DNA of 64,000 bases, from contig NZ_ML769314.1 of assembly GCF_009720365.1 (NCBI RefSeq), forward strand, positions 301,264-365,263, in the 5' to 3' direction. The notes under the pieces are model-generated. The model had not been told where the DNA came from and ran no database searches. It saw nothing but the letters and a program-made list of their open reading frames with translations. Position numbers and translations under genes: made by a program. The DNA comes from Catellatospora paridis (GTDB taxonomy: Bacteria; Actinomycetota; Actinomycetes; Mycobacteriales; Micromonosporaceae). Of the stretch, positions 1 to 64,000 are shown in pieces (position 1 is the first letter of the stretch; every line of letters starts with the position of its first letter).

Positions 1-954
1 CCGGATCCAGTCGGTGTCGGCGACGGACGCCGCGGTGGCGTGGCAGGCCGCGATCCGTGCCTGCAGCGCGTAGGGCCCGGACTCCGCCGGCCCGGACTCC
101 CGCAGCTCGGACTCCCGCAGCTCGGACAGGATGCCGACGGCTTCGCCGATCGCGGCGTGATCCCAGCGGGACCGGTCCTGCCGGTCGAGCGGGACCAAGT
201 CGCCGGCGGGGTCGCGGCGGGCGTGCCGCCGCGAGTGCTGCAGCAGGAACAGGGCGCGCAGGGCGTGGACTTCGGCCTGGTCGGGCATGAGCCGGCCGAG
301 CAGCCGGGCCAGCCGGATCGCCTCCTCGGCGAACGCGGGCTCCCCGTCGGCGTTGTAACCGTGCGTGAACAGCAGGTACAGCACGGCCAGCACGCCGGGC
401 AGGCGCTCGGCGCGCGCCGGGCCGGTCGGCACCCGATACGGGATGCGGGCTTCGGTGATCTTTGTTTTGGCCCTGGTCAGCCGCCGGGTCATGGTCGACT
501 CGCTGACCAGGAACGCCCGCGCGATGTCCGCGGTCGCCACCGCGCAGATGGTGCGCAGCGTCAGCGCGACCCGGGCCTCCAGCGGCAGCGCGGGGTGGCA
601 GCAGGTGAAGATCAGCCGCAGCCGGTCGTCCACGATCTCCTCCCGCTCCGGTTCGGCGGTGGCCGCCGTCAGCGCCAGCACGGCCAGCTCACGCAGCTTG
701 CGGCGTTCGACGGTGCCGCGCCGGAGCACGTCGAGGGCGCGGTTGCGGGCCACCGTCATCAGCCAGCCGCCCGGGTTGTCCGGCAAGCCGTCGACCGGCC
801 AGCGGTCCAGCGCCAGCGCCAGCGCCTCCTGGGCGCAGTCCTCGGCGAGCGTCCAGTCGCCGGTGATCCGGATCAGCGCCGCCACGATGCGCTGGTACGC
901 CTCGGTGGCGGCGGCCGCGGCGGCGTCGGCCGCCGCGGCCCGTGCGTCGGTCAA
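1..954 (-). CDS. ECF sigma factor, ECF42-like with C-terminal extension (partial)
   Basis: RNA polymerase sigma factor that would direct transcription of a small regulon. The gene begins at TTG 954 and runs off the left edge, leaving 318 codons. The first ~180 residues hold sigma regions 2 and 4: a region-2 segment ending near NRALDVLRR and a helix-turn-helix near SESTMTRRLTRAK. After that comes a long helical extension (LYLLFTHGYNADGE, then LMPDQAEVHALRALFLLQ) typical of sigma factors with the SnoaL-less, TPR-like tail of group ECF42. The TTG overlaps the TGA of the upstream DGPF gene (TTGA), which indicates translational coupling. A DGPF protein next to the sigma factor is the known ECF42 arrangement. 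The C-terminus is missing from the window, so full length is unknown. Confidence 0.85.
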   Translation of the reverse strand, partial: MTDARAAAADAAAAAATEAYQRIVAALIRITGDWTLAEDCAQEALALALDRWPVDGLPDNPGGWLMTVARNRALDVLRRGTVERRKLRELAVLALTAATAEPEREEIVDDRLRLIFTCCHPALPLEARVALTLRTICAVATADIARAFLVSESTMTRRLTRAKTKITEARIPYRVPTGPARAERLPGVLAVLYLLFTHGYNADGEPAFAEEAIRLARLLGRLMPDQAEVHALRALFLLQHSRRHARRDPAGDLVPLDRQDRSRWDHAAIGEAVGILSELRESELRESGPAESGPYALQARIAACHATAASVADTDWIR

Positions 955-1289
955 GACCGGTCCCAGTCGGCCTGCGGCCGGATCTCGATGCGGCCGTTGC
1001 GGGCCATCGGATGCGTCCTGGCGACCTCGATCGCCTCGTCGAGGTCGGCGCACTCCAGCAGGTCGAAGCCCACGATCAGCTCCTTGGTCTCGGCGAACGG
1101 CCCGTCGGAGACCAGGGTCTGCCCGTTGCGCACCCGCACGGTCGTCGCCGTCGACTTCGGCGCGAGCGCCATGCCCTGCAGCCGCTGCCCGCTGGCGTCG
1201 TGCCGGTCCACCCACACGTTGATGTCGGGCTCGGGCGTCGGGTCGGTGTCGGGCTCGGTGTCGGTGCAGACGAACATCAGATACTTCAT
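951..1289 (-). CDS. YCII/DGPF-domain protein
   Basis: Small alpha-beta barrel protein of 112 residues from the YCII family. It carries the signature DGPF near residue 65 (SDGPFAETKE) and begins MKYLMFVCTD. DGPF proteins are the usual genomic partner and target of ECF42 sigma factors; their biochemical role is not established. The ATG at 1289 is chosen over an in-frame upstream ATG because AAGGAG lies just before it and homology begins there. The gene ends inside the start codon of the downstream sigma factor. A candidate ECF-type promoter lies upstream at 1323-1349. Confidence 0.9.
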   Translation of the reverse strand: MKYLMFVCTDTEPDTDPTPEPDINVWVDRHDASGQRLQGMALAPKSTATTVRVRNGQTLVSDGPFAETKELIVGFDLLECADLDEAIEVARTHPMARNGRIEIRPQADWDRS

Positions 1290-1322
1290 CGCTTGCTCTC
1301 CTTGTTCGGGACTCACCACAGT

Positions 1323-1349
1323 GACGAACAGCGGACCGCGTTCCGGACA
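1323..1349 (-). promoter_or_regulatory. Candidate ECF-type promoter of the DGPF-sigma operon
   Basis: On the minus strand TGTCCG (1349-1344) is followed after 17 bases by CGTC (1326-1323). This resembles the TGTCGA / CG-T-C type promoter described for ECF42 targets, so the operon may be self-activated. One or two bases differ from the expected -35, so this remains a guess. Confidence 0.35.
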
Positions 1350-1370
1350 GCTTTGCGAAAGAAGTTCGAA

Positions 1371-1416
1371 GGAAGGGCACCTTCTTGTCGGCATACGCGG
1401 AGGAAGGTGCCCTTCC
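1371..1416. repeat. Family I hairpin, copy A (14-18-14)
   Basis: Perfect inverted repeat with arms GGAAGGGCACCTTC and GAAGGTGCCCTTCC around an 18-base loop. It lies downstream of the XdhC-like gene. It has the same geometry as copies at 21013, 49371 and 59181. Confidence 0.9.
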
Positions 1417-1442
1417 TGACGTCTGGCGAGCGTTTCCGCAGT

Positions 1443-1973
1443 TCAGAAGGCGAAGCCGCCGGGGCGGGCGTTGCGGTCGGCGATGAGGCCGGCCAGGGTG
1501 GCCACGGCGATCTCCGCGGGTGTGCGCGAACCGATGTTCAGCCCGATCGGCCGGTGCACCCGCGCCACCGCGGTCTCGTCCACCCCGCGCTCGCGCAGCG
1601 CCGCCACGTGCGGGGCGGTGTGCCGAGGGCTGCCCATGACGCCGATCCACCGGGCCCGGGTCTGCAGGGCCGCGTCCAGGATCGCGCCGAGTTCGGGCCG
1701 GTCGTGGTCGGTGACCACCACGTCGACGTCACCGTCGGCGAACGACGGGTCGACGGTGCTGGCCAGCCGCAGGTGGTCGGGGCGGGAGACGGATTCGACC
1801 CGGTGCAGGTCGGGTTCCACCAGCACGGTGCGGTAGCCGAGGTCGTGCCCGAAGTGCAGCAGGTGCTCGGCGACCGGGGACGCGAACACCGCGACCAGGG
1901 TGCGGGCGCCGTGCTGCGCCGGGAGGTCGTCGTGCGCGGCCGCGCAGGCCGGATCCGGGTGCTGATGTGCCAC
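1443..1973 (-). CDS. XdhC/CoxI-family protein (Rossmann domain only)
   Basis: A 176-residue protein with the C-terminal NAD(P)-binding domain of the XdhC/CoxI family, which helps insert or sulfurate the molybdenum cofactor of xanthine and CO dehydrogenases. Family marks are a Rossmann start at residues 25-45 (TLVAVFASPVAEHLLHFG), WIGVMGSPRH near 110, and the hallmark end GSRTPAEIAVATLAG. The N-terminal XdhC_CoxI domain of full-length members is absent, and no xanthine or CO dehydrogenase genes are nearby, so the partner enzyme must lie elsewhere. A TAGGCT box six bases before GTG 1973 suggests a leaderless transcript. It is divergent from the P-loop kinase gene. Confidence 0.82.
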   Translation of the reverse strand: MAHQHPDPACAAAHDDLPAQHGARTLVAVFASPVAEHLLHFGHDLGYRTVLVEPDLHRVESVSRPDHLRLASTVDPSFADGDVDVVVTDHDRPELGAILDAALQTRARWIGVMGSPRHTAPHVAALRERGVDETAVARVHRPIGLNIGSRTPAEIAVATLAGLIADRNARPGGFAF

Positions 1974-2028
1974 TCGCCCAGCCTAGTACCGTGGCGTCGG
2001 ATTCCGGGACGGCAGCGGGGAGGCCGCG

Positions 2029-2580
2029 GTGGCGGTGATAGTGGTGACGGGCATTCAGGCCGCGGGCAAGTCGACGGTGGCGCAGGGGGTCGCCGAGCGG
2101 TTGGCGCGTTCGGTTCACCTGCGCGGCGACCTGTTCCGCCGCATGGTGGTCAGCGGCCGAGTGGAGATGGGCCCGGCCGACCCGCCCGCCGAGGCGGTGC
2201 GCCAGCTGCGCCTGCGGTATGCGCTGGCGGCGTCCGTGGCCGACGGATACGCCGAGGCCGGGTTCGACGTGGTGCTGCAGGACATCGTGCTCGGCGAGGA
2301 CCTTACCGAGATGGTGGCCGCGATCCGGCACCGGCCGCTGCACGTGGTGGTGCTGGCGCCGCGGCCGGCGGTGGTGCAGGCCCGCGACGACGAGCGGCGG
2401 GCGACGCGCGGCAAGGTGGCGTACAAGCCCGGTGATGAGGGCGTGGCGGAGCTGGACGCGTATCTGCGGACGCATACGCCCCGGATCGGGCTCTGGCTGG
2501 ACACGTCGGACCAGACGGCGGCCGAGACCGTCGACGAGATCATGTCTCGGGTGTGGACCGAAGGCCTGATCTCGAGGTGA
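2029..2580 (+). CDS. P-loop ATP-binding protein, AAA/small-molecule kinase-like
   Basis: A 183-residue P-loop protein. The Walker A motif is GIQAAGKST at residues 8-16, and the body resembles chloramphenicol phosphotransferase-like and zeta-toxin-like kinases (HLRGDLFRRM after the first helix, then DVVLQDIVLGED and LHVVVLAPRP). The substrate cannot be read from the sequence. The GTG start is followed directly by the beta strand VIVVTG expected before the P-loop. Its 3' end faces the acyl-CoA carboxylase gene; a half copy of the GAAGGTGCC hairpin sits between them. Confidence 0.7.
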   Translation: MAVIVVTGIQAAGKSTVAQGVAERLARSVHLRGDLFRRMVVSGRVEMGPADPPAEAVRQLRLRYALAASVADGYAEAGFDVVLQDIVLGEDLTEMVAAIRHRPLHVVVLAPRPAVVQARDDERRATRGKVAYKPGDEGVAELDAYLRTHTPRIGLWLDTSDQTAAETVDEIMSRVWTEGLISR

Positions 2581-2592
2581 AGGTGCCTTCCT
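2579..2592. repeat. Family I hairpin, solo degenerate half
   Basis: One arm only, GAAGGTGCCTTCC, with one C lost relative to the full copies. It lies between convergent genes and overlaps the TGA of the upstream gene. Confidence 0.6.
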
Positions 2593-2595
2593 TCG

Positions 2596-3999
2596 TCAGA
2601 GGGGGATGTTGCCGTGGGCGCCGCGGGCCGCGGGGGCGGCGGCGAGGGCCTCGGCGATGCGTTTGCGGGACTCCGCGGGTTTGATGACGTCGTCGACGAC
2701 GCCGATCTCCAGGGCGCGGTTGACGCCGCCGGCGGTGTGGGTCTGCTCCTCGATCAGCTGGGTGCGCAGGGCCTCGCGCTGCTCGGCGGGGGCCGCGGCG
2801 AGCCTGCGGCGGTGCAGGATGTTCACGGCGGCGCCGGCGCCCATGACGGCGACCTCGGCGTTCGGCCAGGCGAACACGGCGCTCGCGCCGAGTGCGCGGG
2901 AGTTCATCGCGATGTACGCGCCGCCGTACGCCTTGCGGGTCACCAGGGTCACCCGGGGCACGACCGCCTCGGCGAAGGCGTGCAGCAGCTTCGCGCCGCG
3001 GCGCACCACGCCGTCCCACTCCTGGCCGAGGCCGGGCAGGTAGCCGGGCACGTCCACCAGGACGACCAGCGGCACCCCGAGCGCGTCGCACATGCGCACG
3101 AAGCGGGCGGCCTTCTCGGCGCCCGCCGAGTCCAGGCAGCCGCCCAGGCGGATCGGGTTGTTGGCGACGACGCCGACGGTGCGTCCGGCGAAGCGGCCCA
3201 GCGTGGTCACCACGTTCGGGGCCCACTTGGCGTGCAGTTCGATGCCGGGCTCGTCGAGCAGCGCCGTGACCACGGGCCTGGCGTCGTACGCCCGGTTGAA
3301 CTGCTCGGGCAGGCTCGCGCTGAGGTCGCGGTCGTCGGCGACGTCGGCCGGGGAAAGGCGGCCCTGCCTGCCGAGCAGCCGGGTCAGTTTGCGCGCCTCG
3401 CCGAGCGCGGTCTCGTCGTCCTTGCAGGTCAGGTGTACGACTCCGGAGCGCCGACCGTGCGCGTCGGGGCCGCCCAGGCTCTCCATGTCGACCTGCTCGC
3501 CGGTGACGGAGCGGACGACCTCGGGGCCGGTCACGAAGATCCGGCCCGCGTTGCTCATGATCACGATGTCGGTGAGCGCCGGCCCGTACGCCGCGCCGCC
3601 CGCCGCCGGGCCGAGCACCACGGACAGCTGCGGCACCCGGCCGGAGGCCCGCACCATCGCCGCGAACACCTGGCCCACGCCGTCGAGTGCGACGACGCCC
3701 TCGGCCAGCCGGGCTCCGCCGGAGTGCCACAGGCCGACGACCGGGATGCGCTCGCGGACCGCGGTGTCGATGGTGTCCACGATGTGCTGGCAGCCCGCGA
3801 CGCCCATCGCGCCGCCCATCCGGGTGGCGTCGGTGGCGAAGGCGACCGCGGGCACGCCGTCGATCTCGCCGCGCGCGCTGAGCACGCCGGAACCGTCGGC
3901 GTCGAGCAGCAGCCGCATGGCGCCCGCGTCGAACAGCGCCCGCAGCCGCACCAGCGGGTCACGATGGTCGACGGCGACCGCTGCCTTGGTCGTGGTCAC
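2596..3999 (-). CDS. Acyl-CoA carboxylase beta subunit (carboxyltransferase)
   Basis: Biotin-dependent carboxyltransferase of 467 residues that moves carboxyl from carboxybiotin to acetyl- or propionyl-CoA, giving malonyl- or methylmalonyl-CoA for fatty-acid synthesis. The crotonase-like halves are visible: the N half carries WHSGGARLAEG near residue 92 and LGPAAGGAAYGPALTD near 128; the C half carries VPGYLPGLGQEWDGVVRRGAKLL near 315 and AYGGAYIAMNS near 358. It is the last gene of the minus-strand fab block, 139 bases after fabF and separated from it by a strong hairpin (4030-4065). No biotin carboxylase gene is in the window, so it must use an alpha subunit encoded elsewhere. Acetyl- versus propionyl-CoA preference cannot be decided here. 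Confidence 0.9.
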   Translation of the reverse strand: MTTTKAAVAVDHRDPLVRLRALFDAGAMRLLLDADGSGVLSARGEIDGVPAVAFATDATRMGGAMGVAGCQHIVDTIDTAVRERIPVVGLWHSGGARLAEGVVALDGVGQVFAAMVRASGRVPQLSVVLGPAAGGAAYGPALTDIVIMSNAGRIFVTGPEVVRSVTGEQVDMESLGGPDAHGRRSGVVHLTCKDDETALGEARKLTRLLGRQGRLSPADVADDRDLSASLPEQFNRAYDARPVVTALLDEPGIELHAKWAPNVVTTLGRFAGRTVGVVANNPIRLGGCLDSAGAEKAARFVRMCDALGVPLVVLVDVPGYLPGLGQEWDGVVRRGAKLLHAFAEAVVPRVTLVTRKAYGGAYIAMNSRALGASAVFAWPNAEVAVMGAGAAVNILHRRRLAAAPAEQREALRTQLIEEQTHTAGGVNRALEIGVVDDVIKPAESRKRIAEALAAAPAARGAHGNIPL

Positions 4000-4029
4000 T
4001 CGGGCCTCCTCGGGGCGGGCGGTGACGCA

Positions 4030-4065
4030 GCGACGCCCAGGCGCCTTACGGCGCCTGAGCGTCGC
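4030..4065 (-). terminator. Hairpin between fabF and the carboxyltransferase gene
   Basis: Arms GCGACGCCCAGGCGCC and GGCGCCTGAGCGTCGC pair with one mismatch around a TTAC loop. No T tract follows, so it may attenuate or process the mRNA rather than end it. Confidence 0.55.
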
Positions 4066-4138
4066 CTGGCCTTGCCCGGGGACCGGATTGCCCGGCCGCC
4101 CGGCTCAGGGCCGCGTCCCGAGCTGCCGGTCACTCGGC

Positions 4139-5365
4139 CTACGGCCTCGTGAACAGGAGGGCGACGTTGTGCCCACCGAAGCCGAACGAGTTGTTCAGCG
4201 CGGCCGCGATCTGGAGCGGGCGGGCCTTGTGCGCCGCCACGTCCATGGTCAGGGCGTCGTCGGGGTCGTCGAGGTTGATCGTCGGCGGCACGACACTGTC
4301 GCGGATCGCCAGGATCGTCGCGATCGACTCCAGCGCGCCCGCCGCGCCGAGCAGGTGCCCGGTCATCGACTTGGTCGCCGTCAGCACCGGGTGGTCACCC
4401 AGCGCCGACCGCAGCGCTGCGATCTCCGCGATGTCGCCGACCGGGGTCGACGTCGCGTGGGCGTTGACGTGCACGACATCGGCCTTGGCCACGTCGGCGT
4501 CACGCAGTGCCTTCGCGATGGCCTTGGCCGCGCCGGTGCCCTCGGGGTGCGGCTGCACGATGTCGTACCCGTCGGAGGTCATGCCCGCGCCGGCGAGACG
4601 TGCGTAGATCCGCGCGCCGCGTGCCGCGGCATGGTCGGCCCGCTCGAGGATCAGGATGCCCGCGCCCTCGCCCAGGACGAAGCCGTCCCGGCCCTTGTCC
4701 CAGGGGCGGGAGGCCCGCTCCGGGTCGTCGTTGCGCGTCGACATGGCGCGCATCGAGGCGAAACCGGCGATCGGCAGGGGGTGGATGACGGCCTCGGTGC
4801 CACCGGCGATGACCACGTCGGCGCGGCCGGACCGGATCATGTCCAGACCCCAGGCGACCGCCTCCGCTCCGGTGGCGCACGCGCTGGTCGGCGCGTGCAC
4901 GCCGGCCTGCGCGCCGTACTCCAGACCGACGAAGGCGGCCGGACCGTTCGGCATCAGCATCGGCACCGTGTGCGGGCTGACCCGCCGCGCGCCGGATGCC
5001 TCCAGGATGTCGTCCTGGGCCAGCAGGGTCTGTGCGCCGCCGATGCCGGAGCCGACGACCACGCCGAGCCGCTCGCGATCGAGACCGGCGTCGGCCAGGC
5101 CGGAGTCGGCCCATGCCTCGGCGGCGGCGATGAGCGCCACGGCCTCGGAGCGGTCCAGCCTGCGCAGCCGGACGCGGTCGATGACCTCGCTCGGCTCCAC
5201 CGCCAGCTGGGCAGCGATCTTTACCGTCAGCTGATCGGCCCACTCCTGGGTCAGCTTGCTGACCCCGGAGCGGCCCGCCAGCATCGCGTCCCAGGTCGAC
5301 GCCACGTTCCCGCCGAGCGGGGTGGTGGCGCCGATGCCGGTGACGACAACGTCAGGCTTGGTCAC
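4139..5365 (-). CDS. fabF: 3-oxoacyl-[ACP] synthase II (FabF)
   Basis: Elongating beta-ketoacyl-ACP synthase of the cytosolic type II fatty-acid synthase, 408 residues, the normal length. The Cys-His-His triad is complete: Cys in PTSACATGAEA near residue 166, His in HVNAHATSTPVGD near 302, His in KSMTGHLLGAAG near 337. The C-terminal loop ends NNSFGFGGHNVALLF. It follows acpP by 15 bases and shares its operon with fabD, fabH and acpP. Within such operons FabF extends malonyl-ACP units after FabH priming. Confidence 0.97.
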   Translation of the reverse strand: MTKPDVVVTGIGATTPLGGNVASTWDAMLAGRSGVSKLTQEWADQLTVKIAAQLAVEPSEVIDRVRLRRLDRSEAVALIAAAEAWADSGLADAGLDRERLGVVVGSGIGGAQTLLAQDDILEASGARRVSPHTVPMLMPNGPAAFVGLEYGAQAGVHAPTSACATGAEAVAWGLDMIRSGRADVVIAGGTEAVIHPLPIAGFASMRAMSTRNDDPERASRPWDKGRDGFVLGEGAGILILERADHAAARGARIYARLAGAGMTSDGYDIVQPHPEGTGAAKAIAKALRDADVAKADVVHVNAHATSTPVGDIAEIAALRSALGDHPVLTATKSMTGHLLGAAGALESIATILAIRDSVVPPTINLDDPDDALTMDVAAHKARPLQIAAALNNSFGFGGHNVALLFTRP

Positions 5366-5380
5366 GTCAATCTCGCAACT

Positions 5381-5623
5381 TCAGGAGTTGGCGACGATGA
5401 AGGAGACAGCGTCGCCGACGGTCTTCAGGTTCTGGACCTCGTCGTCCGGGATCTTCGCGCCGAACTTCTCCTCGGCGGCCACGACGACCTCGACCATGGA
5501 GAGCGAGTCGACGTCGAGGTCCTCGGTGAACGACTTCTCCTCGGAGACGTCGTCGGGGTTCACGCCGGCGACCTCTTCGAGGATCTCGGCCAGGCCGGTG
5601 ACGACCTCTTCGCGCGTAGCCAT
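5381..5623 (-). CDS. acpP: Acyl carrier protein
   Basis: An 80-residue acidic four-helix carrier that holds acyl chains on 4'-phosphopantetheine. The attachment serine is in DLDVDSLSMVEVV (DSL, near residue 40). The position between fabH and fabF is the conserved actinobacterial order, which makes this the fatty-acid ACP rather than a polyketide ACP. Confidence 0.97.
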   Translation of the reverse strand: MATREEVVTGLAEILEEVAGVNPDDVSEEKSFTEDLDVDSLSMVEVVVAAEEKFGAKIPDDEVQNLKTVGDAVSFIVANS

Positions 5624-5681
5624 GGAACTTGGTTTCCCTTCGGTTGGTGGAACTCAGGTGGATTCAAGCCAGGGGTGGGGC

Positions 5682-6626
5682 TCAGGGGCAGCGGACTACC
5701 TGACCGGCGTAGGTCAGGCCGCCGCCGAAACCGACGAGGAGCACCGGCGAGCCGGACTTCACCTCGCCGCGTTCGATCATCTTGGACAGCGCCAGCGGGA
5801 TGCTCGCCGCCGAGGTGTTGCCCGACTCGATGATGTCGCGGGACAGCACCGCCGGGTCCACGCCGATCTTGCGGGCCAGCGGCTCGATGATGCGCAGGTT
5901 GGCCTGGTGGGGCACGAAGCCGCCCAGGTCGCCGGGGGCCACCCCCGCCTTCTCGCAGGCCGCGAGCGCGACCTGGGGCGCGGTGCCGGTCGCCCAGCGG
6001 AAGACCTTCTGGCCCTCCTGCACGATGTACGGCTGCCAGCCCTCGATGGCGATCGCGTCGCTGGGCTCGCTGCCCCAGACCACGGGACCGACGCCGGGCT
6101 CCTCGCCCTCGGCGGTGGCGGAGACGACCGCCGCGCCCGCGCCGTCGGCGAAGATCACGCAGGTGCTCCGGTCGGACCAGTCGGTGATCTGCGACAGCTT
6201 CTCGGCGCCGATCACCAGGGCGTGCTTCGCCGCGCCCGCGCGGATCGCGTGGTCGGCGTTTGCCAGCGCGTACGAGAAGCCGGAGCACGCGGTGTTCAGG
6301 TCGAACGCGGCCGCGCCGGCGACCCCGAGCTTGTCGGCGACCCGGCAGGCCACGTTCGGGCTGCGGTCGATCGAGGAGCAGGTCGCCACGATCACCAGGT
6401 CGATGTCGGCGGCGGTCAGGCCGGACGCGGCCAGCGCCTTCTCCGCGGCGAACCCGGCCATGTCGGCGACGGTCTCGGTGTCGGCGATGCGCCGCTCCTT
6501 GATGCCGACGCGGGACTGGATCCACTCGTCGTTGGTGTCCACCATCTGCGCCAGATCGTCGTTGGTCACGACGCGAGACGGCTGGTAGTGCCCGAACGCG
6601 AGGATCTTGCTGCCGTTAGCGCTCAT
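5682..6626 (-). CDS. fabH: 3-oxoacyl-[ACP] synthase III (FabH)
   Basis: Priming synthase that condenses acyl-CoA with malonyl-ACP; in actinomycetes it often accepts branched starters. It has 314 residues. The Cys-His-Asn triad is present: Cys in NTACSGFSYA near residue 108, His in GFVPHQANLR near 240, Asn in ESGNTSAASI near 270. The ATG at 6626 (MSANGSK) is preferred to an in-frame GTG two codons upstream because GAGGAG sits five bases before it, while the GTG would overlap that ribosome-binding site. It lies between fabD (67 bases) and acpP (58 bases). Confidence 0.96.
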   Translation of the reverse strand: MSANGSKILAFGHYQPSRVVTNDDLAQMVDTNDEWIQSRVGIKERRIADTETVADMAGFAAEKALAASGLTAADIDLVIVATCSSIDRSPNVACRVADKLGVAGAAAFDLNTACSGFSYALANADHAIRAGAAKHALVIGAEKLSQITDWSDRSTCVIFADGAGAAVVSATAEGEEPGVGPVVWGSEPSDAIAIEGWQPYIVQEGQKVFRWATGTAPQVALAACEKAGVAPGDLGGFVPHQANLRIIEPLARKIGVDPAVLSRDIIESGNTSAASIPLALSKMIERGEVKSGSPVLLVGFGGGLTYAGQVVRCP

Positions 6627-6693
6627 GCCCACTCCTCGCTTCGCTCGTCGACGGCATGAGTTCCCGCCGACATGGTTCGTTCGCTGCGCTCAC

Positions 6694-7659
6694 TCACGAT
6701 TGCTCTCCGATGCGGGCTTGCGGGGTGGGTTCGTGCGACCCCGGCGCGCTGTGGCGCGAGATGAGGTCCTTCGCGGCGGCCAGGTCGTCCGGCGTGTTCA
6801 GCGTGACGATCTCCGGCGTGCCGGGCTTCAGCTCGCGCTTGACCAGCCCGGCGAGGGTGCCCGCGGGCGGCAGCTCGATGACGGCGGTGACGCCGCGCTC
6901 GGCCAGGCCGCGCATGCACAGGTCCCACCGCACCGGTGCGGTGACCTGGCGGACCAGGCGGCCAAGCATCTCCTGGCCGTCGGTCACGGCCGCGCCGTCG
7001 GCGTTGGACAGCTGCGCGCGCGCCGCGTCGGCCGTGCCGACGGTGCTCGCGACGGCGGCCAGGGCCGCCTCGGCCGGGGCCATGAACGGGGTGTGGAACG
7101 CCCCGGCGACCTGCAGTTTGATGACCCGGGTGCGGGCCGGCGGGGCGGCGGCGAACTTGTCCAGCGCGTCGAGCGCGCCCGCGATGACGATCTGCCCCGC
7201 GCCGTTGCGGTTGGCGGCGTAGAGGCCGTGCGCCTCCAGCGCGGCCAGCAGTTCGGCCTCGTCGCCGCCGAGCACGGCGGCCATGCCGGTGGGCTCCAGC
7301 GCGCAGGCGGCGGCCATCTCGCGGCCGCGTACGCCGGCCAGCGTGATCGCCGCGTCGGGCGTGAGCATCCCGGCCAGCGCGGCGGCGCCGAGCTCGCCGA
7401 CGCTGTGCCCGGCCACGACTGACACGTCCGCCAGCGGCAGGTGGTCGGCGGCGAGCAGGGCGGCGGCGATGAGCAGCGGCTGGGTCTTCGCGGTGTCCTT
7501 GATCTCCTCGGCGTCCGCCGCGGTGCCGAGGTGCACCAGGTCGACCCCGGCGAGACTCGACCACCAGCGCATACGTTCGGCGGCGCCGTCGAGGTCGAGC
7601 CACGGCGTGAGGAATCCTGGTTTCTGGGCACCCTGGCCCGGGGAGAGTACGGCGAGCAC
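6694..7659 (-). CDS. fabD: Malonyl-CoA:ACP transacylase (FabD)
   Basis: Transfers malonyl from CoA to ACP, supplying FabH and FabF. It has 321 residues, beginning MLAVLSPGQGAQ with the GQGxQ loop. The nucleophile serine is in GHSVGELGAAALAG near residue 87, and the partner His is in GAFHTPFMAPAE near 190. It is the first gene of the fabD-fabH-acpP-fabF operon. A 17-bp palindrome upstream (7728-7744) is a plausible FasR site. Confidence 0.96.
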   Translation of the reverse strand: MLAVLSPGQGAQKPGFLTPWLDLDGAAERMRWWSSLAGVDLVHLGTAADAEEIKDTAKTQPLLIAAALLAADHLPLADVSVVAGHSVGELGAAALAGMLTPDAAITLAGVRGREMAAACALEPTGMAAVLGGDEAELLAALEAHGLYAANRNGAGQIVIAGALDALDKFAAAPPARTRVIKLQVAGAFHTPFMAPAEAALAAVASTVGTADAARAQLSNADGAAVTDGQEMLGRLVRQVTAPVRWDLCMRGLAERGVTAVIELPPAGTLAGLVKRELKPGTPEIVTLNTPDDLAAAKDLISRHSAPGSHEPTPQARIGEQS

Positions 7660-7727
7660 GTATTCAACCCTGAGGGATCACGGTCCCGCGCGCCGTTGCC
7701 GGGGATGACTAAATCCTCCTACCGAAG

Positions 7728-7744
7728 TTGTGGGTACCCCACAA
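7728..7744. promoter_or_regulatory. Palindrome upstream of fabD, putative FasR operator
   Basis: TTGTGGG-TAC-CCCACAA is a perfect 7-3-7 dyad in the 118-base fasR-fabD gap. It lies just upstream of a TTTAGT -10-like box (7713-7708) on the fabD strand, where an activator would bind. FasR is the neighbouring gene and its homologues activate the fab operon; the assignment is inferred from position and symmetry. Confidence 0.5.
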
Positions 7745-7777
7745 AGATCGGCGGACGGTGGCGGAATTATGTCCTGT

Positions 7778-8977
7778 TCATGTCGGCTTGGTGAGCTGTT
7801 CGCCCTGCGTACCCGGCTCGAGGCGGCCCAAAGCCAGTGCGATCTTGAGGGTGAAGGCGTCACGGGGAGTCAGCGGTCCGAAGCCTGTGACCTCGGCCAC
7901 TCGGCGTAGTCGGTAACGCACCGTGTTCGGGTGGACGAACAGCGCGCGAGCGGTCGCCTCCAGCGCGCCACCGTGGGTGAGGAACGCGTCCAGCGTCTCC
8001 AGCAGCTCCCCGCTGGTCCGGGCGAGCGCGCCGTACGCCGAGTGGCGCAGGATGCGCCGGGCCTCCCCGTCGCCCGCCAGGGCACGCTCGGGCAGCAGGT
8101 CGTCGGCGGCCACCGGCCGGGGCGCGGCGGGCCACGCGGGCGCGGCGCGGTAACCGGCCATCGCCGAACGGGCCGACTCGGTCGCCGCCTCCAGCGACGG
8201 CACCGCCGGGCCGACCACGACCGGGCCCTCGCCGAACGCGGGCAGCAGACGCTCGGCCACCGACACCGGATCGCTCGCCCCGCCCATCACCACGACCAGC
8301 CGGTCGCCGTGCACGCCGCCGAGCACCTCGACGTCGGCGCGGCGGGCGGCCCGGTGCACGCCGTGCAGCACGATCGCGGCCTCGCCGCCGGGGGAGCGGC
8401 CCACCACCACCGCCACCGGCGGCGCGTCGGTCCAGCCCAGCGCGGCGGCGCGGCTGGCCAGCACGTCGGCGGAGTCGCCGCGCAGCAGTGCGTCCACCAG
8501 CAGCGCCTGCAGCCGGGCGTCCCACGCGCCGCGGGACTCGGCCGCGCGGGCGTACACCCGCGCCGCGGCGAACGCGACCTCCCGGGAGTAGCGCAGCACG
8601 GCCTCGCGCAGCTGCTGCTCCTCGCCCGGCGCGGCCAGGTGCGGCACCTGCTCCTCGACGACGTCGATGGTGACCTTGATCAGGGCGACCGTCTGCTGCA
8701 GGTTGATACTGCGGGCCAGGGCCCGCGGCGCGACGTCGAACACCTCGTCGGAGACGGCCTGCGGCCCGCCCCGCGCCCCCGCGCCGGTGCGCAGCCACTG
8801 CACCAGTGACTGGACGCCGGCCTGGGCCACCAGCATGACCCACGACCGCTGATCGGCCGGCAGCTCGCGGAACCACGGCAGGGACTCGTCCATGCGCGAC
8901 ACGCTGGCCGTGGCCAGGGCACCGGCGGACCGCTCGATCTGCCGCAGGGTCGCGGCCAGCGGTTCGCCGTCGGTCAT
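7778..8977 (-). CDS. fasR: PucR/CdaR-type regulator, FasR-like activator of fatty-acid synthesis
   Basis: Transcription factor of 399 residues. The C-terminal PucR helix-turn-helix is clear (FLTHGGALEATARALFVHPNTVRYRLRRVAEVTG, residues ~340-375), behind a GGDEF-like middle and a helical N-terminal part. In Streptomyces a regulator of this type, FasR, sits directly upstream of fabD and activates the fab operon; gene order here is the same. The start at ATG 8977 (MTDGEPL) is chosen because TAATAT lies exactly seven bases before it, giving a leaderless promoter; an ATG three codons upstream overlaps that box. Confidence 0.85.
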   Translation of the reverse strand: MTDGEPLAATLRQIERSAGALATASVSRMDESLPWFRELPADQRSWVMLVAQAGVQSLVQWLRTGAGARGGPQAVSDEVFDVAPRALARSINLQQTVALIKVTIDVVEEQVPHLAAPGEEQQLREAVLRYSREVAFAAARVYARAAESRGAWDARLQALLVDALLRGDSADVLASRAAALGWTDAPPVAVVVGRSPGGEAAIVLHGVHRAARRADVEVLGGVHGDRLVVVMGGASDPVSVAERLLPAFGEGPVVVGPAVPSLEAATESARSAMAGYRAAPAWPAAPRPVAADDLLPERALAGDGEARRILRHSAYGALARTSGELLETLDAFLTHGGALEATARALFVHPNTVRYRLRRVAEVTGFGPLTPRDAFTLKIALALGRLEPGTQGEQLTKPT

Positions 8978-9018
8978 GTGCCCCATATTAGGGAGCCTGC
9001 GGGCTCCGCCACCCCGGC

Positions 9019-9831
9019 TCAGTGGGGGTGCCCTTCCGTGCCGCCCTGCTGCGGCGTGGCGAAGGGGCCCGTCGCCGGGTGCCCGCCGACGGGTTCGGCC
9101 ACGGTGGCCGGGTCGAAGGAGGTCGCGGCGGCCGGGTCGGCCGGGGCGGCGGGCGCCTTTCGGCGGGTGAGCCAGACGGCCAGCAACACGATGCCGACGA
9201 TCACGGCGAGCCCGAGCACGCCGCCGACCACGGCGACGACCAGCCACGGGAAGACGCTGCCCTCCTCGGCCACGGCACGCAGCTCGTTCTTGCCGCCCAG
9301 CGCCACGTTCCAGCGCACGGTGTTGCCGTCCACGACCGCCTTGGCGTCGTGCTCGACGACCTTGCCGGGGAAGGTGATCGCGAAGGTGATCTGCAGGCTG
9401 CTCAGGAACGGCCGCACCATCTCGGCCTGCGCGCCGAGGCCGTCGGCGCCCGTGTCGAGGTCCGCGGTGAACAGGTACCTGCCGTTGGCGTGGGTGATCG
9501 AGGGCGCGCCCTTCTCACCGGTGTTGAACTCGGTCAGCGGCAGGTCGTCGTAGACGAACTTCTTGCCGTAGTACTTGCCGTCGTCGTAGACCTCGGTACG
9601 CGCGCCCTCCGGCAGCTCCGTCAGGCTGTCACCGGCCTGCGCGAACGCCTCTTCCGGGCTCTTGCCGCTCAGCTGGAGCACCGACTTGTCCAGCGCCATG
9701 ACGATCGTGCCGTCGACGGTGTCGTCGCTGTTGACGGTCATGTCCATGTCGAGCTTCATGCAGCCGGTGAGGCTGAAGGCCGCCAGGGCCAGCACGGCGA
9801 GGGTGCGCAGGGGCTTGCGGGGCAGTCGCAT
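9019..9831 (-). CDS. LppM-like lipoprotein (DUF3153) with C-terminal membrane segment
   Basis: A 270-residue exported protein. The N-terminus is a lipoprotein signal with lipobox LTGC near residue 24; the following CMKLDMDMTVNSDDTVDG matches the LppM/DUF3153 domain, which continues to about residue 185. A transmembrane helix (FPWLVVAVVGGVLGLAVIVGIVLLAVW, ~195-222) precedes a Pro/Ala-rich cytoplasmic tail. Mycobacterial LppM influences surface lipids and phagocytosis, but function in this organism is unknown. ATG 9831 is preferred; CATACT six bases upstream suggests a leaderless start. fasR follows after 41 bases, so the two may be cotranscribed. Confidence 0.75.
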   Translation of the reverse strand: MRLPRKPLRTLAVLALAAFSLTGCMKLDMDMTVNSDDTVDGTIVMALDKSVLQLSGKSPEEAFAQAGDSLTELPEGARTEVYDDGKYYGKKFVYDDLPLTEFNTGEKGAPSITHANGRYLFTADLDTGADGLGAQAEMVRPFLSSLQITFAITFPGKVVEHDAKAVVDGNTVRWNVALGGKNELRAVAEEGSVFPWLVVAVVGGVLGLAVIVGIVLLAVWLTRRKAPAAPADPAAATSFDPATVAEPVGGHPATGPFATPQQGGTEGHPH

Positions 9832-9934
9832 CGGGCCAGTATGTGGCACCTGCGCCCCGGCCGGAAGCCGGGGCGCAGGGCGTCGATGCGGATGGCGCGC
9901 CGAAAGCGACGCGGATGTCAGGACGACGCGGACG

Positions 9935-10576
9935 TCAGATGGTGCGCCGGAACGCGTACGCGATGGCGAACACGCCGAGCGCGATGACCACGACGACCGC
10001 GCCGTTGAGACCCACGAAACGCTGCCAGTCGCCGACCATGGCGCGGATGTCCGGCTCGGCGGTCGCCGACTCCACCAGGCCGCCGCCCACGCCGCCGCCC
10101 TCGACCGGCGCGGTCCCGCCCAGCAGGACCCCGGCCCCGCGCAGCGAGGCGTCCATGCTGAACCGGCCCAGGAACCAGGCGGCGGTGACCTTGCGCTTGT
10201 CGGGCTGCGCGGCCGGGCGGAACACCCGGGGGCCGCCCGCGGCCAGCGGGTAGAGGTCGTAGGTCTGCTTGTCCACGCCGTTGACCGCGCTCACCACGAC
10301 GAACTTCGGGCCGAGCTTGTCCTCGGCCGGGGCCTTGAGCGGCGAGGTCCCGCCGGCCAGCCAGTCCACCTCGCCCGCCAGCGCCGCGAACTGGCGCTGG
10401 TGCTGATCGGAGCGCAGCACGATGGGCGCGGTCAGCACGTCCGAGGAGATGGTGATGCTGCGCACCGTCGGCGACGGGCTGGGCTTCGGTGCCGGCGACG
10501 GCGTCGGCGCACCGAACGCGGGCGCGCCGAGCAGCAGAAGGGCTGCTGAGAACAGTCCCGCCGCGACTTTCAACAT
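9935..10576 (-). CDS. Secreted/membrane-anchored protein of unknown function
   Basis: A 213-residue protein I do not recognise. A signal peptide (LKVAAGLFSAALLLLGAPAFGAPT) is followed by a Pro/Ser linker, a folded domain beginning VRSITISSDVLTAPIVLRSDQHQRQFAALAGEVDWL, and a C-terminal transmembrane helix (GAVVVVIALGVFAIAYAFRR), so most of the protein would face outside. The folded part contains KVTAAWFLGRFSMDASL. The ATG at 10576 has GAGGGG six bases upstream and is preferred to a start nine codons earlier. It lies upstream of the LppM-like gene on the same strand. Confidence 0.7.
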   Translation of the reverse strand: MLKVAAGLFSAALLLLGAPAFGAPTPSPAPKPSPSPTVRSITISSDVLTAPIVLRSDQHQRQFAALAGEVDWLAGGTSPLKAPAEDKLGPKFVVVSAVNGVDKQTYDLYPLAAGGPRVFRPAAQPDKRKVTAAWFLGRFSMDASLRGAGVLLGGTAPVEGGGVGGGLVESATAEPDIRAMVGDWQRFVGLNGAVVVVIALGVFAIAYAFRRTI

Positions 10577-10672
10577 GGTGCCCCTCACGATGTTGCCCTG
10601 CATGGCCCGCCCCGTTTCGCCGCGTCACCTGGTGCCAGTGTGACTGGTGGTACCTCTTCTAGACCCGCGAGA

Positions 10673-10685
10673 AACCTGTCAGGTT
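10673..10685. promoter_or_regulatory. 13-bp palindrome in the copC-like upstream region
   Basis: AACCTG-T-CAGGTT is a perfect dyad in the 253-base gap between divergent genes, about 145 bases before the CopC start. It could be a regulator site. No regulator gene is adjacent, so the binder is unknown. The rest of the gap shows no gene. Confidence 0.3.
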
Positions 10686-10829
10686 GCTGCTCGGATAGTC
10701 ACGTTTCAGACACGGACGCAGTGGTGTCCGACTCGCTCGGCCGACACACGTGATTCGCCGGGAACCGAACAGGCCGGTAGCGTCGACCAACTGCGGATTG
10801 CGGTGGATCATAACGAGGCGGAGGCGATC

Positions 10830-11435
10830 GTGGGGGACAGTCGGCGGCGGACCCGGGAGCACCGGGCGGCAAGGCGCGGCGCGGCGGTGCTCGCCGTCCT
10901 GGTGGGACTGGGCGCGCTGCTGCTCGGCGCGACTCCCGCCTGGGCGCACAACGCCCTGGTCGAGGCATCGCCGAAGAAGGACGCGACGCTGACGGCCGCG
11001 CCCTCTGCGGTGAAGCTGACGTTCCTGGCGACGCTGAAGAGCGATGGGACGAAACTCACGGTGACCGGTCCGGACGGAGCCGGGGCGGCGGGTCAGCCGG
11101 CCGTCAGCGGCAAGGCCGTGTCCGCGCCGTTCACCGGCACCGGCGGCGGGCTCTACACCGTCGCGTACGAAGTGGTGTCAAAGGACGGTCACCTGGTCAA
11201 GGGCTCGTACAAGTTCACCCTGGCGGTGGCAGAGAGCGCCGCGCCGAGCCCGTCCCCGGTCACGGAATCGGCGCAGGTCAGCCCGTCGGCGAGCGCGGCC
11301 GCGGCGAGCACCGCCCCGGTGGCGGGCGCGGACTCCGGCGACCCCTGGTGGCCGTGGGTCGGCGGGGCCACGGTGGCCGGCATTCTGGTCGGCGGACTCG
11401 TCAACCTCGTCAAGAAGCGTCGCGAAAAGGTGTGA
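10830..11435 (+). CDS. CopC-domain copper-binding exported protein
   Basis: A 201-residue exported CopC-like protein. The signal peptide ends PAWA, leaving His as mature residue 1 (HNALVEASP), the N-terminal Cu(II) ligand of CopC proteins; the second conserved site SKDGHLVKGSYKF supplies Asp-x-His. A Ser/Pro-rich stalk and a C-terminal membrane helix (WWPWVGGATVAGILVGGLVNLV) follow, ending with basic residues. The CopD membrane partner found in many operons is absent nearby. GTG 10830 is chosen because GGAGG precedes it and the signal peptide begins there. A bidirectional terminator follows. Confidence 0.88.
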   Translation: MGDSRRRTREHRAARRGAAVLAVLVGLGALLLGATPAWAHNALVEASPKKDATLTAAPSAVKLTFLATLKSDGTKLTVTGPDGAGAAGQPAVSGKAVSAPFTGTGGGLYTVAYEVVSKDGHLVKGSYKFTLAVAESAAPSPSPVTESAQVSPSASAAAASTAPVAGADSGDPWWPWVGGATVAGILVGGLVNLVKKRREKV

Positions 11436-11443
11436 TCCGAATA

Positions 11444-11476
11444 CGAAGCCCCCGCCGGAGCACGGCGGGGGCTTCG
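11444..11476. terminator. Bidirectional terminator between copC-like and gltX
   Basis: CGAAGCCCCCGCCG and CGGCGGGGGCTTCG pair perfectly around GAGCA between convergent genes. Confidence 0.8.
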
Positions 11477-11487
11477 TCGTCTGCGGG

Positions 11488-12915
11488 TCAGGCCGCGGCG
11501 GCCTCGAGCCGGCGCAGCGTGCGCTCGCGTCCGAGCACCTCCAGGGACTCGAACAGCGGCAGGCCCACCGAGCGGCCGGTGACCGCGACGCGCACCGGAG
11601 CCTGCGCCTTGCCCAGCTTCAGCCCGTGCGCCTCGCCGACGGTGACGATGGTGTTCTTCAGCGACTCGGCGTCCCAGCCCGGCAGGTCGCGCAGCGCCGC
11701 GATGACGTCGGGCAGGATGCCCGCGTCCTTGGCCGCCTTGGCCCAGGACGCCTCGTCCAGCACGGGCTCGTCGAGGAAGAGGAAGTCCACGTACGACGGC
11801 ACCTCGGACAGCACCGCGATGCGGGTCTGCACCAGCTCGGCGACCTGCGCGAACACGGCCGGGTCGTACGCGTGGGCAGGCCACGGCGGCGGCGTGATGC
11901 CGTACCCCCGCTCGGCCCGCTCCTCCTCCGTCGGGAACGGCCCGGTCAGCCACGGCGTGCAGGCCTGCATGAACTCCGCGACCGGCAGCGCCCGGATGTA
12001 CTCGCCGTTGAACGAGCGCAGCTTCTTCTCGTCGAAGAACGCGGGGGAGGGGTTGACCTCCGCCAGGCGGAACTCGTCCTCGATCACCGACCAGGGCACG
12101 ATCTCCCGGTCGCCGCTGGGCGCCCAGCCGAGCAGCATCAGGTAGTTGCGCATCGCCGCGGCGAGGTAGCCCTCGTCCCGGTACATCTCCAGGGCGACCT
12201 TGTCACGGCGCTTGGACAGCTTCTGCCGCTTCTCGTTCACCACGACCGGCACGTGCGCCCACACCGGCGGGGTCTTGCCCAGCGCCTCCCAGAGCAGCTG
12301 CTGCTTGGGCGTGTTGGGCAGGTGCTCCTCGGCGCGGATCACGTGGGTGATCCCCATGGTCATGTCGTCGACGACGTTGGCCAGCAGGAACACCGGCGAG
12401 CCGTCGCCGCGGGCGATGACGAAGTCCTCGAGCAGCTTGTTCTCGAAGGTCGGCTCGCCGCGGATCAGGTCGACGACCTTGGTGACACCCTCGTCGGGGG
12501 TGCGGAAGCGCAGCGCCCGGCCCTCGCCCGCGCTCAGGCCCCGGTCGCGGCAGAAGCCGTCGTAGCCGGAGTACTTGTTGTCGGTGCGGGCCTGCACGTC
12601 GTCGCGGGTGCAGTCGCAGTAGTAGGCCTTGCCGGCGTCGAACAGCTGCTGGGCGGCCTTGGTGTGCTCCGCGTGGTAGGACGACTGGAACAGCGGGCCC
12701 TCGTAGGTGTCGCGGGCGATGCCGATCCACTCCAGCGCGGACAGGATGCCCTCGGTCCACTCGGGGCGATTGCGCGCGGCGTCGGTGTCCTCGATGCGCA
12801 ACACGAACACCCCGCCCTGCTGCTTGGCGAAGACCGCGTTCTGCAGCGCCGAGCGGGCGCCGCCGACGTGGAACATACCGGTCGGGGAAGGGGCGAATCG
12901 CACACGTACCGTCAC
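11488..12915 (-). CDS. gltX: Glutamyl-tRNA synthetase
   Basis: Charges tRNA-Glu (and possibly tRNA-Gln where GatCAB is used). It has 475 residues, normal for bacterial class I GluRS. The HIGH-type motif is in [15 protein letters not shown] at residues 7-21, and the KMSKS-type motif is KLSKRR near residue 233. A zinc-finger-like Cys pair is in YYCDCTRDD near 100. The GTG start is fixed by [17 protein letters not shown] lies seven bases before it, so the gene looks leaderless even though GGAGG is present in the spacer. Confidence 0.97.
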
Positions 12916-12980
12916 GACCTCCAGGGTACGGCGCTACCCCGGGCACCGCGCCACCAGGTTTGCCGCGGGTGTCCCCGGAT

Positions 12981-13017
12981 ACGCGAAAGGCCCACCCGGC
13001 GGGTGGGCCTTTCGCGT
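12981..13017. terminator. Perfect 17-bp stem terminator
   Basis: ACGCGAAAGGCCCACCC and its complement around GGC, between the mannosyltransferase-like gene (3' end at 13029) and gltX. Confidence 0.8.
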
Positions 13018-13028
13018 CGTGCTCGCCG

Positions 13029-14633
13029 CTACGGCTGGGCGGGGGCAGGCTGCTCGCGGACGAGCAGGGCCACCGCGACGCCCTGGGTGCGCTGCGCGAA
13101 CACCGTGGTGAACTCGTCGCGCAGCAGCTCGGCACGAGCCACCGGCATGTCCGCGAAGAGGTCCCGGTCGGGCGCCGAGGTCACCAGCCAGATCCGGGTG
13201 ACGTCCTTGGCGCACTCGGCCGGGTCGGCACACTCCACGGCCTCGAAACTGCCCCGGTCCTGGCCCCGCACGGACACGAAGACGTCCTTCGGCCCGTCGA
13301 GATCGCGCAGCTCGAAGGTCATCCCGCGGCGGAACGTCCGTGGACCGCCGTAGGACTCGCCGCCGTAGGCGATGGCGTCGCCCGGCAGCAGGCGCGGCCG
13401 CATGATCTCCGCAGCGGTACGCAGATCGGCCTGGTTGCCGGCGGGCAGCGTGCGGGCCTCGACCTGGCCCGGCAGGCCGAGCAGGGCCAGCGCCGCCAGC
13501 GCGCCCAGCGACACCGCCCACGCGGGCCCGTCCCCGGCCAGCGCCCGCCGGGGCTGGCCGGGGACGGCCGTGGCCGGCGGGACGGGGGACGCGGCCCGTG
13601 CCGCGGCCGCGCGGGCCGTCGGGGTCAGCGCCGCCACCCGGGCCGACATCTGCCGCAACGTGCAGGCGGCCAGGAGCACCCAGGCGGGCACGGTGAACAG
13701 CAGGTACCGCGACAGCATCATGTTGATCACCGGGGTGAGCGCCAGCACCGCCGCGGGCGGCAGCAGGGCCCAGGCCAGCAGGAAACGGCGGCGCGGTTCG
13801 GCCAGGCGCACCGACAGCAGCGCCAGCGCCAGCACCGCGAGGCCGCTCCAGAGCGAGCCGAAGGTGCTGGTGATGAACTCGCGGATCGACTCCTCGCCGC
13901 GGTCGCCGATCCAGCCGATCTGACCGGTCTGCCGCTTGCCCAGCCACAGCAGCGGGGCGACCGGCAGGCCGCCGGCCGCGGTGGCGAGCACCCAGTTGCG
14001 CAGCGCTTTCGACCGCAGCCCCGCGGCGCCGATCACGGCCACCGCATACGCCGCCAGCACCGTCAGCGCGACCAGGTGCGACCAGCCGATGGCGGCCACC
14101 ACCAGGGCGTACGGCACCCAGCGCCGCCACCGGTCCGGCTGCTCCAGCGCCCGCAGCAGCAGGAGCGCGCCCGCCACCGAGAACGCCAGCGCGAACGCGT
14201 ACGGCCGGGCCTCCTCGCCGTAGCGGGACACCGCGGGCAGCAGCGCGAACAGCAGCCCGGCGACCAGCCCGGCGCCGGGGGAGAACAGCCGCCGCCCGAG
14301 CGCGCCGATCAGGCCCGCAGCGGCGGCCATGGCCAGTGCCGAGGGCAGTCGCAGGCTGGTCAGGCTGTCGCCGAAGAGGGCGACCCACGCGCGGGTGAAC
14401 AGGTAGAACGGCGCGAACACCGCATCTACCTTGGACAGCAGGAGTTGCAGCTGGTCGGTGGACAGCGAGGCCGCCCACCAGGTGGCGTACTCGTCGCGCC
14501 AGAGCGCGCGCCGGTCGTGCCCGACCAGCACCACCAGCAGGGTGACCAGCGCCGGGATCGTGATCGGAAGGCTGCGGGCGAACCGCGAGCCGAGCGGAGC
14601 CGCCTCGAGGGCGTGCGGTTGTGGGCGGGTCAA
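13029..14633 (-). CDS. GT-C family membrane glycosyltransferase (GT39/ArnT-like)
   Basis: Polytopic integral-membrane glycosyltransferase of 534 residues that would use a polyprenyl-phosphate sugar. The first periplasmic loop carries the acidic GT-C motif in ALWRDEYATWW near residue 45, followed by about ten hydrophobic segments and a C-terminal soluble domain beginning after LLGLPGQVEA (PAGNQADLRTAAEIMRPRLLPGDAIAYGG). A Pro/Ala-rich insert interrupts the later helices. The TTG at 14633 has AGGGGGT six bases upstream and is favoured; an ATG 19 codons earlier would encode a poor N-terminus. It is divergent from the Stealth gene, pointing to a surface-glycan role for both. Confidence 0.78.
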   Translation of the reverse strand: MTRPQPHALEAAPLGSRFARSLPITIPALVTLLVVLVGHDRRALWRDEYATWWAASLSTDQLQLLLSKVDAVFAPFYLFTRAWVALFGDSLTSLRLPSALAMAAAAGLIGALGRRLFSPGAGLVAGLLFALLPAVSRYGEEARPYAFALAFSVAGALLLLRALEQPDRWRRWVPYALVVAAIGWSHLVALTVLAAYAVAVIGAAGLRSKALRNWVLATAAGGLPVAPLLWLGKRQTGQIGWIGDRGEESIREFITSTFGSLWSGLAVLALALLSVRLAEPRRRFLLAWALLPPAAVLALTPVINMMLSRYLLFTVPAWVLLAACTLRQMSARVAALTPTARAAAARAASPVPPATAVPGQPRRALAGDGPAWAVSLGALAALALLGLPGQVEARTLPAGNQADLRTAAEIMRPRLLPGDAIAYGGESYGGPRTFRRGMTFELRDLDGPKDVFVSVRGQDRGSFEAVECADPAECAKDVTRIWLVTSAPDRDLFADMPVARAELLRDEFTTVFAQRTQGVAVALLVREQPAPAQP

Positions 14634-14731
14634 GCGTTGACCCCCTGACAGCGGAAAACGGCAGTAAACATGAATGTCCTTATTAATCAAATACGCAGTC
14701 TTATGCGGCTTATATACTATGTTGGGTTGTT
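14634..14731. promoter_or_regulatory. AT-rich divergent promoter region
   Basis: The gap between the two glycan genes is strikingly AT-rich for this genome (runs such as TTATTAATCAAATACG). It holds a consensus-like TATACT at 14713-14718 for the plus-strand gene, 13 bases before its GTG. A matching -35 is not obvious. Confidence 0.5.
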
Positions 14732-16402
14732 GTGAAGCAGATTGTCAAACGCCTCCTGCCGAGGCCCGCCCTGCGTGCCGCCGCCTACCGGCTCCCGCTG
14801 CGCCAACGGGTCCGCATCGCCAAGTTGCTCGTCGGCGGAACGGCCCGCACCCGGACCCCCGGCGTGGCGAACCCGGCCCGCGGGTCCTCGCCCGCCCACG
14901 CGTGGCACGACAATCTGCAGACCGTGACCGGGCTGCTGGAAGCAGACGGCGTCGACTACTTCTGCGTGCCGCACACCGACCCCCGGCGCAGCGCCGTCGC
15001 CGTCGCGGCCGAGCACCGCGCCCAGGTGCTCCGCCTGCTGCGCGGCAGGTCCGGCGGGGACGCCGTGATCCGGACCCTGGACACCGCCGGACGCCGGGTC
15101 AGCCCGCAGCGCTGCGCGATCGTGCAGGTCTACCGGGCCGCCGCGGGCCCGTCGGCCATGCCGCTGACCGAGGACGCGTACGCCTGCGAGATCGAGTTCT
15201 GGTCGACCGTGAAGCAGCAGGGCTGGCAGGCCCCGCGTCAGGTCGGCCCGCGCAACCACAAGGTCGGCACCGTCGTCAGCGTGGACAACCCCACGCAGTA
15301 CGTCGCCGCCGCGCGCCTGTCCGCGTTCGTGCCGCGCGACGCCGAGCCTCGCTACCGCAGCCGCGCCGTGTACGCCGAGCCCGGCCCCAACGACGTGCAG
15401 TTCCCCATCGACGTCGTCTACACCTGGGTCGACGGCGACGACCCGGCCTGGCGCAGCCGCAAGGCCCAGGCGCTCGGGGAGGACGAGGACGACTCGTTCG
15501 CCGGGCTGGCCACCAACGCGTCCCGGTTCACCTCACGCGACGAGCTGCTCTACTCGATGCGCTCGCTGCACGCCTTCGCGCCCTGGGTCAACCACATCTA
15601 CCTGGTGACCGACGACCAGACGCCGTCCTGGCTCGACCCGACCTCGCCGTACGTCACGCTGGTCTCGCACAAGGAGATCTTCGGCGACGTGGGCCGGCTG
15701 CCCACCTTCAACTCGCACGCGATCGAGTCGCGCCTGCACAAGGTGCCCGGCCTGTCGGAGCACTTCCTCTACTTCAACGACGACATGATCCTGGGCCGGC
15801 CCGTGCTGCCCACCCAGTTCTTCTTCGCCAACGGCGTGGCCAAGTTCTTCCCGTCCAGCTCGCTGGTGGACGTGAACCCGCCCGCGCCCGCCGACGCGCC
15901 CGTGGACGTCGCCGCGAAGAACAACCGGCGGCTGCTCCAGTCGCGCTTCGGCACACAGCTCTACCAGAAGATGCGGCACGTGCCGTATCCGCTGCTGCGC
16001 GCCGTGCTGGAGGAGATCGAGACCGAGCTGCGCGAGGAGTCGCACGCGACCGCCTCGCACCAGTTCCGCGACCGCGGCGACCTGTCCATCCCGTCGTCGC
16101 TGGCGCACTACTGGGCGCACAGCACCGGGCGCTCGGTGCCCGGCTCGATCAGCCACGTCTACATCGACCTGGGCCGCCTGGTCGCGCCGATCATGCTGGC
16201 CCGGCTGGTGCGCCAGCGCAACGTGGACGTGTTCTGCCTCAACGACACCAACTCGGTGGCCGGGGAGATGGACGAGCAGACGGCGATGGTGCGCGACTTC
16301 ATGGAGGCGTACTTCCCGTTCCAGGCACCCTGGGAGCAGGCCGGCCGCATGGACCTCACCCAGCGCACCGCCGAGCCCGTCACCGTCGCGATCCCCGGCT
16401 GA
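14732..16402 (+). CDS. Stealth-family phosphosugar transferase
   Basis: A 556-residue Stealth protein. The family transfers hexose-1-phosphate in capsule or exopolysaccharide synthesis. All four conserved regions are seen: CR1 at ~226 (IDVVYTWVDGDDPAW), CR2 at ~268-355 (LLYSMRSLHAFAPWV, then YLVTDDQTPSWL and FLYFNDDMILG), CR3 at ~405 (FGTQLYQKMRHVPYP), and CR4 near 500 (FCLNDTNS). An N-terminal 220-residue extension lacks a signal peptide, so the enzyme is probably cytosolic. GTG 14732 is followed by a basic N-terminus (MKQIVKRLLP). Confidence 0.9.
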   Translation: MKQIVKRLLPRPALRAAAYRLPLRQRVRIAKLLVGGTARTRTPGVANPARGSSPAHAWHDNLQTVTGLLEADGVDYFCVPHTDPRRSAVAVAAEHRAQVLRLLRGRSGGDAVIRTLDTAGRRVSPQRCAIVQVYRAAAGPSAMPLTEDAYACEIEFWSTVKQQGWQAPRQVGPRNHKVGTVVSVDNPTQYVAAARLSAFVPRDAEPRYRSRAVYAEPGPNDVQFPIDVVYTWVDGDDPAWRSRKAQALGEDEDDSFAGLATNASRFTSRDELLYSMRSLHAFAPWVNHIYLVTDDQTPSWLDPTSPYVTLVSHKEIFGDVGRLPTFNSHAIESRLHKVPGLSEHFLYFNDDMILGRPVLPTQFFFANGVAKFFPSSSLVDVNPPAPADAPVDVAAKNNRRLLQSRFGTQLYQKMRHVPYPLLRAVLEEIETELREESHATASHQFRDRGDLSIPSSLAHYWAHSTGRSVPGSISHVYIDLGRLVAPIMLARLVRQRNVDVFCLNDTNSVAGEMDEQTAMVRDFMEAYFPFQAPWEQAGRMDLTQRTAEPVTVAIPG

Positions 16403-16503
16403 CCCCACTAGCAGGGCCTGGCGCGGCACCGCGCCCCGCCCACCGTCCCCGACCCGTTCTTTAACAGACGGAGGTCTGGTCGCGGGCGCGACGGGACGGT
16501 TGG

Positions 16504-18372
16504 TCAGGCCGGGTCGGGGGCGGGGTCGACGAGGAACTGGTGGGCGGCGAGTTCGCGGTAGAGGGGGCTGGTGTCGAGGAGTTCGGCGTGGGGGCCGGTG
16601 GCCACCACGCGGCCGTGCTCCAGCACCACGATCTGGTCGGCGTCCACGACGGTGGACAGCCGGTGCGCGACGATCAGCAGCGTGCGCCCCTGGGCGACGG
16701 TGTCGATGGCCGCACGCAGCGCCGCCTCGTTGCGCGCGTCCAGGTTGCTGGTCGGTTCGTCGAGCAGCAGGATCGGCGGCTTGGCCAGCAGCGTACGGGC
16801 GATGGCCAGTCGCTGCCGCTCCCCGCCGGACAGCAGCACGCCGCCCTCGCCGACCTGCGCCTCCAGCCCCAGCGGGGTCCGGTCGACCAGCTCGTCGAGG
16901 TTGACCGCGGCGAGCACGGCGCGCATCTGCTCCTCGGTCGCGTCGGGGGTGGCCAGGCGCAGGTTCTCCCGCAGCGTGCCCGCCAGCACCGGCGACTCCT
17001 GCTCGACGTAACCGAGCCGGGACCGCAGCGTCTGATGGCTCAGCTCCCGCACGTCCACGCCGTCCACGCGCAGGCTGCCCGAGGTCACCTCGTAGAACCG
17101 CTCGACGAGGGACAGCAGCGTGGACTTGCCCGCGCCGGACGGCCCGACCAGCGCGGTACGCGTACCCACCGGGGCCCGGAAGCTGACCTCTCGCAGCACC
17201 GGCTCCCCGACGCGGCCCTCGGCGTCGGTGTAGCCGAAGCCGACCCGGTCGAACTCGATCGCCGGAGTCCCAGCCACCGCTGCACGGGCCGACGCCGCCG
17301 CACCGGCCGACCTGGCCGAGCCGGACGACGGCTGAGCGCCCGCCGAAGCCCTCGCGCCCCCGGTCGGCGCGGTCGCCGTGTCGGCGCGGGCACCCTCCAG
17401 CGGGATGACCAGCACCTCCTCCATCCGCTGCAGCGCGCCCAGTCCGGCCTGTAGCTGGGTGTACGCGTTGAGCGCCTGGCCCAGCGGCATCACCAGGAAG
17501 AACACGAACAGCACGAAGGCGACCAGGTCGCCGACGGTGATCGCGCCGGATGCGACCCGTGCCCCGCCGACGCCCAGCACCAGCAGGAACGAGCCCTGGA
17601 TGGTGGTCACCATGGCGGGCTGCACGATCGCCTGCAACCGGGCGATCCGCACCCCGGCCTGGTACGCCTGCTCGGCGCTGTGCGCCACGGTGTCGGTCTC
17701 GCGGGCCTCGGCGCGGCTCGCCCGGATCGTGCGCGCCGCGGTGATCGACCGCTCTACCGCCGCGGTCATCTCGCCGAGGCGCGCCTGCGCGTCGCGGGAC
17801 ATGCCGCGTACCTTGCGGGCGAAGAAGATGCCGCCGGACAGCCCGATCACCAGGCCGATCAGGGTGACCCCGAACAGCAGCGGGTCCAGCAGCACCATCG
17901 CCGTCGCCGCGCCGACCACCATGATCGCGCCGCTGACGGTGTCGAACAGGCCGGAGGTGACCACGGCGCGCAGCAGTGTGGTGTCCGCGCCGACGCGGGA
18001 CAGCAGGTCACCGGTGCGGCGCTGGTCGTACTCGGCGATGGGCAGGCGCAGCAGGTGCCCGGCCAGCCTGCGGCGGGACGTGAGGACCAGGCCCTCCGCG
18101 GTGCGCTGGAGCAGGAAGTGCCGGAAGCCGTCGACCGCGGCGACGCCGACCAGGGTCGCCACCAGCGCGAGCACGCTCGGGCCGATCGGCGTGCTCGCGC
18201 CGAGCCCGTCGAGCACGTCGCGGGTCAGCACCGGCTGCAGCAGTGTGCCTGCGGTGGTGACCAGGGACAGTGCGGCGACGAGCAGCAGCGAGGAGCGGTG
18301 GGCGCGCAGGTACGGCCAGAGGGTGCGCAGCCCTACCTTGGGCAGCGCGCTGGCGGGGTCTTCCGGGGGCAT
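16504..18372 (-). CDS. ABC transporter, fused membrane and ATPase domains (exporter type)
   Basis: Half-size ABC exporter of 622 residues that probably works as a dimer. Residues 1-325 form the six-helix membrane domain; an unusual Ala/Ser-rich linker of about 45 residues (325-372) joins it to the ATPase, which has Walker A GPSGAGKST near 410, signature LSGGERQR near 515, Walker B ILLLDEPTS and an H-loop IVAHRLST. The substrate is unknown; multidrug or lipid export is typical. The gene lies next to a MarR regulator and an MFS transporter, consistent with drug efflux. TAGTGT seven bases before ATG 18372 suggests a leaderless transcript. Confidence 0.92.
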   Translation of the reverse strand: MPPEDPASALPKVGLRTLWPYLRAHRSSLLLVAALSLVTTAGTLLQPVLTRDVLDGLGASTPIGPSVLALVATLVGVAAVDGFRHFLLQRTAEGLVLTSRRRLAGHLLRLPIAEYDQRRTGDLLSRVGADTTLLRAVVTSGLFDTVSGAIMVVGAATAMVLLDPLLFGVTLIGLVIGLSGGIFFARKVRGMSRDAQARLGEMTAAVERSITAARTIRASRAEARETDTVAHSAEQAYQAGVRIARLQAIVQPAMVTTIQGSFLLVLGVGGARVASGAITVGDLVAFVLFVFFLVMPLGQALNAYTQLQAGLGALQRMEEVLVIPLEGARADTATAPTGGARASAGAQPSSGSARSAGAAASARAAVAGTPAIEFDRVGFGYTDAEGRVGEPVLREVSFRAPVGTRTALVGPSGAGKSTLLSLVERFYEVTSGSLRVDGVDVRELSHQTLRSRLGYVEQESPVLAGTLRENLRLATPDATEEQMRAVLAAVNLDELVDRTPLGLEAQVGEGGVLLSGGERQRLAIARTLLAKPPILLLDEPTSNLDARNEAALRAAIDTVAQGRTLLIVAHRLSTVVDADQIVVLEHGRVVATGPHAELLDTSPLYRELAAHQFLVDPAPDPA

Positions 18373-18429
18373 GTCCCCGACACTAGCCGCCGCGCCACAA
18401 CCACCGTCCTGAGCTGCTGCTCGGCGGCG

Positions 18430-18921
18430 TCAGCGCTGCTCGGCGGCGAGCATGACCCGGCGCAGCAGATCGGCCAGCGTCCGGCGCTCGGCCGCGTTCA
18501 GGGCGCCGAGCAACCGGTATTCCTCATGGCCCAGCACGTCCATCGCGCCGAGCCAGGCGGCGCGACCGGATTCGGTGAGCTCGATGTCGACCCGCCGCCG
18601 GTCCGAGACGGAGTGGGTGCGGCGGATGAAGCCGCGCTGCTCCAGCCCGTCGAGGCGGCCGGTGACCGTCGCCGGTGCCATGGCCAGGTCGCCGGCCAGC
18701 TCCGACGGCGCGGCGCGGCCGCCCCGCCCGGCCAGCGAGTGCAGCGTGTCGAACTCGTGGCGCTGGAGGTCGAAGTCGACGAGCGACTGCTCGCGTACCC
18801 GTCGCAGGTGGTCGGACAGCTTTTTCATCCGTGTCACCGCGGCCTCGACGTCGGGGTCGAGGTCGGGCAGCACGGGCAGCCAGCGGGCGACGTGCGCGTC
18901 CACCCGGTCGCGAGGCTCCAT
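18430..18921 (-). CDS. MarR-family transcriptional regulator
   Basis: A 163-residue winged-helix repressor. The recognition helix is around PSELAGDLAMAPATVTGRLDGLEQRGFI (residues ~72-100), followed by the wing RTHSVSDRRRVDIELTESG. It is divergent from the MFS gene, and the ABC exporter lies 57 bases downstream, so it probably represses both. TAGGAT seven bases before ATG 18921 makes it look leaderless. The ligand is unknown. Confidence 0.9.
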   Translation of the reverse strand: MEPRDRVDAHVARWLPVLPDLDPDVEAAVTRMKKLSDHLRRVREQSLVDFDLQRHEFDTLHSLAGRGGRAAPSELAGDLAMAPATVTGRLDGLEQRGFIRRTHSVSDRRRVDIELTESGRAAWLGAMDVLGHEEYRLLGALNAAERRTLADLLRRVMLAAEQR

Positions 18922-18968
18922 GCCGGTGATCCTATGACGGCGGTGATCCCTCGGTGCCAGATTATTCG

Positions 18969-18998
18969 TTGACAAATAGTTTGATACCGAAATATCTT
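18969..18998 (+). promoter_or_regulatory. MFS promoter with MarR operator
   Basis: TTGACA (18969-18974), an 18-base spacer and TATCTT (18993-18998) end seven bases before ATG 19006, so the mRNA should start at or next to the ATG. The spacer contains CAAA-TAG-TTTG (18973-18983), a small dyad well placed for MarR repression. Confidence 0.65.
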
Positions 18999-19005
18999 CG
19001 ACGGC

Positions 19006-20241
19006 ATGGCCCACCCCCTGCGCCAACGCGCCTTCCGGCTGCTGTTCCTCGGCCGCACCCTGTCCTCGCTGGGCGACTTCGTCATCCCCGCGGCGCTCGC
19101 CATCGCCGTGCACCACGCCACCGGATCCAGCGGCGCGCTGGCCCTGGTGCTGGGCTGCGCGATGGTGCCCCGCCTGGTGCTGCTGCCGCTGGGCGGCGTG
19201 CTCGCCGACCGGCACGACCCGCGCCTGGTCGCGCTCGCCGCCGACCTCGTCCGGTGCGCCGCGCAGGCGTTCGTCGGGTGTGCGCTCATCAGCGGAGACC
19301 CGGTGCTCGCGCACCTGGCGGTGGCGTCGGCGGTGGGCGGAGTCGCCTCCGCGTTCGCCATTCCCACCACATCACCGCTGGTCGCCGGAGTGGTGGACGC
19401 TCCGCAGCGGCAGGCGGCCAACGCCGCGATGGCCATCGCCACCGGCGTCACCCGGCTGGCCGGGCCGGCGCTGGCCGGGGTGCTGATCCTGTCCGCCGGA
19501 GCGGGCTGGGCGTTCGTGCTCGACGGCGCCTCGTTCGCGGTCAGCGCGATGCTGCTGGCCGTCATCCGGGTGCGCCGGGTGCCGGTCGAGCGCCGCACCC
19601 TGCTCGCCGACCTGGCCGCGGGCTGGGCCGAGGTCCGCTCCCGCGACTGGTACTGGAGCAGCCTCATCGCCCACGCCGCGTGGAACGGCGTCGCGGCGGT
19701 GCTGATCACGCTGGGCCCGGCCATCGCCGTCGACCGGCTCGGCGGCGACGCGACCTGGGTGCTCGTGCTGGAGGCCGGTGCGGTGGGCCTGCTGCTCGGC
19801 TCCCTGGTCGCGAGCCGGGTGCGCCCGCGGCGTCCGGTGCTGGTGGCGAACCTGGGCCTGGCCACCTACGCGCTGCCGCTGGCGCTGCTGGCGTTCGCCG
19901 CCCCGGCCCCGGCGGTCATCGCCTCGTACGGGCTGGCGATGGCGGCGCTCGGCTTCCTCAACCCGGTGTGGGAGACGGTCGTGCAGGCCGAGATCCCGCC
20001 GCAGGCGCTGGCCCGGGTGACGTCGTACGACTGGCTGTGCTCGCTGGCGGCCACCCCGGTGGGCTACGCGCTCGCGCCACTGGCCGCGGCAGCCTGGTCG
20101 CCTCAGGTCCCGCTGCTCGCCGCAGCGGTCGTGGTGGCCGTCGCCTGCCTCGGCACGGTGCTCGCCCCCGGGGTGCGCCGAATCGGCCTGCCCGTGCCGC
20201 CGGTCCCGGCCGCTGTCGAGCCTGTCGCCGCCGTCCGGTGA
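19006..20241 (+). CDS. MFS transporter (EntS-like drug/siderophore exporter type)
   Basis: Twelve-helix major facilitator of 411 residues. The N half carries RTLSSLGDFVIPAAL at residues 18-32, and the loop between helices 2 and 3 has GGVLADRHDPRLVALAADL near 65-83, the family's G-x-x-x-D-R-x-x-R/K signature. The protein type is close to EntS-like exporters. Divergent pairing with a MarR regulator indicates an inducible efflux pump. It starts from an apparently leaderless promoter. Confidence 0.88.
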   Translation: MAHPLRQRAFRLLFLGRTLSSLGDFVIPAALAIAVHHATGSSGALALVLGCAMVPRLVLLPLGGVLADRHDPRLVALAADLVRCAAQAFVGCALISGDPVLAHLAVASAVGGVASAFAIPTTSPLVAGVVDAPQRQAANAAMAIATGVTRLAGPALAGVLILSAGAGWAFVLDGASFAVSAMLLAVIRVRRVPVERRTLLADLAAGWAEVRSRDWYWSSLIAHAAWNGVAAVLITLGPAIAVDRLGGDATWVLVLEAGAVGLLLGSLVASRVRPRRPVLVANLGLATYALPLALLAFAAPAPAVIASYGLAMAALGFLNPVWETVVQAEIPPQALARVTSYDWLCSLAATPVGYALAPLAAAAWSPQVPLLAAAVVVAVACLGTVLAPGVRRIGLPVPPVPAAVEPVAAVR

Positions 20242-20261
20242 CCAGCCCTCGTCGTCCGGGA

Positions 20262-20277
20262 GGAAAGCGTTTACCCT
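20262..20277 (+). promoter_or_regulatory. LacI-type operator overlapping the ThuA promoter
   Basis: GGAAAGCGTTTACC (20262-20275) is an imperfect dyad of the GAAAGCGCTTTC kind bound by LacI-family regulators. TACCCT (20272-20277) serves as the -10, seven bases before ATG 20285. The overlap implies repression. No LacI gene is nearby. Confidence 0.45.
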
Positions 20278-20284
20278 GTTCGCC

Positions 20285-20944
20285 ATGCGTAGCGCGTTGA
20301 TCGTCCGCGGTGGAGCCGACTTCCACGACCCCGTCGGCACCACCGACAGCTTCCTGCCATACCTCAAGGAGCAGGGCTTCACCGTCGACACCGCCGACGA
20401 CCTCGCCGTGTACGACGACGCCGCGCTGCTCGCCCGTACCGACCTGATCGTCAACTGCTGGACCGCGGGCGGCGACGAACTCACCCCGGACCGCGCCGCC
20501 AATCTCGACCACGCCGTCCGCACCGGCACCGGCCTCGCGGGCTGGCACGGCGGCATCGTCGCCGCGTTCACCGAACGCCGCTACCAGTGGCTCACCGGCG
20601 GCTGGTTCACCTGCCACCCTGGCGACTTCGTCCCGCACACGCTCACGGTCCGGCCGGAGCGCGCCGACCACCCGATCGTCGCCGGGATCAGCGCGGTCGC
20701 CCTGCACACCGAGCGCTACTGGATGCTCGCCGACCCGCTCAACGACGTGCTGGCCACGATCACCTTCCCGGTCGAGGAGGGCGAGCCCTGGGGCGAGCCG
20801 GTGACCCACCCGGCGGTGTACACCCGGCAGTGGGGTCTGGGCCGGATCTTCGTCTCGACCGTCGGGCACCACCTGCCCGACCTGGACGTGCCTGAGATCC
20901 GCACGCTCACCGAACGCGGCCTGCGCTGGGCCGCCCGCGGGTAG
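20285..20944 (+). CDS. ThuA-domain protein (trehalose utilization-like)
   Basis: A 219-residue class I glutamine-amidotransferase-like ThuA protein. Recognisable parts are SALIVRGGADFHDPV at the N-terminus, LIVNCWTAGGDELTP near 58, GTGLAGWHGGIVAAF near 82 (the family's GxxxxHG segment), and VYTRQWGLGRIFVSTVGHH near 178. ThuA proteins are linked to disaccharide catabolism (3-keto-sugars), but the reaction is not firmly known. The LacI-like operator upstream agrees with sugar control. No sugar transporter adjoins it. Confidence 0.85.
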   Translation: MRSALIVRGGADFHDPVGTTDSFLPYLKEQGFTVDTADDLAVYDDAALLARTDLIVNCWTAGGDELTPDRAANLDHAVRTGTGLAGWHGGIVAAFTERRYQWLTGGWFTCHPGDFVPHTLTVRPERADHPIVAGISAVALHTERYWMLADPLNDVLATITFPVEEGEPWGEPVTHPAVYTRQWGLGRIFVSTVGHHLPDLDVPEIRTLTERGLRWAARG

Positions 20945-20970
20945 GCCCGCCGCCGCCCGGTCGGGGCAGG

Positions 20971-21007
20971 ACGAAGGCCCCGCGACAGCAGGTCGCGGGG
21001 CCTTCGT
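20971..21007. terminator. Terminator after ThuA
   Basis: ACGAAGGCCCCGCGAC and its perfect complement around AGCAG, between convergent ThuA and aceE. Confidence 0.8.
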
Positions 21008-21012
21008 GGTTA

Positions 21013-21058
21013 AGAGGGGCACCTTCTACCACGTATAGCGATGTGAAGGTGCCCTTCC
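21013..21058. repeat. Family I hairpin, copy C (14-18-14)
   Basis: The right arm GAAGGTGCCCTTCC is intact; the left arm has decayed to AGAGGGGCACCTTC but keeps 10 paired bases. The loop is again 18 bases. It lies at the 3' end of aceE. Confidence 0.8.
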
Positions 21059-21066
21059 TTCGCTCG

Positions 21067-23802
21067 TCAGGAGTCGCCGCCGGTTTCGCCGGCGGGGGCC
21101 GCCAGGACGTCGTCGATGGCGTACTTGCGGGCTGCCTCGGCCGGGGCGGTCGCGGGGACCTCACCGGCGCGGGCGAGCTGGGCCAGGACCGCCACGACGA
21201 CCGACTCGGCGTCGACGTTGAAGTGGCGGCGCAGGGCCGAGCGGGTGTCGGACATGCCGAAGCCGTCGGTGCCGAGCGAGGTGTAGTCGCCCGGGACCCA
21301 GCGCGCGATCAGGTCCGGGACGGCGCGCATCCAGTCGGACACGGCCACCTTCGGGCCCGGCGCGTTCTGCAGCGCGCGGGTCACGTACGGGACCTTGGCG
21401 GGCTGGTCCGGGTGCAGCAGGTTGTGCCGCTCCGTCTCGATCGCGTCGCGGCGCAGCTCGGTCCAGCTGGTCGCCGACCACACGTCGGCGGCCACGCCCC
21501 AGTCCTCGGCCAGCAGCTGCTGGGCGCGCAGCGCCCAGTGCAGGCCGACACCGGAGGCCATGATCTGCGCCTTGGGGCCCTCGACCGTCGCCGGCGCGTA
21601 CCGGTACAGGCCCTTGAGCAGGCCCGCCACGTCCACGTCGGCGGGCTCCGCCGGGTGCACGTACGGCTCGTTGTAGACGGTCATGTAGTAGAAGATGTCC
21701 TCCGGCGTCTCGCCGTACATCCTCTTCAGGCCGTCCTCGACGATGTACGAGATCTCGAAGCCGAACGCCGGGTCGTACGCCACCGCGGCCGGGTTGGTCG
21801 CCGCGATGAGGTGCGAGTGCCCGTCCTCGTGCTGCAGGCCCTCGCCGTTGAGCGTGGTGCGGCCCGCGGTGGCGCCCAGCAGGAAGCCTCGCGTCATCTG
21901 GTCCGCCGCCGCCCACAGGCCGTCGGCCGTACGCTGCCACCCGAACATCGAGTAGAAGATGTACACCGGGATCATCGGCTCGCCGTGCGTGGCGTATGCG
22001 CTGCCCGCGGCCGTGAACGAGGCGACCGAGCCGGCCTCGTTGATGCCCTCGTGCAGGATCTGCCCGGCGGTGGACTCCTTGTAGGACAGGAACAGCTCCC
22101 GGTCCACCGAGGTGTACGTCTGCCCGTGCGGCGAGTAGATCTTCGCGGTCGGGAACAGCGAGTCCATGCCGAAGGTGCGCGCCTCGTCGGGGATGATCGG
22201 CACCCAGCGGTGGCCGATCACCTTGTCCTTCATCAGGTCCTTGAACAGGCGGACGAAGGCCATCGTGGTGGCGATCTTCTGCTTGCCGGAGCCCTTCTTC
22301 AGGTCCGCGTAGACCTTGTGCTCGGGCAGCTGCAGCGGCACGTGCTTGGTGTTGCGCGAGGGCAGCGAACCGCCCAGCGCCGCACGCCGCTCCATCAGGT
22401 AGCCGATCTCGTCGCTCTTGGCACCCGGGTGGAAGTACGGCGGCTCGTACGGGTTCGACTCCAGGGCCGAGTCCGGGATGTCGAGGAAGAGGCGGTCGCG
22501 GAAGCTCTTCAGGTCGTCCAGCGTCAGCTTCTTCATCTGGTGCGTGGCGTTGCGGCCCTCGAAGTGCGAGCCCAGCGTCCAGCCCTTGATGGTCTTGGCG
22601 AGGATGACCGTCGGCTGACCGGTGTGCTCGGTCGCGGCCTTGTAGGCGGCGTAGAGCTTGCGGTAGTCGTGGCCGCCGCGCTTGAGACCCCAGATCTCGT
22701 CGTCGGACATCGTCTCGACCATCTTGCGGGTGCGCGGGTCGCGGCCGAAGAAGTGCTCGCGCACGTACGCGCCGGACTCCGCCTTGTAGGTCTGGTAGTC
22801 ACCGTCGGGCGTCACGTTCATCAGGTTGACCAGCGCGCCGTCGGTGTCCTGGGCGAGCAGCGGGTCCCACTCCCGGCCCCAGACGACCTTGATGACGTTC
22901 CAGCCGGCGCCCCGGAAGTACGCCTCCAGCTCCTGCATGACCTTGCCGTTGCCGCGGACCGGGCCGTCCAGGCGCTGCAGGTTGCAGTTGATCACGAAGG
23001 TGAGGTTGTCCAGCTCCTCGCGCGCGGCCAGGCCGATCGCGCCCAGGGTCTCCGGCTCGTCCATCTCGCCGTCGCCGAGGAAGGACCATACTCGCTGGTC
23101 CGAGGTGTCCTTGATGCCGCGGTGGTGCAGGTAGCGGTTGAACCGCGCCTGGTAGATCGCGTTCAGGCCGCCCAGGCCCATGGAGACCGTGGGGAACTCC
23201 CAGAAGTCCGGCATCAGGCGCGGGTGCGGGTACGACGGCAGGCCGCCGCCCGGGTGCGTCAGCTCCTGGCGGAACCCGTCGAGTTGGTGCTCGGTCAGGC
23301 GGCCCTCCAGGTACGCGCGCGCGTACATACCGGGCGACGCGTGGCCCTGGTAGAAGATGTGGTCGCCGCCACCCGGGTGGTTCTTGCCCCGGAAGAAGTG
23401 GTTGAAGCCGACCTCGTAGAGCGAGGCGGACGACGCGTAGGTCGAGATGTGCCCGCCGACGCCGACACCGGGGCGCTGCGCCCGGTGCACGGTCATGGCC
23501 GCGTTCCACCGGATGTACGCGCGCAGCCGGCGCTCGATGTGCTCGTCGCCGGGGAACCACGGCTCGCGCTCGCTGGGGATCGTGTTGATGTAGTCGGTCG
23601 TGGTCAGCGGGGGGACGCCGACCTGCCGCTCACGAGCCCGCTCCAGCAGGCGCAACATGACGTACCGGGCGCGCTTGGCGCCTCGCTCGTCGATCACTCC
23701 GTCGAGCGACTCCACCCACTCGGCCGTCTCCTCGGGATCGATGTCCGGGAGCTGGCTCGGCAGGCCGTCGCTGATCACCGGGCGCTTGCGTTCGGTGGCC
23801 AC
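21067..23802 (-). CDS. aceE: Pyruvate dehydrogenase E1, homodimeric type
   Basis: Decarboxylates pyruvate with thiamine diphosphate and passes acetyl to lipoyl-E2, giving acetyl-CoA. It has 911 residues, the expected length for homodimeric AceE. The ThDP motif begins [12 protein letters not shown] near residue 242 and ends in [12 protein letters not shown]; the preceding [20 protein letters not shown]-type segment near 118 and VRAFGDSLFPT-type region near 515 are family-typical. GTG 23802 is preceded by GAGGGA seven bases upstream. E2 and E3 genes are not in the window, which is common in actinomycetes. Confidence 0.96.
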
Positions 23803-24004
23803 AGGCGTTCCCTCGTAGTTGTAGTGATGATCGGTCTAGACACAGAGTTTGTCTGTTCGACCCATCCTGCCCCTCCGGTGGGGGATTCGTCACGCGTACC
23901 GCCGTCCGATGCGACACGCGACACGCATACTGACCAGTAACATTTCGGTCGGCTTCACGACCGGGAGCGCTATTGAGTGGTGTACGCCGATTAGATTGCC
24001 GCCC

Positions 24005-24541
24005 ATGCGACGACTCCTCGGTCTCCTTCTCATCGCATACGGATTCCTGCTCGCCGTCAACACGACCTTCCCCCTCCTGGCCGATCTGGGCGGGGAAAAA
24101 GTGACGGCAGGGATCACCGGTGACGAAGTGAGCTGCCAGCAGGACCTGCTGGCTCCGCCTTACGCGGGCATCTACGGCAACTGCAAGCTCAGCTGGGTGA
24201 ACGGCCCGCTCCGCGACAGCGGCCGGGTGGTCGGCGCAGACGTCGCCGCCGCGGTCGATGCCAACAAGACCGCGGTCCCGGCGGTCGCGATCACCGGCAT
24301 GGAGGGGTACGCCTTCCTGCCGCCCGCGGGCCTGGAGCGCATCGCCGGCTTCGCCGCCCCGCTGGTGATCGTCTTCGGCCTGGTCCTGCTGTTCGCCCCA
24401 CGCAAGCGCCGCCGCCGCAGCGGCCACTCCCACGGCCAGCACGACCACGACGATGACGACGACTACGACAGCGACGACTCCGGCGACTCGGGGGACTCCG
24501 GCGGCGACGGTGGCGGCGACGGCGGTGGCGGCGGCGACTGA
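24005..24541 (+). CDS. Small membrane protein with His/Asp/Gly-rich tail
   Basis: A 178-residue protein I do not recognise. An N-terminal helix (LLGLLLIAYGFLLAV) and a second helix (IAGFAAPLVIVFGLVLLFA, ~118-136) flank an external domain that has two Cys (VSCQQDLL and GNCKLSW). After RKRRRR the tail is GHSHGQHDHDDDDDYD followed by repeated SGD and GGGD, a likely metal-binding or disordered tract facing the cytoplasm. TAGATT seven bases before ATG 24005 suggests a leaderless start. The low-complexity end makes function hard to infer. Confidence 0.7.
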   Translation: MRRLLGLLLIAYGFLLAVNTTFPLLADLGGEKVTAGITGDEVSCQQDLLAPPYAGIYGNCKLSWVNGPLRDSGRVVGADVAAAVDANKTAVPAVAITGMEGYAFLPPAGLERIAGFAAPLVIVFGLVLLFAPRKRRRRSGHSHGQHDHDDDDDYDSDDSGDSGDSGGDGGGDGGGGGD

Positions 24542-24549
24542 CCTCGCGG

Positions 24550-24589
24550 CACGGTGCTGTCCTAAGTTGTCCTCATGGACAGCACCGTG
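24550..24589. promoter_or_regulatory. Perfect 13-bp inverted repeat spanning promoter and start of YjbQ gene
   Basis: CACGGTGCTGTCC (24550-24562) and GGACAGCACCGTG (24577-24589) flank the -10 TAAGTT (24563-24568) and the ATG at 24575. The right arm is coding sequence. It could be an operator, or an mRNA structure if transcription starts further upstream. Confidence 0.6.
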
Positions 24590-24979
24590 CTCACCGTACG
24601 CACCGGCTCGCGCGCGAGCGTGGTCGATCTGACCGACGAGGCCGCGAAGTTCGTCGCGGGCCGGGGAGACGGCCTGCTGCACGTGTTCGTGCCGCACGCG
24701 ACGGCCGGTATCGCGATCATCGAGACCGGCGCGGGCAGCGACGACGACCTGCTCACCGCGCTGGAGCACGTGCTGCCCGCCGACAACCGCTGGCAGCACC
24801 GGCACGGCTCCCCGGGTCACGGGCGTGATCACGTGCTGCCCGCCTTCGTGGCCCCGTACGCCAGCCTGCCGGTTCTGGGCGGCCGCATCGCTCTGGGCAC
24901 CTGGCAGTCGATCTGCCTGGTCGACACCAACGGCGACAACCCCACCCGCCAGGTGCGCCTCTCCTTCCTCGCCGGCTGA
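24575..24979 (+). CDS. YjbQ/UPF0047 family protein
   Basis: A 134-residue single-domain protein of the YjbQ family, some members of which have weak thiamine-phosphate synthase activity. Conserved parts are LLHVFVPHATAGIAIIE near residue 35, HRHGSPGHGRDHVLP near 74 (clustered His residues that bind metal in solved structures) and LGTWQSICLVDTNG near 108. It is about normal length. It starts within a perfect inverted repeat (24550-24589) and appears leaderless. Confidence 0.88.
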   Translation: MDSTVLTVRTGSRASVVDLTDEAAKFVAGRGDGLLHVFVPHATAGIAIIETGAGSDDDLLTALEHVLPADNRWQHRHGSPGHGRDHVLPAFVAPYASLPVLGGRIALGTWQSICLVDTNGDNPTRQVRLSFLAG

Positions 24980-25050
24980 AACTTCCACGCCTCCACTGCG
25001 GGGGCGATTGACACTCCGGAAATGTGGCGGCAATAATTCATGAGCGCAGA

Positions 25051-25064
25051 TGGGAGCGCTCCCA
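25051..25064. promoter_or_regulatory. CebR operator upstream of the GH9 cellulase
   Basis: TGGGAGCGCTCCCA is the exact 14-bp palindrome known as the operator of CebR, the cello-oligosaccharide-responsive LacI-family repressor of Streptomyces. It lies 75 bases before the cellulase GTG, so cellobiose or cellotriose should induce the gene. Confidence 0.9.
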
Positions 25065-25138
25065 GATCCTCCGGCGCATTCCGGCTGCTCACGCCCGCTT
25101 TCGATGCAACACCGATCGCTCCATCGAAAGGACCCCCA

Positions 25139-27703
25139 GTGCGTAGACCCGTGCTGATCGCGCTGGCCGCCGTGGCCGGGCTCGTCTCGACGAGCCTGAC
25201 CGCGGCCGCCGCCTCGGCTGACGCCCCCGAGCAGATCGTCAACGGCACCTTCACCTCCGGCCACGCCCCCTGGTGGGGGACCGGCAACATCACGCTCGAC
25301 TCCAGCGGCGGGCAGCTGTGCGCCGACATCCCGGGCGGCACGGTCAACCCGTGGGACGTGATCATCGGGCAGGACAACATCCCGCTGGTCGCGGGGGAGA
25401 CGTACAGCTACACGTTCACCGCGAGCGCGACCCCCGACAAGGTCGGCAAGGCGCTCATCCAGCTGCCGGTGGACCCGTGGACGCAGTTCCTCGCCGCGAA
25501 CCCGCTGATGACCGGCACTGCCACCGGCTACTCGTACACCTTCACCGCGCCCGTCTCCCTTCCGAACGCGCAGGTGGCGTTTCAGATCGGTGGCAGTGCC
25601 TCCCCCTGGCGGCTCTGCCTCGACGACATCTCCCTCAAGGGCGGCGCCGCGCCCGAGGTCTACCAGCCCGACACCGGCCCGCGGGTGCGGGTCAACCAGG
25701 TCGGCTACCTGACCAAGGGCCCGAAGAACGCCACCGTGGTCACCGAGGCGACCTCGGCGCTGCCGTGGCAGCTGAAGAACGCCGGCGGCGACGTGGTCGC
25801 GAGTGGGAGCACCACCCCGCGCGGCGTGGACGCCAGCTCCGGCCAGAACGTCCACTCGATCGACTTCAGTGGGTACGCGGTCGCGGGCACCGGCTACACC
25901 CTGGTCGCCGACGGCGAGACCAGCCGCCCGTTCGACCTGGCCGGCAACCTCTACGCCGGGCTGCGCGACGACGCGCTGAAGATGTTCTACACGCAGCGCT
26001 CCGGCATCACGATCTCCGACGCCCTGCGGCCCGGCTACGGCCGCCCGGCGGGCCACGTCGGCGTCGCGCCGAACAAGGGCGACACGTCCGTGCCCTGCCA
26101 GCCGGGCGTCTGCGACTACTCGCTGGACGTCTCCGGCGGCTGGTACGACGCCGGTGACCACGGCAAGTACGTCGTCAACGGTGGTATCTCGGTGTTCCAG
26201 CTGGTCAACGAGTTCGAGCGGGGCAAGTGGGCGGCCACCGCCCAGGCGTTCCCCGACGGCCAGCTCAACCTGCCGGAGAGCGGCAACGGCGTGCCGGACA
26301 TCCTCGACGAGGCGCGCTGGCAGCTGGAGTTCCTGCTGAAGATGCAGGTCCCGGCCGGTGAGCCGCTGGCGGGCATGGCCCACCACAAGATCCACGACAG
26401 CGAGTGGACCGGCCTGCCCTTGCTACCGAACCTGGACGACAAGCAGCGCGAGCTGCACCCGCCGTCGACCGCGGCGACGCTGAACCTGGCCGCCGCGGCG
26501 GCGCAGGCGGCCCGCGTGTACGCCCCGTACGACGCGGCCTTCGCGGCCCGCAACCTGGCCGCGGCCCGCACCGCATACGCGGCGGCGCTGGCCCACCCGG
26601 CGATCTACGCCAGCCCGGCCGACGGCACCGGCGGCGGCACCTACGACGACGTCGTGGTGAGCGACGAGTTCTACTGGGCGGCCGCCGAGCTCTACCTGAC
26701 CACGGGGGAGAGCCAGTACCAGGCCGCGGTGACCGGCTCGCCGCTGCACACCGCCGACGTGTGGAGCAGCAACGGCTTCGGCTGGCAGTCGCTGGCCGCG
26801 CTGGGCCGCCTCGACCTGGCCACGGTGCCCAGCGCGCTGCCCGGCCGGGCAGCGGTGCGCGCCTCGGTGGTGTCCGGCGCGGAGGAGTACCTGGCCGCGA
26901 TCGAGGCGCACCCGTACGGCGTGCCGTACCAGCCGGCGAACAACTCCTACGACTGGGGCTCCAACAGCGGGATCGCCAACAACCTGGTGGTGCTGTCGGC
27001 GGCCTACGACCTCACGGGTCAGGACCGGTTCGCCGACGCGGTGACGCAGGGCGCGGACTACCTGTTCGGCCGCAACGCGCTGAACATGTCCTACGTGACC
27101 GGCTACGGCGAGGTGAACTCGCACAACCAGCACAGCCGCTGGTACGCCCACCAGCTCAACCCGGACCTGCCGAACCCGCCGAAGGGCACCCTGTCCGGCG
27201 GCCCGAACTCGTCCATCCAGGACCCGCTGGCGCAGCAGAAGCTGACCGGCTGCGTCGGGCAGTTCTGCTACATCGACGAGATCGACTCGTGGTCCACCAA
27301 CGAGCTGACCATCAACTGGAACGCCCCGCTGGCCTGGGTGGCGGCCTTCCTCGCGGGCCAGGGCGACGGCGCGAGCGCGCCCGCGCCCACCTGCAAGGTG
27401 ACCTACACCAAGCACAGCCAGTGGAACGACGGGTTCAACACCCAGATCACCGTCAAGAACACGGGCTCCACCGCGGTCAACGGGTGGACGCTGCGCTGGT
27501 CGTTCCTGGGCGGGCAGTCGGTCGACGACATCTGGAGCGCCTCGGCCGCCCAGTCCGGCGCGTCCGTCAGCGCGACGAACCTCGCCTGGAACAAGGTCAT
27601 CGCACCCGGGCAGTCGGTGACCTTCGGGTTCATCGGCGACCCCGCGAGCGGCCCCAACCCGAACCCGGCCCTGTTCACCCTGAACGGTGCCGCCTGCGCG
27701 TAA
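25139..27703 (+). CDS. Secreted GH9 endoglucanase with CBM4-like, Ig-like and CBM2 modules
   Basis: Extracellular cellulase of 854 residues. Order: signal peptide (1-31, ending ASA); a CBM4/9-like jelly roll (~33-180, starts [15 protein letters not shown]); an N-terminal Ig-like CelD domain (~182-270, [19 protein letters not shown]); the GH9 catalytic domain (~275-737); a CBM2 (~752-854, [19 protein letters not shown], ending with Cys). Catalytic features are [10 protein letters not shown] near 333 (Asp base) and the acid Glu in [15 protein letters not shown] near 721. GTG 25139 is chosen because AAAGGA precedes it and the signal peptide begins there; an upstream in-frame ATG would place the CebR operator inside the gene. 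A terminator follows. Confidence 0.95.
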
Positions 27704-27722
27704 CACCTCCTCCCTGGAGTAC

Positions 27723-27755
27723 GGGGCGGTCACGGCATCCGGCCGTGGCCGCCCC
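27723..27755 (+). terminator. Terminator after cellulase
   Basis: GGGGCGGTCACGG and CCGTGGCCGCCCC pair (one G-U) around CATCCGG, 20 bases after the stop. Confidence 0.75.
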
Positions 27756-27859
27756 GCCCCATTTGGGGCGCTTCCCCTGAGCCCGTTTGGGTAGCCTCAT
27801 TTCATGAGCGAACGAATCGTCGTACCAGCGGAACGTGCCGGACACGGCGAGGTGCGGGC

Positions 27860-29431
27860 ATGACGCTGAGCGCAGACGGCCCCGACCTGGTCGACGCCCC
27901 GATCGTCGCCGTCACCGTGTTCCCGGACCGGGCGCGGGTGACCCGGCGCGGCACGGTGACCCTGGCGCCTGGCGAGCACCGCGTCCCGTATGGACCCCTG
28001 CCGCTGAACCTGCTGCGCGACTCGGTGCGGGTGTCCGGGCACGGCCCGGCGACCGTGGCCGGGGTGAACGTGGTGACCCAGCGTGAGCCGGTGACCTCGC
28101 ACGCCACGGTCACCGCGCTGGAGGCGGAGCTGCGCGAGATCGAGGCCGCGATCGCGGTGTTGAACGACGCCGATGCGGTCGCCACGGCACGCGAACGCTT
28201 CCTGGGCCGGCTGGCCATGCGCGGTGCGGGGGCGCTGGCCACCGGTGAACCCACGGCCGCGGCACGGTTCGCCGACGGCCTGGACGAGCAGCTCACCGCG
28301 ATCCACGCGGCCCGCCGCAGCCGCGAGCGCGAGCGGCTCGACCTGCACCGCCGCCGGGAGGCGACCGAGCGGCGGCTGATGGACCTGCGCGGCAGCACCC
28401 GGCCGGACCGGCTGGTCGCCGAGGTCCTGCTGGAGGTCGACGGGGACGGCGAGATCGAGCTGGAGCTGTCCTACGTGGTGCCCGGCGCGAGCTGGAGCAG
28501 CGGCTACGACCTGCGGCTGGCCGGGGAGACGCTGTCGCTGACCTGGCACGGCATGATCACCCAGCGGACCGGCGAGGACTGGCCGGAGTGCGCGCTCAAG
28601 CTGTCCACGGCCCGCCCGGCGGGCGCGCTCGAGGTGCCCGAGCTGGACCCCTGGTTCGTCGACGTGCTGCGCCCGATGCCGGTCGCCTACGCCGCCGCCG
28701 CGATGCCGATGTCCGCCCCGCCGCCACCCGCTCCGGGGGCCGCGCCGATGCAGACCATGATGCCCAAGGCGCGGGCCGCGGTGCGCGAGACCAGCGCGAG
28801 CGTGGAGGAGGGGCCGGTCGCGGCGACGTACACCCCGCTCAAGCCGGTGGCCGTGCCCGCCGACGGCACCGCGCACCGCACCCTCATCGCGCGCTTCGAC
28901 CTGGCCGCCCGCCTGGACCACATCACCGCGCCGGTACGCGCCGAGGAGGCCACCCTGCGCGCCACCGTCCTCAACACCTCCGGCCACACCCTGCCCGGCG
29001 GCTCCGCGGCCCTGTTCCACGAGGGCGACTTCGTCGGCTCCACCCGCCTCGACCCCTGGGCCCCCCAGGAGGAACGCGAACTGGCCCTCGGCGTCGACGA
29101 CCGCGTCCGCGTCGAACGCGAGCTGGTCCGCCGCTCCGCCAGCAAGGCCACCCTGGGCTCGTCCCGCCGCACCGACGCCGAATACAAGATCACGGTGGCG
29201 AACCACAGCCCCCGCCAGGTCAGCGTCACCGTCCTCGACCAGCTCCCCGTCTCCCGCGACCCTCAGATCACCGTCAAAGAACTGAGCGCCAAACCAGACC
29301 CCGCAGAACGCTCCGACCTGGGCGTCTACACCTGGCAGCTCACCCTGCCCGCGAACACCACCCAGGAAATCCACTTCGCCCTCCGCGTCGAATCCGCCAA
29401 GGGCGTCGACATCTCCGGCTGGCGCGACTGA
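27860..29431 (+). CDS. DUF4139/MuiA-family protein
   Basis: A 523-residue protein of the mucoidy-inhibitor MuiA-like family (DUF4140 plus DUF4139). The N-terminal DUF4140 region begins APIVAVTVFPDRARVTRRG at 13-31; a coiled-coil-like stretch (EAELREIEAAIAVLND, later RRSRERERLDLHRRREATERRLMDLR) follows, then the beta-rich DUF4139 from about residue 190 (ELELSYVVPGASWSSGYDLRL). A Pro/Ala/Met-rich insert lies near 280. There is no signal peptide, so it is cytosolic here. Its molecular role is not established in any organism I know of. It converges on the phosphatase gene. Confidence 0.85.
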   Translation: MTLSADGPDLVDAPIVAVTVFPDRARVTRRGTVTLAPGEHRVPYGPLPLNLLRDSVRVSGHGPATVAGVNVVTQREPVTSHATVTALEAELREIEAAIAVLNDADAVATARERFLGRLAMRGAGALATGEPTAAARFADGLDEQLTAIHAARRSRERERLDLHRRREATERRLMDLRGSTRPDRLVAEVLLEVDGDGEIELELSYVVPGASWSSGYDLRLAGETLSLTWHGMITQRTGEDWPECALKLSTARPAGALEVPELDPWFVDVLRPMPVAYAAAAMPMSAPPPPAPGAAPMQTMMPKARAAVRETSASVEEGPVAATYTPLKPVAVPADGTAHRTLIARFDLAARLDHITAPVRAEEATLRATVLNTSGHTLPGGSAALFHEGDFVGSTRLDPWAPQEERELALGVDDRVRVERELVRRSASKATLGSSRRTDAEYKITVANHSPRQVSVTVLDQLPVSRDPQITVKELSAKPDPAERSDLGVYTWQLTLPANTTQEIHFALRVESAKGVDISGWRD

Positions 29432-29435
29432 CCCA

Positions 29436-29541
29436 CCCACCCCACAAGATCGAGACGATCTTGCGCGGGCTGTGGGGATGACACGCCCATATCGGGCATA
29501 TCCCCAACAGTTCACGCAAGATCGTCGCGATCTTGGTGGGC
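29436..29541. repeat. Composite inverted repeat between convergent genes
   Basis: Arms 29445-29465 and 29515-29535 match in 20 of 21 positions as inverted repeats, and each arm is itself a palindrome (CAAGATCG-3-CGATCTTG). Between them GGGGAT/ATCCCC and GCCC/GGGC nest further. It probably ends transcription from both sides. Confidence 0.75.
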
Positions 29542-29553
29542 AGTGAGGCGGGG

Positions 29554-30480
29554 TCAGTGGCAGGTGTCGGCGCCCTGGTCTTGGAAGGTGGCGCCGGCGG
29601 GGGAGACGAACTTCCAGGTGTAGAAGTCCTGGTAGAGGGAGAGCTTCAGGACTCCGAAGGTGTCGGCGCTGCGGGCGCGGGAGTTGGGGGCGATGTTGTC
29701 CTTGCTGAAGCCGTTGAGACCGCCGCCGCCGGTGCCGACGGTGAACTGGCGGACGCCCTTTTCCTTGTCGAGCTCGCCGTCGGGGGTCTGCGGGGCGAAG
29801 CGCTCGTAGTGGTGGTTGTGGCCGTTGAGGACGAGTTCCACGCCGTGGTCGTAGAGGAGCTGGAAGAAGGGCTTCACGCGGGGGTCGGCGCCGTGCTTCC
29901 AGCCGGAGGTGAACAGTGGGTGGTGCCACATCGCCACGGTGCACTTGGCGTCGGATGACTCCAGCTCCTCGCGCAGCCATTCGGCCTGCTCGGAGTCGTC
30001 CTCGCAGTCGACCAGGTCGCAGGTGGAGTTGAGCACCAGGACCTGCCAGCCGTTGAGCTCGTACGAGTACCAGCCCTTGTCCTTCTCGCCCGCGGCGTCG
30101 CCGAAGTAGTCGTAGTACGGCCCGCCGTCGTCGGTGCGCATGTCGTGGTTGCCGATGGCCGGGCGGGTGCGGTCCTTGTGGCGGCCCCAGTAGGGCTCGT
30201 AGCACTTCTGGAACTGCTCGGCGGTGCCGGCCACGTACGCGTTGTCGCCGAGGGTGAACACGGTGCCGGGGATCCGGTCGAGCAGCTTCGCCGTGGCCTC
30301 GTCACCGTCGCTGAGGCAGCTGCCGATGTCGCCCGCGCCGACCAGCACCGCGGGTTCCTCTGCGGCGGCGGGCGCGGCCGCGGCCAGCGCGGCCGGTTGC
30401 TGGGGCGCGAGCGCGGCGAGCAGGCCTATGCCTGCGGCGGCGAGCAGAAGACGACGGACACGGGGGGACCGGTGAGCCAT
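29554..30480 (-). CDS. Secreted metallophosphoesterase
   Basis: A 308-residue exported phosphatase of the calcineurin-like / purple acid type. After a signal peptide (ending AAAAPAAAEE) the metal-binding motifs appear in order: GAGDIGSC near residue 48, LGDNAYV near 77, GNHDMR near 110, MWHHPLF near 185 and GHNHHYER near 218. Asp, Asn and His ligands are all present. A Cys-rich segment (STCDLVDCEDD) may form a disulfide. It probably hydrolyses external phosphate esters. The gene reads toward the composite hairpin. Confidence 0.9.
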   Translation of the reverse strand: MAHRSPRVRRLLLAAAGIGLLAALAPQQPAALAAAAPAAAEEPAVLVGAGDIGSCLSDGDEATAKLLDRIPGTVFTLGDNAYVAGTAEQFQKCYEPYWGRHKDRTRPAIGNHDMRTDDGGPYYDYFGDAAGEKDKGWYSYELNGWQVLVLNSTCDLVDCEDDSEQAEWLREELESSDAKCTVAMWHHPLFTSGWKHGADPRVKPFFQLLYDHGVELVLNGHNHHYERFAPQTPDGELDKEKGVRQFTVGTGGGGLNGFSKDNIAPNSRARSADTFGVLKLSLYQDFYTWKFVSPAGATFQDQGADTCH

Positions 30481-30593
30481 GACGCAGATTATGGGTAAAT
30501 CTGGATAAATCGTCCATCTTGCAGGGCGGTGTGGCGTGTCCGATCACCGATCCGGGTGGTCGCCCCTGGCACCTCTGGGTAATGCTGTGCAGC

Positions 30594-32906
<2,313 letters not shown>

Positions 32907-32952
32907 GCCCCCGCGCGGCCGCCTGAGCCCCGCCGGTCGCCGCGCGGGGGCT

Positions 32953-33033
32953 CAAGATCGCTCGATTTGCCAGGCAGGTGGGCGAAAAGCCGTCCAAGAT
33001 ACGCACAGGTGCCCGGCAAGTCGGATGATCTTG
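32953..33033. repeat. Family II element, copy 1 (81 nt)
   Basis: Long inverted repeat bounded by CAAGATC and GATCTTG, with arms related to GATCGCTCGACTTGCC. Read on the minus strand its core contains GCGTATCTTG and a TTTTCGCCC tract. It fills much of the 318-base gap after the E1 gene; the remainder shows no gene. Confidence 0.85.
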
Positions 33034-33224
33034 AGCGGACGCGGTCCCGCGCCGCTCCGTGAAGCGCCTGAGCCGCGTTTTTGGCGACCCGCCGAGGCCG
33101 CCACTTGCGCTGGGCGCTAGAACTGTGTGGACTACCCGCAGTCGGCTGTGACGCCGACGACAATAATCGAGTGATCCCGCAGCGAACTGCGGGTGTCCGG
33201 AAAACGAAGAGGAGGCACAAGACA

Positions 33225-33668
33225 GTGAGCGCGACCGCTGGTCAGGCCGCCGAGGGCGTACGCAGCCTGGCGGACCGGTTCGGCATCGAGCCGGACATGG
33301 TGGTCATGGAGATGGGGTACGACGACGACGTCGACTCCGAGCTCCGTGACGCCCTGGCCGACGCATGCGGATCAGATCTGGTGGACGAGGACACCGACGA
33401 GGTCGTCGACGCGGTCCTGGTGTGGTACCGCGAGGACGATGGTGACCTGGTCGACCTGCTCGTCGACTCCATCGCCCCGCTCGCCGAGAGCGGCGTGGTG
33501 TGGCTGCTGACCCCCAAGTCGGGTCGGCCCGGGCACGTCGAGCCCAGCGAAATCAGCGAGGCGGCACCCACCGCCGGACTTACCCAGACTTCCACCCTCA
33601 GCGCCGGCAAGGACTGGAGCGCGGCGCGGTTGGTGGCCCCGAAGGCGGCGCGCGCGCCCAAGCGCTGA
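33225..33668 (+). CDS. DUF3052 family protein
   Basis: A 147-residue acidic protein of the actinobacterial DUF3052 family. The conserved block runs VRSLADRFGIEPDMVVMEMGYDDDVD near residues 12-37, LVWYREDDGDLVDLLVD near 65-82 and GVVWLLTPKSGRPGHVEPSEI near 92-112; the C-terminus is QTSTLSAGKDWSAARLVAPK. Members are often found near aceE, which lies ~10 kb away. No biochemical role is established. GTG 33225 has GAGGAGG a few bases upstream. ahpE follows. Confidence 0.9.
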   Translation: MSATAGQAAEGVRSLADRFGIEPDMVVMEMGYDDDVDSELRDALADACGSDLVDEDTDEVVDAVLVWYREDDGDLVDLLVDSIAPLAESGVVWLLTPKSGRPGHVEPSEISEAAPTAGLTQTSTLSAGKDWSAARLVAPKAARAPKR

Positions 33669-33687
33669 GCTCCGCCGCGGACGACGA

Positions 33688-33713
33688 GCGGCCTGCCCCG
33701 ACCGGCAGGCCGC
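33688..33713 (+). terminator. Terminator after DUF3052 gene
   Basis: GCGGCCTGCC and GGCAGGCCGC pair perfectly around CCGACC. Confidence 0.65.
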
Positions 33714-33761
33714 CAGGCACCCCTGCGATCATGGAAGCTTCACCGATCGTGGGGGCACATC

Positions 33762-34220
33762 ATGCCGATCGAGGCGGGCGCGACGGCGCCGGACTTCATG
33801 CTGAAGGACCAGAACAACCAGGAAGTCAGGCTGTCCGACTTCCGCGGTGACAAGAACGTGCTGCTGGTCTTCTACCCGCTCGCCTTCACCCGCACCTGCG
33901 AGGGCGAGCTGTGCGAGATCCGCGACAACCTCAACGACTTCGCCAACGACGGCACCCAGGTGCTGTCGGTCAGCGTCGACTCGGTGTTCGCACACAAGGT
34001 GTGGGCAACCGAGCAGGGCTACGAGTTCCCGCTGCTGGCCGACTTCTGGCCGCACGGCGGCGTGGCCCAGGCGTACGGCGTCTTCAACGACGACCGGGGG
34101 TTCGCCAACCGGGGGACGTTCGTCATCGACAAGGCGGGCGTCGTCCGGTACGCCGAGATGAACCTGCCCGGTGAGGCCCGTGATCAGGACGCCTGGCGCA
34201 AGGCGCTCGCGGCGCTCTGA
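33762..34220 (+). CDS. ahpE: Peroxiredoxin AhpE-like (1-Cys type)
   Basis: Thiol peroxidase of 152 residues that reduces peroxides and peroxynitrite. The peroxidatic Cys is in PLAFTRTCEGELC near residues 39-51, with the conserved Thr before it; the second Cys (GELC) is two turns later, not at the resolving position of 2-Cys enzymes. Family parts are GATAPDFMLKDQNNQEV at the N-terminus and ANRGTFVIDKAGVVRY near 115. It resembles mycobacterial AhpE. A strong ribosome-binding G run precedes the ATG. Confidence 0.9.
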   Translation: MPIEAGATAPDFMLKDQNNQEVRLSDFRGDKNVLLVFYPLAFTRTCEGELCEIRDNLNDFANDGTQVLSVSVDSVFAHKVWATEQGYEFPLLADFWPHGGVAQAYGVFNDDRGFANRGTFVIDKAGVVRYAEMNLPGEARDQDAWRKALAAL

Positions 34221-34228
34221 GCCCGATT

Positions 34229-34271
34229 CATGATCGCGTTCCCGCTCCGTCGGGGCGGGGACGTGGTCATG
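34229..34271 (+). terminator. 20-bp stem terminator after ahpE
   Basis: Positions 34229-34248 and 34252-34271 pair along 20 bases if G-U pairs are allowed, with a GTC loop. It lies eight bases after the stop. Confidence 0.7.
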
Positions 34272-34346
34272 GCGGGCGGATAAGTCCCGTGAGGGCGGGG
34301 TCGCCGGTCAGGTAGGATGTGCCGGTTCGTGTCGGCGCAGCCGAGC

Positions 34347-34421
34347 GGGCGTGTAGCTCAGCGGGAGAGCATCCGCCTTACAAGCGGAGGGTCGCAGGTT
34401 CGAACCCTGCCACGCCCACCA
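34347..34421 (+). tRNA. tRNA-Val (anticodon TAC), CCA encoded
   Basis: A full cloverleaf of 75 bases. The acceptor stem is GGGCGTG/CACGCCC, the D arm GCTC...GAGC, the anticodon arm TCCGC-CTTACAA-GCGGA with anticodon TAC, the T arm GCAGG-TTCGAAC-CCTGC, and the end ACCA. TAGGAT at 34314-34319 is a plausible -10. The integrase fragment just downstream suggests the gene served as an integration site. Confidence 0.97.
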
Positions 34422-34484
34422 GCACAAACGGGCTGCTACAAGCGGGAATTACCCCCGTGTGTAGCAGCTCGTGTAGCAGTGGGG

Positions 34485-34640
34485 TCAATCCAAGTGGTCA
34501 TCGAGACGCTTGGCCGCCTGGCGGATCGCTTCGAGGTTGGTGCGAGCGTAGACCTTCAAGGTGATATCCACGTCGGCGTGCCGGGCCAGCGCCTGGACCG
34601 TGTGCGGGGGCACGCCGAGTTCGAGTAGCAGCGTCACCAT
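34485..34640 (-). pseudogene. C-terminal stub of a tyrosine recombinase (integrase)
   Basis: The minus strand encodes 51 residues matching the end of phage-type integrases: VTLLLELGVPPHTVQALARHADVDITLKVYAR and RQAAKRLDDHLD before the stop. The catalytic Tyr (KVYAR) and the His of ARHAD remain. The Arg-bearing catalytic core and all upstream domains are gone; homology stops at 34640, where an unrelated reading frame begins. Position 64 bases from tRNA-Val and orientation toward it fit a remnant of an integrative element. It cannot be functional. Confidence 0.85.
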
Positions 34641-34797
34641 GGACCAGGTGGACCTGCGGCGAGAGTACTTCTACGCCACCCCCGCCGAAGTCCGGGAGTT
34701 GCTGAGCGAGATTGCTGGCCAGCACCTGCTCGAGTACCACGAGACGCCCGAAGCCCTGGAGTGGCGAGCTAGTCGCGCCAGCCTGGGAACAGATTGA
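34639..34797 (+). CDS. Short ORF, probable gene fragment at the integrase junction
   Basis: Encodes 52 residues (MDQVDLRREYFYATPAEVR...). I do not recognise it. It begins at an ATG that lies on the CCATGG where integrase homology ends on the other strand, so it is probably the tail of another gene brought in by the rearrangement. Acidic and helical composition looks like real protein, and codon third positions are GC-rich. Whether it is expressed is unknown. Confidence 0.4.
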   Translation: MDQVDLRREYFYATPAEVRELLSEIAGQHLLEYHETPEALEWRASRASLGTD

Positions 34798-34888
34798 GCG
34801 AAGCGGCCAGATCGACCACGCTTAGCAGGGGCAGCGCGGCGTCCGTCCGCGCCTAGCATGTACGTCGAAACGACGGCAAGGAGACCAG

Positions 34889-35374
34889 ATGCCTATACGG
34901 ATCCGGATAAGACCCGATGCGCAGTATCTGATGTTGCTCGGACTCGTCTGTGTCCCGGTGGTACTCGGCGTGATCGTGGGCGGTGGCACCGGCACAGCTG
35001 TAGCGGTCGCGGGCGCGGCGTTCCTGGTCCTGGCCGCGTTTCCCGTGGTGGTGAGCACGCTGCTGCGGGTGCCGGTCCTCGTGATCACTGATGAGGGCCT
35101 CCGGATGCCGCTGATGGGGCCGGCGTTGGGCTGGGACGAAATCGCCGACGTGCGCGATGATCTGAAGGTCACCGGATCGCGTCTGGTGCCGGTGCTGCTG
35201 ATCGTCCCGACCGAACCGCAGGACGCGGTCTGGCGGTTGCGGCCGTGGCTGCGCGGCGAAGGGCGGGCCAACCTGGCGCGGTTCGGCACGCCGTTGGTGA
35301 TCCAGGGCGGGTCGTTGAGCTGGTCGCTGGCAGACATCCGCACGGCCATCCGGGATCGAATAGACCAGTCCTGA
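34889..35374 (+). CDS. Membrane protein with PH-like cytoplasmic domain
   Basis: A 161-residue protein with two N-terminal membrane helices (LMLLGLVCVPVVLGVIVGG and VAVAGAAFLVLAAFPVVVSTLL) followed by a small beta-rich domain starting VLVITDEGLRMPLMGPALGWDEIADVR, a pattern seen in bacterial PH-like/STM3941-type proteins. No catalytic motif is visible. AAGGAG precedes the ATG and TAGCAT lies about 35 bases upstream as a -10. It stands alone next to the tRNA scar and could be cargo of the lost element. Confidence 0.7.
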   Translation: MPIRIRIRPDAQYLMLLGLVCVPVVLGVIVGGGTGTAVAVAGAAFLVLAAFPVVVSTLLRVPVLVITDEGLRMPLMGPALGWDEIADVRDDLKVTGSRLVPVLLIVPTEPQDAVWRLRPWLRGEGRANLARFGTPLVIQGGSLSWSLADIRTAIRDRIDQS

Positions 35375-35957
35375 CCTGGGCGGAGCTCGGCGTCGGCGGT
35401 GCCGGGACGCGCGGCGACCGGGACAATCTCGGGGCGGCGGTCGGTGGGCATTGCCGCAATGCCCCGCCGGGCCGTCATCCCGCCGGTCGGACGGGAGGCC
35501 GCTGTTGATCTTTCCTGTCACCATTGTCACCACCTGTCACCGCGGCCACCTCGACCCCCGCTAACTTCGCTGAGCCGCCATGAAGCGGGAGGAAGCACCG
35601 TCAAGGCTGCGTTGACGGTGCTCGGTCCGCGTCCGGATGCCATGCGGTGTCAGGCCGTCTCCAGGCCGTCAAAGGGCGACCTGCGCCGACCAACGATGAC
35701 GACGACACCAGAGTTTGCCCTTGGTAGACCTGCCGAACCCTGTCCCGGTCCACGTCTACGCCAGGCAGAACACTGTTTACTGAACCGCTGAGCCACTCCA
35801 GGACGGTGCCGGCAGTTCGCCGCCGAAGAAGTACGTCGCGCTGGATACACCGTCGAACTCGCCAGGGTCGCGCGGCCGGTGACCGTGGTCAGGTGACTTC
35901 GAGGATCGACGCCGCGGGCGGTGCGGGTCTCGCCCGCACCGCCCGGAGCAGGCGGGC
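35375..35957. other. 583-base stretch without a convincing gene
   Basis: Holds two clean hairpins: GGGCATTG-CCG-CAATGCCC at 35446-35464, a likely terminator for the upstream gene, and AGCACCGTCAA-7-TTGACGGTGCT at 35594-35622. Three TGTCACC copies lie near 35515-35545. Open frames here have poor codon character. The middle part (35650-35930) may be decayed coding sequence, but I could not identify its origin. Confidence 0.5.
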
Positions 35958-36566
35958 TCAGCAGAAGTCGGTGCCGCCCTCGTAGCTGGACTTCAGGTAG
36001 GCGGCGTCGCCGGCGATCATCGCGAAGACCTTCTTGCTCTGGTCGAGGTCGAATAGGATGCCCCGCCCGGACGTCGTGGTGACCAGGAGCGCGGCGCCGC
36101 CGTTCAGCTCCTTGGCGAGGCTGCCGTAGATCGACGACACCGCGGCGAGGGTCATGCCGAGGCGGGCGCCGGACGGCGTCGGGACCGTCTTGGACCGGTT
36201 GACCGCGAGGTAGAGCACGCCGTCCGGACGGAACTGCAGCCGGATGTCCTTCCACACGCCGGTGCCGCGGGCGGTGGTGTTGGCGGGGCAGGTCTCCGCA
36301 CCGGTCTTGACCTCCTCCAGCAAGCCGCCCGCCTTCAAGGCCTCCAGGTTCGCGCCGATCGTGTACGGGCCCGCGCCGTCAACGGTGAAGTTGATCGCTG
36401 GGGAGGGTGACGGCGACACTGCCGGGCTCACCGACGGGATGGGGGAGGCCTCCGCGGACACGCTCGTCTGCGCGCTGGGCGTCGACGTGGTAGGGGTGGG
36501 TTCGTCGTCGCCGCAACCGGCGAGGACGGTGACGGCGAGCAGGGCGAGGCAGGCACGACGCAGCAT
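35958..36566 (-). CDS. Lipoprotein of unknown function
   Basis: A 202-residue lipoprotein. The signal ends in lipobox LAGC near residue 16, followed by a Thr/Ser/Pro-rich linker of about 40 residues and a domain starting INFTVDGAGPYTIGANLEALKAGGLL. The segment VPTPSGARLGMTLAAVSSIYGSL resembles small secreted actinobacterial sensor-like domains. Two Cys (ETCPANT and the C-terminal FC) may pair. The function is unknown. ATG 36566 is chosen for the signal peptide. No clear ribosome-binding site is visible. Confidence 0.75.
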   Translation of the reverse strand: MLRRACLALLAVTVLAGCGDDEPTPTTSTPSAQTSVSAEASPIPSVSPAVSPSPSPAINFTVDGAGPYTIGANLEALKAGGLLEEVKTGAETCPANTTARGTGVWKDIRLQFRPDGVLYLAVNRSKTVPTPSGARLGMTLAAVSSIYGSLAKELNGGAALLVTTTSGRGILFDLDQSKKVFAMIAGDAAYLKSSYEGGTDFC

Positions 36567-36668
36567 GTGCTGAGTGGAGCGGATCGGCGTTGGTTGCGCT
36601 ATCAGCAAACCGACTCACGTTGCGCACCTCACGGCCGCCCGCCCGCGACACCTGCCGCGGCCCGCCCA

Positions 36669-36747
36669 CGATCATCCGACTTGCCAGGCAGTCGCGCGTA
36701 TCTTGGCCGCGCTTTCCCCCATGTGCCAGGCAAGTCGAGCGATCTTG
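36669..36747. repeat. Family II element, copy 2 (79 nt)
   Basis: Arms GATCATCCGACTTGCC and GGCAAGTCGAGCGATC around a core with GCGTATCTTGG. It lies at the 3' end of the sulfatase gene. The left arm carries two changes relative to copy 3. Confidence 0.85.
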
Positions 36748-36774
36748 GCCCGAGGGTGCGGGGCGGCTGCGGGG

Positions 36775-38448
36775 TCAGCGGGCGTACGCGGAGAGGAAGC
36801 GGTCGCGGAAGGCGTCCATGCGCCAGACGGGGGCGTCGGGGCCGGGGTTGAGGCCGTCCTGCCAGTTCCAGGCGGTGATCCGGTCGAGGACCGCCGGGTC
36901 GCGGGCGACCACGGTGATCGGCGAGTCGCGGCTGGCGTTTTGCCCGGACACCGACGGCGAGGGCTGGTGATCGCCGAGGAAGACCAGCACGAGGTCGTCG
37001 CCGCCGTACGTCTCCACGTAGGAGACCAGCGTGTTCACCGAGTACGTGATCGCGTTGCGGTAGGCGTGGCGGACCCGGTCGCGGTCGCGCTTCTCGACGA
37101 TCTCGGCGGGGTCGTCGGAGCCGGCGGCGGTGTCGTACACGGAGCCGTCGCCGACGGTGTCCCAGGGCAGCATCTTCGGCACGGGCTCCCAGGGCGAGTG
37201 GCTGGAGATCAGCGGGATCACCGCCATCAGCGGCAGGTGGCCGGGTGCGCGCTCGCGCTGCTGGAAGGTGTGCAGGGTGTACTGGTCGGGCATGGTCGCG
37301 AAGCTGTAGCGCGGTCCCTGGTAGCCGAGGTCGGGGGCGGTGTAGAGCTGGTCGTAGCCGTAGACCGCGCCCTCGGGCCACGGGGTGGTGGTGGCGGGCA
37401 TGACGGCGACGGTTCGCCACCCGGCCCGGCCGAACGCGGCGGGCAGGGTGAACCGGTCGCTGGCCATCATGGTCTGGTAGCGCTGCTGGTTGTCGATCCA
37501 CAGGCCGGACAGCAGCGTGGACTGGGCCAGCCAGCTGCCGCCGCCGGTGGTCGGCGAGGTGAGCCAGGCGCTGCGGGCGGTGTACCCGGCGGCGCGCAGC
37601 CGGGCGTTGCCGGCGTCGAGGGCGGGCCCGACCTGCGAGGTCAGTTCGGGGTCGGTGAGCGCGACCCGGCCGTAGCTCTCCACGAAGGCGACGATGACGT
37701 CCTTGCCGCGCAGCGCGGTCAGCAGATCCCCGGTGGGGGTGTCGCGGTACGCGTCGGCGGACAGCAGGGCCCCGAACACCCGCTCGTCCTGGGCGCCCGC
37801 GCGCACCTGGTTCACCTGGTCGTAGGAGTCGTGGGCGGCCACCGGGACGCCGGGCACCAGCTGCACGCCGGCCAGGGCGCAGGCGGTCCACGCGGCTGCG
37901 AGGCCGGCCACGGAGCGGGCGGCGGCGGTGCGGTGGCGCAGCGCGAGCCGGGCGGCGTGCCGGTACGCGGCAATGACCAGCAGCAGTACGGCGAGGGCGA
38001 GCAGCAGGGCGGCCGCGGCGGCGGCCCACATCGCGGCCGGCCCGCTGGACTGGCGCAGGTAGTCGGCCCCGGCGATGAGGAACGGCCAGTCGAGCACGGG
38101 GTGGAAGGGGCGGTCGAGCACCGCGGAGAAACCGAGACTGATGATCTTTAGGATGACCAGCAGGCCGAGCAGGGCGCCGGTCACCGGGACGGCGACGCGC
38201 CGGAACCGGGTCGGCAGCAGCACCGCCAGCGCGACGGCGAGCAGGCCGTCCACCGGGATGCGCAGGAACGCCGCGGGGGTGAGCCGGCCGAGTTCGTTCG
38301 GCACGACGAGCAGCACCGCCAGGAGCAGGACCGCCAGCCCGAGCAGCACCTGGCGCACCCTGCCCGGCGGCGGCGAAGGCGCGGCGTGCGCCGGATCAGG
38401 CTCGTTCTCGGGCGAAACGGGGGTGGCCGGATGGGTCGCGTCGAGCAT
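36775..38448 (-). CDS. Membrane-bound sulfatase/phosphoglycerol-transferase-like protein
   Basis: A 557-residue protein with about four to five N-terminal membrane helices (residues 30-200) and an extracytoplasmic alkaline-phosphatase-fold domain of the sulfatase superfamily (~235-550). Visible parts are KDVIVAFVESYGRVAL near 250, a candidate nucleophile Thr/Ser in TSPTTGGGSWLAQSTLLSG near 300, ISSHSPWEPVP near 412 and VLVFLGDHQPSPSVSG near 505 with metal-binding Asp-His. Relatives transfer glycerol-phosphate or phosphoethanolamine to surface glycans. It starts one base after ribA ends, so it belongs to the pterin-like cluster operon. Confidence 0.82.
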   Translation of the reverse strand: MLDATHPATPVSPENEPDPAHAAPSPPPGRVRQVLLGLAVLLLAVLLVVPNELGRLTPAAFLRIPVDGLLAVALAVLLPTRFRRVAVPVTGALLGLLVILKIISLGFSAVLDRPFHPVLDWPFLIAGADYLRQSSGPAAMWAAAAAALLLALAVLLLVIAAYRHAARLALRHRTAAARSVAGLAAAWTACALAGVQLVPGVPVAAHDSYDQVNQVRAGAQDERVFGALLSADAYRDTPTGDLLTALRGKDVIVAFVESYGRVALTDPELTSQVGPALDAGNARLRAAGYTARSAWLTSPTTGGGSWLAQSTLLSGLWIDNQQRYQTMMASDRFTLPAAFGRAGWRTVAVMPATTTPWPEGAVYGYDQLYTAPDLGYQGPRYSFATMPDQYTLHTFQQRERAPGHLPLMAVIPLISSHSPWEPVPKMLPWDTVGDGSVYDTAAGSDDPAEIVEKRDRDRVRHAYRNAITYSVNTLVSYVETYGGDDLVLVFLGDHQPSPSVSGQNASRDSPITVVARDPAVLDRITAWNWQDGLNPGPDAPVWRMDAFRDRFLSAYAR

Positions 38449-38449
38449 G

Positions 38450-39094
38450 TCAGCGGGCCGGGCGGAGCTGGAGGGTGTGCGCGGCGTGGCGGGCCTTGGT
38501 GGCCAGATAGCCGGCGTTGGCGGGGGACAGGTGCACCGCGGTCGGCACGCGCTCGGTCACCGTGACCCCCAGCCGGGCGAGCTGCTCGGCCTTGTCGGGG
38601 TTGTTGGACAGCAGCGCGACCCGGGACACGTCGAGGGCGTGCAGCATCTGCGCGGCGACCGTGTAGTCGCGCGCGTCCTCGTCGTGGCCGAGGGCGACGT
38701 TCGCCTCGTAGGTGTCCAGGCCGGTGTCCTGCAGCGCGTACGCCTCCATCTTGGCGTACAGGCCGATGCCGCGGCCCTCCTGGCGCAGGTAGAGCAGGAA
38801 TCCGCCGGCGACGGTGATGCGTTCGGCGGCCTCGCGCAGCTGCGGGCCGCAGTCGCAGCGCTGGCTGCCGAACACGTCCCCGGTCAGGCACTCGCTGTGC
38901 GGGCGCACCAGCGGGACGGGCAGGTCGTCGGCGTCGCGGCGCAGGGTCGTGGCGTGGTCGCCGAGCCCGAGCGCCAGGTGCTCGCGGCCGTCGGCCAGCC
39001 CGGTGAAGGTGATGACCCGGGCCATGGTGGTGTAGCCGTCGGGGAACCGCATCGGTACCTGGACCTGGGTGCGCACCGTCGCCAGGGGCAGCAT
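38450..39094 (-). CDS. ribA: GTP cyclohydrolase II (RibA)
   Basis: Opens GTP to 2,5-diamino-6-ribosylamino-4-pyrimidinone 5'-phosphate with release of formate and pyrophosphate. It has 214 residues as a stand-alone domain. Zinc Cys are in SECLTGDVFGSQRCDCG near 68-84; the active site is YLRQEGRGIGL near 103; the catalytic Tyr of KMEAYALQD near 122 is kept. In one Streptomyces paralogue this Tyr is replaced by Met and only a formylated product forms; here the full reaction is expected. It is not with ribE or ribH but within the PTPS-like cluster, five bases after the RibD_C gene. Confidence 0.93.
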   Translation of the reverse strand: MLPLATVRTQVQVPMRFPDGYTTMARVITFTGLADGREHLALGLGDHATTLRRDADDLPVPLVRPHSECLTGDVFGSQRCDCGPQLREAAERITVAGGFLLYLRQEGRGIGLYAKMEAYALQDTGLDTYEANVALGHDEDARDYTVAAQMLHALDVSRVALLSNNPDKAEQLARLGVTVTERVPTAVHLSPANAGYLATKARHAAHTLQLRPAR

Positions 39095-39099
39095 GCCGG

Positions 39100-39807
39100 T
39101 CACCGTTCTTCCTGGTCGGCGCTGTCGAACCGGGGCGACAGCGCGTAGCGCAGCAGCACCACGTCCCCGATCTGCTGGACGTCGGCCAGCTTCGCGCGCC
39201 GTCCAGGGTTCCACGGGAAGTCCCCGTCGTTGACGAAGCGGCTGGCCCGCGAGTCGCCGACGAAGAACGGGGCCACCACCAGGTGCAGCTCGTCGGCGAG
39301 GTCGGCGGTCAGGAACTGGGTGTGGATGGTGCCGCCGCCCTCGACCATCAGCCGGCACACGCCGCGGTCGTACAGATCCTCGGTCACCTGGCGCAGGTCC
39401 ACCGGCAGGCCGCCGTCGACCACGGTCGCCACGCCGCCGAGCTGCGCGCGGGCGTGCTCGACCCGCGGGCTGGCGCAGTAGACGATCTTCTCCGCGTCGC
39501 CGGCGGTGAAGAACGCGGCGCCCGGGTCCAGCTTGGCCTTCTCGGTGACGGTCACCTTGATGGGGCACTCGGGCACGCCGCGGGCCGTCCGGGCGTCGCG
39601 GCGGGCCTGGGTGCGCACCATCAGGCGCGGGTTGTCCCGGCGCACCGTGCGCGCGCCGACCAGGATCGCGTCGCACGACGCGCGGACCGCGTCGACCCGG
39701 TCGAAGTCGGCCGCGTTCGACAGCAGCAGCCGCTCGTCGGTCGCGCCGTCGAGGTAGCCGTCGATCGACATGCTGCAACTGAGCAGGACGTACGGGCGCT
39801 CACGCAT
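39100..39807 (-). CDS. RibD C-terminal (dihydrofolate-reductase-like) reductase
   Basis: A 235-residue NADPH reductase of the RibD_C family, which reduces the ribosyl side chain of pyrimidine intermediates to ribityl. It begins LLSCSMSIDGYLDGAT, has AILVGARTVRRDNPRL near 48 and the cofactor loop LMVEGGGTIHTQFL near 155. The deaminase half of bifunctional RibD is missing, as in archaeal and fungal reductases that act before deamination. ATG 39807 with GGGGTGG upstream is preferred to a GTG three codons earlier; it overlaps the end of the flippase-like gene, so translation is coupled. Confidence 0.88.
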   Translation of the reverse strand: MRERPYVLLSCSMSIDGYLDGATDERLLLSNAADFDRVDAVRASCDAILVGARTVRRDNPRLMVRTQARRDARTARGVPECPIKVTVTEKAKLDPGAAFFTAGDAEKIVYCASPRVEHARAQLGGVATVVDGGLPVDLRQVTEDLYDRGVCRLMVEGGGTIHTQFLTADLADELHLVVAPFFVGDSRASRFVNDGDFPWNPGRRAKLADVQQIGDVVLLRYALSPRFDSADQEER

Positions 39808-40768
39808 GCTGTCCACCCCGACTCTTGGTGCGTGCCAGCAGGACGGCGGCGCCGGGCAGCGCGGCGACCAGGCCCAGCACGCCGTAGGTGACGGCGGCTG
39901 CGACGCCCTGCGTGGAGGTCAGGCCGGCGGCGGCGAACGCCCAGGCCGCGACGCCTTCGCGGGGCCCCCAGCCGGCGATGTTCAGTGGCAGCGCCATGGC
40001 CAGCAGGGCCAGCTGCGTCAGCGGCACCAGCAGGGTCACCGGCGCGTCCGCGCCCGCGGTGCGGGCCGCGATCACGAACATGACGAGCTGTCCGGTCACG
40101 ACGACCGCCGAGGCGAGCCCGATGCCGATCCACCGCCGCCGGGTGAGCAGCACTTCACGGACATCGGTGTACGCCGACCGCAGCGCCGTCGCCCAGCGGG
40201 CGGACCGCCCGCGGGCCACCGCCCGCACGCCCAGCGCGACGGCCAGCCCGGTCGCGGCGACGACCGCGACGATCACGGGCATGCGGTCCCGGACCGGGGA
40301 CGGCAGCACCAGCAGCATCAGCAGTGAGGCGGCGACCTGCACGGTCAGCCCGATGGTGCGCTCCAGCACCACCGCTCGCACGGCCAGCCGGACGTCGCTG
40401 ATGTCCAGGCCGTGCCGTACCGCGCGGTGCACGTCGCCGACGACGCCGCCGGGCAGCGTCGTGTTGAGGAACAGGGAGCGGTAGTACGCCTTGACGGCCC
40501 GGCCGAGCGGCAGCCGCACGCCGAGGCCCTCGGCGACCAGGCTCCACCGCCAGGCGCAGCACACGGTGCTCAGCGCGCCGAGGCCGAGCGCGGCCAGCAG
40601 CGCGGGCCGGTCGACGAGGCGTACGCCGTCCAGGAACGGCCCGGTGCCCACCTGCCACACGAGCAGCGCGAGGATGAGCAGCCCGGCGGCGGCGCGCGCC
40701 CAGGCCCCGAGGCGACCCGCGGCGCGGCCCGAAGGCGGCAGGCGGACACCCGTCACGGCACGGTGCAA
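39800..40768 (-). CDS. Lysylphosphatidylglycerol synthase/flippase-like membrane protein (UPF0104)
   Basis: A 322-residue polytopic membrane protein of the UPF0104 / MprF-flippase-domain family, with about eight helices. Family marks are ALSTVCCAWRWSLVAEGLGV near 55, KAYYRSLFLNTTLPGGVVGDVHRAVRHG near 80-108 (the conserved NxxLPGGVGG-type loop) and NIAGWGPREGVAAWAF near 265. No synthetase domain is attached, so lipid or lipid-linked substrate movement is more likely than lysyl transfer. TTG 40768 is chosen because AGGAGG lies five bases before it. It overlaps the RibD_C start. Confidence 0.85.
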   Translation of the reverse strand: MHRAVTGVRLPPSGRAAGRLGAWARAAAGLLILALLVWQVGTGPFLDGVRLVDRPALLAALGLGALSTVCCAWRWSLVAEGLGVRLPLGRAVKAYYRSLFLNTTLPGGVVGDVHRAVRHGLDISDVRLAVRAVVLERTIGLTVQVAASLLMLLVLPSPVRDRMPVIVAVVAATGLAVALGVRAVARGRSARWATALRSAYTDVREVLLTRRRWIGIGLASAVVVTGQLVMFVIAARTAGADAPVTLLVPLTQLALLAMALPLNIAGWGPREGVAAWAFAAAGLTSTQGVAAAVTYGVLGLVAALPGAAVLLARTKSRGGQHA

Positions 40769-40847
40769 CGCGACCTCCTGTCCAGACTCTTCATCCTTCC
40801 TAGAGGTACCGTCCCCGCGTGTCTGTGGATTTATGCACACAGCGCCG

Positions 40848-41906
40848 TCATCGGGCCACTGGACCGGGCTGGGCCACCCGGGAGAGCACCGCGCCGACCT
40901 CTTCCGCGGTGCGGGTCCAGCCGGTGAGGTGAGCGCGTCGCGCGCGGGCCGCGTCCCGTAGCCGGTCGCGCAGGTCCGGTTCGGTGAGCCAGCGGCGCAG
41001 CGCGTCGCCGAGCGCCGGACTGTCGGGTGCGACGAGCAGGCCGGGCACACTGCCGTCCGGGGCCGTGCCCAGCGCTTCGGGCAGCCCCTGGACGTCGCAG
41101 GCCAGCACCGGGATGCCCCGGGCCAGCGCTTCGGTGACGACCATGCCATAGCTCTCCCCGCGCGAGGGCAGCACGAGCAGATCCGCGACGCCGTACGCGG
41201 CGGCCAAGCCCTCACCCGTACGCACGCCCGCGAAGGTGATCCGGTCGGCGACCGGGTGCGCCCGCAGTTGTGCCGCGTACGCCGGGTCGCGATCGGGCGA
41301 GCCGACGAAGGTGCAGCTCCAGGGTAGCCCGGTGAGCGTGTCCAGGGCGTCGAGAAGCAGGTGCTGGCCCTTGTGCGGGGCGAGCGCGGCCACGCAAAGC
41401 AGCCGGTTCCCGGCGGGCGACCCGGAGGCGAGGGGCGCGGGGTCGACGCCGGGTGGGGCGGCGTGGACGCGGGCGGGCGGCAGGGCGTACGCCTCGATGG
41501 CGCGCTCGCGGCACCACCGGCTGGTGGTGACGACGGCGGCCGCCGCCCGCAGCACCCGGGCCTCGCCGGGCCGCAGGCCCGGGTCGTCGTCGTCGCCGAA
41601 CAGCATGTGCGCGAGCACGACCGGCCGCAGCCGGGGCGTGCACGCGGCCAGCACGTCCGGCGCGGCGACGGCGACGAGTCCGTCGAGCAGCACGACCGCG
41701 TCGTCGGGCAGCGCCGCGAGCTGCCCGGCCAGCCGGGTGAGGTCGGCCGGGCCGGGAGTGGGCCACGCGCCGGGCACGGGGTGCTCGTGCACCGTCCAGC
41801 CGGACGCGGCCAGGCTGTCGCAGACGCGCCGGTCGTAGACGTTGCCGCCGCTGGGCGCGGCCGGGTCGTCGACCCCGCCCGGCAGGACGACGTGGACGGT
41901 CCTCAC
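40848..41906 (-). CDS. Glycosyltransferase family 4
   Basis: A 352-residue GT-B retaining glycosyltransferase. The acceptor domain starts VHVVLPGGVDDPAAPSGGNVYDRRVC; the nucleotide-sugar domain has RLLCVAALAPHKGQHLLLDAL near 178 and the E-x7-E motif in PSRGESYGMVVTEALARGIPVLA near 262-285. The donor sugar is not readable. GTG 41906 (MRTVHVV) is chosen for homology and an AAAGGG upstream; the longer frame would include a hairpin (41921-41970). It lies in the PTPS-like cluster. Confidence 0.9.
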   Translation of the reverse strand: MRTVHVVLPGGVDDPAAPSGGNVYDRRVCDSLAASGWTVHEHPVPGAWPTPGPADLTRLAGQLAALPDDAVVLLDGLVAVAAPDVLAACTPRLRPVVLAHMLFGDDDDPGLRPGEARVLRAAAAVVTTSRWCRERAIEAYALPPARVHAAPPGVDPAPLASGSPAGNRLLCVAALAPHKGQHLLLDALDTLTGLPWSCTFVGSPDRDPAYAAQLRAHPVADRITFAGVRTGEGLAAAYGVADLLVLPSRGESYGMVVTEALARGIPVLACDVQGLPEALGTAPDGSVPGLLVAPDSPALGDALRRWLTEPDLRDRLRDAARARRAHLTGWTRTAEEVGAVLSRVAQPGPVAR

Positions 41907-41920
41907 CCGTCGGCCCTTTC

Positions 41921-41970
41921 GGATCTTGCGCACTTCGTGCGGCCAGGGCGACACGAAGTGCACAAGATCC
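41921..41970. repeat. 19-bp inverted repeat inside the cluster
   Basis: GGATCTTGCGCACTTCGTG (41921-41939) and its complement at 41952-41970 differ at one base. It lies between the PTPS-like gene and the GT4 start, so it may attenuate or split the operon. Confidence 0.75.
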
Positions 41971-42018
41971 GGGTGCCGGGTGGCCGGACCCGGCCCCGTG
42001 GGCGGGCGCGGCGCATGC

Positions 42019-42417
42019 TCACAGGGGCCGCTCGTAGCTGGCCCAGGCGATGTGCGACTCGTGCAGCGTCACCGCGATCCCGGCCAGCCCGCGCGCGTTC
42101 TCGCCGAACGCGCCCGCGTGCACCCGGGCCGCCAGCCGGTCCGCGATGACCTGGGCCAGCTTCTCGGTCGTGGTGTTCACGCCCGCGAACGCGGGGTCGT
42201 CGTCGAGGTTGCGCAGGTTCAGCGCGCCGACTATGGCGTTGAGCTCCTGCGACGCGGCGGCGATGTCGACCACGATGTCGTCGGGGTCGAGTTCGGCGCG
42301 CTTGAACGTGGCGTCGACGACGAACGTCGCGCCGTGCAGGCGCTGCGCCGGGCCGAAGACCTCGCCCCGGAAGCTGTGGGCGATCATCATGTGGTCGCGG
42401 ACCGTCACGCTGAACAT
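42019..42417 (-). CDS. PTPS/QueD-fold protein with degenerate active site
   Basis: A 132-residue protein of the 6-pyruvoyl-tetrahydropterin synthase / QueD family. The fold is recognisable from [41 protein letters not shown] and the C-terminal [14 protein letters not shown]. Against QueD, zinc His14 and His28 are kept but the third zinc ligand is Ala30, the catalytic Cys position is Ala24, and the catalytic Asp-His pair (LDHR) reads Asn67-Leu68. It therefore probably does not carry out the canonical reaction. It follows the MDR dehydrogenase by five bases. It may bind a pterin or pyrimidine or catalyse a different step. Confidence 0.82.
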
Positions 42418-42422
42418 GGGGG

Positions 42423-43403
42423 TCACTCTCCGTCGTAGCTGATGGTGTGGCACAGGGCGGGCAGGCTGCCGTCGGCGAGGGCGGCCAGCACCTCGGGCAG
42501 CCGGTCGAAGCTCGACTCGCCGGACAGCAGCGCGTCGAAGGCCGGGTCGCGCAGCAGGTCCAGGGCGATCGCGAGCCGGTCGGCGTAGGAGCGGCGCGCG
42601 GCGCGGGCCGGGGAGACCGTGCCGACCTGGCTGCCGCGGATGGTCAGCCGACCGGAGTGGAAGGCGCCGCCCAGGGACAGGTTCACCTGGCGGTCGCCGT
42701 ACCAGCTCAGCTCGACCACGGTGCCCTCCGGGGCCAGCAGGTCGAGCGCACGCTGCAGCCCGGCTCCGCTGGCCGAGGCGTGGAAGACCAGGTCGTTGCC
42801 GCCGTCGGCGGACTCGGGCGAGGCGAACCCGACGCCGAGCGCCGCCGCGACCGCGGCCCGCTCCGGGTCCACGTCGACCAGCTGCACCGATACCCCGGGG
42901 AAACGCGCCAGCAGCGCCGCGACGCAGCAGCCGACCATGCCCGCGCCGAGCACCGCGATCCGGTCGCCGACCAGCGGCGGGCCGTCCCACAGCGCGTTGA
43001 CCGCGGTCTCCACGGTGCCCGCGAGCACGGCGCGCCGCGCGGGCACGCCGTCGGGCACCGGCACCACCGCGCCCGCCGGGACGACGTAGCGGGTCTGGTG
43101 CGGGTACAGGCAGAACACGGTGCGTCCGAGCAGCTCCGGCGGGCCCTGCTCGACGACGCCGACGTTGAGGTAGCCGTACTTGACCGGTCCCGGGAAGTCG
43201 CCCTCCTGGAAGGGGGCGCGCATCACGGCGTACTGGCCGGGCGGCACCTCGCCGCGGAAGACCAGCGTCTCGGTGCCCCGGCTCACGCCGGAGTGGACGG
43301 TGCGCACCAGCACCTCGCCGGGGCCCGGATCGGGCAGCGCCACGGGGCGGATCTCGCCCGCGCCGGGCGCGGCCGTCCAGAACGCACGCGCGTAGGATGC
43401 CAT
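42423..43403 (-). CDS. Zinc-independent MDR-family dehydrogenase
   Basis: A 326-residue medium-chain dehydrogenase/reductase. The N-terminal GroES-like part starts [29 protein letters not shown]; the loop that gives the catalytic zinc Cys in alcohol dehydrogenases reads SGVSRGTE, without Cys, as in BchC-like members. The Rossmann motif is [16 protein letters not shown] near 148. The four-Cys structural zinc lobe is absent. Annotation as a zinc alcohol dehydrogenase would thus be misleading. It is first in the minus-strand cluster and 44 bases from the divergent CDP-alcohol transferase. Confidence 0.85.
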
Positions 43404-43447
43404 CGGCTTCCTCTCCTCGGATCAAGGTCGAACCTAACGGAGGTACG

Positions 43448-44221
43448 GTGCCGCCGGTGAGACCGGGCCCGGTGATCGGGCTGATCCTCCAGTTCGCCAT
43501 GCTCGCGCTGCTGTCGGCGGCGGTCGGCCTCGGCCCCGCCGGGTGGGCCGCCGGGATCGCGTACGCGCTCGGCTCGTGCGTGCTGCTGACCCGGGCGATG
43601 CACACCGCCGGGCTGGTCGCGTTCGGACCCGCCGACCTGGTCACCCTGACCCGGGCCGCGCTCGTCGGCTGCGTCACGGCGCTGACCGCGGCCTCCTTCG
43701 CGGGCGACGTGCCGGTGCCGGTGCTGGTCGGGATCACGGTCGTGGCGCTGGTGCTCGACGCGGTCGACGGCAAGGTCGCGCGGCGTACGGCCACCGCGTC
43801 GGCGTTCGGCGCGCGGTTCGACATGGAGGTCGACGCGTTCCTCATCCTGGTGCTGAGCTGCTACGTCTTCCCGGCGGCCGGCTCGTGGGTGCTCGCGATC
43901 GGCGCGATGCGTTACGTGTACGTAGTCGCGACCTGGTTGCTGCCGTGGCTGCGCGGGCAGCTGTTCCCCCGGTACTGGCGCAAGGTGGTGGCCGCGATCC
44001 AGGGCATCGTGCTGGCGACCGCCGCCGCGGACGCGCTGCCCCGGCCGGTGGTCGTCGTCGCGCTCGGGGGCGCGCTCGCCCTGCTCACCGAGTCCTTCGG
44101 CCGTGACGTGGTCTACCTCTGGCGGCACCGCGCCGCCACGACCGGCGCGATCCGCCGAGCCGCCGCCCAGACCCGGGTCATGACAGGCGCACCCGGGGGC
44201 GTTCGCGGCGATCGGGCGTAG
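43448..44221 (+). CDS. CDP-alcohol phosphatidyltransferase
   Basis: A 257-residue integral-membrane enzyme that joins an alcohol to a CDP-activated partner. The signature D-x2-D-G-x2-A-R-x8-G-x3-D-x3-D is complete in [29 protein letters not shown] near residues 100-128. About six helices surround it. The alcohol substrate is unknown. It is transcribed away from the MDR/PTPS-like operon across a 44-base gap, suggesting shared control. GTG 43448 lies four bases after GGAGG; a second GTG three codons on is possible. Confidence 0.88.
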
Positions 44222-44262
44222 CGCTCACCCACCTGGCGTCGCCGACGAGGTGGCGCGCTGCG

Positions 44263-45006
44263 CTACCGCAGGCGGGCGTAGACGTCGCCGGAGCGGCCGA
44301 GCGCGCGGAAGCGCTGCTCCAGCAGCTGCACCAGGCCTGCCGCGTCGAGCCACTGCTCGCTTGCGAAGCGCATGGTCTCGACGGGGGCGTAGTTGTACTC
44401 GTACCCGCCGAGCCGCTCCACCAGGTCCAGGGCGGTGAGGGCGGCGTCGTGGGCGAACGGCAGGTACTCGAAGGACAGTGCGCGCAGCGGCCGGGACAGC
44501 CCGCGCAGCACGTCCGCCTCGAAGCCCTCGACGTCGATCTTGCAGAAGGCCGGCTCGCCGTACGTCGCGATGAGATCGTCCAAGGTGACCACCTCGACCT
44601 CCACCGAGCGGTCCCAGCGGACCTCGGCGAAGCGCTCGTCGGCCGCGGTCACCGACTCGATCCACTCGTGCGACAGCGAGGAGACGGTCGGCGTCGCCGA
44701 GGACAGCGCGAGCGAGGCCGTGCCCGGCCGCGCGCCGACGGCGGTGGGCAGGATGGTCACGCCCGGGTCGCGGCCGAAGAACAGGCGCAGCACCCGCAGG
44801 CAGTCGGGCTGCGGCTCGATCGCGAGCACCCGCGCACCGAGCCGCCGCCACGGGCGCACCCGGCTGCCGACGTGCGCGCCGACGTCGAAGGCGAGGTCAC
44901 CGGGCCCGATGAACTGGCCGTAGAAGCGGCGCATCCGCCGGTGGCGGCCCGGGATGCCGTGGTACATCACGAGGGACCTGGCCATTCCCCGGGCGCGAGC
45001 GAGCAT
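44263..45006 (-). CDS. FkbM-family methyltransferase
   Basis: A 247-residue SAM-dependent methyltransferase. The SAM motif is DLAFDVGAHVGSRVRPW near residues 36-52, followed by VLAIEPQPDCLRVL, and the FkbM signature is AFCKIDVEGFEADVLRGL near 155-172. Such enzymes methylate hydroxyls of sugars or natural products. It could modify the product of the neighbouring glycan-like cluster, but it is convergent with the CDP-alcohol transferase, so this is only a suggestion. TAGGCT lies five bases before the ATG. Confidence 0.88.
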   Translation of the reverse strand: MLARARGMARSLVMYHGIPGRHRRMRRFYGQFIGPGDLAFDVGAHVGSRVRPWRRLGARVLAIEPQPDCLRVLRLFFGRDPGVTILPTAVGARPGTASLALSSATPTVSSLSHEWIESVTAADERFAEVRWDRSVEVEVVTLDDLIATYGEPAFCKIDVEGFEADVLRGLSRPLRALSFEYLPFAHDAALTALDLVERLGGYEYNYAPVETMRFASEQWLDAAGLVQLLEQRFRALGRSGDVYARLR

Positions 45007-45058
45007 GGCTGAGCCTAACCCGCATGCCCGCCGCGAGCCCGCTGTCCGGCGGCGGCGA

Positions 45059-45586
45059 TCACGGCCAGGTGATCTTCAGGGAATCCATGACGATCTCGCA
45101 ACCCGTTCCGACGAGGTCCCGGTCGCCCTCGCACGACACCCCGACCCGGCTGCCCTGCTCGTCCAGCAGCACCATCAGCATGTCCGTCGCGAGCAGCTCG
45201 TCCCGCTCGATCCGGATCGCCTGCCGGCCGTCCACCGTGCGCTTGTCGACGCCCGGCGGCTCCGCGCCGAACAGGTCCGTGAAGACCAGCAGGCTGGGGT
45301 CGCCCTCCGGCGCGTTCGGATCGTGAGTCATGACGAGCACCACGACGCCGGTGTCGGGGGAGGCGTCCGGCGGAGCGACGCGGACGCAGTCGGGCTGCGG
45401 CATGGTGCAGTCGTCGGCCACCCAGCCCTCCGGCATGGCGAACGTGACGTGGCCGTCGCGGGTGCCCGCGGGAACGGTGTCCGGCCCCTGGGCCAGGATC
45501 CCCGCCCCGGCGGCGCCGGCCACGACGACGGCGAAGAGGGCGATGATCAGCACTGGCAAGCGGGCGGAAGTCAGGGACCGGGTCAT
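45059..45586 (-). CDS. Exported protein of unknown function
   Basis: A 175-residue protein with one N-terminal membrane helix (LPVLIIALFAVVVAGAAGAGILA) and an external domain: GHVTFAMPEGWVADDCTMPQPDCVRVAPPD, then VDKRTVDGRQAIRIERDELL and VSCEGDRDLVGTGCEIVMDSLKI. Four Cys may form two disulfides. The layout resembles small secreted actinobacterial proteins with a LpqN/PsbP-like domain, but I cannot assign it. TAGCGT six bases before the ATG suggests a leaderless start. Confidence 0.72.
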   Translation of the reverse strand: MTRSLTSARLPVLIIALFAVVVAGAAGAGILAQGPDTVPAGTRDGHVTFAMPEGWVADDCTMPQPDCVRVAPPDASPDTGVVVLVMTHDPNAPEGDPSLLVFTDLFGAEPPGVDKRTVDGRQAIRIERDELLATDMLMVLLDEQGSRVGVSCEGDRDLVGTGCEIVMDSLKITWP

Positions 45587-45733
45587 GCCGTGACGCTAGA
45601 GAGCCCGCGCCACCCGGCGCGGCGGCGTCACGCCGAGGGCGTCGTTTCCGTGTCGCCGGGCGACGGAGCGCGACGACGCCCGGGTTCCGGAAATCCGCTG
45701 GCCGGGCGGCATGACGGCTGGGATCGTGGGGCG

Positions 45734-46666
45734 GTGATCGAGCTGCCGGACCGGATGAGGCGTACCGCGCTGAGCAAGGGTGCGCCGGGGCGGGACTGGC
45801 TGGCGGTGCTGCCGGAGCGGCTCGCGGACGTGTGCGCGGCCTGGTCGCTGACGCCCGGGGAGGCGCTCGACGGCGGGTCGGCGGCGCTGGTGCTGCGGGT
45901 GGCCATGGCCGACGGCACCGAGGCGGTGCTGCGGCTCGCGCCGCCCGGGGACGGCTTCGCGGGGCAGGTGCGCACCATCGCGGCCGCGGACGGGCACGGC
46001 TACGTCAGGTTGTACGCCCACGATCTTGAACGTGACGCCGCGCTGCTGGAACCCCTCGGCCCGGCCCTGGCGAGCACCGCGCCCTCGCCCGAGCACGTCC
46101 TGGACGTGCTCGCGGCGACACTGCGGCAGGCTTGGCTCGTGCCCCGTCCGGCGGACGCGGCGGTGCCGCCCGGCACGGACAAGGCCAGCACGCTCGCCGA
46201 GCTGATCGTCGAGCTGTGGCCGGAGACCGGTGAGCCCTGCCCGGCCGAGGTCGTCGACCGGGCCGTCGGGTACGCCCGCCGTCGCGCCGCCGCGTTCGAC
46301 CTGGACAAGTGCGTGGTCTGCCACGGCGACCCGCACCCGGACAACGCGCTCGCGGTGCTGTCGCCCCGCCCCGGCGCGGAGTCGGGCCACGTCTTCGTCG
46401 ACCCGGACGGCTTCCTCTGCGATCCGGCGTACGACCTGGGCGTCGCGGTGCGCGGCTGGACGGACGAGGTGTCGGCCGCGGCGGATCCGGTCGGGCTGGT
46501 GCGGGGCTACTGCGCGCGGCTGGCCGCGGCGACCGGCGTGGACGAGCAGGCGATCTGGGAGTGGGGCTTCACCGAGCGCGTCTCGTCGGGCCTCTACATG
46601 ATCCGGCACGGCGCCCCCGACGAGGGCCGTGAATACCTCGCGTCCGCCGCCCGGCTGCTCGGCTGA
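45734..46666 (+). CDS. Aminoglycoside phosphotransferase-like kinase (APH(6)/hydroxyurea kinase type)
   Basis: A 310-residue protein-kinase-like phosphotransferase. The catalytic loop is CVVCHGDPHPDNALAV near residue 195 (Brenner motif HGDxHxxN), and the metal-binding loop is FVDPDGFLCDPAYDLGVAVRGW near 218. The N-terminal lobe has EAVLRLAPPGDG (the ATP-binding Lys position is Arg). The type resembles APH(6) streptomycin kinases and their hydroxyurea relatives, but most such chromosomal genes are not proven resistance genes. GTG 45734 is the likely start; ATG seven codons later is possible. Confidence 0.82.
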   Translation: MIELPDRMRRTALSKGAPGRDWLAVLPERLADVCAAWSLTPGEALDGGSAALVLRVAMADGTEAVLRLAPPGDGFAGQVRTIAAADGHGYVRLYAHDLERDAALLEPLGPALASTAPSPEHVLDVLAATLRQAWLVPRPADAAVPPGTDKASTLAELIVELWPETGEPCPAEVVDRAVGYARRRAAAFDLDKCVVCHGDPHPDNALAVLSPRPGAESGHVFVDPDGFLCDPAYDLGVAVRGWTDEVSAAADPVGLVRGYCARLAAATGVDEQAIWEWGFTERVSSGLYMIRHGAPDEGREYLASAARLLG

Positions 46667-46729
46667 GGCATCACTCCGGGTTGGAAAGATCTTGCGTGGC
46701 GGTTCTCGTGCCGTTCCGCTCCGGATTCG

Positions 46730-46774
46730 TTGACTTCGTTGAAACTTCTTGTGAATATTGCCGCAAGGTTTCAA
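46730..46774 (+). promoter_or_regulatory. Alpha-amylase promoter with operator dyad
   Basis: TTGACT (46730-46735), a 17-base spacer and GAATAT (46753-46758) form a promoter. It is overlapped by an interrupted dyad TTGAAAC..CTTG (46739-46751) / CAAG.GTTTCAA (46764-46774), with a further GTTTCAA just downstream. The layout suits LacI-family (MalR-like) repression by maltodextrin. Confidence 0.55.
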
Positions 46775-46845
46775 TGCGGTTTCAACCGCGTGCTCCATGC
46801 ACCACTGCGCGACGATCCGTCCCCTCGTACGTCCGGAGTGTCCTC

Positions 46846-48285
46846 ATGCAACGACGCAGACTTCTCCCCCTGGCGCTGGCCGCGGTCCTCGCCGCCGCGC
46901 TGCCGATCCCGGCCGCCGCCCCCGCGGCCGCGGCCCCCTCGGGCAGCAAGGACGTCATCGTCCAGCTCTTCGAGTGGAACTGGCCCTCGGTCGCGGCCGA
47001 GTGCACCAACTTCCTCGGCCCGCGCGGCTACGGCTACGTGCAGGTGTCCCCGCCCCAGGAGCACGTGCGCGGCCAGCAGTGGTGGGTCGCGTACCAGCCG
47101 GTCAGCTACCGGGTCGAGTCCCGCAAGGGCACCCGCGCCCAGTTCCAGTCGATGGTCACCACCTGCCACAACGCGGGCGTGAAGGTCATCGTCGACGCGG
47201 TGGTCAACCACATGACCGGCGTCGGCTCGGGCACCGGCTGGGCCGGCTCGACCTACACCTCGTACACCTATCCGGGCATCTACCAGACGCAGGACTTCCA
47301 CCACTGCGGCCGCAACGGCAACGACGACATCGTCAACTACGGCGACCGCTACGAGGTGCAGAACTGCGAGCTGGTCAACCTCGCCGACCTCAAGACCGAG
47401 AGCGACTACGTCCGTACCAAGCTGGCCGGTTACCTCAACGACCTGCTGACCCTGGGCGTCGACGGGTTCCGGCTGGACGCGAGCAAGCACATGCCCGCCG
47501 CGGACATCGCCGCGATCAAGGGCAAGCTGTCCCGCTCGGTGTATCTCGTGCAGGAGGTCATCCACGGCGCGGGCGAGCCGATCCTGCCCACGGAGTACAC
47601 CGGCAACGGCGACGTGCACGAGTTCCGCTACGGCAAGGACCTGGGGCGGGTGTTCCGGCACGAGAAGCTGGCCTACCTGAAGAACTTCGGCGAGCCGTGG
47701 GGGCACATCGCCACCGGCAAGGCCGTGGTGTTCACCGACAACCACGACACCCAGCGCGACGGCGGCGACATCCTGACCTACAAGGACAACGGCATCTACG
47801 CGCTGGCCAACGCGTTCATGCTGGCCTGGCCGTACGGGGCGCCCGCGGTGATGAGCAGCTACGAGTTCAGCAACAAGGACCAGGGGCCGCCGTCGGACGC
47901 CAACGGCAAGACGAACAACTCCACCTGCTACTCGGGCGGCTGGCGTTGCGAGCACCGCTGGCAGGTCGTCGCGAACATGGTCGGCTTCCACAACGCGGTC
48001 AAGGGCACCACCGTCGTCAACTGGTACGACAACGGCAACAACCACATCGCGTTCGGGCGCAACGGCAAGGGGTACCTCACGATCAACGACGAGGACGGGG
48101 CGGTCAACGGGCGCTCGTACCAGACCAACCTGCCCGCGGGCCGGTACTGCGACGTGATCCACGGTGAGAAGAGCGGCACCACCTGCACCGGTCCGGTGAT
48201 CACGGTGGACGCCGCGGGCTGGTTCGCGGCCAGCGTCGCGGCCCACGACGCCATCGCCATCCACGTCAACGCGAAGATCAGCTAG
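46846..48285 (+). CDS. Secreted alpha-amylase (GH13)
   Basis: Extracellular starch-hydrolysing enzyme of 479 residues, of the animal/Streptomyces-like GH13 type. The signal peptide ends AAAAPS near 31. Conserved regions: DAVVNHMT near 117, GFRLDASKHM near 206 (catalytic nucleophile Asp), LVQEVIHG near 236 (acid Glu) and FTDNHDTQRDG near 301. Chloride-binding-type Arg is in GFRLDA. The C-terminal domain C ends the protein; no starch-binding CBM20 is present, unlike many Streptomyces amylases. ATG 46846 has GGAG eight bases upstream. Confidence 0.94.
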   Translation: MQRRRLLPLALAAVLAAALPIPAAAPAAAAPSGSKDVIVQLFEWNWPSVAAECTNFLGPRGYGYVQVSPPQEHVRGQQWWVAYQPVSYRVESRKGTRAQFQSMVTTCHNAGVKVIVDAVVNHMTGVGSGTGWAGSTYTSYTYPGIYQTQDFHHCGRNGNDDIVNYGDRYEVQNCELVNLADLKTESDYVRTKLAGYLNDLLTLGVDGFRLDASKHMPAADIAAIKGKLSRSVYLVQEVIHGAGEPILPTEYTGNGDVHEFRYGKDLGRVFRHEKLAYLKNFGEPWGHIATGKAVVFTDNHDTQRDGGDILTYKDNGIYALANAFMLAWPYGAPAVMSSYEFSNKDQGPPSDANGKTNNSTCYSGGWRCEHRWQVVANMVGFHNAVKGTTVVNWYDNGNNHIAFGRNGKGYLTINDEDGAVNGRSYQTNLPAGRYCDVIHGEKSGTTCTGPVITVDAAGWFAASVAAHDAIAIHVNAKIS

Positions 48286-48307
48286 CCGCGACGCGCGCCC
48301 CTCGCCC

Positions 48308-48386
48308 TTGATCGCTCGACTTGCCCGGCACATGTGCGTATCTTGAACCGCCTTTCGCCCAGGTGCCGGGCAAGTCGAGCGATCTT
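48308..48386. repeat. Family II element, copy 3 (79 nt)
   Basis: The best-preserved copy: arms starting GATCGCTCGACTTGCCCGGC pair with their complement over about 22 of 24 bases. The core holds GCGTATCTTG and TTTCGCCC. It lies 22 bases after the amylase stop. Confidence 0.9.
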
Positions 48387-48519
48387 CCGAGGAAAGGGCG
48401 GCCGGGTCGGGCGGCCGACTCGGGCATACCGGATGATTCGGGTTTGAAGTCCGCGCGGGTCGCGCCGGGTGGTCGCGACGGCGTTCCGGCGCGTCAGCGC
48501 GCATGGCACGCTGGGACGC

Positions 48520-49344
48520 ATGGACGATGCGAGCGACGTCGGACTGTTCGGCCCGGGGTCGGTGACCTGGCGGGTGCATGGCGAGCCGGTGCTCTGGGTC
48601 GCCGGGGTGCGCTCGCTGTTCCTGCAGGCGCTGCACCCGAGGGCGATCGCCGGGGTGGTGCAGAATTCCAGCTACAAGGTCGAACCGTGGAGCCGGCTGA
48701 TGCGCACCGCGGACTACGTCGGCACCGTCATGTTCGGCACCACCGCGCAGGCCCGCGCCGCGGGGCGGCGCATCCGGGGCGTGCACGCCCGCATGCGCGC
48801 GGTGGACCGGCACACGGGGGAGACGTACCGCATCGACGAGCCCGAGCTGCTGCGCTGGGTGCACGTCACCGAGGTGGAGTCGTTCGTGAGCACGGCCCGC
48901 CGGGCGGGCCTGGAGCTGAGCGACGCCGACGTCGACGGGTACTACACCGAGCAGCGCCGGGCCGCCGAGTTGGTCGGGCTGGACCCGGCGTCGGTGCCGG
49001 GCACCGCGGCCGAGGTCGACGCATACTACCGGCGGATGCGCCCCGAGCTGGCGCTGACCCGTGAGGCCCTGGACACGCTGTTCTTCCTGATGGCGCCGCC
49101 GCTGCCGTGGCACCTGGGGCTGACCCCGGCGCGGCTGGTCTACACGGGCCTGGCCGCCACCGCGTTCTCGCTGCAACCGGGCTGGGCCCGCCGGATCTAC
49201 GGCACGCTGGGCCTGCCCACCACCGACCTGTCCGCGTCGGTGTCGGTCCGCGCGCTGCGCCTGACCATGCGCGCCCTGCCGGACCGCTACCTGCACGGCC
49301 CCATCTACCGCGACGCCATGGCCCGCGCCGCTGTAGCGGCCTGA
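48520..49344 (+). CDS. DUF2236 / MpaB-family oxygenase-like protein
   Basis: A 274-residue all-alpha protein of the DUF2236 family (latex-clearing protein and mycophenolic-acid MpaB relatives, heme or metal proteins). The family start FGPGSVTWRVHGEPVLWVAGVRSLFLQALHPRAIAGV (residues 10-46) includes the conserved His of ALHP, and the second conserved block is WVHVTEVESF near 122. The substrate is unknown and there is no signal peptide. ATG 48520 (MDDASD) is chosen because homology starts directly after it. Confidence 0.88.
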   Translation: MDDASDVGLFGPGSVTWRVHGEPVLWVAGVRSLFLQALHPRAIAGVVQNSSYKVEPWSRLMRTADYVGTVMFGTTAQARAAGRRIRGVHARMRAVDRHTGETYRIDEPELLRWVHVTEVESFVSTARRAGLELSDADVDGYYTEQRRAAELVGLDPASVPGTAAEVDAYYRRMRPELALTREALDTLFFLMAPPLPWHLGLTPARLVYTGLAATAFSLQPGWARRIYGTLGLPTTDLSASVSVRALRLTMRALPDRYLHGPIYRDAMARAAVAA

Positions 49345-49370
49345 CCTGCGCCGTCGGCCTCCGGCGGAGG

Positions 49371-49416
49371 GGAAGGGCACCTTCTCCAAGGGATGGCGAT
49401 GTGAAGGTGCCCTTCC
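49371..49416. repeat. Family I hairpin, copy D (14-18-14)
   Basis: Perfect arms GGAAGGGCACCTTC / GAAGGTGCCCTTCC with an 18-base loop whose last ten bases (ATGGCGATGT) differ at one position from those of copy C. It lies 26 bases after the DUF2236 stop. Confidence 0.92.
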
Positions 49417-49540
49417 TTGCGTTCGACCCGTGCGCACCGTCCCGGCTGCCCGGATCGCCCGTCCGGCCAGCCGAACGGGGCGAGTCGGTCGGCACGCGCA
49501 GAGGTCGCCGTGAACCACGGATGGCCCTAAGGTGGCGGGC

Positions 49541-50299
49541 ATGCGAGTGAGGGGATACGCGCCCGCCACCCCGTGCTGGGCCGAGTACGTGACCGCGGAC
49601 CCGGCCGGTGCGTCGGCGTTCTACAGCGGGCTGTTCGGATGGACGCCGGGCGAGGTGTTCGGGCTCGACGGCCGCGCGGTCGCGGGCCTGCTCCCGGCCG
49701 AGCCGGGACGGCCGTCGACCTGGTTGTGCTACGTGTCGGCGGTGGCGGCAGAGGACGGCGTGGCGGCGGTGCTCGACGCCGGCGGACGGGTGCTCGTCCC
49801 GGCGCACGACCGCGGCCCGCGCGGCCGCGCCGCCCTGGTCGCCGACTCCGCCGGCGCGGTCTTCGGGCTGTGGCAGCGCGGCACGTCCGGCGGCGCCGAG
49901 GTGGCGGCCGAGCCCGCCTCGATGTGCTGGACCGAGGTCGTGACCTGGGACGAGGCCAATGCAGTGGCGTTCTACGGCAAGGCGTTCAACTGGTCCGAGC
50001 GCAAGAGCGAGATCGCCGAGGGCGTCGACCACATCGAGTGGTTCGTCGACAGCCGCACGGTCGGCGGGCTGTCCGTGATGGACGAGCGCTACCCGGCCGG
50101 CACCCCGGCGCACTGGCGGGTCACCTTCGAGATCGAGGACTGCGCCGCCACGATCGCGCGCTGCCTGGAGCTCGGCGGCACGGTGCTCAGCGGGCCGCTG
50201 GACCTGCCGGTGGGGCACTACGCGCTGCTGGCCGACCCGCAGGGCGGCACGTTCGGGGTGATCGCGCTGTCCGACGCGATCCTGGACACCCGGCTGTGA
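49541..50299 (+). CDS. Tandem VOC-domain protein
   Basis: A 252-residue protein with two vicinal-oxygen-chelate domains. Domain 1 starts PCWAEYVTADPAGASAFYSGLFGW at residues 11-34; domain 2 starts CWTEVVTWDEANAVAFYGKAFNW near 131. This two-domain form is common in actinomycetes, usually as a glyoxalase/bleomycin-resistance-like protein of unknown substrate. ATG 49541 follows TAAGGT by exactly seven bases, indicating a leaderless message; the GTG three codons upstream overlaps that box. Confidence 0.87.
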   Translation: MRVRGYAPATPCWAEYVTADPAGASAFYSGLFGWTPGEVFGLDGRAVAGLLPAEPGRPSTWLCYVSAVAAEDGVAAVLDAGGRVLVPAHDRGPRGRAALVADSAGAVFGLWQRGTSGGAEVAAEPASMCWTEVVTWDEANAVAFYGKAFNWSERKSEIAEGVDHIEWFVDSRTVGGLSVMDERYPAGTPAHWRVTFEIEDCAATIARCLELGGTVLSGPLDLPVGHYALLADPQGGTFGVIALSDAILDTRL

Positions 50300-50370
50300 C
50301 CGGGCGGCGATCCGGCATCCGGCGGTGACCCGGATGCGCCCCACGGCGGGGGCGCACCCGGGTCGTCAGG

Positions 50371-51711
50371 TCACCAGTTCGTGGAGCCCGCGACCACCGG
50401 CCACGGCTTCCACCACGGCTTGATCAGGTAGGCGATGCCGCCCGAGCCCGAGGCCACCGTGCCGTTCGCGCGGTAGCGCTTGGTACGCAGCCAGATCTGC
50501 TCGAACTGCTCACGCGGGTAGACGTTGCGCACCGCGTCGTTGCTCGACGACGCCGGGTCGTTGATGATCACATCGCCCTCGGCGGTGAAGCCGACGATGA
50601 CGAACAGGTGCCCGGACGTGCCGTAGCCTGCGCCGTCCAGCTCCTCGGACAGGAAGGACTGGCTGGTGATCACCGGGATGCCGGCCTTGATGAACCGCTC
50701 CGCCTCGTCGAGCGAGTGCAGCCGGGTCACCTTGGCGTCCAGGCCCGGGAACGACGCGGCGTACGCGGTGTTGAAGGGCCAGTTGCCCGCGCCCTCGTAG
50801 GCGTAGTCGTACGTCATCCGGGCCGCGTGGTCGACCTGCGGATCGGCGTAGGACGGGTCGACCCACGCGGTGTCCTGCGCCGACGGGCCGCGGCCGTAGT
50901 ACTGCACGACCATCGAGGTGGACGTGGGCGAGCACCAGGCCTCGCCGCCGCCGTCGTACTCCGGGTACTCCCCGGTGTGGATGTTCTGGGAGAACCGCGG
51001 CACGGCCAGCTCGGTGCCCCAGGCGATGCCGCCCGCGCTCGGCGTGACGGTGAACCGGTCGGCCACGTTCGAGCTCATCGCGCCGAGCATCCACACCCGC
51101 GGGGAGCGCCACTGGCCCGGCGCCCGGTACAGGGTCAGGCGCAGCTGGTAGGCGTGCAGCAGCACGCCGTTGGCGGCGTCGTCGATGGAGAAGGTGTCGG
51201 TCCAGATCGTCGACCACGGGTCGCCCTGCCGGTTGACCGTGGTGCGCTTGATGTCGGTGTCGCCGGAGGCCCAGCGGCCCATCGTGTACCAGGGGGTCTG
51301 CCCCCCGGTGTTGTAGGTGCCCTGCATCTCGATCTGGATCCAGGTGCCCGCCGGGGTCTCGGCGTTCCAGGAGGCGACCAGTTCGGTGGCGTCGAAGCCG
51401 ACCTCGGTCACCGGCGAGGTCCAGGTGGAGTAGTTCCAGCTCTTGGTGACGCCGGTGTACGGGTCGGCGTAGTCCGTCTTGCCGGCCGGCAGCAGCATGG
51501 TGATCCCGGTGCGCACGCCGGGGATTGCCAGGGTGCCCTGGTGGGTGCCCTGCCGCCAGTCGGGGTAACGGGACCACTCCTGGAACGTGACCTGCTCGTC
51601 GTGCGTGGGCGGCGCGGCCGCGGCGGGCGCGCCGGCGGCGGCGGACAGCGCCGCGAGGCTGAGCGCGGTGAGGCCGGCGACGACGGCCGCCCGCAGGCGT
51701 GATCTGGCCAT
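50371..51711 (-). CDS. Secreted C39-like cysteine peptidase
   Basis: A 446-residue exported protein. The signal peptide ends APAAAAPP near 36. An N-terminal beta-rich domain (~40-240) is followed by a C39-like papain-fold domain: catalytic Cys in GGEAWCSPTSTSMVVQYYGRG near 265, His in GTSGHLFVIVGF near 375 and Asp/Asn in VIINDPASSSNDAVR near 392. Such proteins may trim cell-surface or exported peptides. ATG 51711 has GGAG six bases upstream and starts the signal peptide. The target is unknown. Confidence 0.86.
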   Translation of the reverse strand: MARSRLRAAVVAGLTALSLAALSAAAGAPAAAAPPTHDEQVTFQEWSRYPDWRQGTHQGTLAIPGVRTGITMLLPAGKTDYADPYTGVTKSWNYSTWTSPVTEVGFDATELVASWNAETPAGTWIQIEMQGTYNTGGQTPWYTMGRWASGDTDIKRTTVNRQGDPWSTIWTDTFSIDDAANGVLLHAYQLRLTLYRAPGQWRSPRVWMLGAMSSNVADRFTVTPSAGGIAWGTELAVPRFSQNIHTGEYPEYDGGGEAWCSPTSTSMVVQYYGRGPSAQDTAWVDPSYADPQVDHAARMTYDYAYEGAGNWPFNTAYAASFPGLDAKVTRLHSLDEAERFIKAGIPVITSQSFLSEELDGAGYGTSGHLFVIVGFTAEGDVIINDPASSSNDAVRNVYPREQFEQIWLRTKRYRANGTVASGSGGIAYLIKPWWKPWPVVAGSTNW

Positions 51712-51835
51712 GGGTACTCCGCGGAAGTGGGGGATGGACATTCACCCGCCACTATCGCCGTTGAAGTTAACTTTCGCCAGACCCTAGTTGTCCGAAGATT
51801 TCTTCATCCGTCCGCCGGAGCGGGCGGCCGGGTCG

Positions 51836-52561
51836 TCAGGCGGCCACATTGGCCACCGAGGGCTCGGGCGTCTCCTCCTGCTGCGCGCCGTCCTTGTTCT
51901 TCCTGCGGCGGCGCAGCAGCCAGCTCACCACGCCGACGATGCTGGTGACCACGGCCGACCAGGTGCCCCAGTGGGTGATGACCTGCCACACGGTGTACGC
52001 CATCGTGCGGCGCACCTGCACCGACAGCGCGACCTCGTGCGTGATGGTGTGCCCGTTGCTCAACGGCACCTCCAGGTATGCGGTCAGCAGCAGATCGTCG
52101 GTCGGATGCTTGGGGTACACCAGCCAGGTCCACAGCATCTGCACGTCGCTGCCGGTGGTGGCGTTGACCGACTCCGACGGCGTGATCTCCACGTCCTCGG
52201 TGTTGCCGCGCAGCGTCGCCTTGACCGTGGGCCCGACCTCCAGCGGCCCGGCGGCCGTGGTCTGGGTGTTCTTCAGCATCGTGTTGATCTTCTGGGTGAG
52301 CTTCTCGCCCTCGCCGACCGCCAGCCCGATCCGCTGCGTCTGCTCGACGTCCAGCACGGCGGGCGACTGCCAGTAGGCCTCGCGGGTGACCAGCTCCCGG
52401 GCCGCTGTGTCGATGTCCTTGAAGGTCCCCGTGCCGGGCGCCACCTGGCCGGGGGCCGGCTGCTGCATGGAGTCGCCGTTCGTCTCGCCTGCGCAGCCGG
52501 CCAGTGTGGCCACGGCGACGGCGGTGGCCACGGCCAGCAGCGCTCGCGTTCCGATGTGCAT
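51836..52561 (-). CDS. Lipoprotein with C-terminal membrane helix
   Basis: A 241-residue protein. The lipobox is LAGC near residue 23; the external part (FKDIDTAARELVTREAYWQSP, later EVGPTVKATLRGNTEDVEI and LLLTAYLEVPLSNGHTITHEV) has no motif I recognise; a transmembrane helix (WSAVVTSIVGVVSWLL) near 205-220 is followed by RRRRKNK and an acidic tail. It is thus anchored at both ends. GGAGGAG precedes the start. The function is unknown. Confidence 0.72.
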   Translation of the reverse strand: MHIGTRALLAVATAVAVATLAGCAGETNGDSMQQPAPGQVAPGTGTFKDIDTAARELVTREAYWQSPAVLDVEQTQRIGLAVGEGEKLTQKINTMLKNTQTTAAGPLEVGPTVKATLRGNTEDVEITPSESVNATTGSDVQMLWTWLVYPKHPTDDLLLTAYLEVPLSNGHTITHEVALSVQVRRTMAYTVWQVITHWGTWSAVVTSIVGVVSWLLRRRRKNKDGAQQEETPEPSVANVAA

Positions 52562-52629
52562 GGTGGACGGCTCCTCCCCGATGAAAATTCGGTCACATCA
52601 TGGCACTCGTCGATAACGCTGAGGTCACC

Positions 52630-53430
52630 TCACGGCCGCTGCTCGCGTAATCTAGACCGCAGCGCCTGGATATTTTCCTCGGCCAGACCGGCCCCGGTCA
52701 GGTAGGCCCGGACGGAGCCGTGCCGGTCGCGCAGCTGCGCCAGGAAGACGCGCATCACCTCGGCCGGCGTGCTCGCCAGGTAGGGCTGCAGCGGCCCCTT
52801 GTCCGGCCGGTTGTGGCGCTGCCAGTTCAGGTAGCGCGCCATGCCCTGCTCGGTCAGCTCGTAGTCGGCGGCGATGTCGATATCGGACACCCCGGCGAGT
52901 TCCAGCACCAGCGCGATCACCACGCCGGTGCGGTCGCGCCCGCCCCAGCAGTGCACCACGGTCGGCCCTTCGGCGGTCGCGATCAGCTCGACCGCCCGGG
53001 CGATGTCGGCCGCCGCGTGCTCGGCGGTCTCGTGGTAGCGCGCCAGCAGGAACGCCACGACCCCCGCCTCGGGCGAGTAGTCCTCGGCCCGCCACACCGG
53101 GTTGTTCAGCGGCACGTTGTGCCAGTCCTCGCAGCACCACGCCGGGGCGCGGCCGTGGCGCTCCAGCTCCACCGGGTGCCGCAGGTCGATCACGGTGCGT
53201 ACGCCGAACTGCGCGAACCGCTCGCGGTCGGCCTCGCCCAGCGCGGTCAGCGTGTCGGAGCGGAACAGCACGCCCCGGCGCACCTCGCCCCCGTCCGCGG
53301 TGGCCAGTCCGCCCACGTCCCGGAAGTTGAACAGCGGACTCGCGAAGTCGACCAGCCGCGACGACCCCGCCGGCCCGCCGCGCTCGTCGGCGGCGGGGGG
53401 CGCCGACCTCGGCTCGCTCAGGCCGCTCAC
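52630..53430 (-). CDS. Tyrosine/lipid phosphatase, PtpB-like (copy 2)
   Basis: A 266-residue protein phosphatase of the Y_phosphatase3 family. The P-loop is VVHCWGGRDRTGVVIAL near 165 (H-C-x5-R-T), and the N-terminal family motif FNFRDVGGLATADGGEVRRGVLFRSD lies at 34-59. Mycobacterial PtpB of this type acts on phosphotyrosine and phosphoinositides. GTG 53430 overlaps the TGA of the upstream paralogue (GTGA). The two paralogues are translationally coupled and probably arose by tandem duplication. Confidence 0.88.
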   Translation of the reverse strand: MSGLSEPRSAPPAADERGGPAGSSRLVDFASPLFNFRDVGGLATADGGEVRRGVLFRSDTLTALGEADRERFAQFGVRTVIDLRHPVELERHGRAPAWCCEDWHNVPLNNPVWRAEDYSPEAGVVAFLLARYHETAEHAAADIARAVELIATAEGPTVVHCWGGRDRTGVVIALVLELAGVSDIDIAADYELTEQGMARYLNWQRHNRPDKGPLQPYLASTPAEVMRVFLAQLRDRHGSVRAYLTGAGLAEENIQALRSRLREQRP

Positions 53431-54176
53431 GCTTCCAGCAGCCGTTCGCGCAGCCGGGCCACCCGGTCGCGGTGCAGGCCTGCGCCGACCAGGTATTCGG
53501 TCACCGAGCCGTGCCGGTGGCGCAGCCCGTGCAGGGTCATCAGCATGGCCTCGGCCGGCGTGTGCGTGTAGAACGGCGGCGGGGTCAGCTGGTTCTCGTC
53601 CGGGAACGCGGTGCGCACCCACTGGCTGAACATCGGCGCGCTGCGCTCGGTCAGCGCGTAGTCGGCCGCGATCTGGTCGTCGGGCACGCCCAGCAGGTCC
53701 AGGGCCAGCGCCGCGATCAGCCCGGTGCGGTCCTTGCCGGCCACGCAGTGCACCACGGTCGGGCCGTGGTCGTCGTCGGTGAGCATGCCGACCACCCGGG
53801 CGATGTCGGCCTTGCCGTGGTGGGCCAGCTCCAGGTAGCGCTCGGCCAGCCAGCGCGCGACGCCGACCTCCGTGGTGTAGGTGGAGTGGTCCCAGTTCGG
53901 GTGCTCGAGGTGGTTGTGCCGCCACACCACCTGCGTCCACTCCGGCACCCGGCCCATCGAGGCGACCTCGGCGGGCCGGCGCAGGTCGATCACGGTGCGG
54001 ATGCCGAGCGCCGTGAACGCGTCGCGGTCCTCGGCGCCGAGCCGGCTGAGCGTGTCGGACCGGTACACCGTGCGGCGGCGTACGGTGCGGCCGTCGGCGG
54101 TGGTCAGACCACCGAGGTCGCGGAAATTGAAGACGGCGGCGAAGGCGATGCTGCGCTCGGTCGGCGTGATGGTCAC
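53427..54176 (-). CDS. Tyrosine/lipid phosphatase, PtpB-like (copy 1)
   Basis: A 249-residue paralogue of the next gene. The P-loop is VVHCVAGKDRTGLIAAL near 143, and the N-terminal motif is FNFRDLGGLTTADGRTVRRRTVYRSD near 17-42. The two share the layout HCxxGxDRTG and an ending with RERL. GTG 54176 is chosen because TACGGT lies six bases upstream, a leaderless pattern; a GTG 17 codons earlier is open but would add an atypical N-terminus. It is coupled to copy 2 by a 4-base overlap. Confidence 0.86.
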   Translation of the reverse strand: MTITPTERSIAFAAVFNFRDLGGLTTADGRTVRRRTVYRSDTLSRLGAEDRDAFTALGIRTVIDLRRPAEVASMGRVPEWTQVVWRHNHLEHPNWDHSTYTTEVGVARWLAERYLELAHHGKADIARVVGMLTDDDHGPTVVHCVAGKDRTGLIAALALDLLGVPDDQIAADYALTERSAPMFSQWVRTAFPDENQLTPPPFYTHTPAEAMLMTLHGLRHRHGSVTEYLVGAGLHRDRVARLRERLLEA

Positions 54177-54240
54177 CCCGATACCGTAATCAAGGTCACG
54201 TGGCCTGGTGTAGACCGACCGCGTCACATCCTCGATGAGG

Positions 54241-55029
54241 TCAGCCGAGTTGCACCGAACGTTTGGCCAGGCCCATCCAGAAGCCGTCGATGACGGTGCG
54301 TTGCGCGGACAGGTCGTCCTCGCCCGCGCCCAGGGTGACGAACAGCGGCGCGAAGTGCTCGGTGCGCGGGTGCGCCATCGCGCCCGACGGGGCCTTGTGC
54401 AGGAAGTCGAGCAGCCCGTCGACGTCGCCGGCGTCCAGCGCCTGCCGTCCCCAGTCGTCGAACTCCGCAGACCAGCCCTGCACCGGCGCGTCGAAGCCCA
54501 GGTGCATGTACGGCATCGCGGCGCGCAGGTTGTGGGTGAAGAAACCCGAGCCGATGATGAGCACGCCCTCGTCGCGCAGCGGCGCGAGCTTGCGGCCGAG
54601 CTCCAGCAGGCGCTGCGGGTCGAGGGTGGGCATCGAAATCTGCAGCACCGGGACGTCGGCCTCGGGGAACATCTCGACCAGCGGCACGTAAGCGCCGTGG
54701 TCCAGGCCGCGGTCGGGCACGTCGGTCACGGGTGTCTCGGCGCTTCGCAGCAGTGCGCGCACCTTTGCGGCCAGCTCGGGTGCGCCGGGGGCCGGGTACT
54801 TCACCTCGTAGTAGTGCTGGGCGAAGCCGCCGAAGTCGTAGTAGAGCGGCACGGTGGTGGTCGCGCCGATCGCCAGCGGGGCGTTCTCCCAGTGCGCGGA
54901 GACGACCAGGATCGCGGTGGGCCGGGGCAGGTCGCTCGACCAGTCCGCCAGCTGCCGGGTCCACAGCGGGTCGTCGGCCAGCGGAGGAGCGCCGTGGCTG
55001 AGGTAGAGCGCGGGCATGCGGGTGCTCAT
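54241..55029 (-). CDS. Extradiol ring-cleavage dioxygenase, DODA type
   Basis: A 262-residue class III extradiol dioxygenase of the DODA/YgiD group, which opens catechol-type rings such as DOPA. Metal and catalytic His are in LYLSHGAPPLADDP near 9-22, VVSAHWENAPL near 45 and GSGFFTHNLRAAMP near 165; EHFAPLFVTLGAG near 218 supplies the fourth conserved His. ATG 55029 is preceded at seven bases by TATTCT. A small dyad ACTTGACCATTCAACT (55042-55057) covers the promoter and may be a MarR-type site. Confidence 0.88.
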   Translation of the reverse strand: MSTRMPALYLSHGAPPLADDPLWTRQLADWSSDLPRPTAILVVSAHWENAPLAIGATTTVPLYYDFGGFAQHYYEVKYPAPGAPELAAKVRALLRSAETPVTDVPDRGLDHGAYVPLVEMFPEADVPVLQISMPTLDPQRLLELGRKLAPLRDEGVLIIGSGFFTHNLRAAMPYMHLGFDAPVQGWSAEFDDWGRQALDAGDVDGLLDFLHKAPSGAMAHPRTEHFAPLFVTLGAGEDDLSAQRTVIDGFWMGLAKRSVQLG

Positions 55030-55089
55030 GCCACCGAGAATACTTGACCATTCAACTAACGTCGAGTGGTGGCCCTCACCCTGACATGC

Positions 55090-55127
55090 GGAAAGCCCGG
55101 CGAGACGTCTCCCGCCGGGCCCTTTCC
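55090..55127 (-). terminator. Terminator downstream of ahpCD
   Basis: GGAAAGCCCGGCG and CGCCGGGCCCTTTCC pair around AGACGTCTCC, with an A-rich stem base acting as a T-rich end on the minus strand. Confidence 0.65.
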
Positions 55128-55147
55128 TTCCGGTTAATGCTCTCTGT

Positions 55148-55210
55148 CGCAACTCTTGAAGAGTTGCGGCCTCAACGGCTTCCCGATGGCGCGACTCTTG
55201 AAGAGTTGCG
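55148..55210. repeat. Twin 21-bp palindromes between ahpD and its terminator
   Basis: 55148-55168 is a perfect palindrome (CGCAACTCTT-G-AAGAGTTGCG); 55190-55210 is the same with one change. Centres are 42 bp apart, about four helical turns. They could be tandem hairpins in the ahpCD 3' end or a paired operator. Confidence 0.8.
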
Positions 55211-55223
55211 CCAGGTGGGGTGG

Positions 55224-55757
55224 TCAGGCCGTCAGGGCGGCCTCGGCGTCGAGGGTGACGGCGGCGGCGTGGACGACGGCTGCGATGCGCAGCGCCTCGT
55301 GCACCGCCTCGCGGCCGATCCCGGTGCCGATCAGGGTCTTCTCGTGCGACTCCAGGCAGACCCCGCAGCCGGTGATGGCCGAGACGGCCAGGCTCCACAG
55401 TTCGAAGTCGGCCTTGTCGACGCCCGGGTTGCCGATGATCTGCATGCGCAGCCGGGCCGGCAGCGACTGGTAGGCGTCGTCGCCGATCAGGTGCTTGGAC
55501 CGGTAGTAGATGTTGTTCATCGCCATGATCGACGCCGCGCCCTTGGCCGCCTCGATCACCTCCGGCTTGAGGTGGTCGCCCGCCTCGGCCGCGATCTCCC
55601 GCAGCACGAACGCGTTGCGGGCGGCGAACGCGCAGGCCAGGGCGGTGCCCCAGAGCTGCTGCGCGGTCAGCGGCGAGGTGCCGAGCACGGTGCCGAGGTT
55701 GAGCTTGGTGTCGCGGGCGTACGCGGGCAGCGCCGCCTTGATCGCGTCGAGGCCCAT
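55224..55757 (-). CDS. ahpD: Alkylhydroperoxidase AhpD
   Basis: A 177-residue all-alpha protein that reduces AhpC, with weak peroxidase activity of its own. The CxxC active site is in ITGCGVCLESHEKTL near 130-144, with the Glu and His of the proton relay (LESHE). Length and sequence match actinobacterial AhpD. Its ATG overlaps the ahpC stop (TGATG), so the two are translationally coupled, matching their joint action with a lipoyl donor. Confidence 0.96.
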   Translation of the reverse strand: MGLDAIKAALPAYARDTKLNLGTVLGTSPLTAQQLWGTALACAFAARNAFVLREIAAEAGDHLKPEVIEAAKGAASIMAMNNIYYRSKHLIGDDAYQSLPARLRMQIIGNPGVDKADFELWSLAVSAITGCGVCLESHEKTLIGTGIGREAVHEALRIAAVVHAAAVTLDAEAALTA

Positions 55758-56311
55758 CAGGCGGCGGCCAGCAGCTTGCCGGCGTCGAGGGTCTCGCCGC
55801 CCTTGTTCCAGTTGCACGGGCACAGCTCGTCGGTCTGCAGGGCGTCGAGCACGCGCAGCACCTCGGCGACGTTGCGGCCGACCGAACCGGCGGTGACCAT
55901 CACGAACTGGATCTCGTTGTTCGGGTCGACGATGAACGTCGCGCGCTGCGGCACGCCGTCCTGGCCGAGCACGCCCGCGGCCTCGGTGAGCTCGCGCTTG
56001 ACGTCGGCCAGCATCGGGAAGGGCAGCTCGCGCAGGTCGGGGTGGTTCTTGCGCCACGCGTGGTGGACGAACTCGTTGTCGACCGACCAGCCCAGCACCT
56101 GCGCGTCACGGTCGGCGAACTCGTCGTTCAGCCGGCCGAACTCGGCGATCTCGGTGGGACATACGAAGGTGAAGTCCTTGGGCCAGGAGAAAAGCACCCG
56201 CCACTTGCCCTCGTAGGTCTTGTTGGTGATCGTCTCGAACGCCTTGTCGGCGTCCAGCGAGACGCAGGCGGTGAGTTCGTAGGCGGGGAAGTGGTCGCCG
56301 ACGGTGAGCAA
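55757..56311 (-). CDS. ahpC: Alkyl hydroperoxide reductase AhpC
   Basis: A 184-residue 2-Cys peroxiredoxin reducing organic peroxides and H2O2. The peroxidatic Cys is in DFTFVCPTEI near 57, and the resolving Cys is in DELCPCNWNKG near 170. TTG 56311 is chosen because AGGAGG lies eight bases upstream and homology begins at LLTVGDHFPAY; an ATG 13 codons earlier would precede the ribosome-binding site. No divergent oxyR is present upstream, unlike in many actinomycetes, so the regulator is elsewhere. Confidence 0.96.
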   Translation of the reverse strand: MLTVGDHFPAYELTACVSLDADKAFETITNKTYEGKWRVLFSWPKDFTFVCPTEIAEFGRLNDEFADRDAQVLGWSVDNEFVHHAWRKNHPDLRELPFPMLADVKRELTEAAGVLGQDGVPQRATFIVDPNNEIQFVMVTAGSVGRNVAEVLRVLDALQTDELCPCNWNKGGETLDAGKLLAAA

Positions 56312-56533
56312 AGCAGGTACCTCCTGAGCGGTCTTTCTTGAGCCGTTCAAGATTAGGCAGGGCGTTGCGACGCGGTGTTTACCGGATCATGACAATGTGG
56401 CGACCGCCACGGGGCTTTGGCGTGCCCCCTCGCGCAGGTCATCGACGTGATCCGTGGTCCGGACGGCGACACGCCTTCCCGACATGCGGGAGCCTGCTGG
56501 TCTGAGGGCCGCAGAAGTGGGACGCTACTGAGC

Positions 56534-56566
56534 GTGATCCGCCTCGTACTGATTATTGGCACCTAG
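56534..56566 (+). CDS. Leader peptide VIRLVLIIGT of the cimA attenuator
   Basis: Ten codons, GTG ATC CGC CTC GTA CTG ATT, then ATT GGC ACC, and a TAG stop. Seven of ten residues are Val, Leu or Ile. Followed by a terminator at 56611-56643, this is the classic layout of ribosome-mediated attenuation by branched-chain amino acids. A ribosome-binding site is not evident. Confidence 0.75.
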   Translation: MIRLVLIIGT

Positions 56567-56610
56567 CGCGCCGGCCGCACCTGGGCAACCAGGCCCCTCG
56601 CCGACGCGCA

Positions 56611-56643
56611 GACCTCCCGCGACCGCGGGGGGTCTTTTGTTTT
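56611..56643 (+). terminator. Attenuator terminator before cimA
   Basis: GACCTCCCGC (56611-56620) and GCGGGGGGTC (56625-56634) pair with one G-U around GACC, followed by TTTTGTTTT. It is one of the few U-tract terminators in the window. Confidence 0.85.
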
Positions 56644-56709
56644 GCAGCTTCTTCCCGGTTCACACGTCGGCGTCCCTCAGGCGGGCGCCCACACAGGAGG
56701 TCACACGAC

Positions 56710-58305
56710 ATGCAGATCTTCGACACCACGCTGCGCGACGGCGCCCAGCGCGAGGGCATCACCTACTCGGTGGCCGACAAACTCGCGGTGGCGCGCCTGC
56801 TCGATCAGTTCGGGGTCGGGTTCATCGAGGGCGGGTGGCCGGGCGCGGTGCCCAAGGACACCGAGTTCTTCGAACGGGCCAGAACCGAACTGGAGCTGAA
56901 GAACGCGCTGCTGGTGGCGTTCGGCTCGACGCGCAAGGCGGGCGTCGCGGCGGCCGACGACGCGCAGCTCGCCGGCCTGCTCGCCGCGCAGACCCCGGTG
57001 GTGTGCCTGGTCGCCAAGTCCGATGTGCGCCACGTCGAGCGCGCGCTGCGCACCACGCGCGAGGAGAACCTCGCCATGGTCGCCGACAGCGTGAACCACC
57101 TGCGGGCGCACAGCCGCCGCGTCTTCGTGGACTGCGAGCACTTCTTCGACGGCTTCCGCTTCGACCCCGAGTACACCGCCGCGGTGGTGCGCACCGCGCT
57201 CGACGCGGGCGCCGAGCGCGTGGTGCTCTGCGACACCAACGGCGGCATGCTGCCCTCGCAGGTCAGCAAGGCCATCAGCGAACTGGCCGCCCGGCTGGGC
57301 GTCTCGCCGGAGCTGTTCGGCATGCACGCGCAGAACGACACCGCGTGCGCCGTCGCCAACACCATCGCCGCGGTGGAGGCGGGCGTACGCCACGTGCAGG
57401 GCACCGCCAACGGCTACGGGGAGCGTCCGGGCAACGCCGACATCTTCACCGTGGTGGCGAATCTGCAGCTCAAGCTCGGCATGACCGTCCTACCGGACGG
57501 CTGCCTGGAACAGATGGCGCACGTCTCGCACGCCATCGCCGAGATCGCCAACATCGCACCCGACTCCCACCAGGCCTACGTCGGGTCCGCAGCGTTCGCC
57601 CACAAGGCGGGTCTGCACGCGAGCGCGATCAAAGTCGACCCGGCCCTCTACAACCACGTGGACCCGGCCGTGGTCGGCAATGACATGACGATCCTCGTCA
57701 CCGAGATGGCCGGCCGGGCCAGCATCGAGCTCAAGAGCCGCGAGCTCGGTCTGGACCTGGCCGGCCAACCGGACACGCTGTCCAAGGTGACGCACCGGGT
57801 GAAGGAGCTGGAGGCGGCGGGTTGGTCCTTCGAGGCCGCCGACGCGTCCTTCGAGCTGCTGGTGCGCCAGTCCCTGGGCGAGCAGACGACCCCGTTCACG
57901 CTGGAGTCGTACCGGGTGATCGTCGAGCACCGCGAGGACGGCGCGGTGGTCAGCGAGGCGACCGTCAAGTTGCGGGTGCGCGGCGAACGGGTGATCGCCA
58001 CCGCGGAGGGCAACGGCCCGGTCAACGCGCTCGACCAGGCCCTGCGCCAGGCGCTGGAGCGGCACTTCCCGCAGCTGACCGGGCTGGAGTTGGCCGACTA
58101 CAAGGTGCGCATCCTGGCCGGCTCGCACGGCACCGACGCGGTGACGCGGGTGCTGGTGGAGACGGTGGACACCGACGGTCGTGACTGGACCACGGTCGGC
58201 GTGCACGAGAACGTGGTGGAGGCGAGCTGGCGGGCGCTGGTCGACGCGCTGGCGTACGGCGTCGCCGCCGCTGGCGGGGACCGCAAGGTGCGCTCGCGAC
58301 GCTGA
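56710..58305 (+). CDS. cimA: Citramalate synthase
   Basis: Condenses pyruvate with acetyl-CoA to (R)-citramalate, the first step of threonine-independent isoleucine synthesis. It has 531 residues. The HMGL-like TIM barrel begins MQIFDTTLRDGAQREGI with the metal and catalytic DTTLRDG; GMHAQNDTACAVAN near 203 and GTANGYGERPGN near 236 follow; the LeuA dimer domain starts near 375. It lies behind a branched-chain attenuator, as expected for a pathway that ends in isoleucine. AGGAGG precedes the ATG. A leuA-like 2-isopropylmalate synthase would have a different barrel entry, so cimA is favoured. Confidence 0.93.
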   Translation: MQIFDTTLRDGAQREGITYSVADKLAVARLLDQFGVGFIEGGWPGAVPKDTEFFERARTELELKNALLVAFGSTRKAGVAAADDAQLAGLLAAQTPVVCLVAKSDVRHVERALRTTREENLAMVADSVNHLRAHSRRVFVDCEHFFDGFRFDPEYTAAVVRTALDAGAERVVLCDTNGGMLPSQVSKAISELAARLGVSPELFGMHAQNDTACAVANTIAAVEAGVRHVQGTANGYGERPGNADIFTVVANLQLKLGMTVLPDGCLEQMAHVSHAIAEIANIAPDSHQAYVGSAAFAHKAGLHASAIKVDPALYNHVDPAVVGNDMTILVTEMAGRASIELKSRELGLDLAGQPDTLSKVTHRVKELEAAGWSFEAADASFELLVRQSLGEQTTPFTLESYRVIVEHREDGAVVSEATVKLRVRGERVIATAEGNGPVNALDQALRQALERHFPQLTGLELADYKVRILAGSHGTDAVTRVLVETVDTDGRDWTTVGVHENVVEASWRALVDALAYGVAAAGGDRKVRSRR

Positions 58306-58352
58306 TCGGTAGTGACCTGATGACGGCCCGCTGCTCGATTTTGCGGAAGGAT

Positions 58353-58364
58353 ACTACGTAGTAA
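58353..58364. promoter_or_regulatory. 12-bp palindrome upstream of the M15 peptidase
   Basis: TACTACGTAGTA is perfect and lies in an AT-rich patch between cimA and the peptidase. TTGACA (58384-58389), 17 bases and CACAGT (58407-58412) follow, seven bases before ATG 58420. It could be a regulator site. Confidence 0.4.
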
Positions 58365-58419
58365 CTGCAAGATATGTAAACTCTTGACATCGATGTTCAT
58401 GGTTGGCACAGTGCCTGGC

Positions 58420-59169
58420 ATGTCTCGACGTTTCCCCCGCAACGCCCTCACCCGGGCGTTCACCGTGCTGGTGATGGCGGCCATCGGATCAGTGGCCGCC
58501 ATCACCGTCGGCGCGTCCCCCGCATACGCCGACGGCTGCTACACCTGGGGCCGCTCCCTGTCCTCGGGCATGTCCGGAGAGGACGTCCGGCAGCTGCAGA
58601 TCCGCGTCGCGGGCTGGCCCGGCTACAACAACACCATCGGCATCGACGGCGTCTTCGGCGCGGAGACCCGCGACGCGGTGATCCGCTTCCAGCAGGCGTA
58701 CGGTCTCGGCGCCGACGGCATCGCCGGCCCGCAGACGTTCAACAAGATCTACTCCCTGCAGGACGACGACTGCACGCCGATCCACTTCAGCTACGCCGAG
58801 CTGAACAAGTGCAACACCACCTGGGCCGGCGGCGCGGTCTCGGCCGCCACCGCCAAGTCCAACGCGCTACGTGCGATGTGGCGCCTGGAGGCCCTGCGCC
58901 ACGCCCTCGGCGACCAGGCCCTCCGCGTCACCTCCGGCTTCCGCAGCACCGCCTGCAACAACGCCGCGGGTGGTGTGTCCAGCAGCCGCCACCTCTACGG
59001 CGACGGCGTGGACCTCGGCTCCGGCCCCCACTCGCTGTGCACCATCGGCAAGCAGGCCCGCTACCACGGGTTCAGCGGGATCCTCGGCCCCGGCTACCCC
59101 GACCACTCCGACCACATCCACACCGACGCCCGCAGCGGCACCCTCTGGTCCGCCTCCCAGTGCTTCTAG
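58420..59169 (+). CDS. Secreted M15 peptidase with peptidoglycan-binding domain
   Basis: A 249-residue zinc DD-peptidase of the Streptomyces albus G / VanY-like class. After a signal peptide (ending AYADG) there is a PG_binding_1 domain (~40-105, VRQLQIRVAGWPGYN to FQQAYGLGADGIAGPQTF), then the M15 domain with zinc ligands in SSRHLYGDGVDLG near 190 and PDHSDHIHTDA near 228. It would trim cell-wall stem peptides. Four or more Cys suggest disulfides. The start at ATG 58420 follows a TTGACA/CACAGT promoter and lacks a ribosome-binding site. Confidence 0.92.
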   Translation: MSRRFPRNALTRAFTVLVMAAIGSVAAITVGASPAYADGCYTWGRSLSSGMSGEDVRQLQIRVAGWPGYNNTIGIDGVFGAETRDAVIRFQQAYGLGADGIAGPQTFNKIYSLQDDDCTPIHFSYAELNKCNTTWAGGAVSAATAKSNALRAMWRLEALRHALGDQALRVTSGFRSTACNNAAGGVSSSRHLYGDGVDLGSGPHSLCTIGKQARYHGFSGILGPGYPDHSDHIHTDARSGTLWSASQCF

Positions 59170-59180
59170 CCTGACCCGAA

Positions 59181-59226
59181 GGAAGGGCACCTTCTTATCG
59201 TTTTCCGTATAGGAAGGTGCCCTTCT
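59181..59226. repeat. Family I hairpin, copy E (14-18-14)
   Basis: Arms GGAAGGGCACCTTC / GAAGGTGCCCTTCT with one terminal change, and an 18-base AT-richer loop. It lies 11 bases after the M15 stop. Confidence 0.9.
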
Positions 59227-59347
59227 TGACGCCTGTCAACGGCGGTGAGGGCGGGGCGATCGGGGGAGGGCTGCGGGTGTCGGGCGGCGGTAGGCTGCGC
59301 GGCACGCACCTCTGACGGCCCGGCCCGTTCGATCTGGAGGCACCCCC

Positions 59348-59800
59348 GTGAGCGACAACCCCTACCGGGCACCGACCCCGCCTGCCCCGCCTGCGGCATC
59401 CGCCCCGACCGCGCCCGCCGGCGCCGCGTGGTCCGATCCTTCGCTGGACGCCCCGCCGCAGACGAGGCGGCCGGTCGAGGCCAGGCTGGTGTGGCGGGGC
59501 ATCTTCACCATGCTGGGCGCGCACGCGCTGACCATGGTCGCGGGCCTGCTCGCCGGCCTGGTGTTCGGGCAGCAGAGCGACTACGGCCCGCTCGCGGACG
59601 GCGACCGCGCCTACGTCTTCGTGGTCGTCGGCGTCTTCGCGCAGTTCATTCTGGGGATCATCGCCCTGGTCACGGGCATCGGCGGCATCATCGGCAGGGA
59701 CGGCGGCAAGGGCTCGGGCATCCTCATCGGCTGGGTCGCCGGCATCCCGGCCAGCCTGATCGTCGGCATCGTCATCACGGCCTCACTGGCCAACATGTAG
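59348..59800 (+). CDS. Small membrane protein with Pro-rich N-terminus
   Basis: A 150-residue protein. A cytosolic Pro/Ala-rich head (NPYRAPTPPAPPAASAPTAPAG) precedes three hydrophobic helices (IFTMLGAHALTMVAGLLAGLVFG; YVFVVVGVFAQFILGIIALVTGIGGII; GILIGWVAGIPASLIVGIVITASL). No motif identifies it. GGAGG precedes the GTG start. It converges on the S66 gene across a GATC-bounded hairpin. Confidence 0.72.
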   Translation: MSDNPYRAPTPPAPPAASAPTAPAGAAWSDPSLDAPPQTRRPVEARLVWRGIFTMLGAHALTMVAGLLAGLVFGQQSDYGPLADGDRAYVFVVVGVFAQFILGIIALVTGIGGIIGRDGGKGSGILIGWVAGIPASLIVGIVITASLANM

Positions 59801-59844
59801 CCACCCGAGCGACTGCTGCCTCCGGGCCGCTGCGCGACCAGATC

Positions 59845-59899
59845 GATCATGAACTTGTGGCAGCGACACGCCGTCGACCCGTGCCATAAGTTCATGATC
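59845..59899. repeat. 18-bp inverted repeat between convergent genes
   Basis: GATCATGAACTTGTGGCA (59845-59862) and its complement at 59882-59899 match in 17 of 18 bases, with a 19-base loop. Likely a bidirectional terminator. Confidence 0.8.
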
Positions 59900-59925
59900 A
59901 CCGCGGTGGTGCGGTGGTGCGGGGA

Positions 59926-60849
59926 TCAGGTGGTGGCGGGGGCGACGGTGAGGGTGCCGGTGTCGGCGTCGAGGTGGGCGTGGGTGCCCAGGGGGACTGC
60001 GGTGTGCTGGGCGCCGTGGCCGATCGGGAGGCCGCCGAGGACCGGCAGGCCCAGGTCGAGCAGGCGATCGGTGAGCACATCGGCGATGGTGACCGGCCAG
60101 GCGTCCGCGCAGTCGGTGAACTGGCCGACGGCGATGCCCGCGACCTGGTCGAGCGCGCCGCTGCGGCGCAGGTGGGTGAGCATCCGGTCGACACGGTACG
60201 GGTACTCGCCGACGTCCTCGACGAGCAGGATCGCGCCCGTCAGGTCCGGCAGGTGCGGCGTGCCCAGGGTGCTGACCAGCAGCGACAGGTTGCCGCCGAG
60301 CAGGGTGCCCTCGGCGTGGCCGGTGGTGCGCACCCGGTGGGTGTCCTCGGCGGGGTCGGCGGCTACGACCACCGGCTCCCCGCTCATCAGCGCGTGGCGC
60401 GCGCCGAGCGCGGTCGGCGAGTCCGCGCCCTTGTCGAACTGCGCCGCGACCGGCCCGTGCACGGTGGCCAGCCGCGCGCCGCGCCACAGTGCCAGGTGCA
60501 GCGCGGTGATGTCGGAGAAGCCCATGACCACCTTCGGGTCACGGCGTACGGCGTCGAGGTCGACGCGGTCGGTGATGCGCTGCGCGCCGTAGCCGCCCCG
60601 GGTGCAGAGCACGGCCCGGACCTGCGGGTCGCCGAGCGCGTCGTTGAGGTCGCCGAGGCGCTGGTCGTCGGTGCCGCCGAAATAGCCGTGCCGGGCCAGC
60701 ACGTGCGGGTACACGCGGGGCGCCAGGCCCCAGCCGGTGAGCACGGACACCGCCGCCTCGACGCGCTCCGCGGGCACCGGCCCCGAGGGCGAGACCAGCG
60801 CGACCGTGTCGCCGGGCCGGAGGGTCGCGGGGTGCAGCGTGGCGGTCAT
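59926..60849 (-). CDS. LD-carboxypeptidase (S66 family)
   Basis: A 307-residue serine peptidase that removes the terminal D-Ala from cytosolic muropeptide tetrapeptides, or an MccF-like relative. The catalytic Ser is in VVMGFSDITALH near 112, Glu in LLVEDVGEYPYRVDRML near 205 and His in GLPIGHGAQHTAVPLG near 275, in the right order and spacing. There is no signal peptide. ATG 60849 (MTATLHPATLRPGDTVALVSPSG) is fixed by the family N-terminus. Confidence 0.92.
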   Translation of the reverse strand: MTATLHPATLRPGDTVALVSPSGPVPAERVEAAVSVLTGWGLAPRVYPHVLARHGYFGGTDDQRLGDLNDALGDPQVRAVLCTRGGYGAQRITDRVDLDAVRRDPKVVMGFSDITALHLALWRGARLATVHGPVAAQFDKGADSPTALGARHALMSGEPVVVAADPAEDTHRVRTTGHAEGTLLGGNLSLLVSTLGTPHLPDLTGAILLVEDVGEYPYRVDRMLTHLRRSGALDQVAGIAVGQFTDCADAWPVTIADVLTDRLLDLGLPVLGGLPIGHGAQHTAVPLGTHAHLDADTGTLTVAPATT

Positions 60850-60931
60850 GGCCGCAGAGCCTAACGCCGTCCACGGAACCTTCACAAAGCCCACACCTAG
60901 TTGACCATGAAAAATGTATAGCATCCCATGC

Positions 60932-61888
60932 ATGAAACGGTTCCTTCTGCGCGCGCTGCCCTGGATCCTGGCGCTGCCGGCGGCGGTGTGGGCCGTGTTC
61001 CGGATCGCCGGCTGGGACGACAGCTACCCGATGGCGCAGCTGATGGCGTTCACCCCGTACGTCGCCGCCGGTTGCCTGGTGCCGCTGGCGGCGCTGCTGG
61101 TGTGGCGGCGCTGGGCGGCCGCCGCGCTGGCCGCGGTCACCGCGGTGGCGCTGGCGGCGGTGGTGCTGCCGCGCTGGTTCGCCGACGGCGACCCGGCGGC
61201 CGGGGCGGCGGGCACGACGCTGCGGGTGATGAGCGCGAACGTGCTGGTGGGTTCGGCGGGGGCGGCCGAGCTGGTCGACCTCGTGCGGACGCACCAGGTG
61301 GACGTGCTGGCGCTGCAGGAGGTGACCCCGGACTACCTGGCCGCGGCGGACGCGGCGGGCATGCGCGACGAGCTGCCATACCGGGCGGACTACGCGGTGC
61401 CCGGGGTGGAGGGCTCGGCGCTGCTGTCGCGGCATCCGCTGCGCGATGCCGGGGTGCGGGTCAACCCGGGCGGCTTCCGGCAGGCCCACGCCGAGGTCAC
61501 GGTGCCGGGCGGGGGGAGTGTGCTGGTCGAGTCGGCGCATCCGCTGGCGCCCTGGGCCGACTTCGTGACGCCGCTGTGGGTACGCGGCTTCGAGGGCCAG
61601 CCGCGGGCCACCCCGCAGGGGCCGGTGCGGGTGCTGCTGGGCGACTTCAACGCCACCCTCGACCACCACCTGCTGCGCGACCTGATCGACTCCGGTTACC
61701 GGGACGCGGCCGACGTGCTGGGGCGGGGCCTGTCCGGCACCTGGGGGCCGTACGACGGGGACCCGATCCCGCCGGTGACGCTGGACCGGGTGCTGGCCGA
61801 CAGGCGGGTGGGCGTCAAGGACTTCCAGGTGCTGGAGCTGCCGGACAGCGACCACCGGCCGGTGTACGCCGAGCTGGTCCTGCCCTAG
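60932..61888 (+). CDS. Endonuclease/exonuclease/phosphatase-family membrane protein
   Basis: A 318-residue protein with three N-terminal membrane helices (to about residue 90) and an external EEP domain. Motifs: LRVMSANVLVGSAG near 98, VDVLALQEVTPDY near 125 (metal-binding Glu), VLLGDFNATLDHHLLRDL near 235 and DSDHRPVYAEL near 308 (catalytic His). Such proteins are likely surface phosphodiesterases. TAGCAT seven bases before ATG 60932 indicates a leaderless transcript. Confidence 0.88.
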   Translation: MKRFLLRALPWILALPAAVWAVFRIAGWDDSYPMAQLMAFTPYVAAGCLVPLAALLVWRRWAAAALAAVTAVALAAVVLPRWFADGDPAAGAAGTTLRVMSANVLVGSAGAAELVDLVRTHQVDVLALQEVTPDYLAAADAAGMRDELPYRADYAVPGVEGSALLSRHPLRDAGVRVNPGGFRQAHAEVTVPGGGSVLVESAHPLAPWADFVTPLWVRGFEGQPRATPQGPVRVLLGDFNATLDHHLLRDLIDSGYRDAADVLGRGLSGTWGPYDGDPIPPVTLDRVLADRRVGVKDFQVLELPDSDHRPVYAELVLP

Positions 61889-61900
61889 GGTGCGCCATTG

Positions 61901-61952
61901 TTTGAGCGGACGCTCAAGCCTGTTAGGCTGACGTTTGACCGACCGCTCAAAC
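61901..61952. promoter_or_regulatory. Paired TetR operators
   Basis: TTGAGCG-GA-CGCTCAA (61902-61917) is perfect; TTTGACCG-AC-CGCTCAAA (61934-61951) is nearly so. Centres are 33 bp apart, about three turns. Both have the TTTGAnCG-2-CGnTCAAA layout of TetR sites, and a TetR gene follows. Confidence 0.75.
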
Positions 61953-62078
61953 ATGTGGCGCGGGCCGTGTTCCCTGGGGACCGTCCTGACCCGACACTGC
62001 CGGGGCGCACCGGCATCTGTTTTGTCAGACCGGTGCGAGAAAGTCTGCCCGTCCCGCTAGTCGGGGACGCGACAGTTC

Positions 62079-62124
62079 GGGCGGTGCCGGCCACATTGGC
62101 AACGGGGGGTGGCCGGCACCGCCC
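62079..62124 (+). promoter_or_regulatory. 15-bp perfect hairpin in the TetR leader
   Basis: GGGCGGTGCCGGCCA (62079-62093) and its complement at 62110-62124, with a 16-base loop. A smaller GTCCC/GGGAC hairpin lies just upstream. If transcription starts near the operators, the TetR mRNA has a structured leader of about 200 bases. No gene is seen in 61952-62172. Confidence 0.5.
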
Positions 62125-62172
62125 GCATACGTGTGTCTGACACGCGCAGGGCCCGGGTATCGAGGGAGCGGC

Positions 62173-62808
62173 ATGTCCGACACGAAGCAGCGGTTGCTCG
62201 ACGGGGCCATGGAGACCCTGCGCAAACAGGGGATCGCGGGCGTATCCGCCCGCAACATCGCCGGTCAGGCGGGAGTCAACCAGGCGCTCATCTTCTACCA
62301 CTTCGGCAGCGTGGACGACCTGCTGGTGGCGGCGTGCACGGCCGCGACCGGCGAGCGCGTCGCGGCATACCGCGAGCGGTTCGCGACCGTGGGCTCGCTG
62401 CGGGAGCTGCTCGAAGTCGGGCGTGCGCTGCACGAGGAGGAACGCGACCTGGGCAACGTCGCAGTGCTGGCGCAGATGCTGGCCGGTGCGCAGCACGACG
62501 AGAAGCTGGCCCGGGTGACCGCCGAAACGCTGGGCATGTGGACCGCGGAGATCGAGTCCGTGCTGCACCGGGTGCTGGCGGGTTCGCCGTTCGCCGAGAT
62601 GGCCGACGTGCCCGGGCTGGCCGCGGCGATCTCCGCCTCGTTCGTCGGGCTGGAGCTCTGCGAGGGCGTCGACCGCCCTGGCGCGCAGCGCGCGATGGCG
62701 GCGCTGGAGCAGCTCGGTGCGCTGCTGGAGGTCGTCGAGGAGCTGGGCCCGGTGGCCCGCCGGGCGTTGCGGAGCAAGGTGAGCAAGGCGGCCGCCCGCC
62801 GGGGCTGA
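62173..62808 (+). CDS. TetR-family transcriptional regulator
   Basis: A 211-residue regulator. The DNA-binding domain is at 3-50: KQRLLDGAMETLRKQGIAGVSARNIAGQAGVNQALIFYHFGSVDDLL, with the classic HTH ending FYHFGS. The C-terminal ligand domain (TetR_C-like) is helical. ATG 62173 has GAGGGAG upstream. Twin operators 220-270 bases upstream suggest autoregulation. No transporter or enzyme adjoins it, so the ligand is unknown. Confidence 0.9.
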   Translation: MSDTKQRLLDGAMETLRKQGIAGVSARNIAGQAGVNQALIFYHFGSVDDLLVAACTAATGERVAAYRERFATVGSLRELLEVGRALHEEERDLGNVAVLAQMLAGAQHDEKLARVTAETLGMWTAEIESVLHRVLAGSPFAEMADVPGLAAAISASFVGLELCEGVDRPGAQRAMAALEQLGALLEVVEELGPVARRALRSKVSKAAARRG

Positions 62809-62840
62809 CGCGGTGGCGCCTCTTGCCTAGCATCACGACC

Positions 62841-63434
62841 GTGAACGGACGGCTGAGCGGGGAGAGCGGGCGACAGGCGTGGTGGCGCAGGCACCGCCGA
62901 ACGGTGGCGGGCATCGCATGCTGCGGGATCGCCGTCGGGCTCCTCACCGGGTATCAGCGCGGTGGGTTGGCACAGGTCCTGCCGCCCGCGCCGGCCGCGG
63001 TCTGCCCGCTGCTGCGTCCCGAACTGCTCGCCCTGCTCGTGCCGGGTCACGGCACGGCGACGCAGGACACCGATCGTGACGACGAGACGTTGTCGGCCTG
63101 GTGCGTCGTGGAACGGCCCAAGGACGACGGCGAGGACGCCTCGCTCGTGGTGGGCGTGATCAACGTGGGCCGCGCGGCCGGCGCCGACCCGGCGGCCCGA
63201 GCGCACCGTCACTTCGTCGGCTCGTTCGTGCTCAACCGCGACCGGTTCCTGCTCGACGGGCTCGGCGACGAGGCCGGCTACTGGTCCGAGCTGGGTCCCG
63301 CCGGACGGCTCTACCTCACCGTGCGCGCGGGCACCCGCCTGGTGCACGTGCAGTACCGCAACACCATGGTCGGTCCGGAGCGCAGCCGGGAGGCGGCCGT
63401 GCTGGCCGCGCGGGAGGTGCTGGCGAAGCTGTGA
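62841..63434 (+). CDS. Exported protein of unknown function
   Basis: A 197-residue protein with one N-terminal helix (TVAGIACCGIAVGLLTGYQ) and an external domain starting AVCPLLRPELLALLVPG, followed by AWCVVERPKDDGEDASLVVGVINVG. Two Cys (VCPLL and WCVVE) could pair. The pattern resembles DUF3558-like small actinobacterial secreted proteins, but I would not assign it. TAGCAT seven bases before GTG 62841 suggests leaderless expression. The next gene overlaps its stop. Confidence 0.7.
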   Translation: MNGRLSGESGRQAWWRRHRRTVAGIACCGIAVGLLTGYQRGGLAQVLPPAPAAVCPLLRPELLALLVPGHGTATQDTDRDDETLSAWCVVERPKDDGEDASLVVGVINVGRAAGADPAARAHRHFVGSFVLNRDRFLLDGLGDEAGYWSELGPAGRLYLTVRAGTRLVHVQYRNTMVGPERSREAAVLAAREVLAKL

Positions 63435-63712
63435 AAGACGACGACGGGCTGATGACGAGCCTCATCGCAGGCCGGGGCGTGGCGACGGGCCACCTGCTGC
63501 ACGAACTGCGCCCGGAGCCGAACTGGCTGATCCGGTGGACCGTGGCGATCGCCGTGATGATCGTCTGCGGGCTGGCCGGATACCACGGCAGCACGCTGCT
63601 GCTGGAGCTGTCGACCCGGCTGGAGCTGGCCTGGACCGAGTCGTCCTGGCAGGCCCCGCCGCCGCCGGAGCTGCCGCCCACCCCGTTCGGCCATGCGCCG
63701 GGGCCGGGCTAA
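63431..63712 (+). CDS. Small single-helix membrane protein
   Basis: A 93-residue protein with one transmembrane helix (WTVAIAVMIVCGLAGYHGSTLLLEL), an N-terminal cytosolic stretch and a Pro-rich C-terminus (PPPPELPPTPFGH). It begins at a GTG overlapping the upstream TGA (GTGA), so it is coupled to the exported protein and may form a complex with it. The function is unknown. Confidence 0.7.
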   Translation: MKDDDGLMTSLIAGRGVATGHLLHELRPEPNWLIRWTVAIAVMIVCGLAGYHGSTLLLELSTRLELAWTESSWQAPPPPELPPTPFGHAPGPG

Positions 63713-63722
63713 CCTCGTCAGC

Positions 63723-64000
63723 GTGGCGACCGCACTGGTGATCGAGAACGACCCGACCGACGACCTGCGCCGACTCGGCGACTGGCTGACCGAGGCCGGG
63801 CTGGAGCTTTCCGTCCTGCGCCCGCACGCGGGCGACGCGCTGCCCGACGATCTCGAGGGCTACGCCGCGTTCGTGGTCATGGGCGGGGAGCAGGACGCGT
63901 TCGCCAAGGACGGGGTGCCGGGCGCGCCGTGGTTCCCGAAGCTGGAGTCGCTGCTGCGCAAGGCGGTCAAGAACCGGGTGCCGACGCTGGCGATCTGCCT
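63723..64000 (+). CDS. Type 1 glutamine amidotransferase (partial)
   Basis: The first 92 residues of a class I GATase-like protein of the GMP-synthase/YfeJ-like kind. It starts VATALVIENDPTDDLRRLGDWLTEAGLELSVLRP, then VVMGGEQDAFAKDGVPGAPWFPKLESLL and the strand VPTLAICL that normally runs into the catalytic Cys (GICxG or ICLG). The window ends exactly there, so the active site cannot be checked. TAACCT seven bases before GTG 63723 gives a leaderless promoter. Confidence 0.85.
   Translation, partial: MATALVIENDPTDDLRRLGDWLTEAGLELSVLRPHAGDALPDDLEGYAAFVVMGGEQDAFAKDGVPGAPWFPKLESLLRKAVKNRVPTLAIC

Follow-up and report, generated by a model that had tools for sequence, protein, structure and literature searches.

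What would a GTP cyclohydrolase II (RibA) and a stand-alone RibD_C reductase be doing in an operon of glycan- and lipid-handling genes? The question is raised by a locus of Catellatospora paridis within the window, the whole 64,000-nucleotide stretch of DNA analysed here (Table 1). An earlier note on this DNA listed eight genes at 36775-44221, all of which we recovered there, free of internal stops and with each of the eight families above its Pfam cut-off. The packing it described for the minus-strand MDR, PTPS-like, GT4, flippase-like, RibD_C, RibA and sulfatase genes was confirmed, with spacings of -8 to 112 bases that depend on the start codons chosen in our analysis: 1 base separates RibA from the sulfatase, 5 RibD from RibA, 79 GT4 from the flippase, 112 PTPS from GT4 and 5 MDR from PTPS, and the flippase and RibD genes overlap by 8. 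The coordinates likewise bear out the divergence of the CDP-alcohol and MDR genes across 44 bases. Left out of that list was the FkbM-type methyltransferase gene 41 bases past the CDP-alcohol gene, which was added by extending the locus to 45006; it also occurs at the other two Catellatospora loci and in rhizobial loci (matches in L046, L047, L039 and L130), and a search of the window locus turned up no ordinary class I methyltransferase. The operon hairpin recurs in L046 and is absent from L047.

Table 1. Features of the locus, numbered from the first base of the window
Feature	Position	Strand	Profile match or score
Sulfatase/alkaline-phosphatase-superfamily membrane protein, 557 aa	36775..38448	-	PF00884 E 2.1e-08
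RibA, GTP cyclohydrolase II, 214 aa	38450..39094	-	PF00925 E 1.4e-55
Stand-alone RibD_C reductase, 235 aa, without deaminase domain	39100..39807	-	PF01872 E 1.1e-40
UPF0104/LPG_synthase_TM flippase-like membrane protein, 322 aa, start uncertain	39800..40768	-	PF03706 E 3.3e-29
GT4 glycosyltransferase, 352 aa	40848..41906	-	PF00534 (Glycos_transf_1), PF13692
Inverted repeat (hairpin), 18-bp arms, in operon between PTPS and GT4	41922..41969	.	z -5.6
PTPS-IV (FGPAQ) T-fold protein, 132 aa	42019..42417	-	PF01242 E 9.7e-24
Medium-chain dehydrogenase/reductase (MDR), 326 aa	42423..43403	-	PF00107 (ADH_zinc_N) 33.5 bits, cut-off 31.8
CDP-alcohol phosphatidyltransferase family protein, 257 aa, divergent	43448..44221	+	PF01066 (CDP-OH_P_transf) E 7.3e-10
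FkbM-type methyltransferase, 247 aa	44263..45006	-	PF05050, TIGR01444

The gene grouping is a conserved unit, beyond chance. Among the 80 genome loci fetched with the window PTPS, which are the best 80 of at least 586 confirmed matches and all actinobacterial, MDR is present in 80, GT4 in 79, the CDP-alcohol transferase in 77, the flippase-like gene in 76 and RibA in 70, and in most of them GT4 and then a methyltransferase follow PTPS. The genes are thus not scattered in these relatives, and the co-occurrence of PTPS with RibA and the CDP-alcohol transferase that the earlier note set as a check largely holds, with RibD_C in 29 of the 80. All four QueD-type (CxxxHGH) control loci lack MDR and GT4, and three of them have RibA and RibD matches about 5-7 kb away. 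The sulfatase, with a homologue in 12 of the best 80 loci and in L039, L041 and L130, is an accessory gene, present in rhizobial versions too. With shared species history left in, Spearman correlations of divergence among MDR, PTPS, GT4, methyltransferase and CDP-alcohol transferase range from 0.87 to 0.94; against this set, on the same footing, the flippase gives 0.76-0.86, RibA 0.74-0.88 and RibD 0.39-0.54, the weakest co-divergence in the unit. Versions of the unit were also found in rhizobia, Rhodobacterales, Methylosinus, Thiodictyon (Chromatiaceae), Microbacterium and haloarchaea. Outside the 80 actinobacterial loci the membrane genes are less constant: of 11 bacterial plasmid versions, 6 have the CDP-alcohol gene and 5 the flippase, and of 9 haloarchaeal ones, 5 have the CDP-alcohol gene and none gave a flippase-like match. 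The second locus sample was picked from PTPS matches, not at random, and overlaps the first at least once (L161 and L079), so the two are not fully independent. Among the 25 largest families, the only additional conserved neighbours to stand out were Streptomyces-centred, and viral contigs scanned with the single window PTPS yielded no relative.

The window RibA keeps the catalytic Tyr (EGRGIGLYAKMEAYALQ) and the zinc cysteines (CX10CXC) that define GTP cyclohydrolase II, scoring 256.5 bits against PRK00393 (cut-off 148) and 187.3 bits against TIGR00505, under the cut-off of 205.85. A creatininase lies in the locus of all 66 Tyr-less RibAs (Met, His or Cys) and of none of the 30 with Tyr (L150, whose RibA is in two pieces, gave no residue to score), a match that amounts to one supported and at most two independent contrasts, too few for significance. 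Within that limit the counts fit the earlier idea that a RibA retaining its Tyr, with no creatininase by it, completes deformylation itself, and the Streptomyces Met RibA to which the note referred does stand with a creatininase in the corresponding cluster. FAPy activity of the Met RibA was reportedly described by Spoonamore in 2006. PMC3509567, in the part available, does no more than cite that work. Some archaeal versions have, in place of RibA, the unrelated enzyme GTP cyclohydrolase IIa of archaeal type, which scores 320 bits (cut-off 306); reciprocally, of 72,556 plasmid records the 5 that match this enzyme, from Haloarcula (3) and Natrarchaeobaculum (2), all place it immediately next to the unit's MDR gene. 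Neither enzyme lies in the stretch examined of 35 of 136 MDR-bearing loci, some of which end at contig ends. The entry step is exchangeable, being filled by a Tyr RibA, by a Tyr-less RibA with creatininase or by GTP cyclohydrolase IIa, and the pathway therefore most likely starts with the conversion of GTP into a diaminopyrimidine. The earlier reading of a dedicated unit stands; it had missed the GTP cyclohydrolase IIa start of some archaeal versions.

Its PTPS-like call was right as to family and overlooked the subfamily, PTPS-IV of COG0720, with an altered active site: the alignment reveals the FGPAQ signature, and a profile search retrieves 3d7j (SCO6650) at E 2.2e-66. PTPS-IV resembles QueD (PTPS-I) of queuosine synthesis in its T-fold, two zinc histidines of the HGH motif and binding Glu (Glu120 in the window protein), whereas it lacks the catalytic Cys and the Asp-His pair, has Ala for the third His and keeps other neighbours. 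Ala also occupies the QueD Cys place in the window PTPS, which scores 34.8 bits against the curated QueD model (cut-off 89.25) and does not carry the CxxxHGH motif; AxxxHGA occurs in 123 of 142 loci examined, window included. Its AlphaFold2 model has a pLDDT of 91.3. In the MDR, SxGTE and YGY stand in nearly all loci in the regions where zinc alcohol dehydrogenases would have the catalytic Cys and the GHE zinc ligands. By alignment, then, the window protein would not be a zinc alcohol dehydrogenase; over the Rossmann part, matches are to alcohol, polyol and threonine dehydrogenases, and a zinc-less MDR would also fit a reductase. Of the competing models for the window RibD_C, TIGR01508 (archaeal DARP reductase) scores highest, though its 140.5 bits are below the cut-off of 186.45 for that group (ribD_Cterm, 122); solved relatives are 5xv5 and 6p8c. 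Given the presence of RibD_C in 29 of the 80 loci and its weak co-divergence, the reduction step could be peculiar to some lineages or be supplied from elsewhere. The CDP-alcohol phosphatidyltransferase signature, DxxDGxxAR(x)nGxxxDxxxD, is found in 111 of the 113 members of the family that were checked, and its invariant residues are intact in the window protein, which scores about equally weakly against PssA, PgsA and cholinephosphotransferase profiles. Family names are what suggests that the product may be attached to a lipid, which the earlier note had proposed as one option beside a glycan.

We consider it reasonably likely that the unit encodes a dedicated pathway, shared by bacteria and haloarchaea, from GTP through 2,5-diamino-6-(phosphoribosylamino)pyrimidinone (DARP) to a decorated pyrimidine or pterin, most likely placed outside the membrane. 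RibA, with Tyr and zinc cysteines, would give DARP directly, and RibD_C would reduce it to the ribityl compound without deamination. The zinc-less MDR may then oxidise a side-chain hydroxyl, and PTPS-IV, keeping the Glu that grips 2-amino-4-oxo rings and lacking the QueD cysteine, would close or rearrange the ring; were the 2'-OH oxidised, the free 5-amino group could close onto the ketone to give a dihydroneopterin-phosphate-type pterin without FolE. GT4 would add a sugar and a methyltransferase a methyl group, after which the CDP-alcohol transferase would link a phospholipid to the alcohol (or to the alcohol's phosphate), and transport to the outside would fall to the UPF0104 protein. What the sequences themselves show is the gene content and its conservation, the family of each protein, the active-site residues and the exchange at entry; we infer every one of these reactions, those of MDR with PTPS-IV and of the membrane proteins most of all. 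A fully specified, FolE-independent route, in which DARP made from GTP is reduced, oxidised in its side chain and ring-closed by MDR and PTPS-IV and ends as a glycosylated pterin phospholipid outside the membrane, is tentative and on balance unlikely.

The product might instead be a soluble or secreted pterin or pyrimidine, glycosylated and methylated, serving as screening pigment, antibiotic or redox mediator, with the CDP-alcohol transferase and flippase-like genes devoted to a different membrane change. Pterin glycosides are known in cyanobacteria, the GT4 and methyltransferase following PTPS in most of the best 80 loci would suit such a product, and no CDP-alcohol or flippase match was found in Rhodobacterales L042 and L044, Methylosinus L038, Neorhizobium L040 or haloarchaeal L132 and L134 (L177 likewise by annotation). 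The near-constancy of both membrane genes in those 80, their divergence tracking the core, and the CDP-alcohol gene in five of nine haloarchaeal versions nevertheless make this reading doubtful. A role in coenzyme F420 or FO synthesis is improbable. A related ribitylaminopyrimidine feeds FO synthesis, haloarchaea make F420, L034 has a PPOX-class 'F420-dependent oxidoreductase' 1.3 kb past ribA, L133 has a PNPOx-family gene close to its creatininase, and CofH/FbiC is above cut-off in 43 of 47 PTPS-IV genomes tested, which is weak evidence because F420 is common in Actinomycetota. However, co-occurrence is not obligatory, as a CofH search at E 1e-20 found nothing in G022, G025, G115 and G128, genomes of 97-100% completeness whose loci (L158, L176, L148, L147) contain the unit or at least its core; G022 has no lumazine synthase match either, so its assembly may be wanting. 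Moreover, F420 production is not known from the rhizobia with the full unit, and in the plasmid records viewed none of the annotated neighbours bears the name of an FO synthase.

Least probable is a second, redundant supply of riboflavin precursor, even though the RibA and RibD_C families are present and the RibA motifs intact. The same genome carries ribD-ribE-ribBA-ribH together on another contig (C26, where RibA and RibH were identified with profiles and RibD and RibE by visual inspection), lumazine synthase occurs in 46 of 47 PTPS-IV genomes, no RibE, RibH or deaminase was found among the scanned proteins of 36775-45006, and GTP cyclohydrolase IIa stands in for RibA in some versions; the accessible part of PMC2853524 lists S. 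coelicolor SCO6655 as anticorrelated (-0.61) with predicted flux. The separate operon thus sets the unit apart from riboflavin synthesis, as the earlier note had held, and since the genome has three RibA-type genes and relatives keep the genes together, neither a sole RibA nor a scattered set was found. Archaeal and fungal riboflavin synthesis shares with the unit its first two enzyme families, a GTP cyclohydrolase and then a DARP reductase, but the unit has no deaminase, RibE or RibH, and the later enzymes are unrelated.

That PTPS-IV has RibA and RibD_C neighbours is already in print: PF00925 and PF01872 are among the neighbours of a 561-sequence PTPS-IV cluster (AGeNNT, PMC5445326; Zallot et al. 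2016, PMC5041015), whose FGPAQ signature is the one seen here. As far as their available text goes, these accounts name PF00925 as GTP cyclohydrolase I/FolE2, propose no pathway beyond an unpublished remark, cited in PMC5041015, pointing PTPS-IV to F420, and mention neither the membrane genes nor the creatininase and GTP cyclohydrolase IIa exchanges nor archaeal versions. Our literature search found no published description of the pathway; PMC11477544, in the part available, was a false match. In S. coelicolor, SCO6650-SCO6655 (PTPS-IV, 3D7J; RibA) would be the corresponding cluster, judging from the numbering and from other Streptomyces loci, which run PTPS, GT4, methyltransferase, flippase, creatininase, RibA. 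Those loci pair a Met RibA with creatininase and include a class I methyltransferase, whereas the window has a Tyr RibA, no creatininase found, RibD_C in its operon and no such methyltransferase. By gene order, SCO6652 would be the cluster methyltransferase, and the accessible part of PMC3610822 gives it a log2 of 4.3 in second mycelium at 48 h versus first mycelium, a rise that hints at a developmental role.

PTPS-IV, the 3D7J structure and the Tyr-less Streptomyces RibA have been on record for years with no function to link them. Here they fall into one proposed pathway, whose exchangeable entry step indicates the chemistry at its start and allows the product to be searched for. A cytochrome b561 gene adjoins the unit in some Pseudomonadota loci (L037, L039, L041, L130). 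Should the pathway prove to make a membrane-borne pterin or pyrimidine, then soil actinomycetes, rhizobia and haloarchaea would contain a cellular molecule of a new kind; if the pterin phospholipid route is true, bacteria and haloarchaea would share lipid-anchored, redox-active pterins that form a class of their own, new to science, and the adjacent cytochrome b561 would serve it in those loci.

Re-reading the coordinates confirmed the gene order, the spacing and the divergent CDP-alcohol gene that the earlier note had reported for this cluster of a genome of 8.97 Mb, and the FkbM-type methyltransferase gene that lies next to it is common to all three Catellatospora loci (window, C. vulcania L046, C. 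sichuanensis L047). The PTPS proteins of the window and of C. vulcania share 98% identity. A strong hairpin (window 41922-41969; 18-bp arms, z -5.6) stands between the PTPS and GT4 genes; it is present in C. vulcania and absent from C. sichuanensis, where both genes overlap, and a genome search for both arms returned no second place. Separately, three intergenic sites of the window (32964-33022, 36678-36736 and 48318-48376) carry copies of one short inverted element whose arms resemble GCCAGGCAAGTC, with seven pattern matches vs 1.84 expected, a count reached by 2 of 100 shuffles.

Genes of the cluster in the window, in transcription order, followed by the divergent CDP-alcohol gene and its neighbour
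Gene	Position	Strand	Placement
MDR dehydrogenase	43403-42423	minus	first in transcription order
PTPS-like	42417-42019	minus	5 bases after MDR
GT4	41906-40848	minus	112 bases after PTPS
Flippase-like (UPF0104)	40768-39800	minus	79 bases after GT4
RibD_C	39807-39100	minus	gap to flippase -8
RibA	39094-38450	minus	5 bases after RibD_C
Sulfatase	38448-36775	minus	1 base after RibA
CDP-alcohol transferase	43448-44221	divergent	44 bases from MDR
FkbM-type methyltransferase	44263-45006		next past CDP-alcohol gene

A PTPS profile scan of 84,980 species genomes yielded at least 586 confirmed relatives, of which the best 80, all actinobacterial judging by title, were kept. Among the loci of these best 80, MDR occurs in 80, GT4 in 79, CDP-alcohol transferase in 77, flippase in 76 and a class I methyltransferase in 75, followed by RibA (70), creatininase (59), RibD_C (29), sulfatase (12) and FkbM (3); contig ends cut some of them, and the 64 loci with 8 kb on both sides hold MDR (64), GT4 (63), flippase (63), CDP-alcohol transferase (62), RibA (60), creatininase (50) and RibD_C (24). 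In a sample of the order, the window protein was matched in 36 of 121 genomes, two of these weakly, while the profile matched 100 of 396 genomes in a phylum sample, mostly so weakly that these were not counted as members.

MDR adjoins PTPS in 36 of 40 further stretches picked around PTPS hits, six of which (L137, L139, L140, L141, L143, L146) carry a divergent RibD_C-MDR-PTPS-GT4 version belonging to another actinomycete family (f32), with a PTPS that reads FGPAxxxHGH and keeps the third His. The other four stretches gave no MDR or GT4 hits and encode QueD-type CxxxHGH proteins; RibA and RibD hits lie about 5-7 kb away in three of them, so that a RibA near a PTPS-family gene is by itself no mark of the cluster. 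Six loci of one family (f15: L156, L166, L167, L168, L170, L172) have a second GT4 past the creatininase. On two Streptomyces plasmids (L035, L036), a lone PTPS-IV gene at about 10001-10426 stands without other cluster genes, both plasmids having MEKHLA, cupin, MBL-fold, BTAD-regulator and sigma-factor genes around it.

The window PTPS carries the FGPAQ mark of PTPS-IV, the subfamily to which the S. coelicolor protein of PDB entry 3D7J ("Uncharacterized protein SCO6650") also belongs. Unlike the CxxxHGH of QueD, it has Ala at the Cys place, as does the QueD reference chain 4ntk itself, and Ala for the third His; haloarchaeal members read HSH (six in the motif count). The Asp-His pair of the QueD chain 4ntk is replaced by Asn-Leu in the window protein and mostly by Asn-Tyr in its relatives, while Glu120, which presumably binds the 2-amino-4-oxo ring as in QueD, is invariant in 41 of 41 aligned proteins. 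The AlphaFold2 model (pLDDT 91.3) is confident, apart from the FGPAQ loop at about residues 11-30. In the MDR protein, the Rossmann part resembles alcohol, polyol and threonine dehydrogenases, and the alcohol dehydrogenase zinc ligands are missing from their expected alignment places in nearly every locus. BchC, a secondary-alcohol dehydrogenase, is the top curated model for the window and rhizobial MDR, far under cut-off, and not for the haloarchaeal one. Oxidation of a side-chain alcohol would be a plausible role for MDR.

That the cluster is distinct from riboflavin synthesis, as the earlier note supposed, was borne out by ribD, ribE, ribBA and ribH grouped on another contig (RibA and RibH by profile, ribD and ribE by eye), and this separate operon makes riboflavin synthesis very unlikely as its role. 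The genome also holds a third, lone RibA with the Tyr kept (L127:7453-8073, contig C16), which branches beside the RibAs of Micromonospora-type clusters and, by eye, lies between glycosidase-like and transporter-like genes. PMC5041015 mentions an unpublished F420 assignment of PTPS-IV. Among 47 PTPS-IV genomes, 46 have lumazine synthase and 43 have CofH; the four CofH-less genomes are 97-100% complete, one of them (G022) being also the single one without lumazine synthase, and they argue against F420 as the general role.

The entry step was surveyed in 136 MDR loci, 100 with the window included and 36 from the further stretches. At the place of E. coli Tyr105, 66 RibAs lack Tyr (58 Met, 7 His, 1 Cys) and all 66 loci contain a creatininase, vs none of the 30 with a Tyr RibA; four more loci have the archaeal GTP cyclohydrolase GCH IIa instead, one RibA is unreadable, and an entry enzyme was not found in the examined stretch of 35. 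Zinc cysteines are kept in 96 of 96 readable RibAs, and all three metal motifs searched for in 59 of 67 creatininases; one RibA (L150:12191-12600) is seemingly in two pieces. These counts fit the earlier suggestion that a Tyr RibA needs no creatininase, but on the MDR tree the association amounts to one supported, at most two independent contrasts. Since the Met clade and the His/Cys clade are sisters on the RibA tree, the Tyr-less forms may go back to a single loss. The association is consistent, though statistically not independent.

Replacement by the unrelated GCH IIa is stronger than this association: the gene lies directly before MDR on Haloarcula and Natrarchaeobaculum plasmids (320 bits, cut-off 306), and matches at E 1e-20 occur in 5 of 72,556 plasmid records, directly before MDR in all five (in the fifth as read from coordinates). 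A Tyr RibA yields the deformylated diaminopyrimidine DARP, Met RibA and GCH IIa stop at the formylated FAPy, and creatininase-family enzymes deformylate; the diaminopyrimidine would be the common meeting point of all three routes. By raw correlation, which still contains shared species history, RibA diverges less closely with the core genes than these do with one another and RibD_C least, as expected of exchangeable entry enzymes; RibD_C may even be dispensable in some versions.

Plasmid versions occur in Streptomyces, Candidatus Thiodictyon, Methylosinus, Peteryoungia, Neorhizobium, an Agrobacterium pAt plasmid, two Rhodobacterales, Microbacterium, Rhizobium and Arthrobacter (a record without annotation), and these 11 bacterial versions hold MDR and PTPS (11 each), GT4 (10), RibD_C (8), CDP-alcohol transferase (6), flippase (5) and RibA (5). 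Nine haloarchaeal loci hold MDR (9), methyltransferase (8), GT4 (7), CDP-alcohol transferase (5), GCH IIa (4) and creatininase (1); a PTPS-family match adjoins MDR in eight (partial in L133) and was not found beside MDR in L129. As to neighbours, a cytochrome b gene adjoins RibD_C in Thiodictyon L037, Peteryoungia L039, Agrobacterium L041 and Rhizobium L130, that of Thiodictyon, where the family was tested, being cytochrome b561 (PF01292). A ribokinase/PfkB-type kinase gene stands beside MDR or RibD_C in the Rhodobacterales L042 and L044, the latter also with an inositol-monophosphatase-family gene, and PNPOx-type oxidoreductase genes lie near the cluster in Streptomyces (L034:16420-16866) and Haloarcula marismortui (L133:1220-1672).

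In the literature, PMC5445326 places PF00925, named GTP cyclohydrolase I there, and PF01872 near PTPS-IV; in PMC2853524 the GTP cyclohydrolase II SCO6655 is one of the genes whose listing shows anticorrelation to the predicted flux; and PMC3610822 gives log2 values of 0.8 (24 h), 4.3 (48 h) and 4.1 (72 h) for SCO6652 in the second vs the first mycelium. From its place between SCO6650 and SCO6655, SCO6652 would be the cluster methyltransferase. Searches of open-licence papers turned up no account of the complete pathway or of what it makes.

Among the CDP-alcohol transferases, 111 of 113 retain the complete signature motif, and profile and model scores favour none of alcohol transfer, alcohol-phosphate transfer or the reverse reaction. 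The CDP-alcohol and flippase genes are less constant in distant versions than in actinobacterial ones, for which, given UPF0104 in 76 of the best 80 loci, lipid attachment, in these versions likely, and outward movement would be the simplest reading. The cluster is a real, widespread and uncharacterised pathway; support is good for its first intermediate, and its middle steps form a specific hypothesis.
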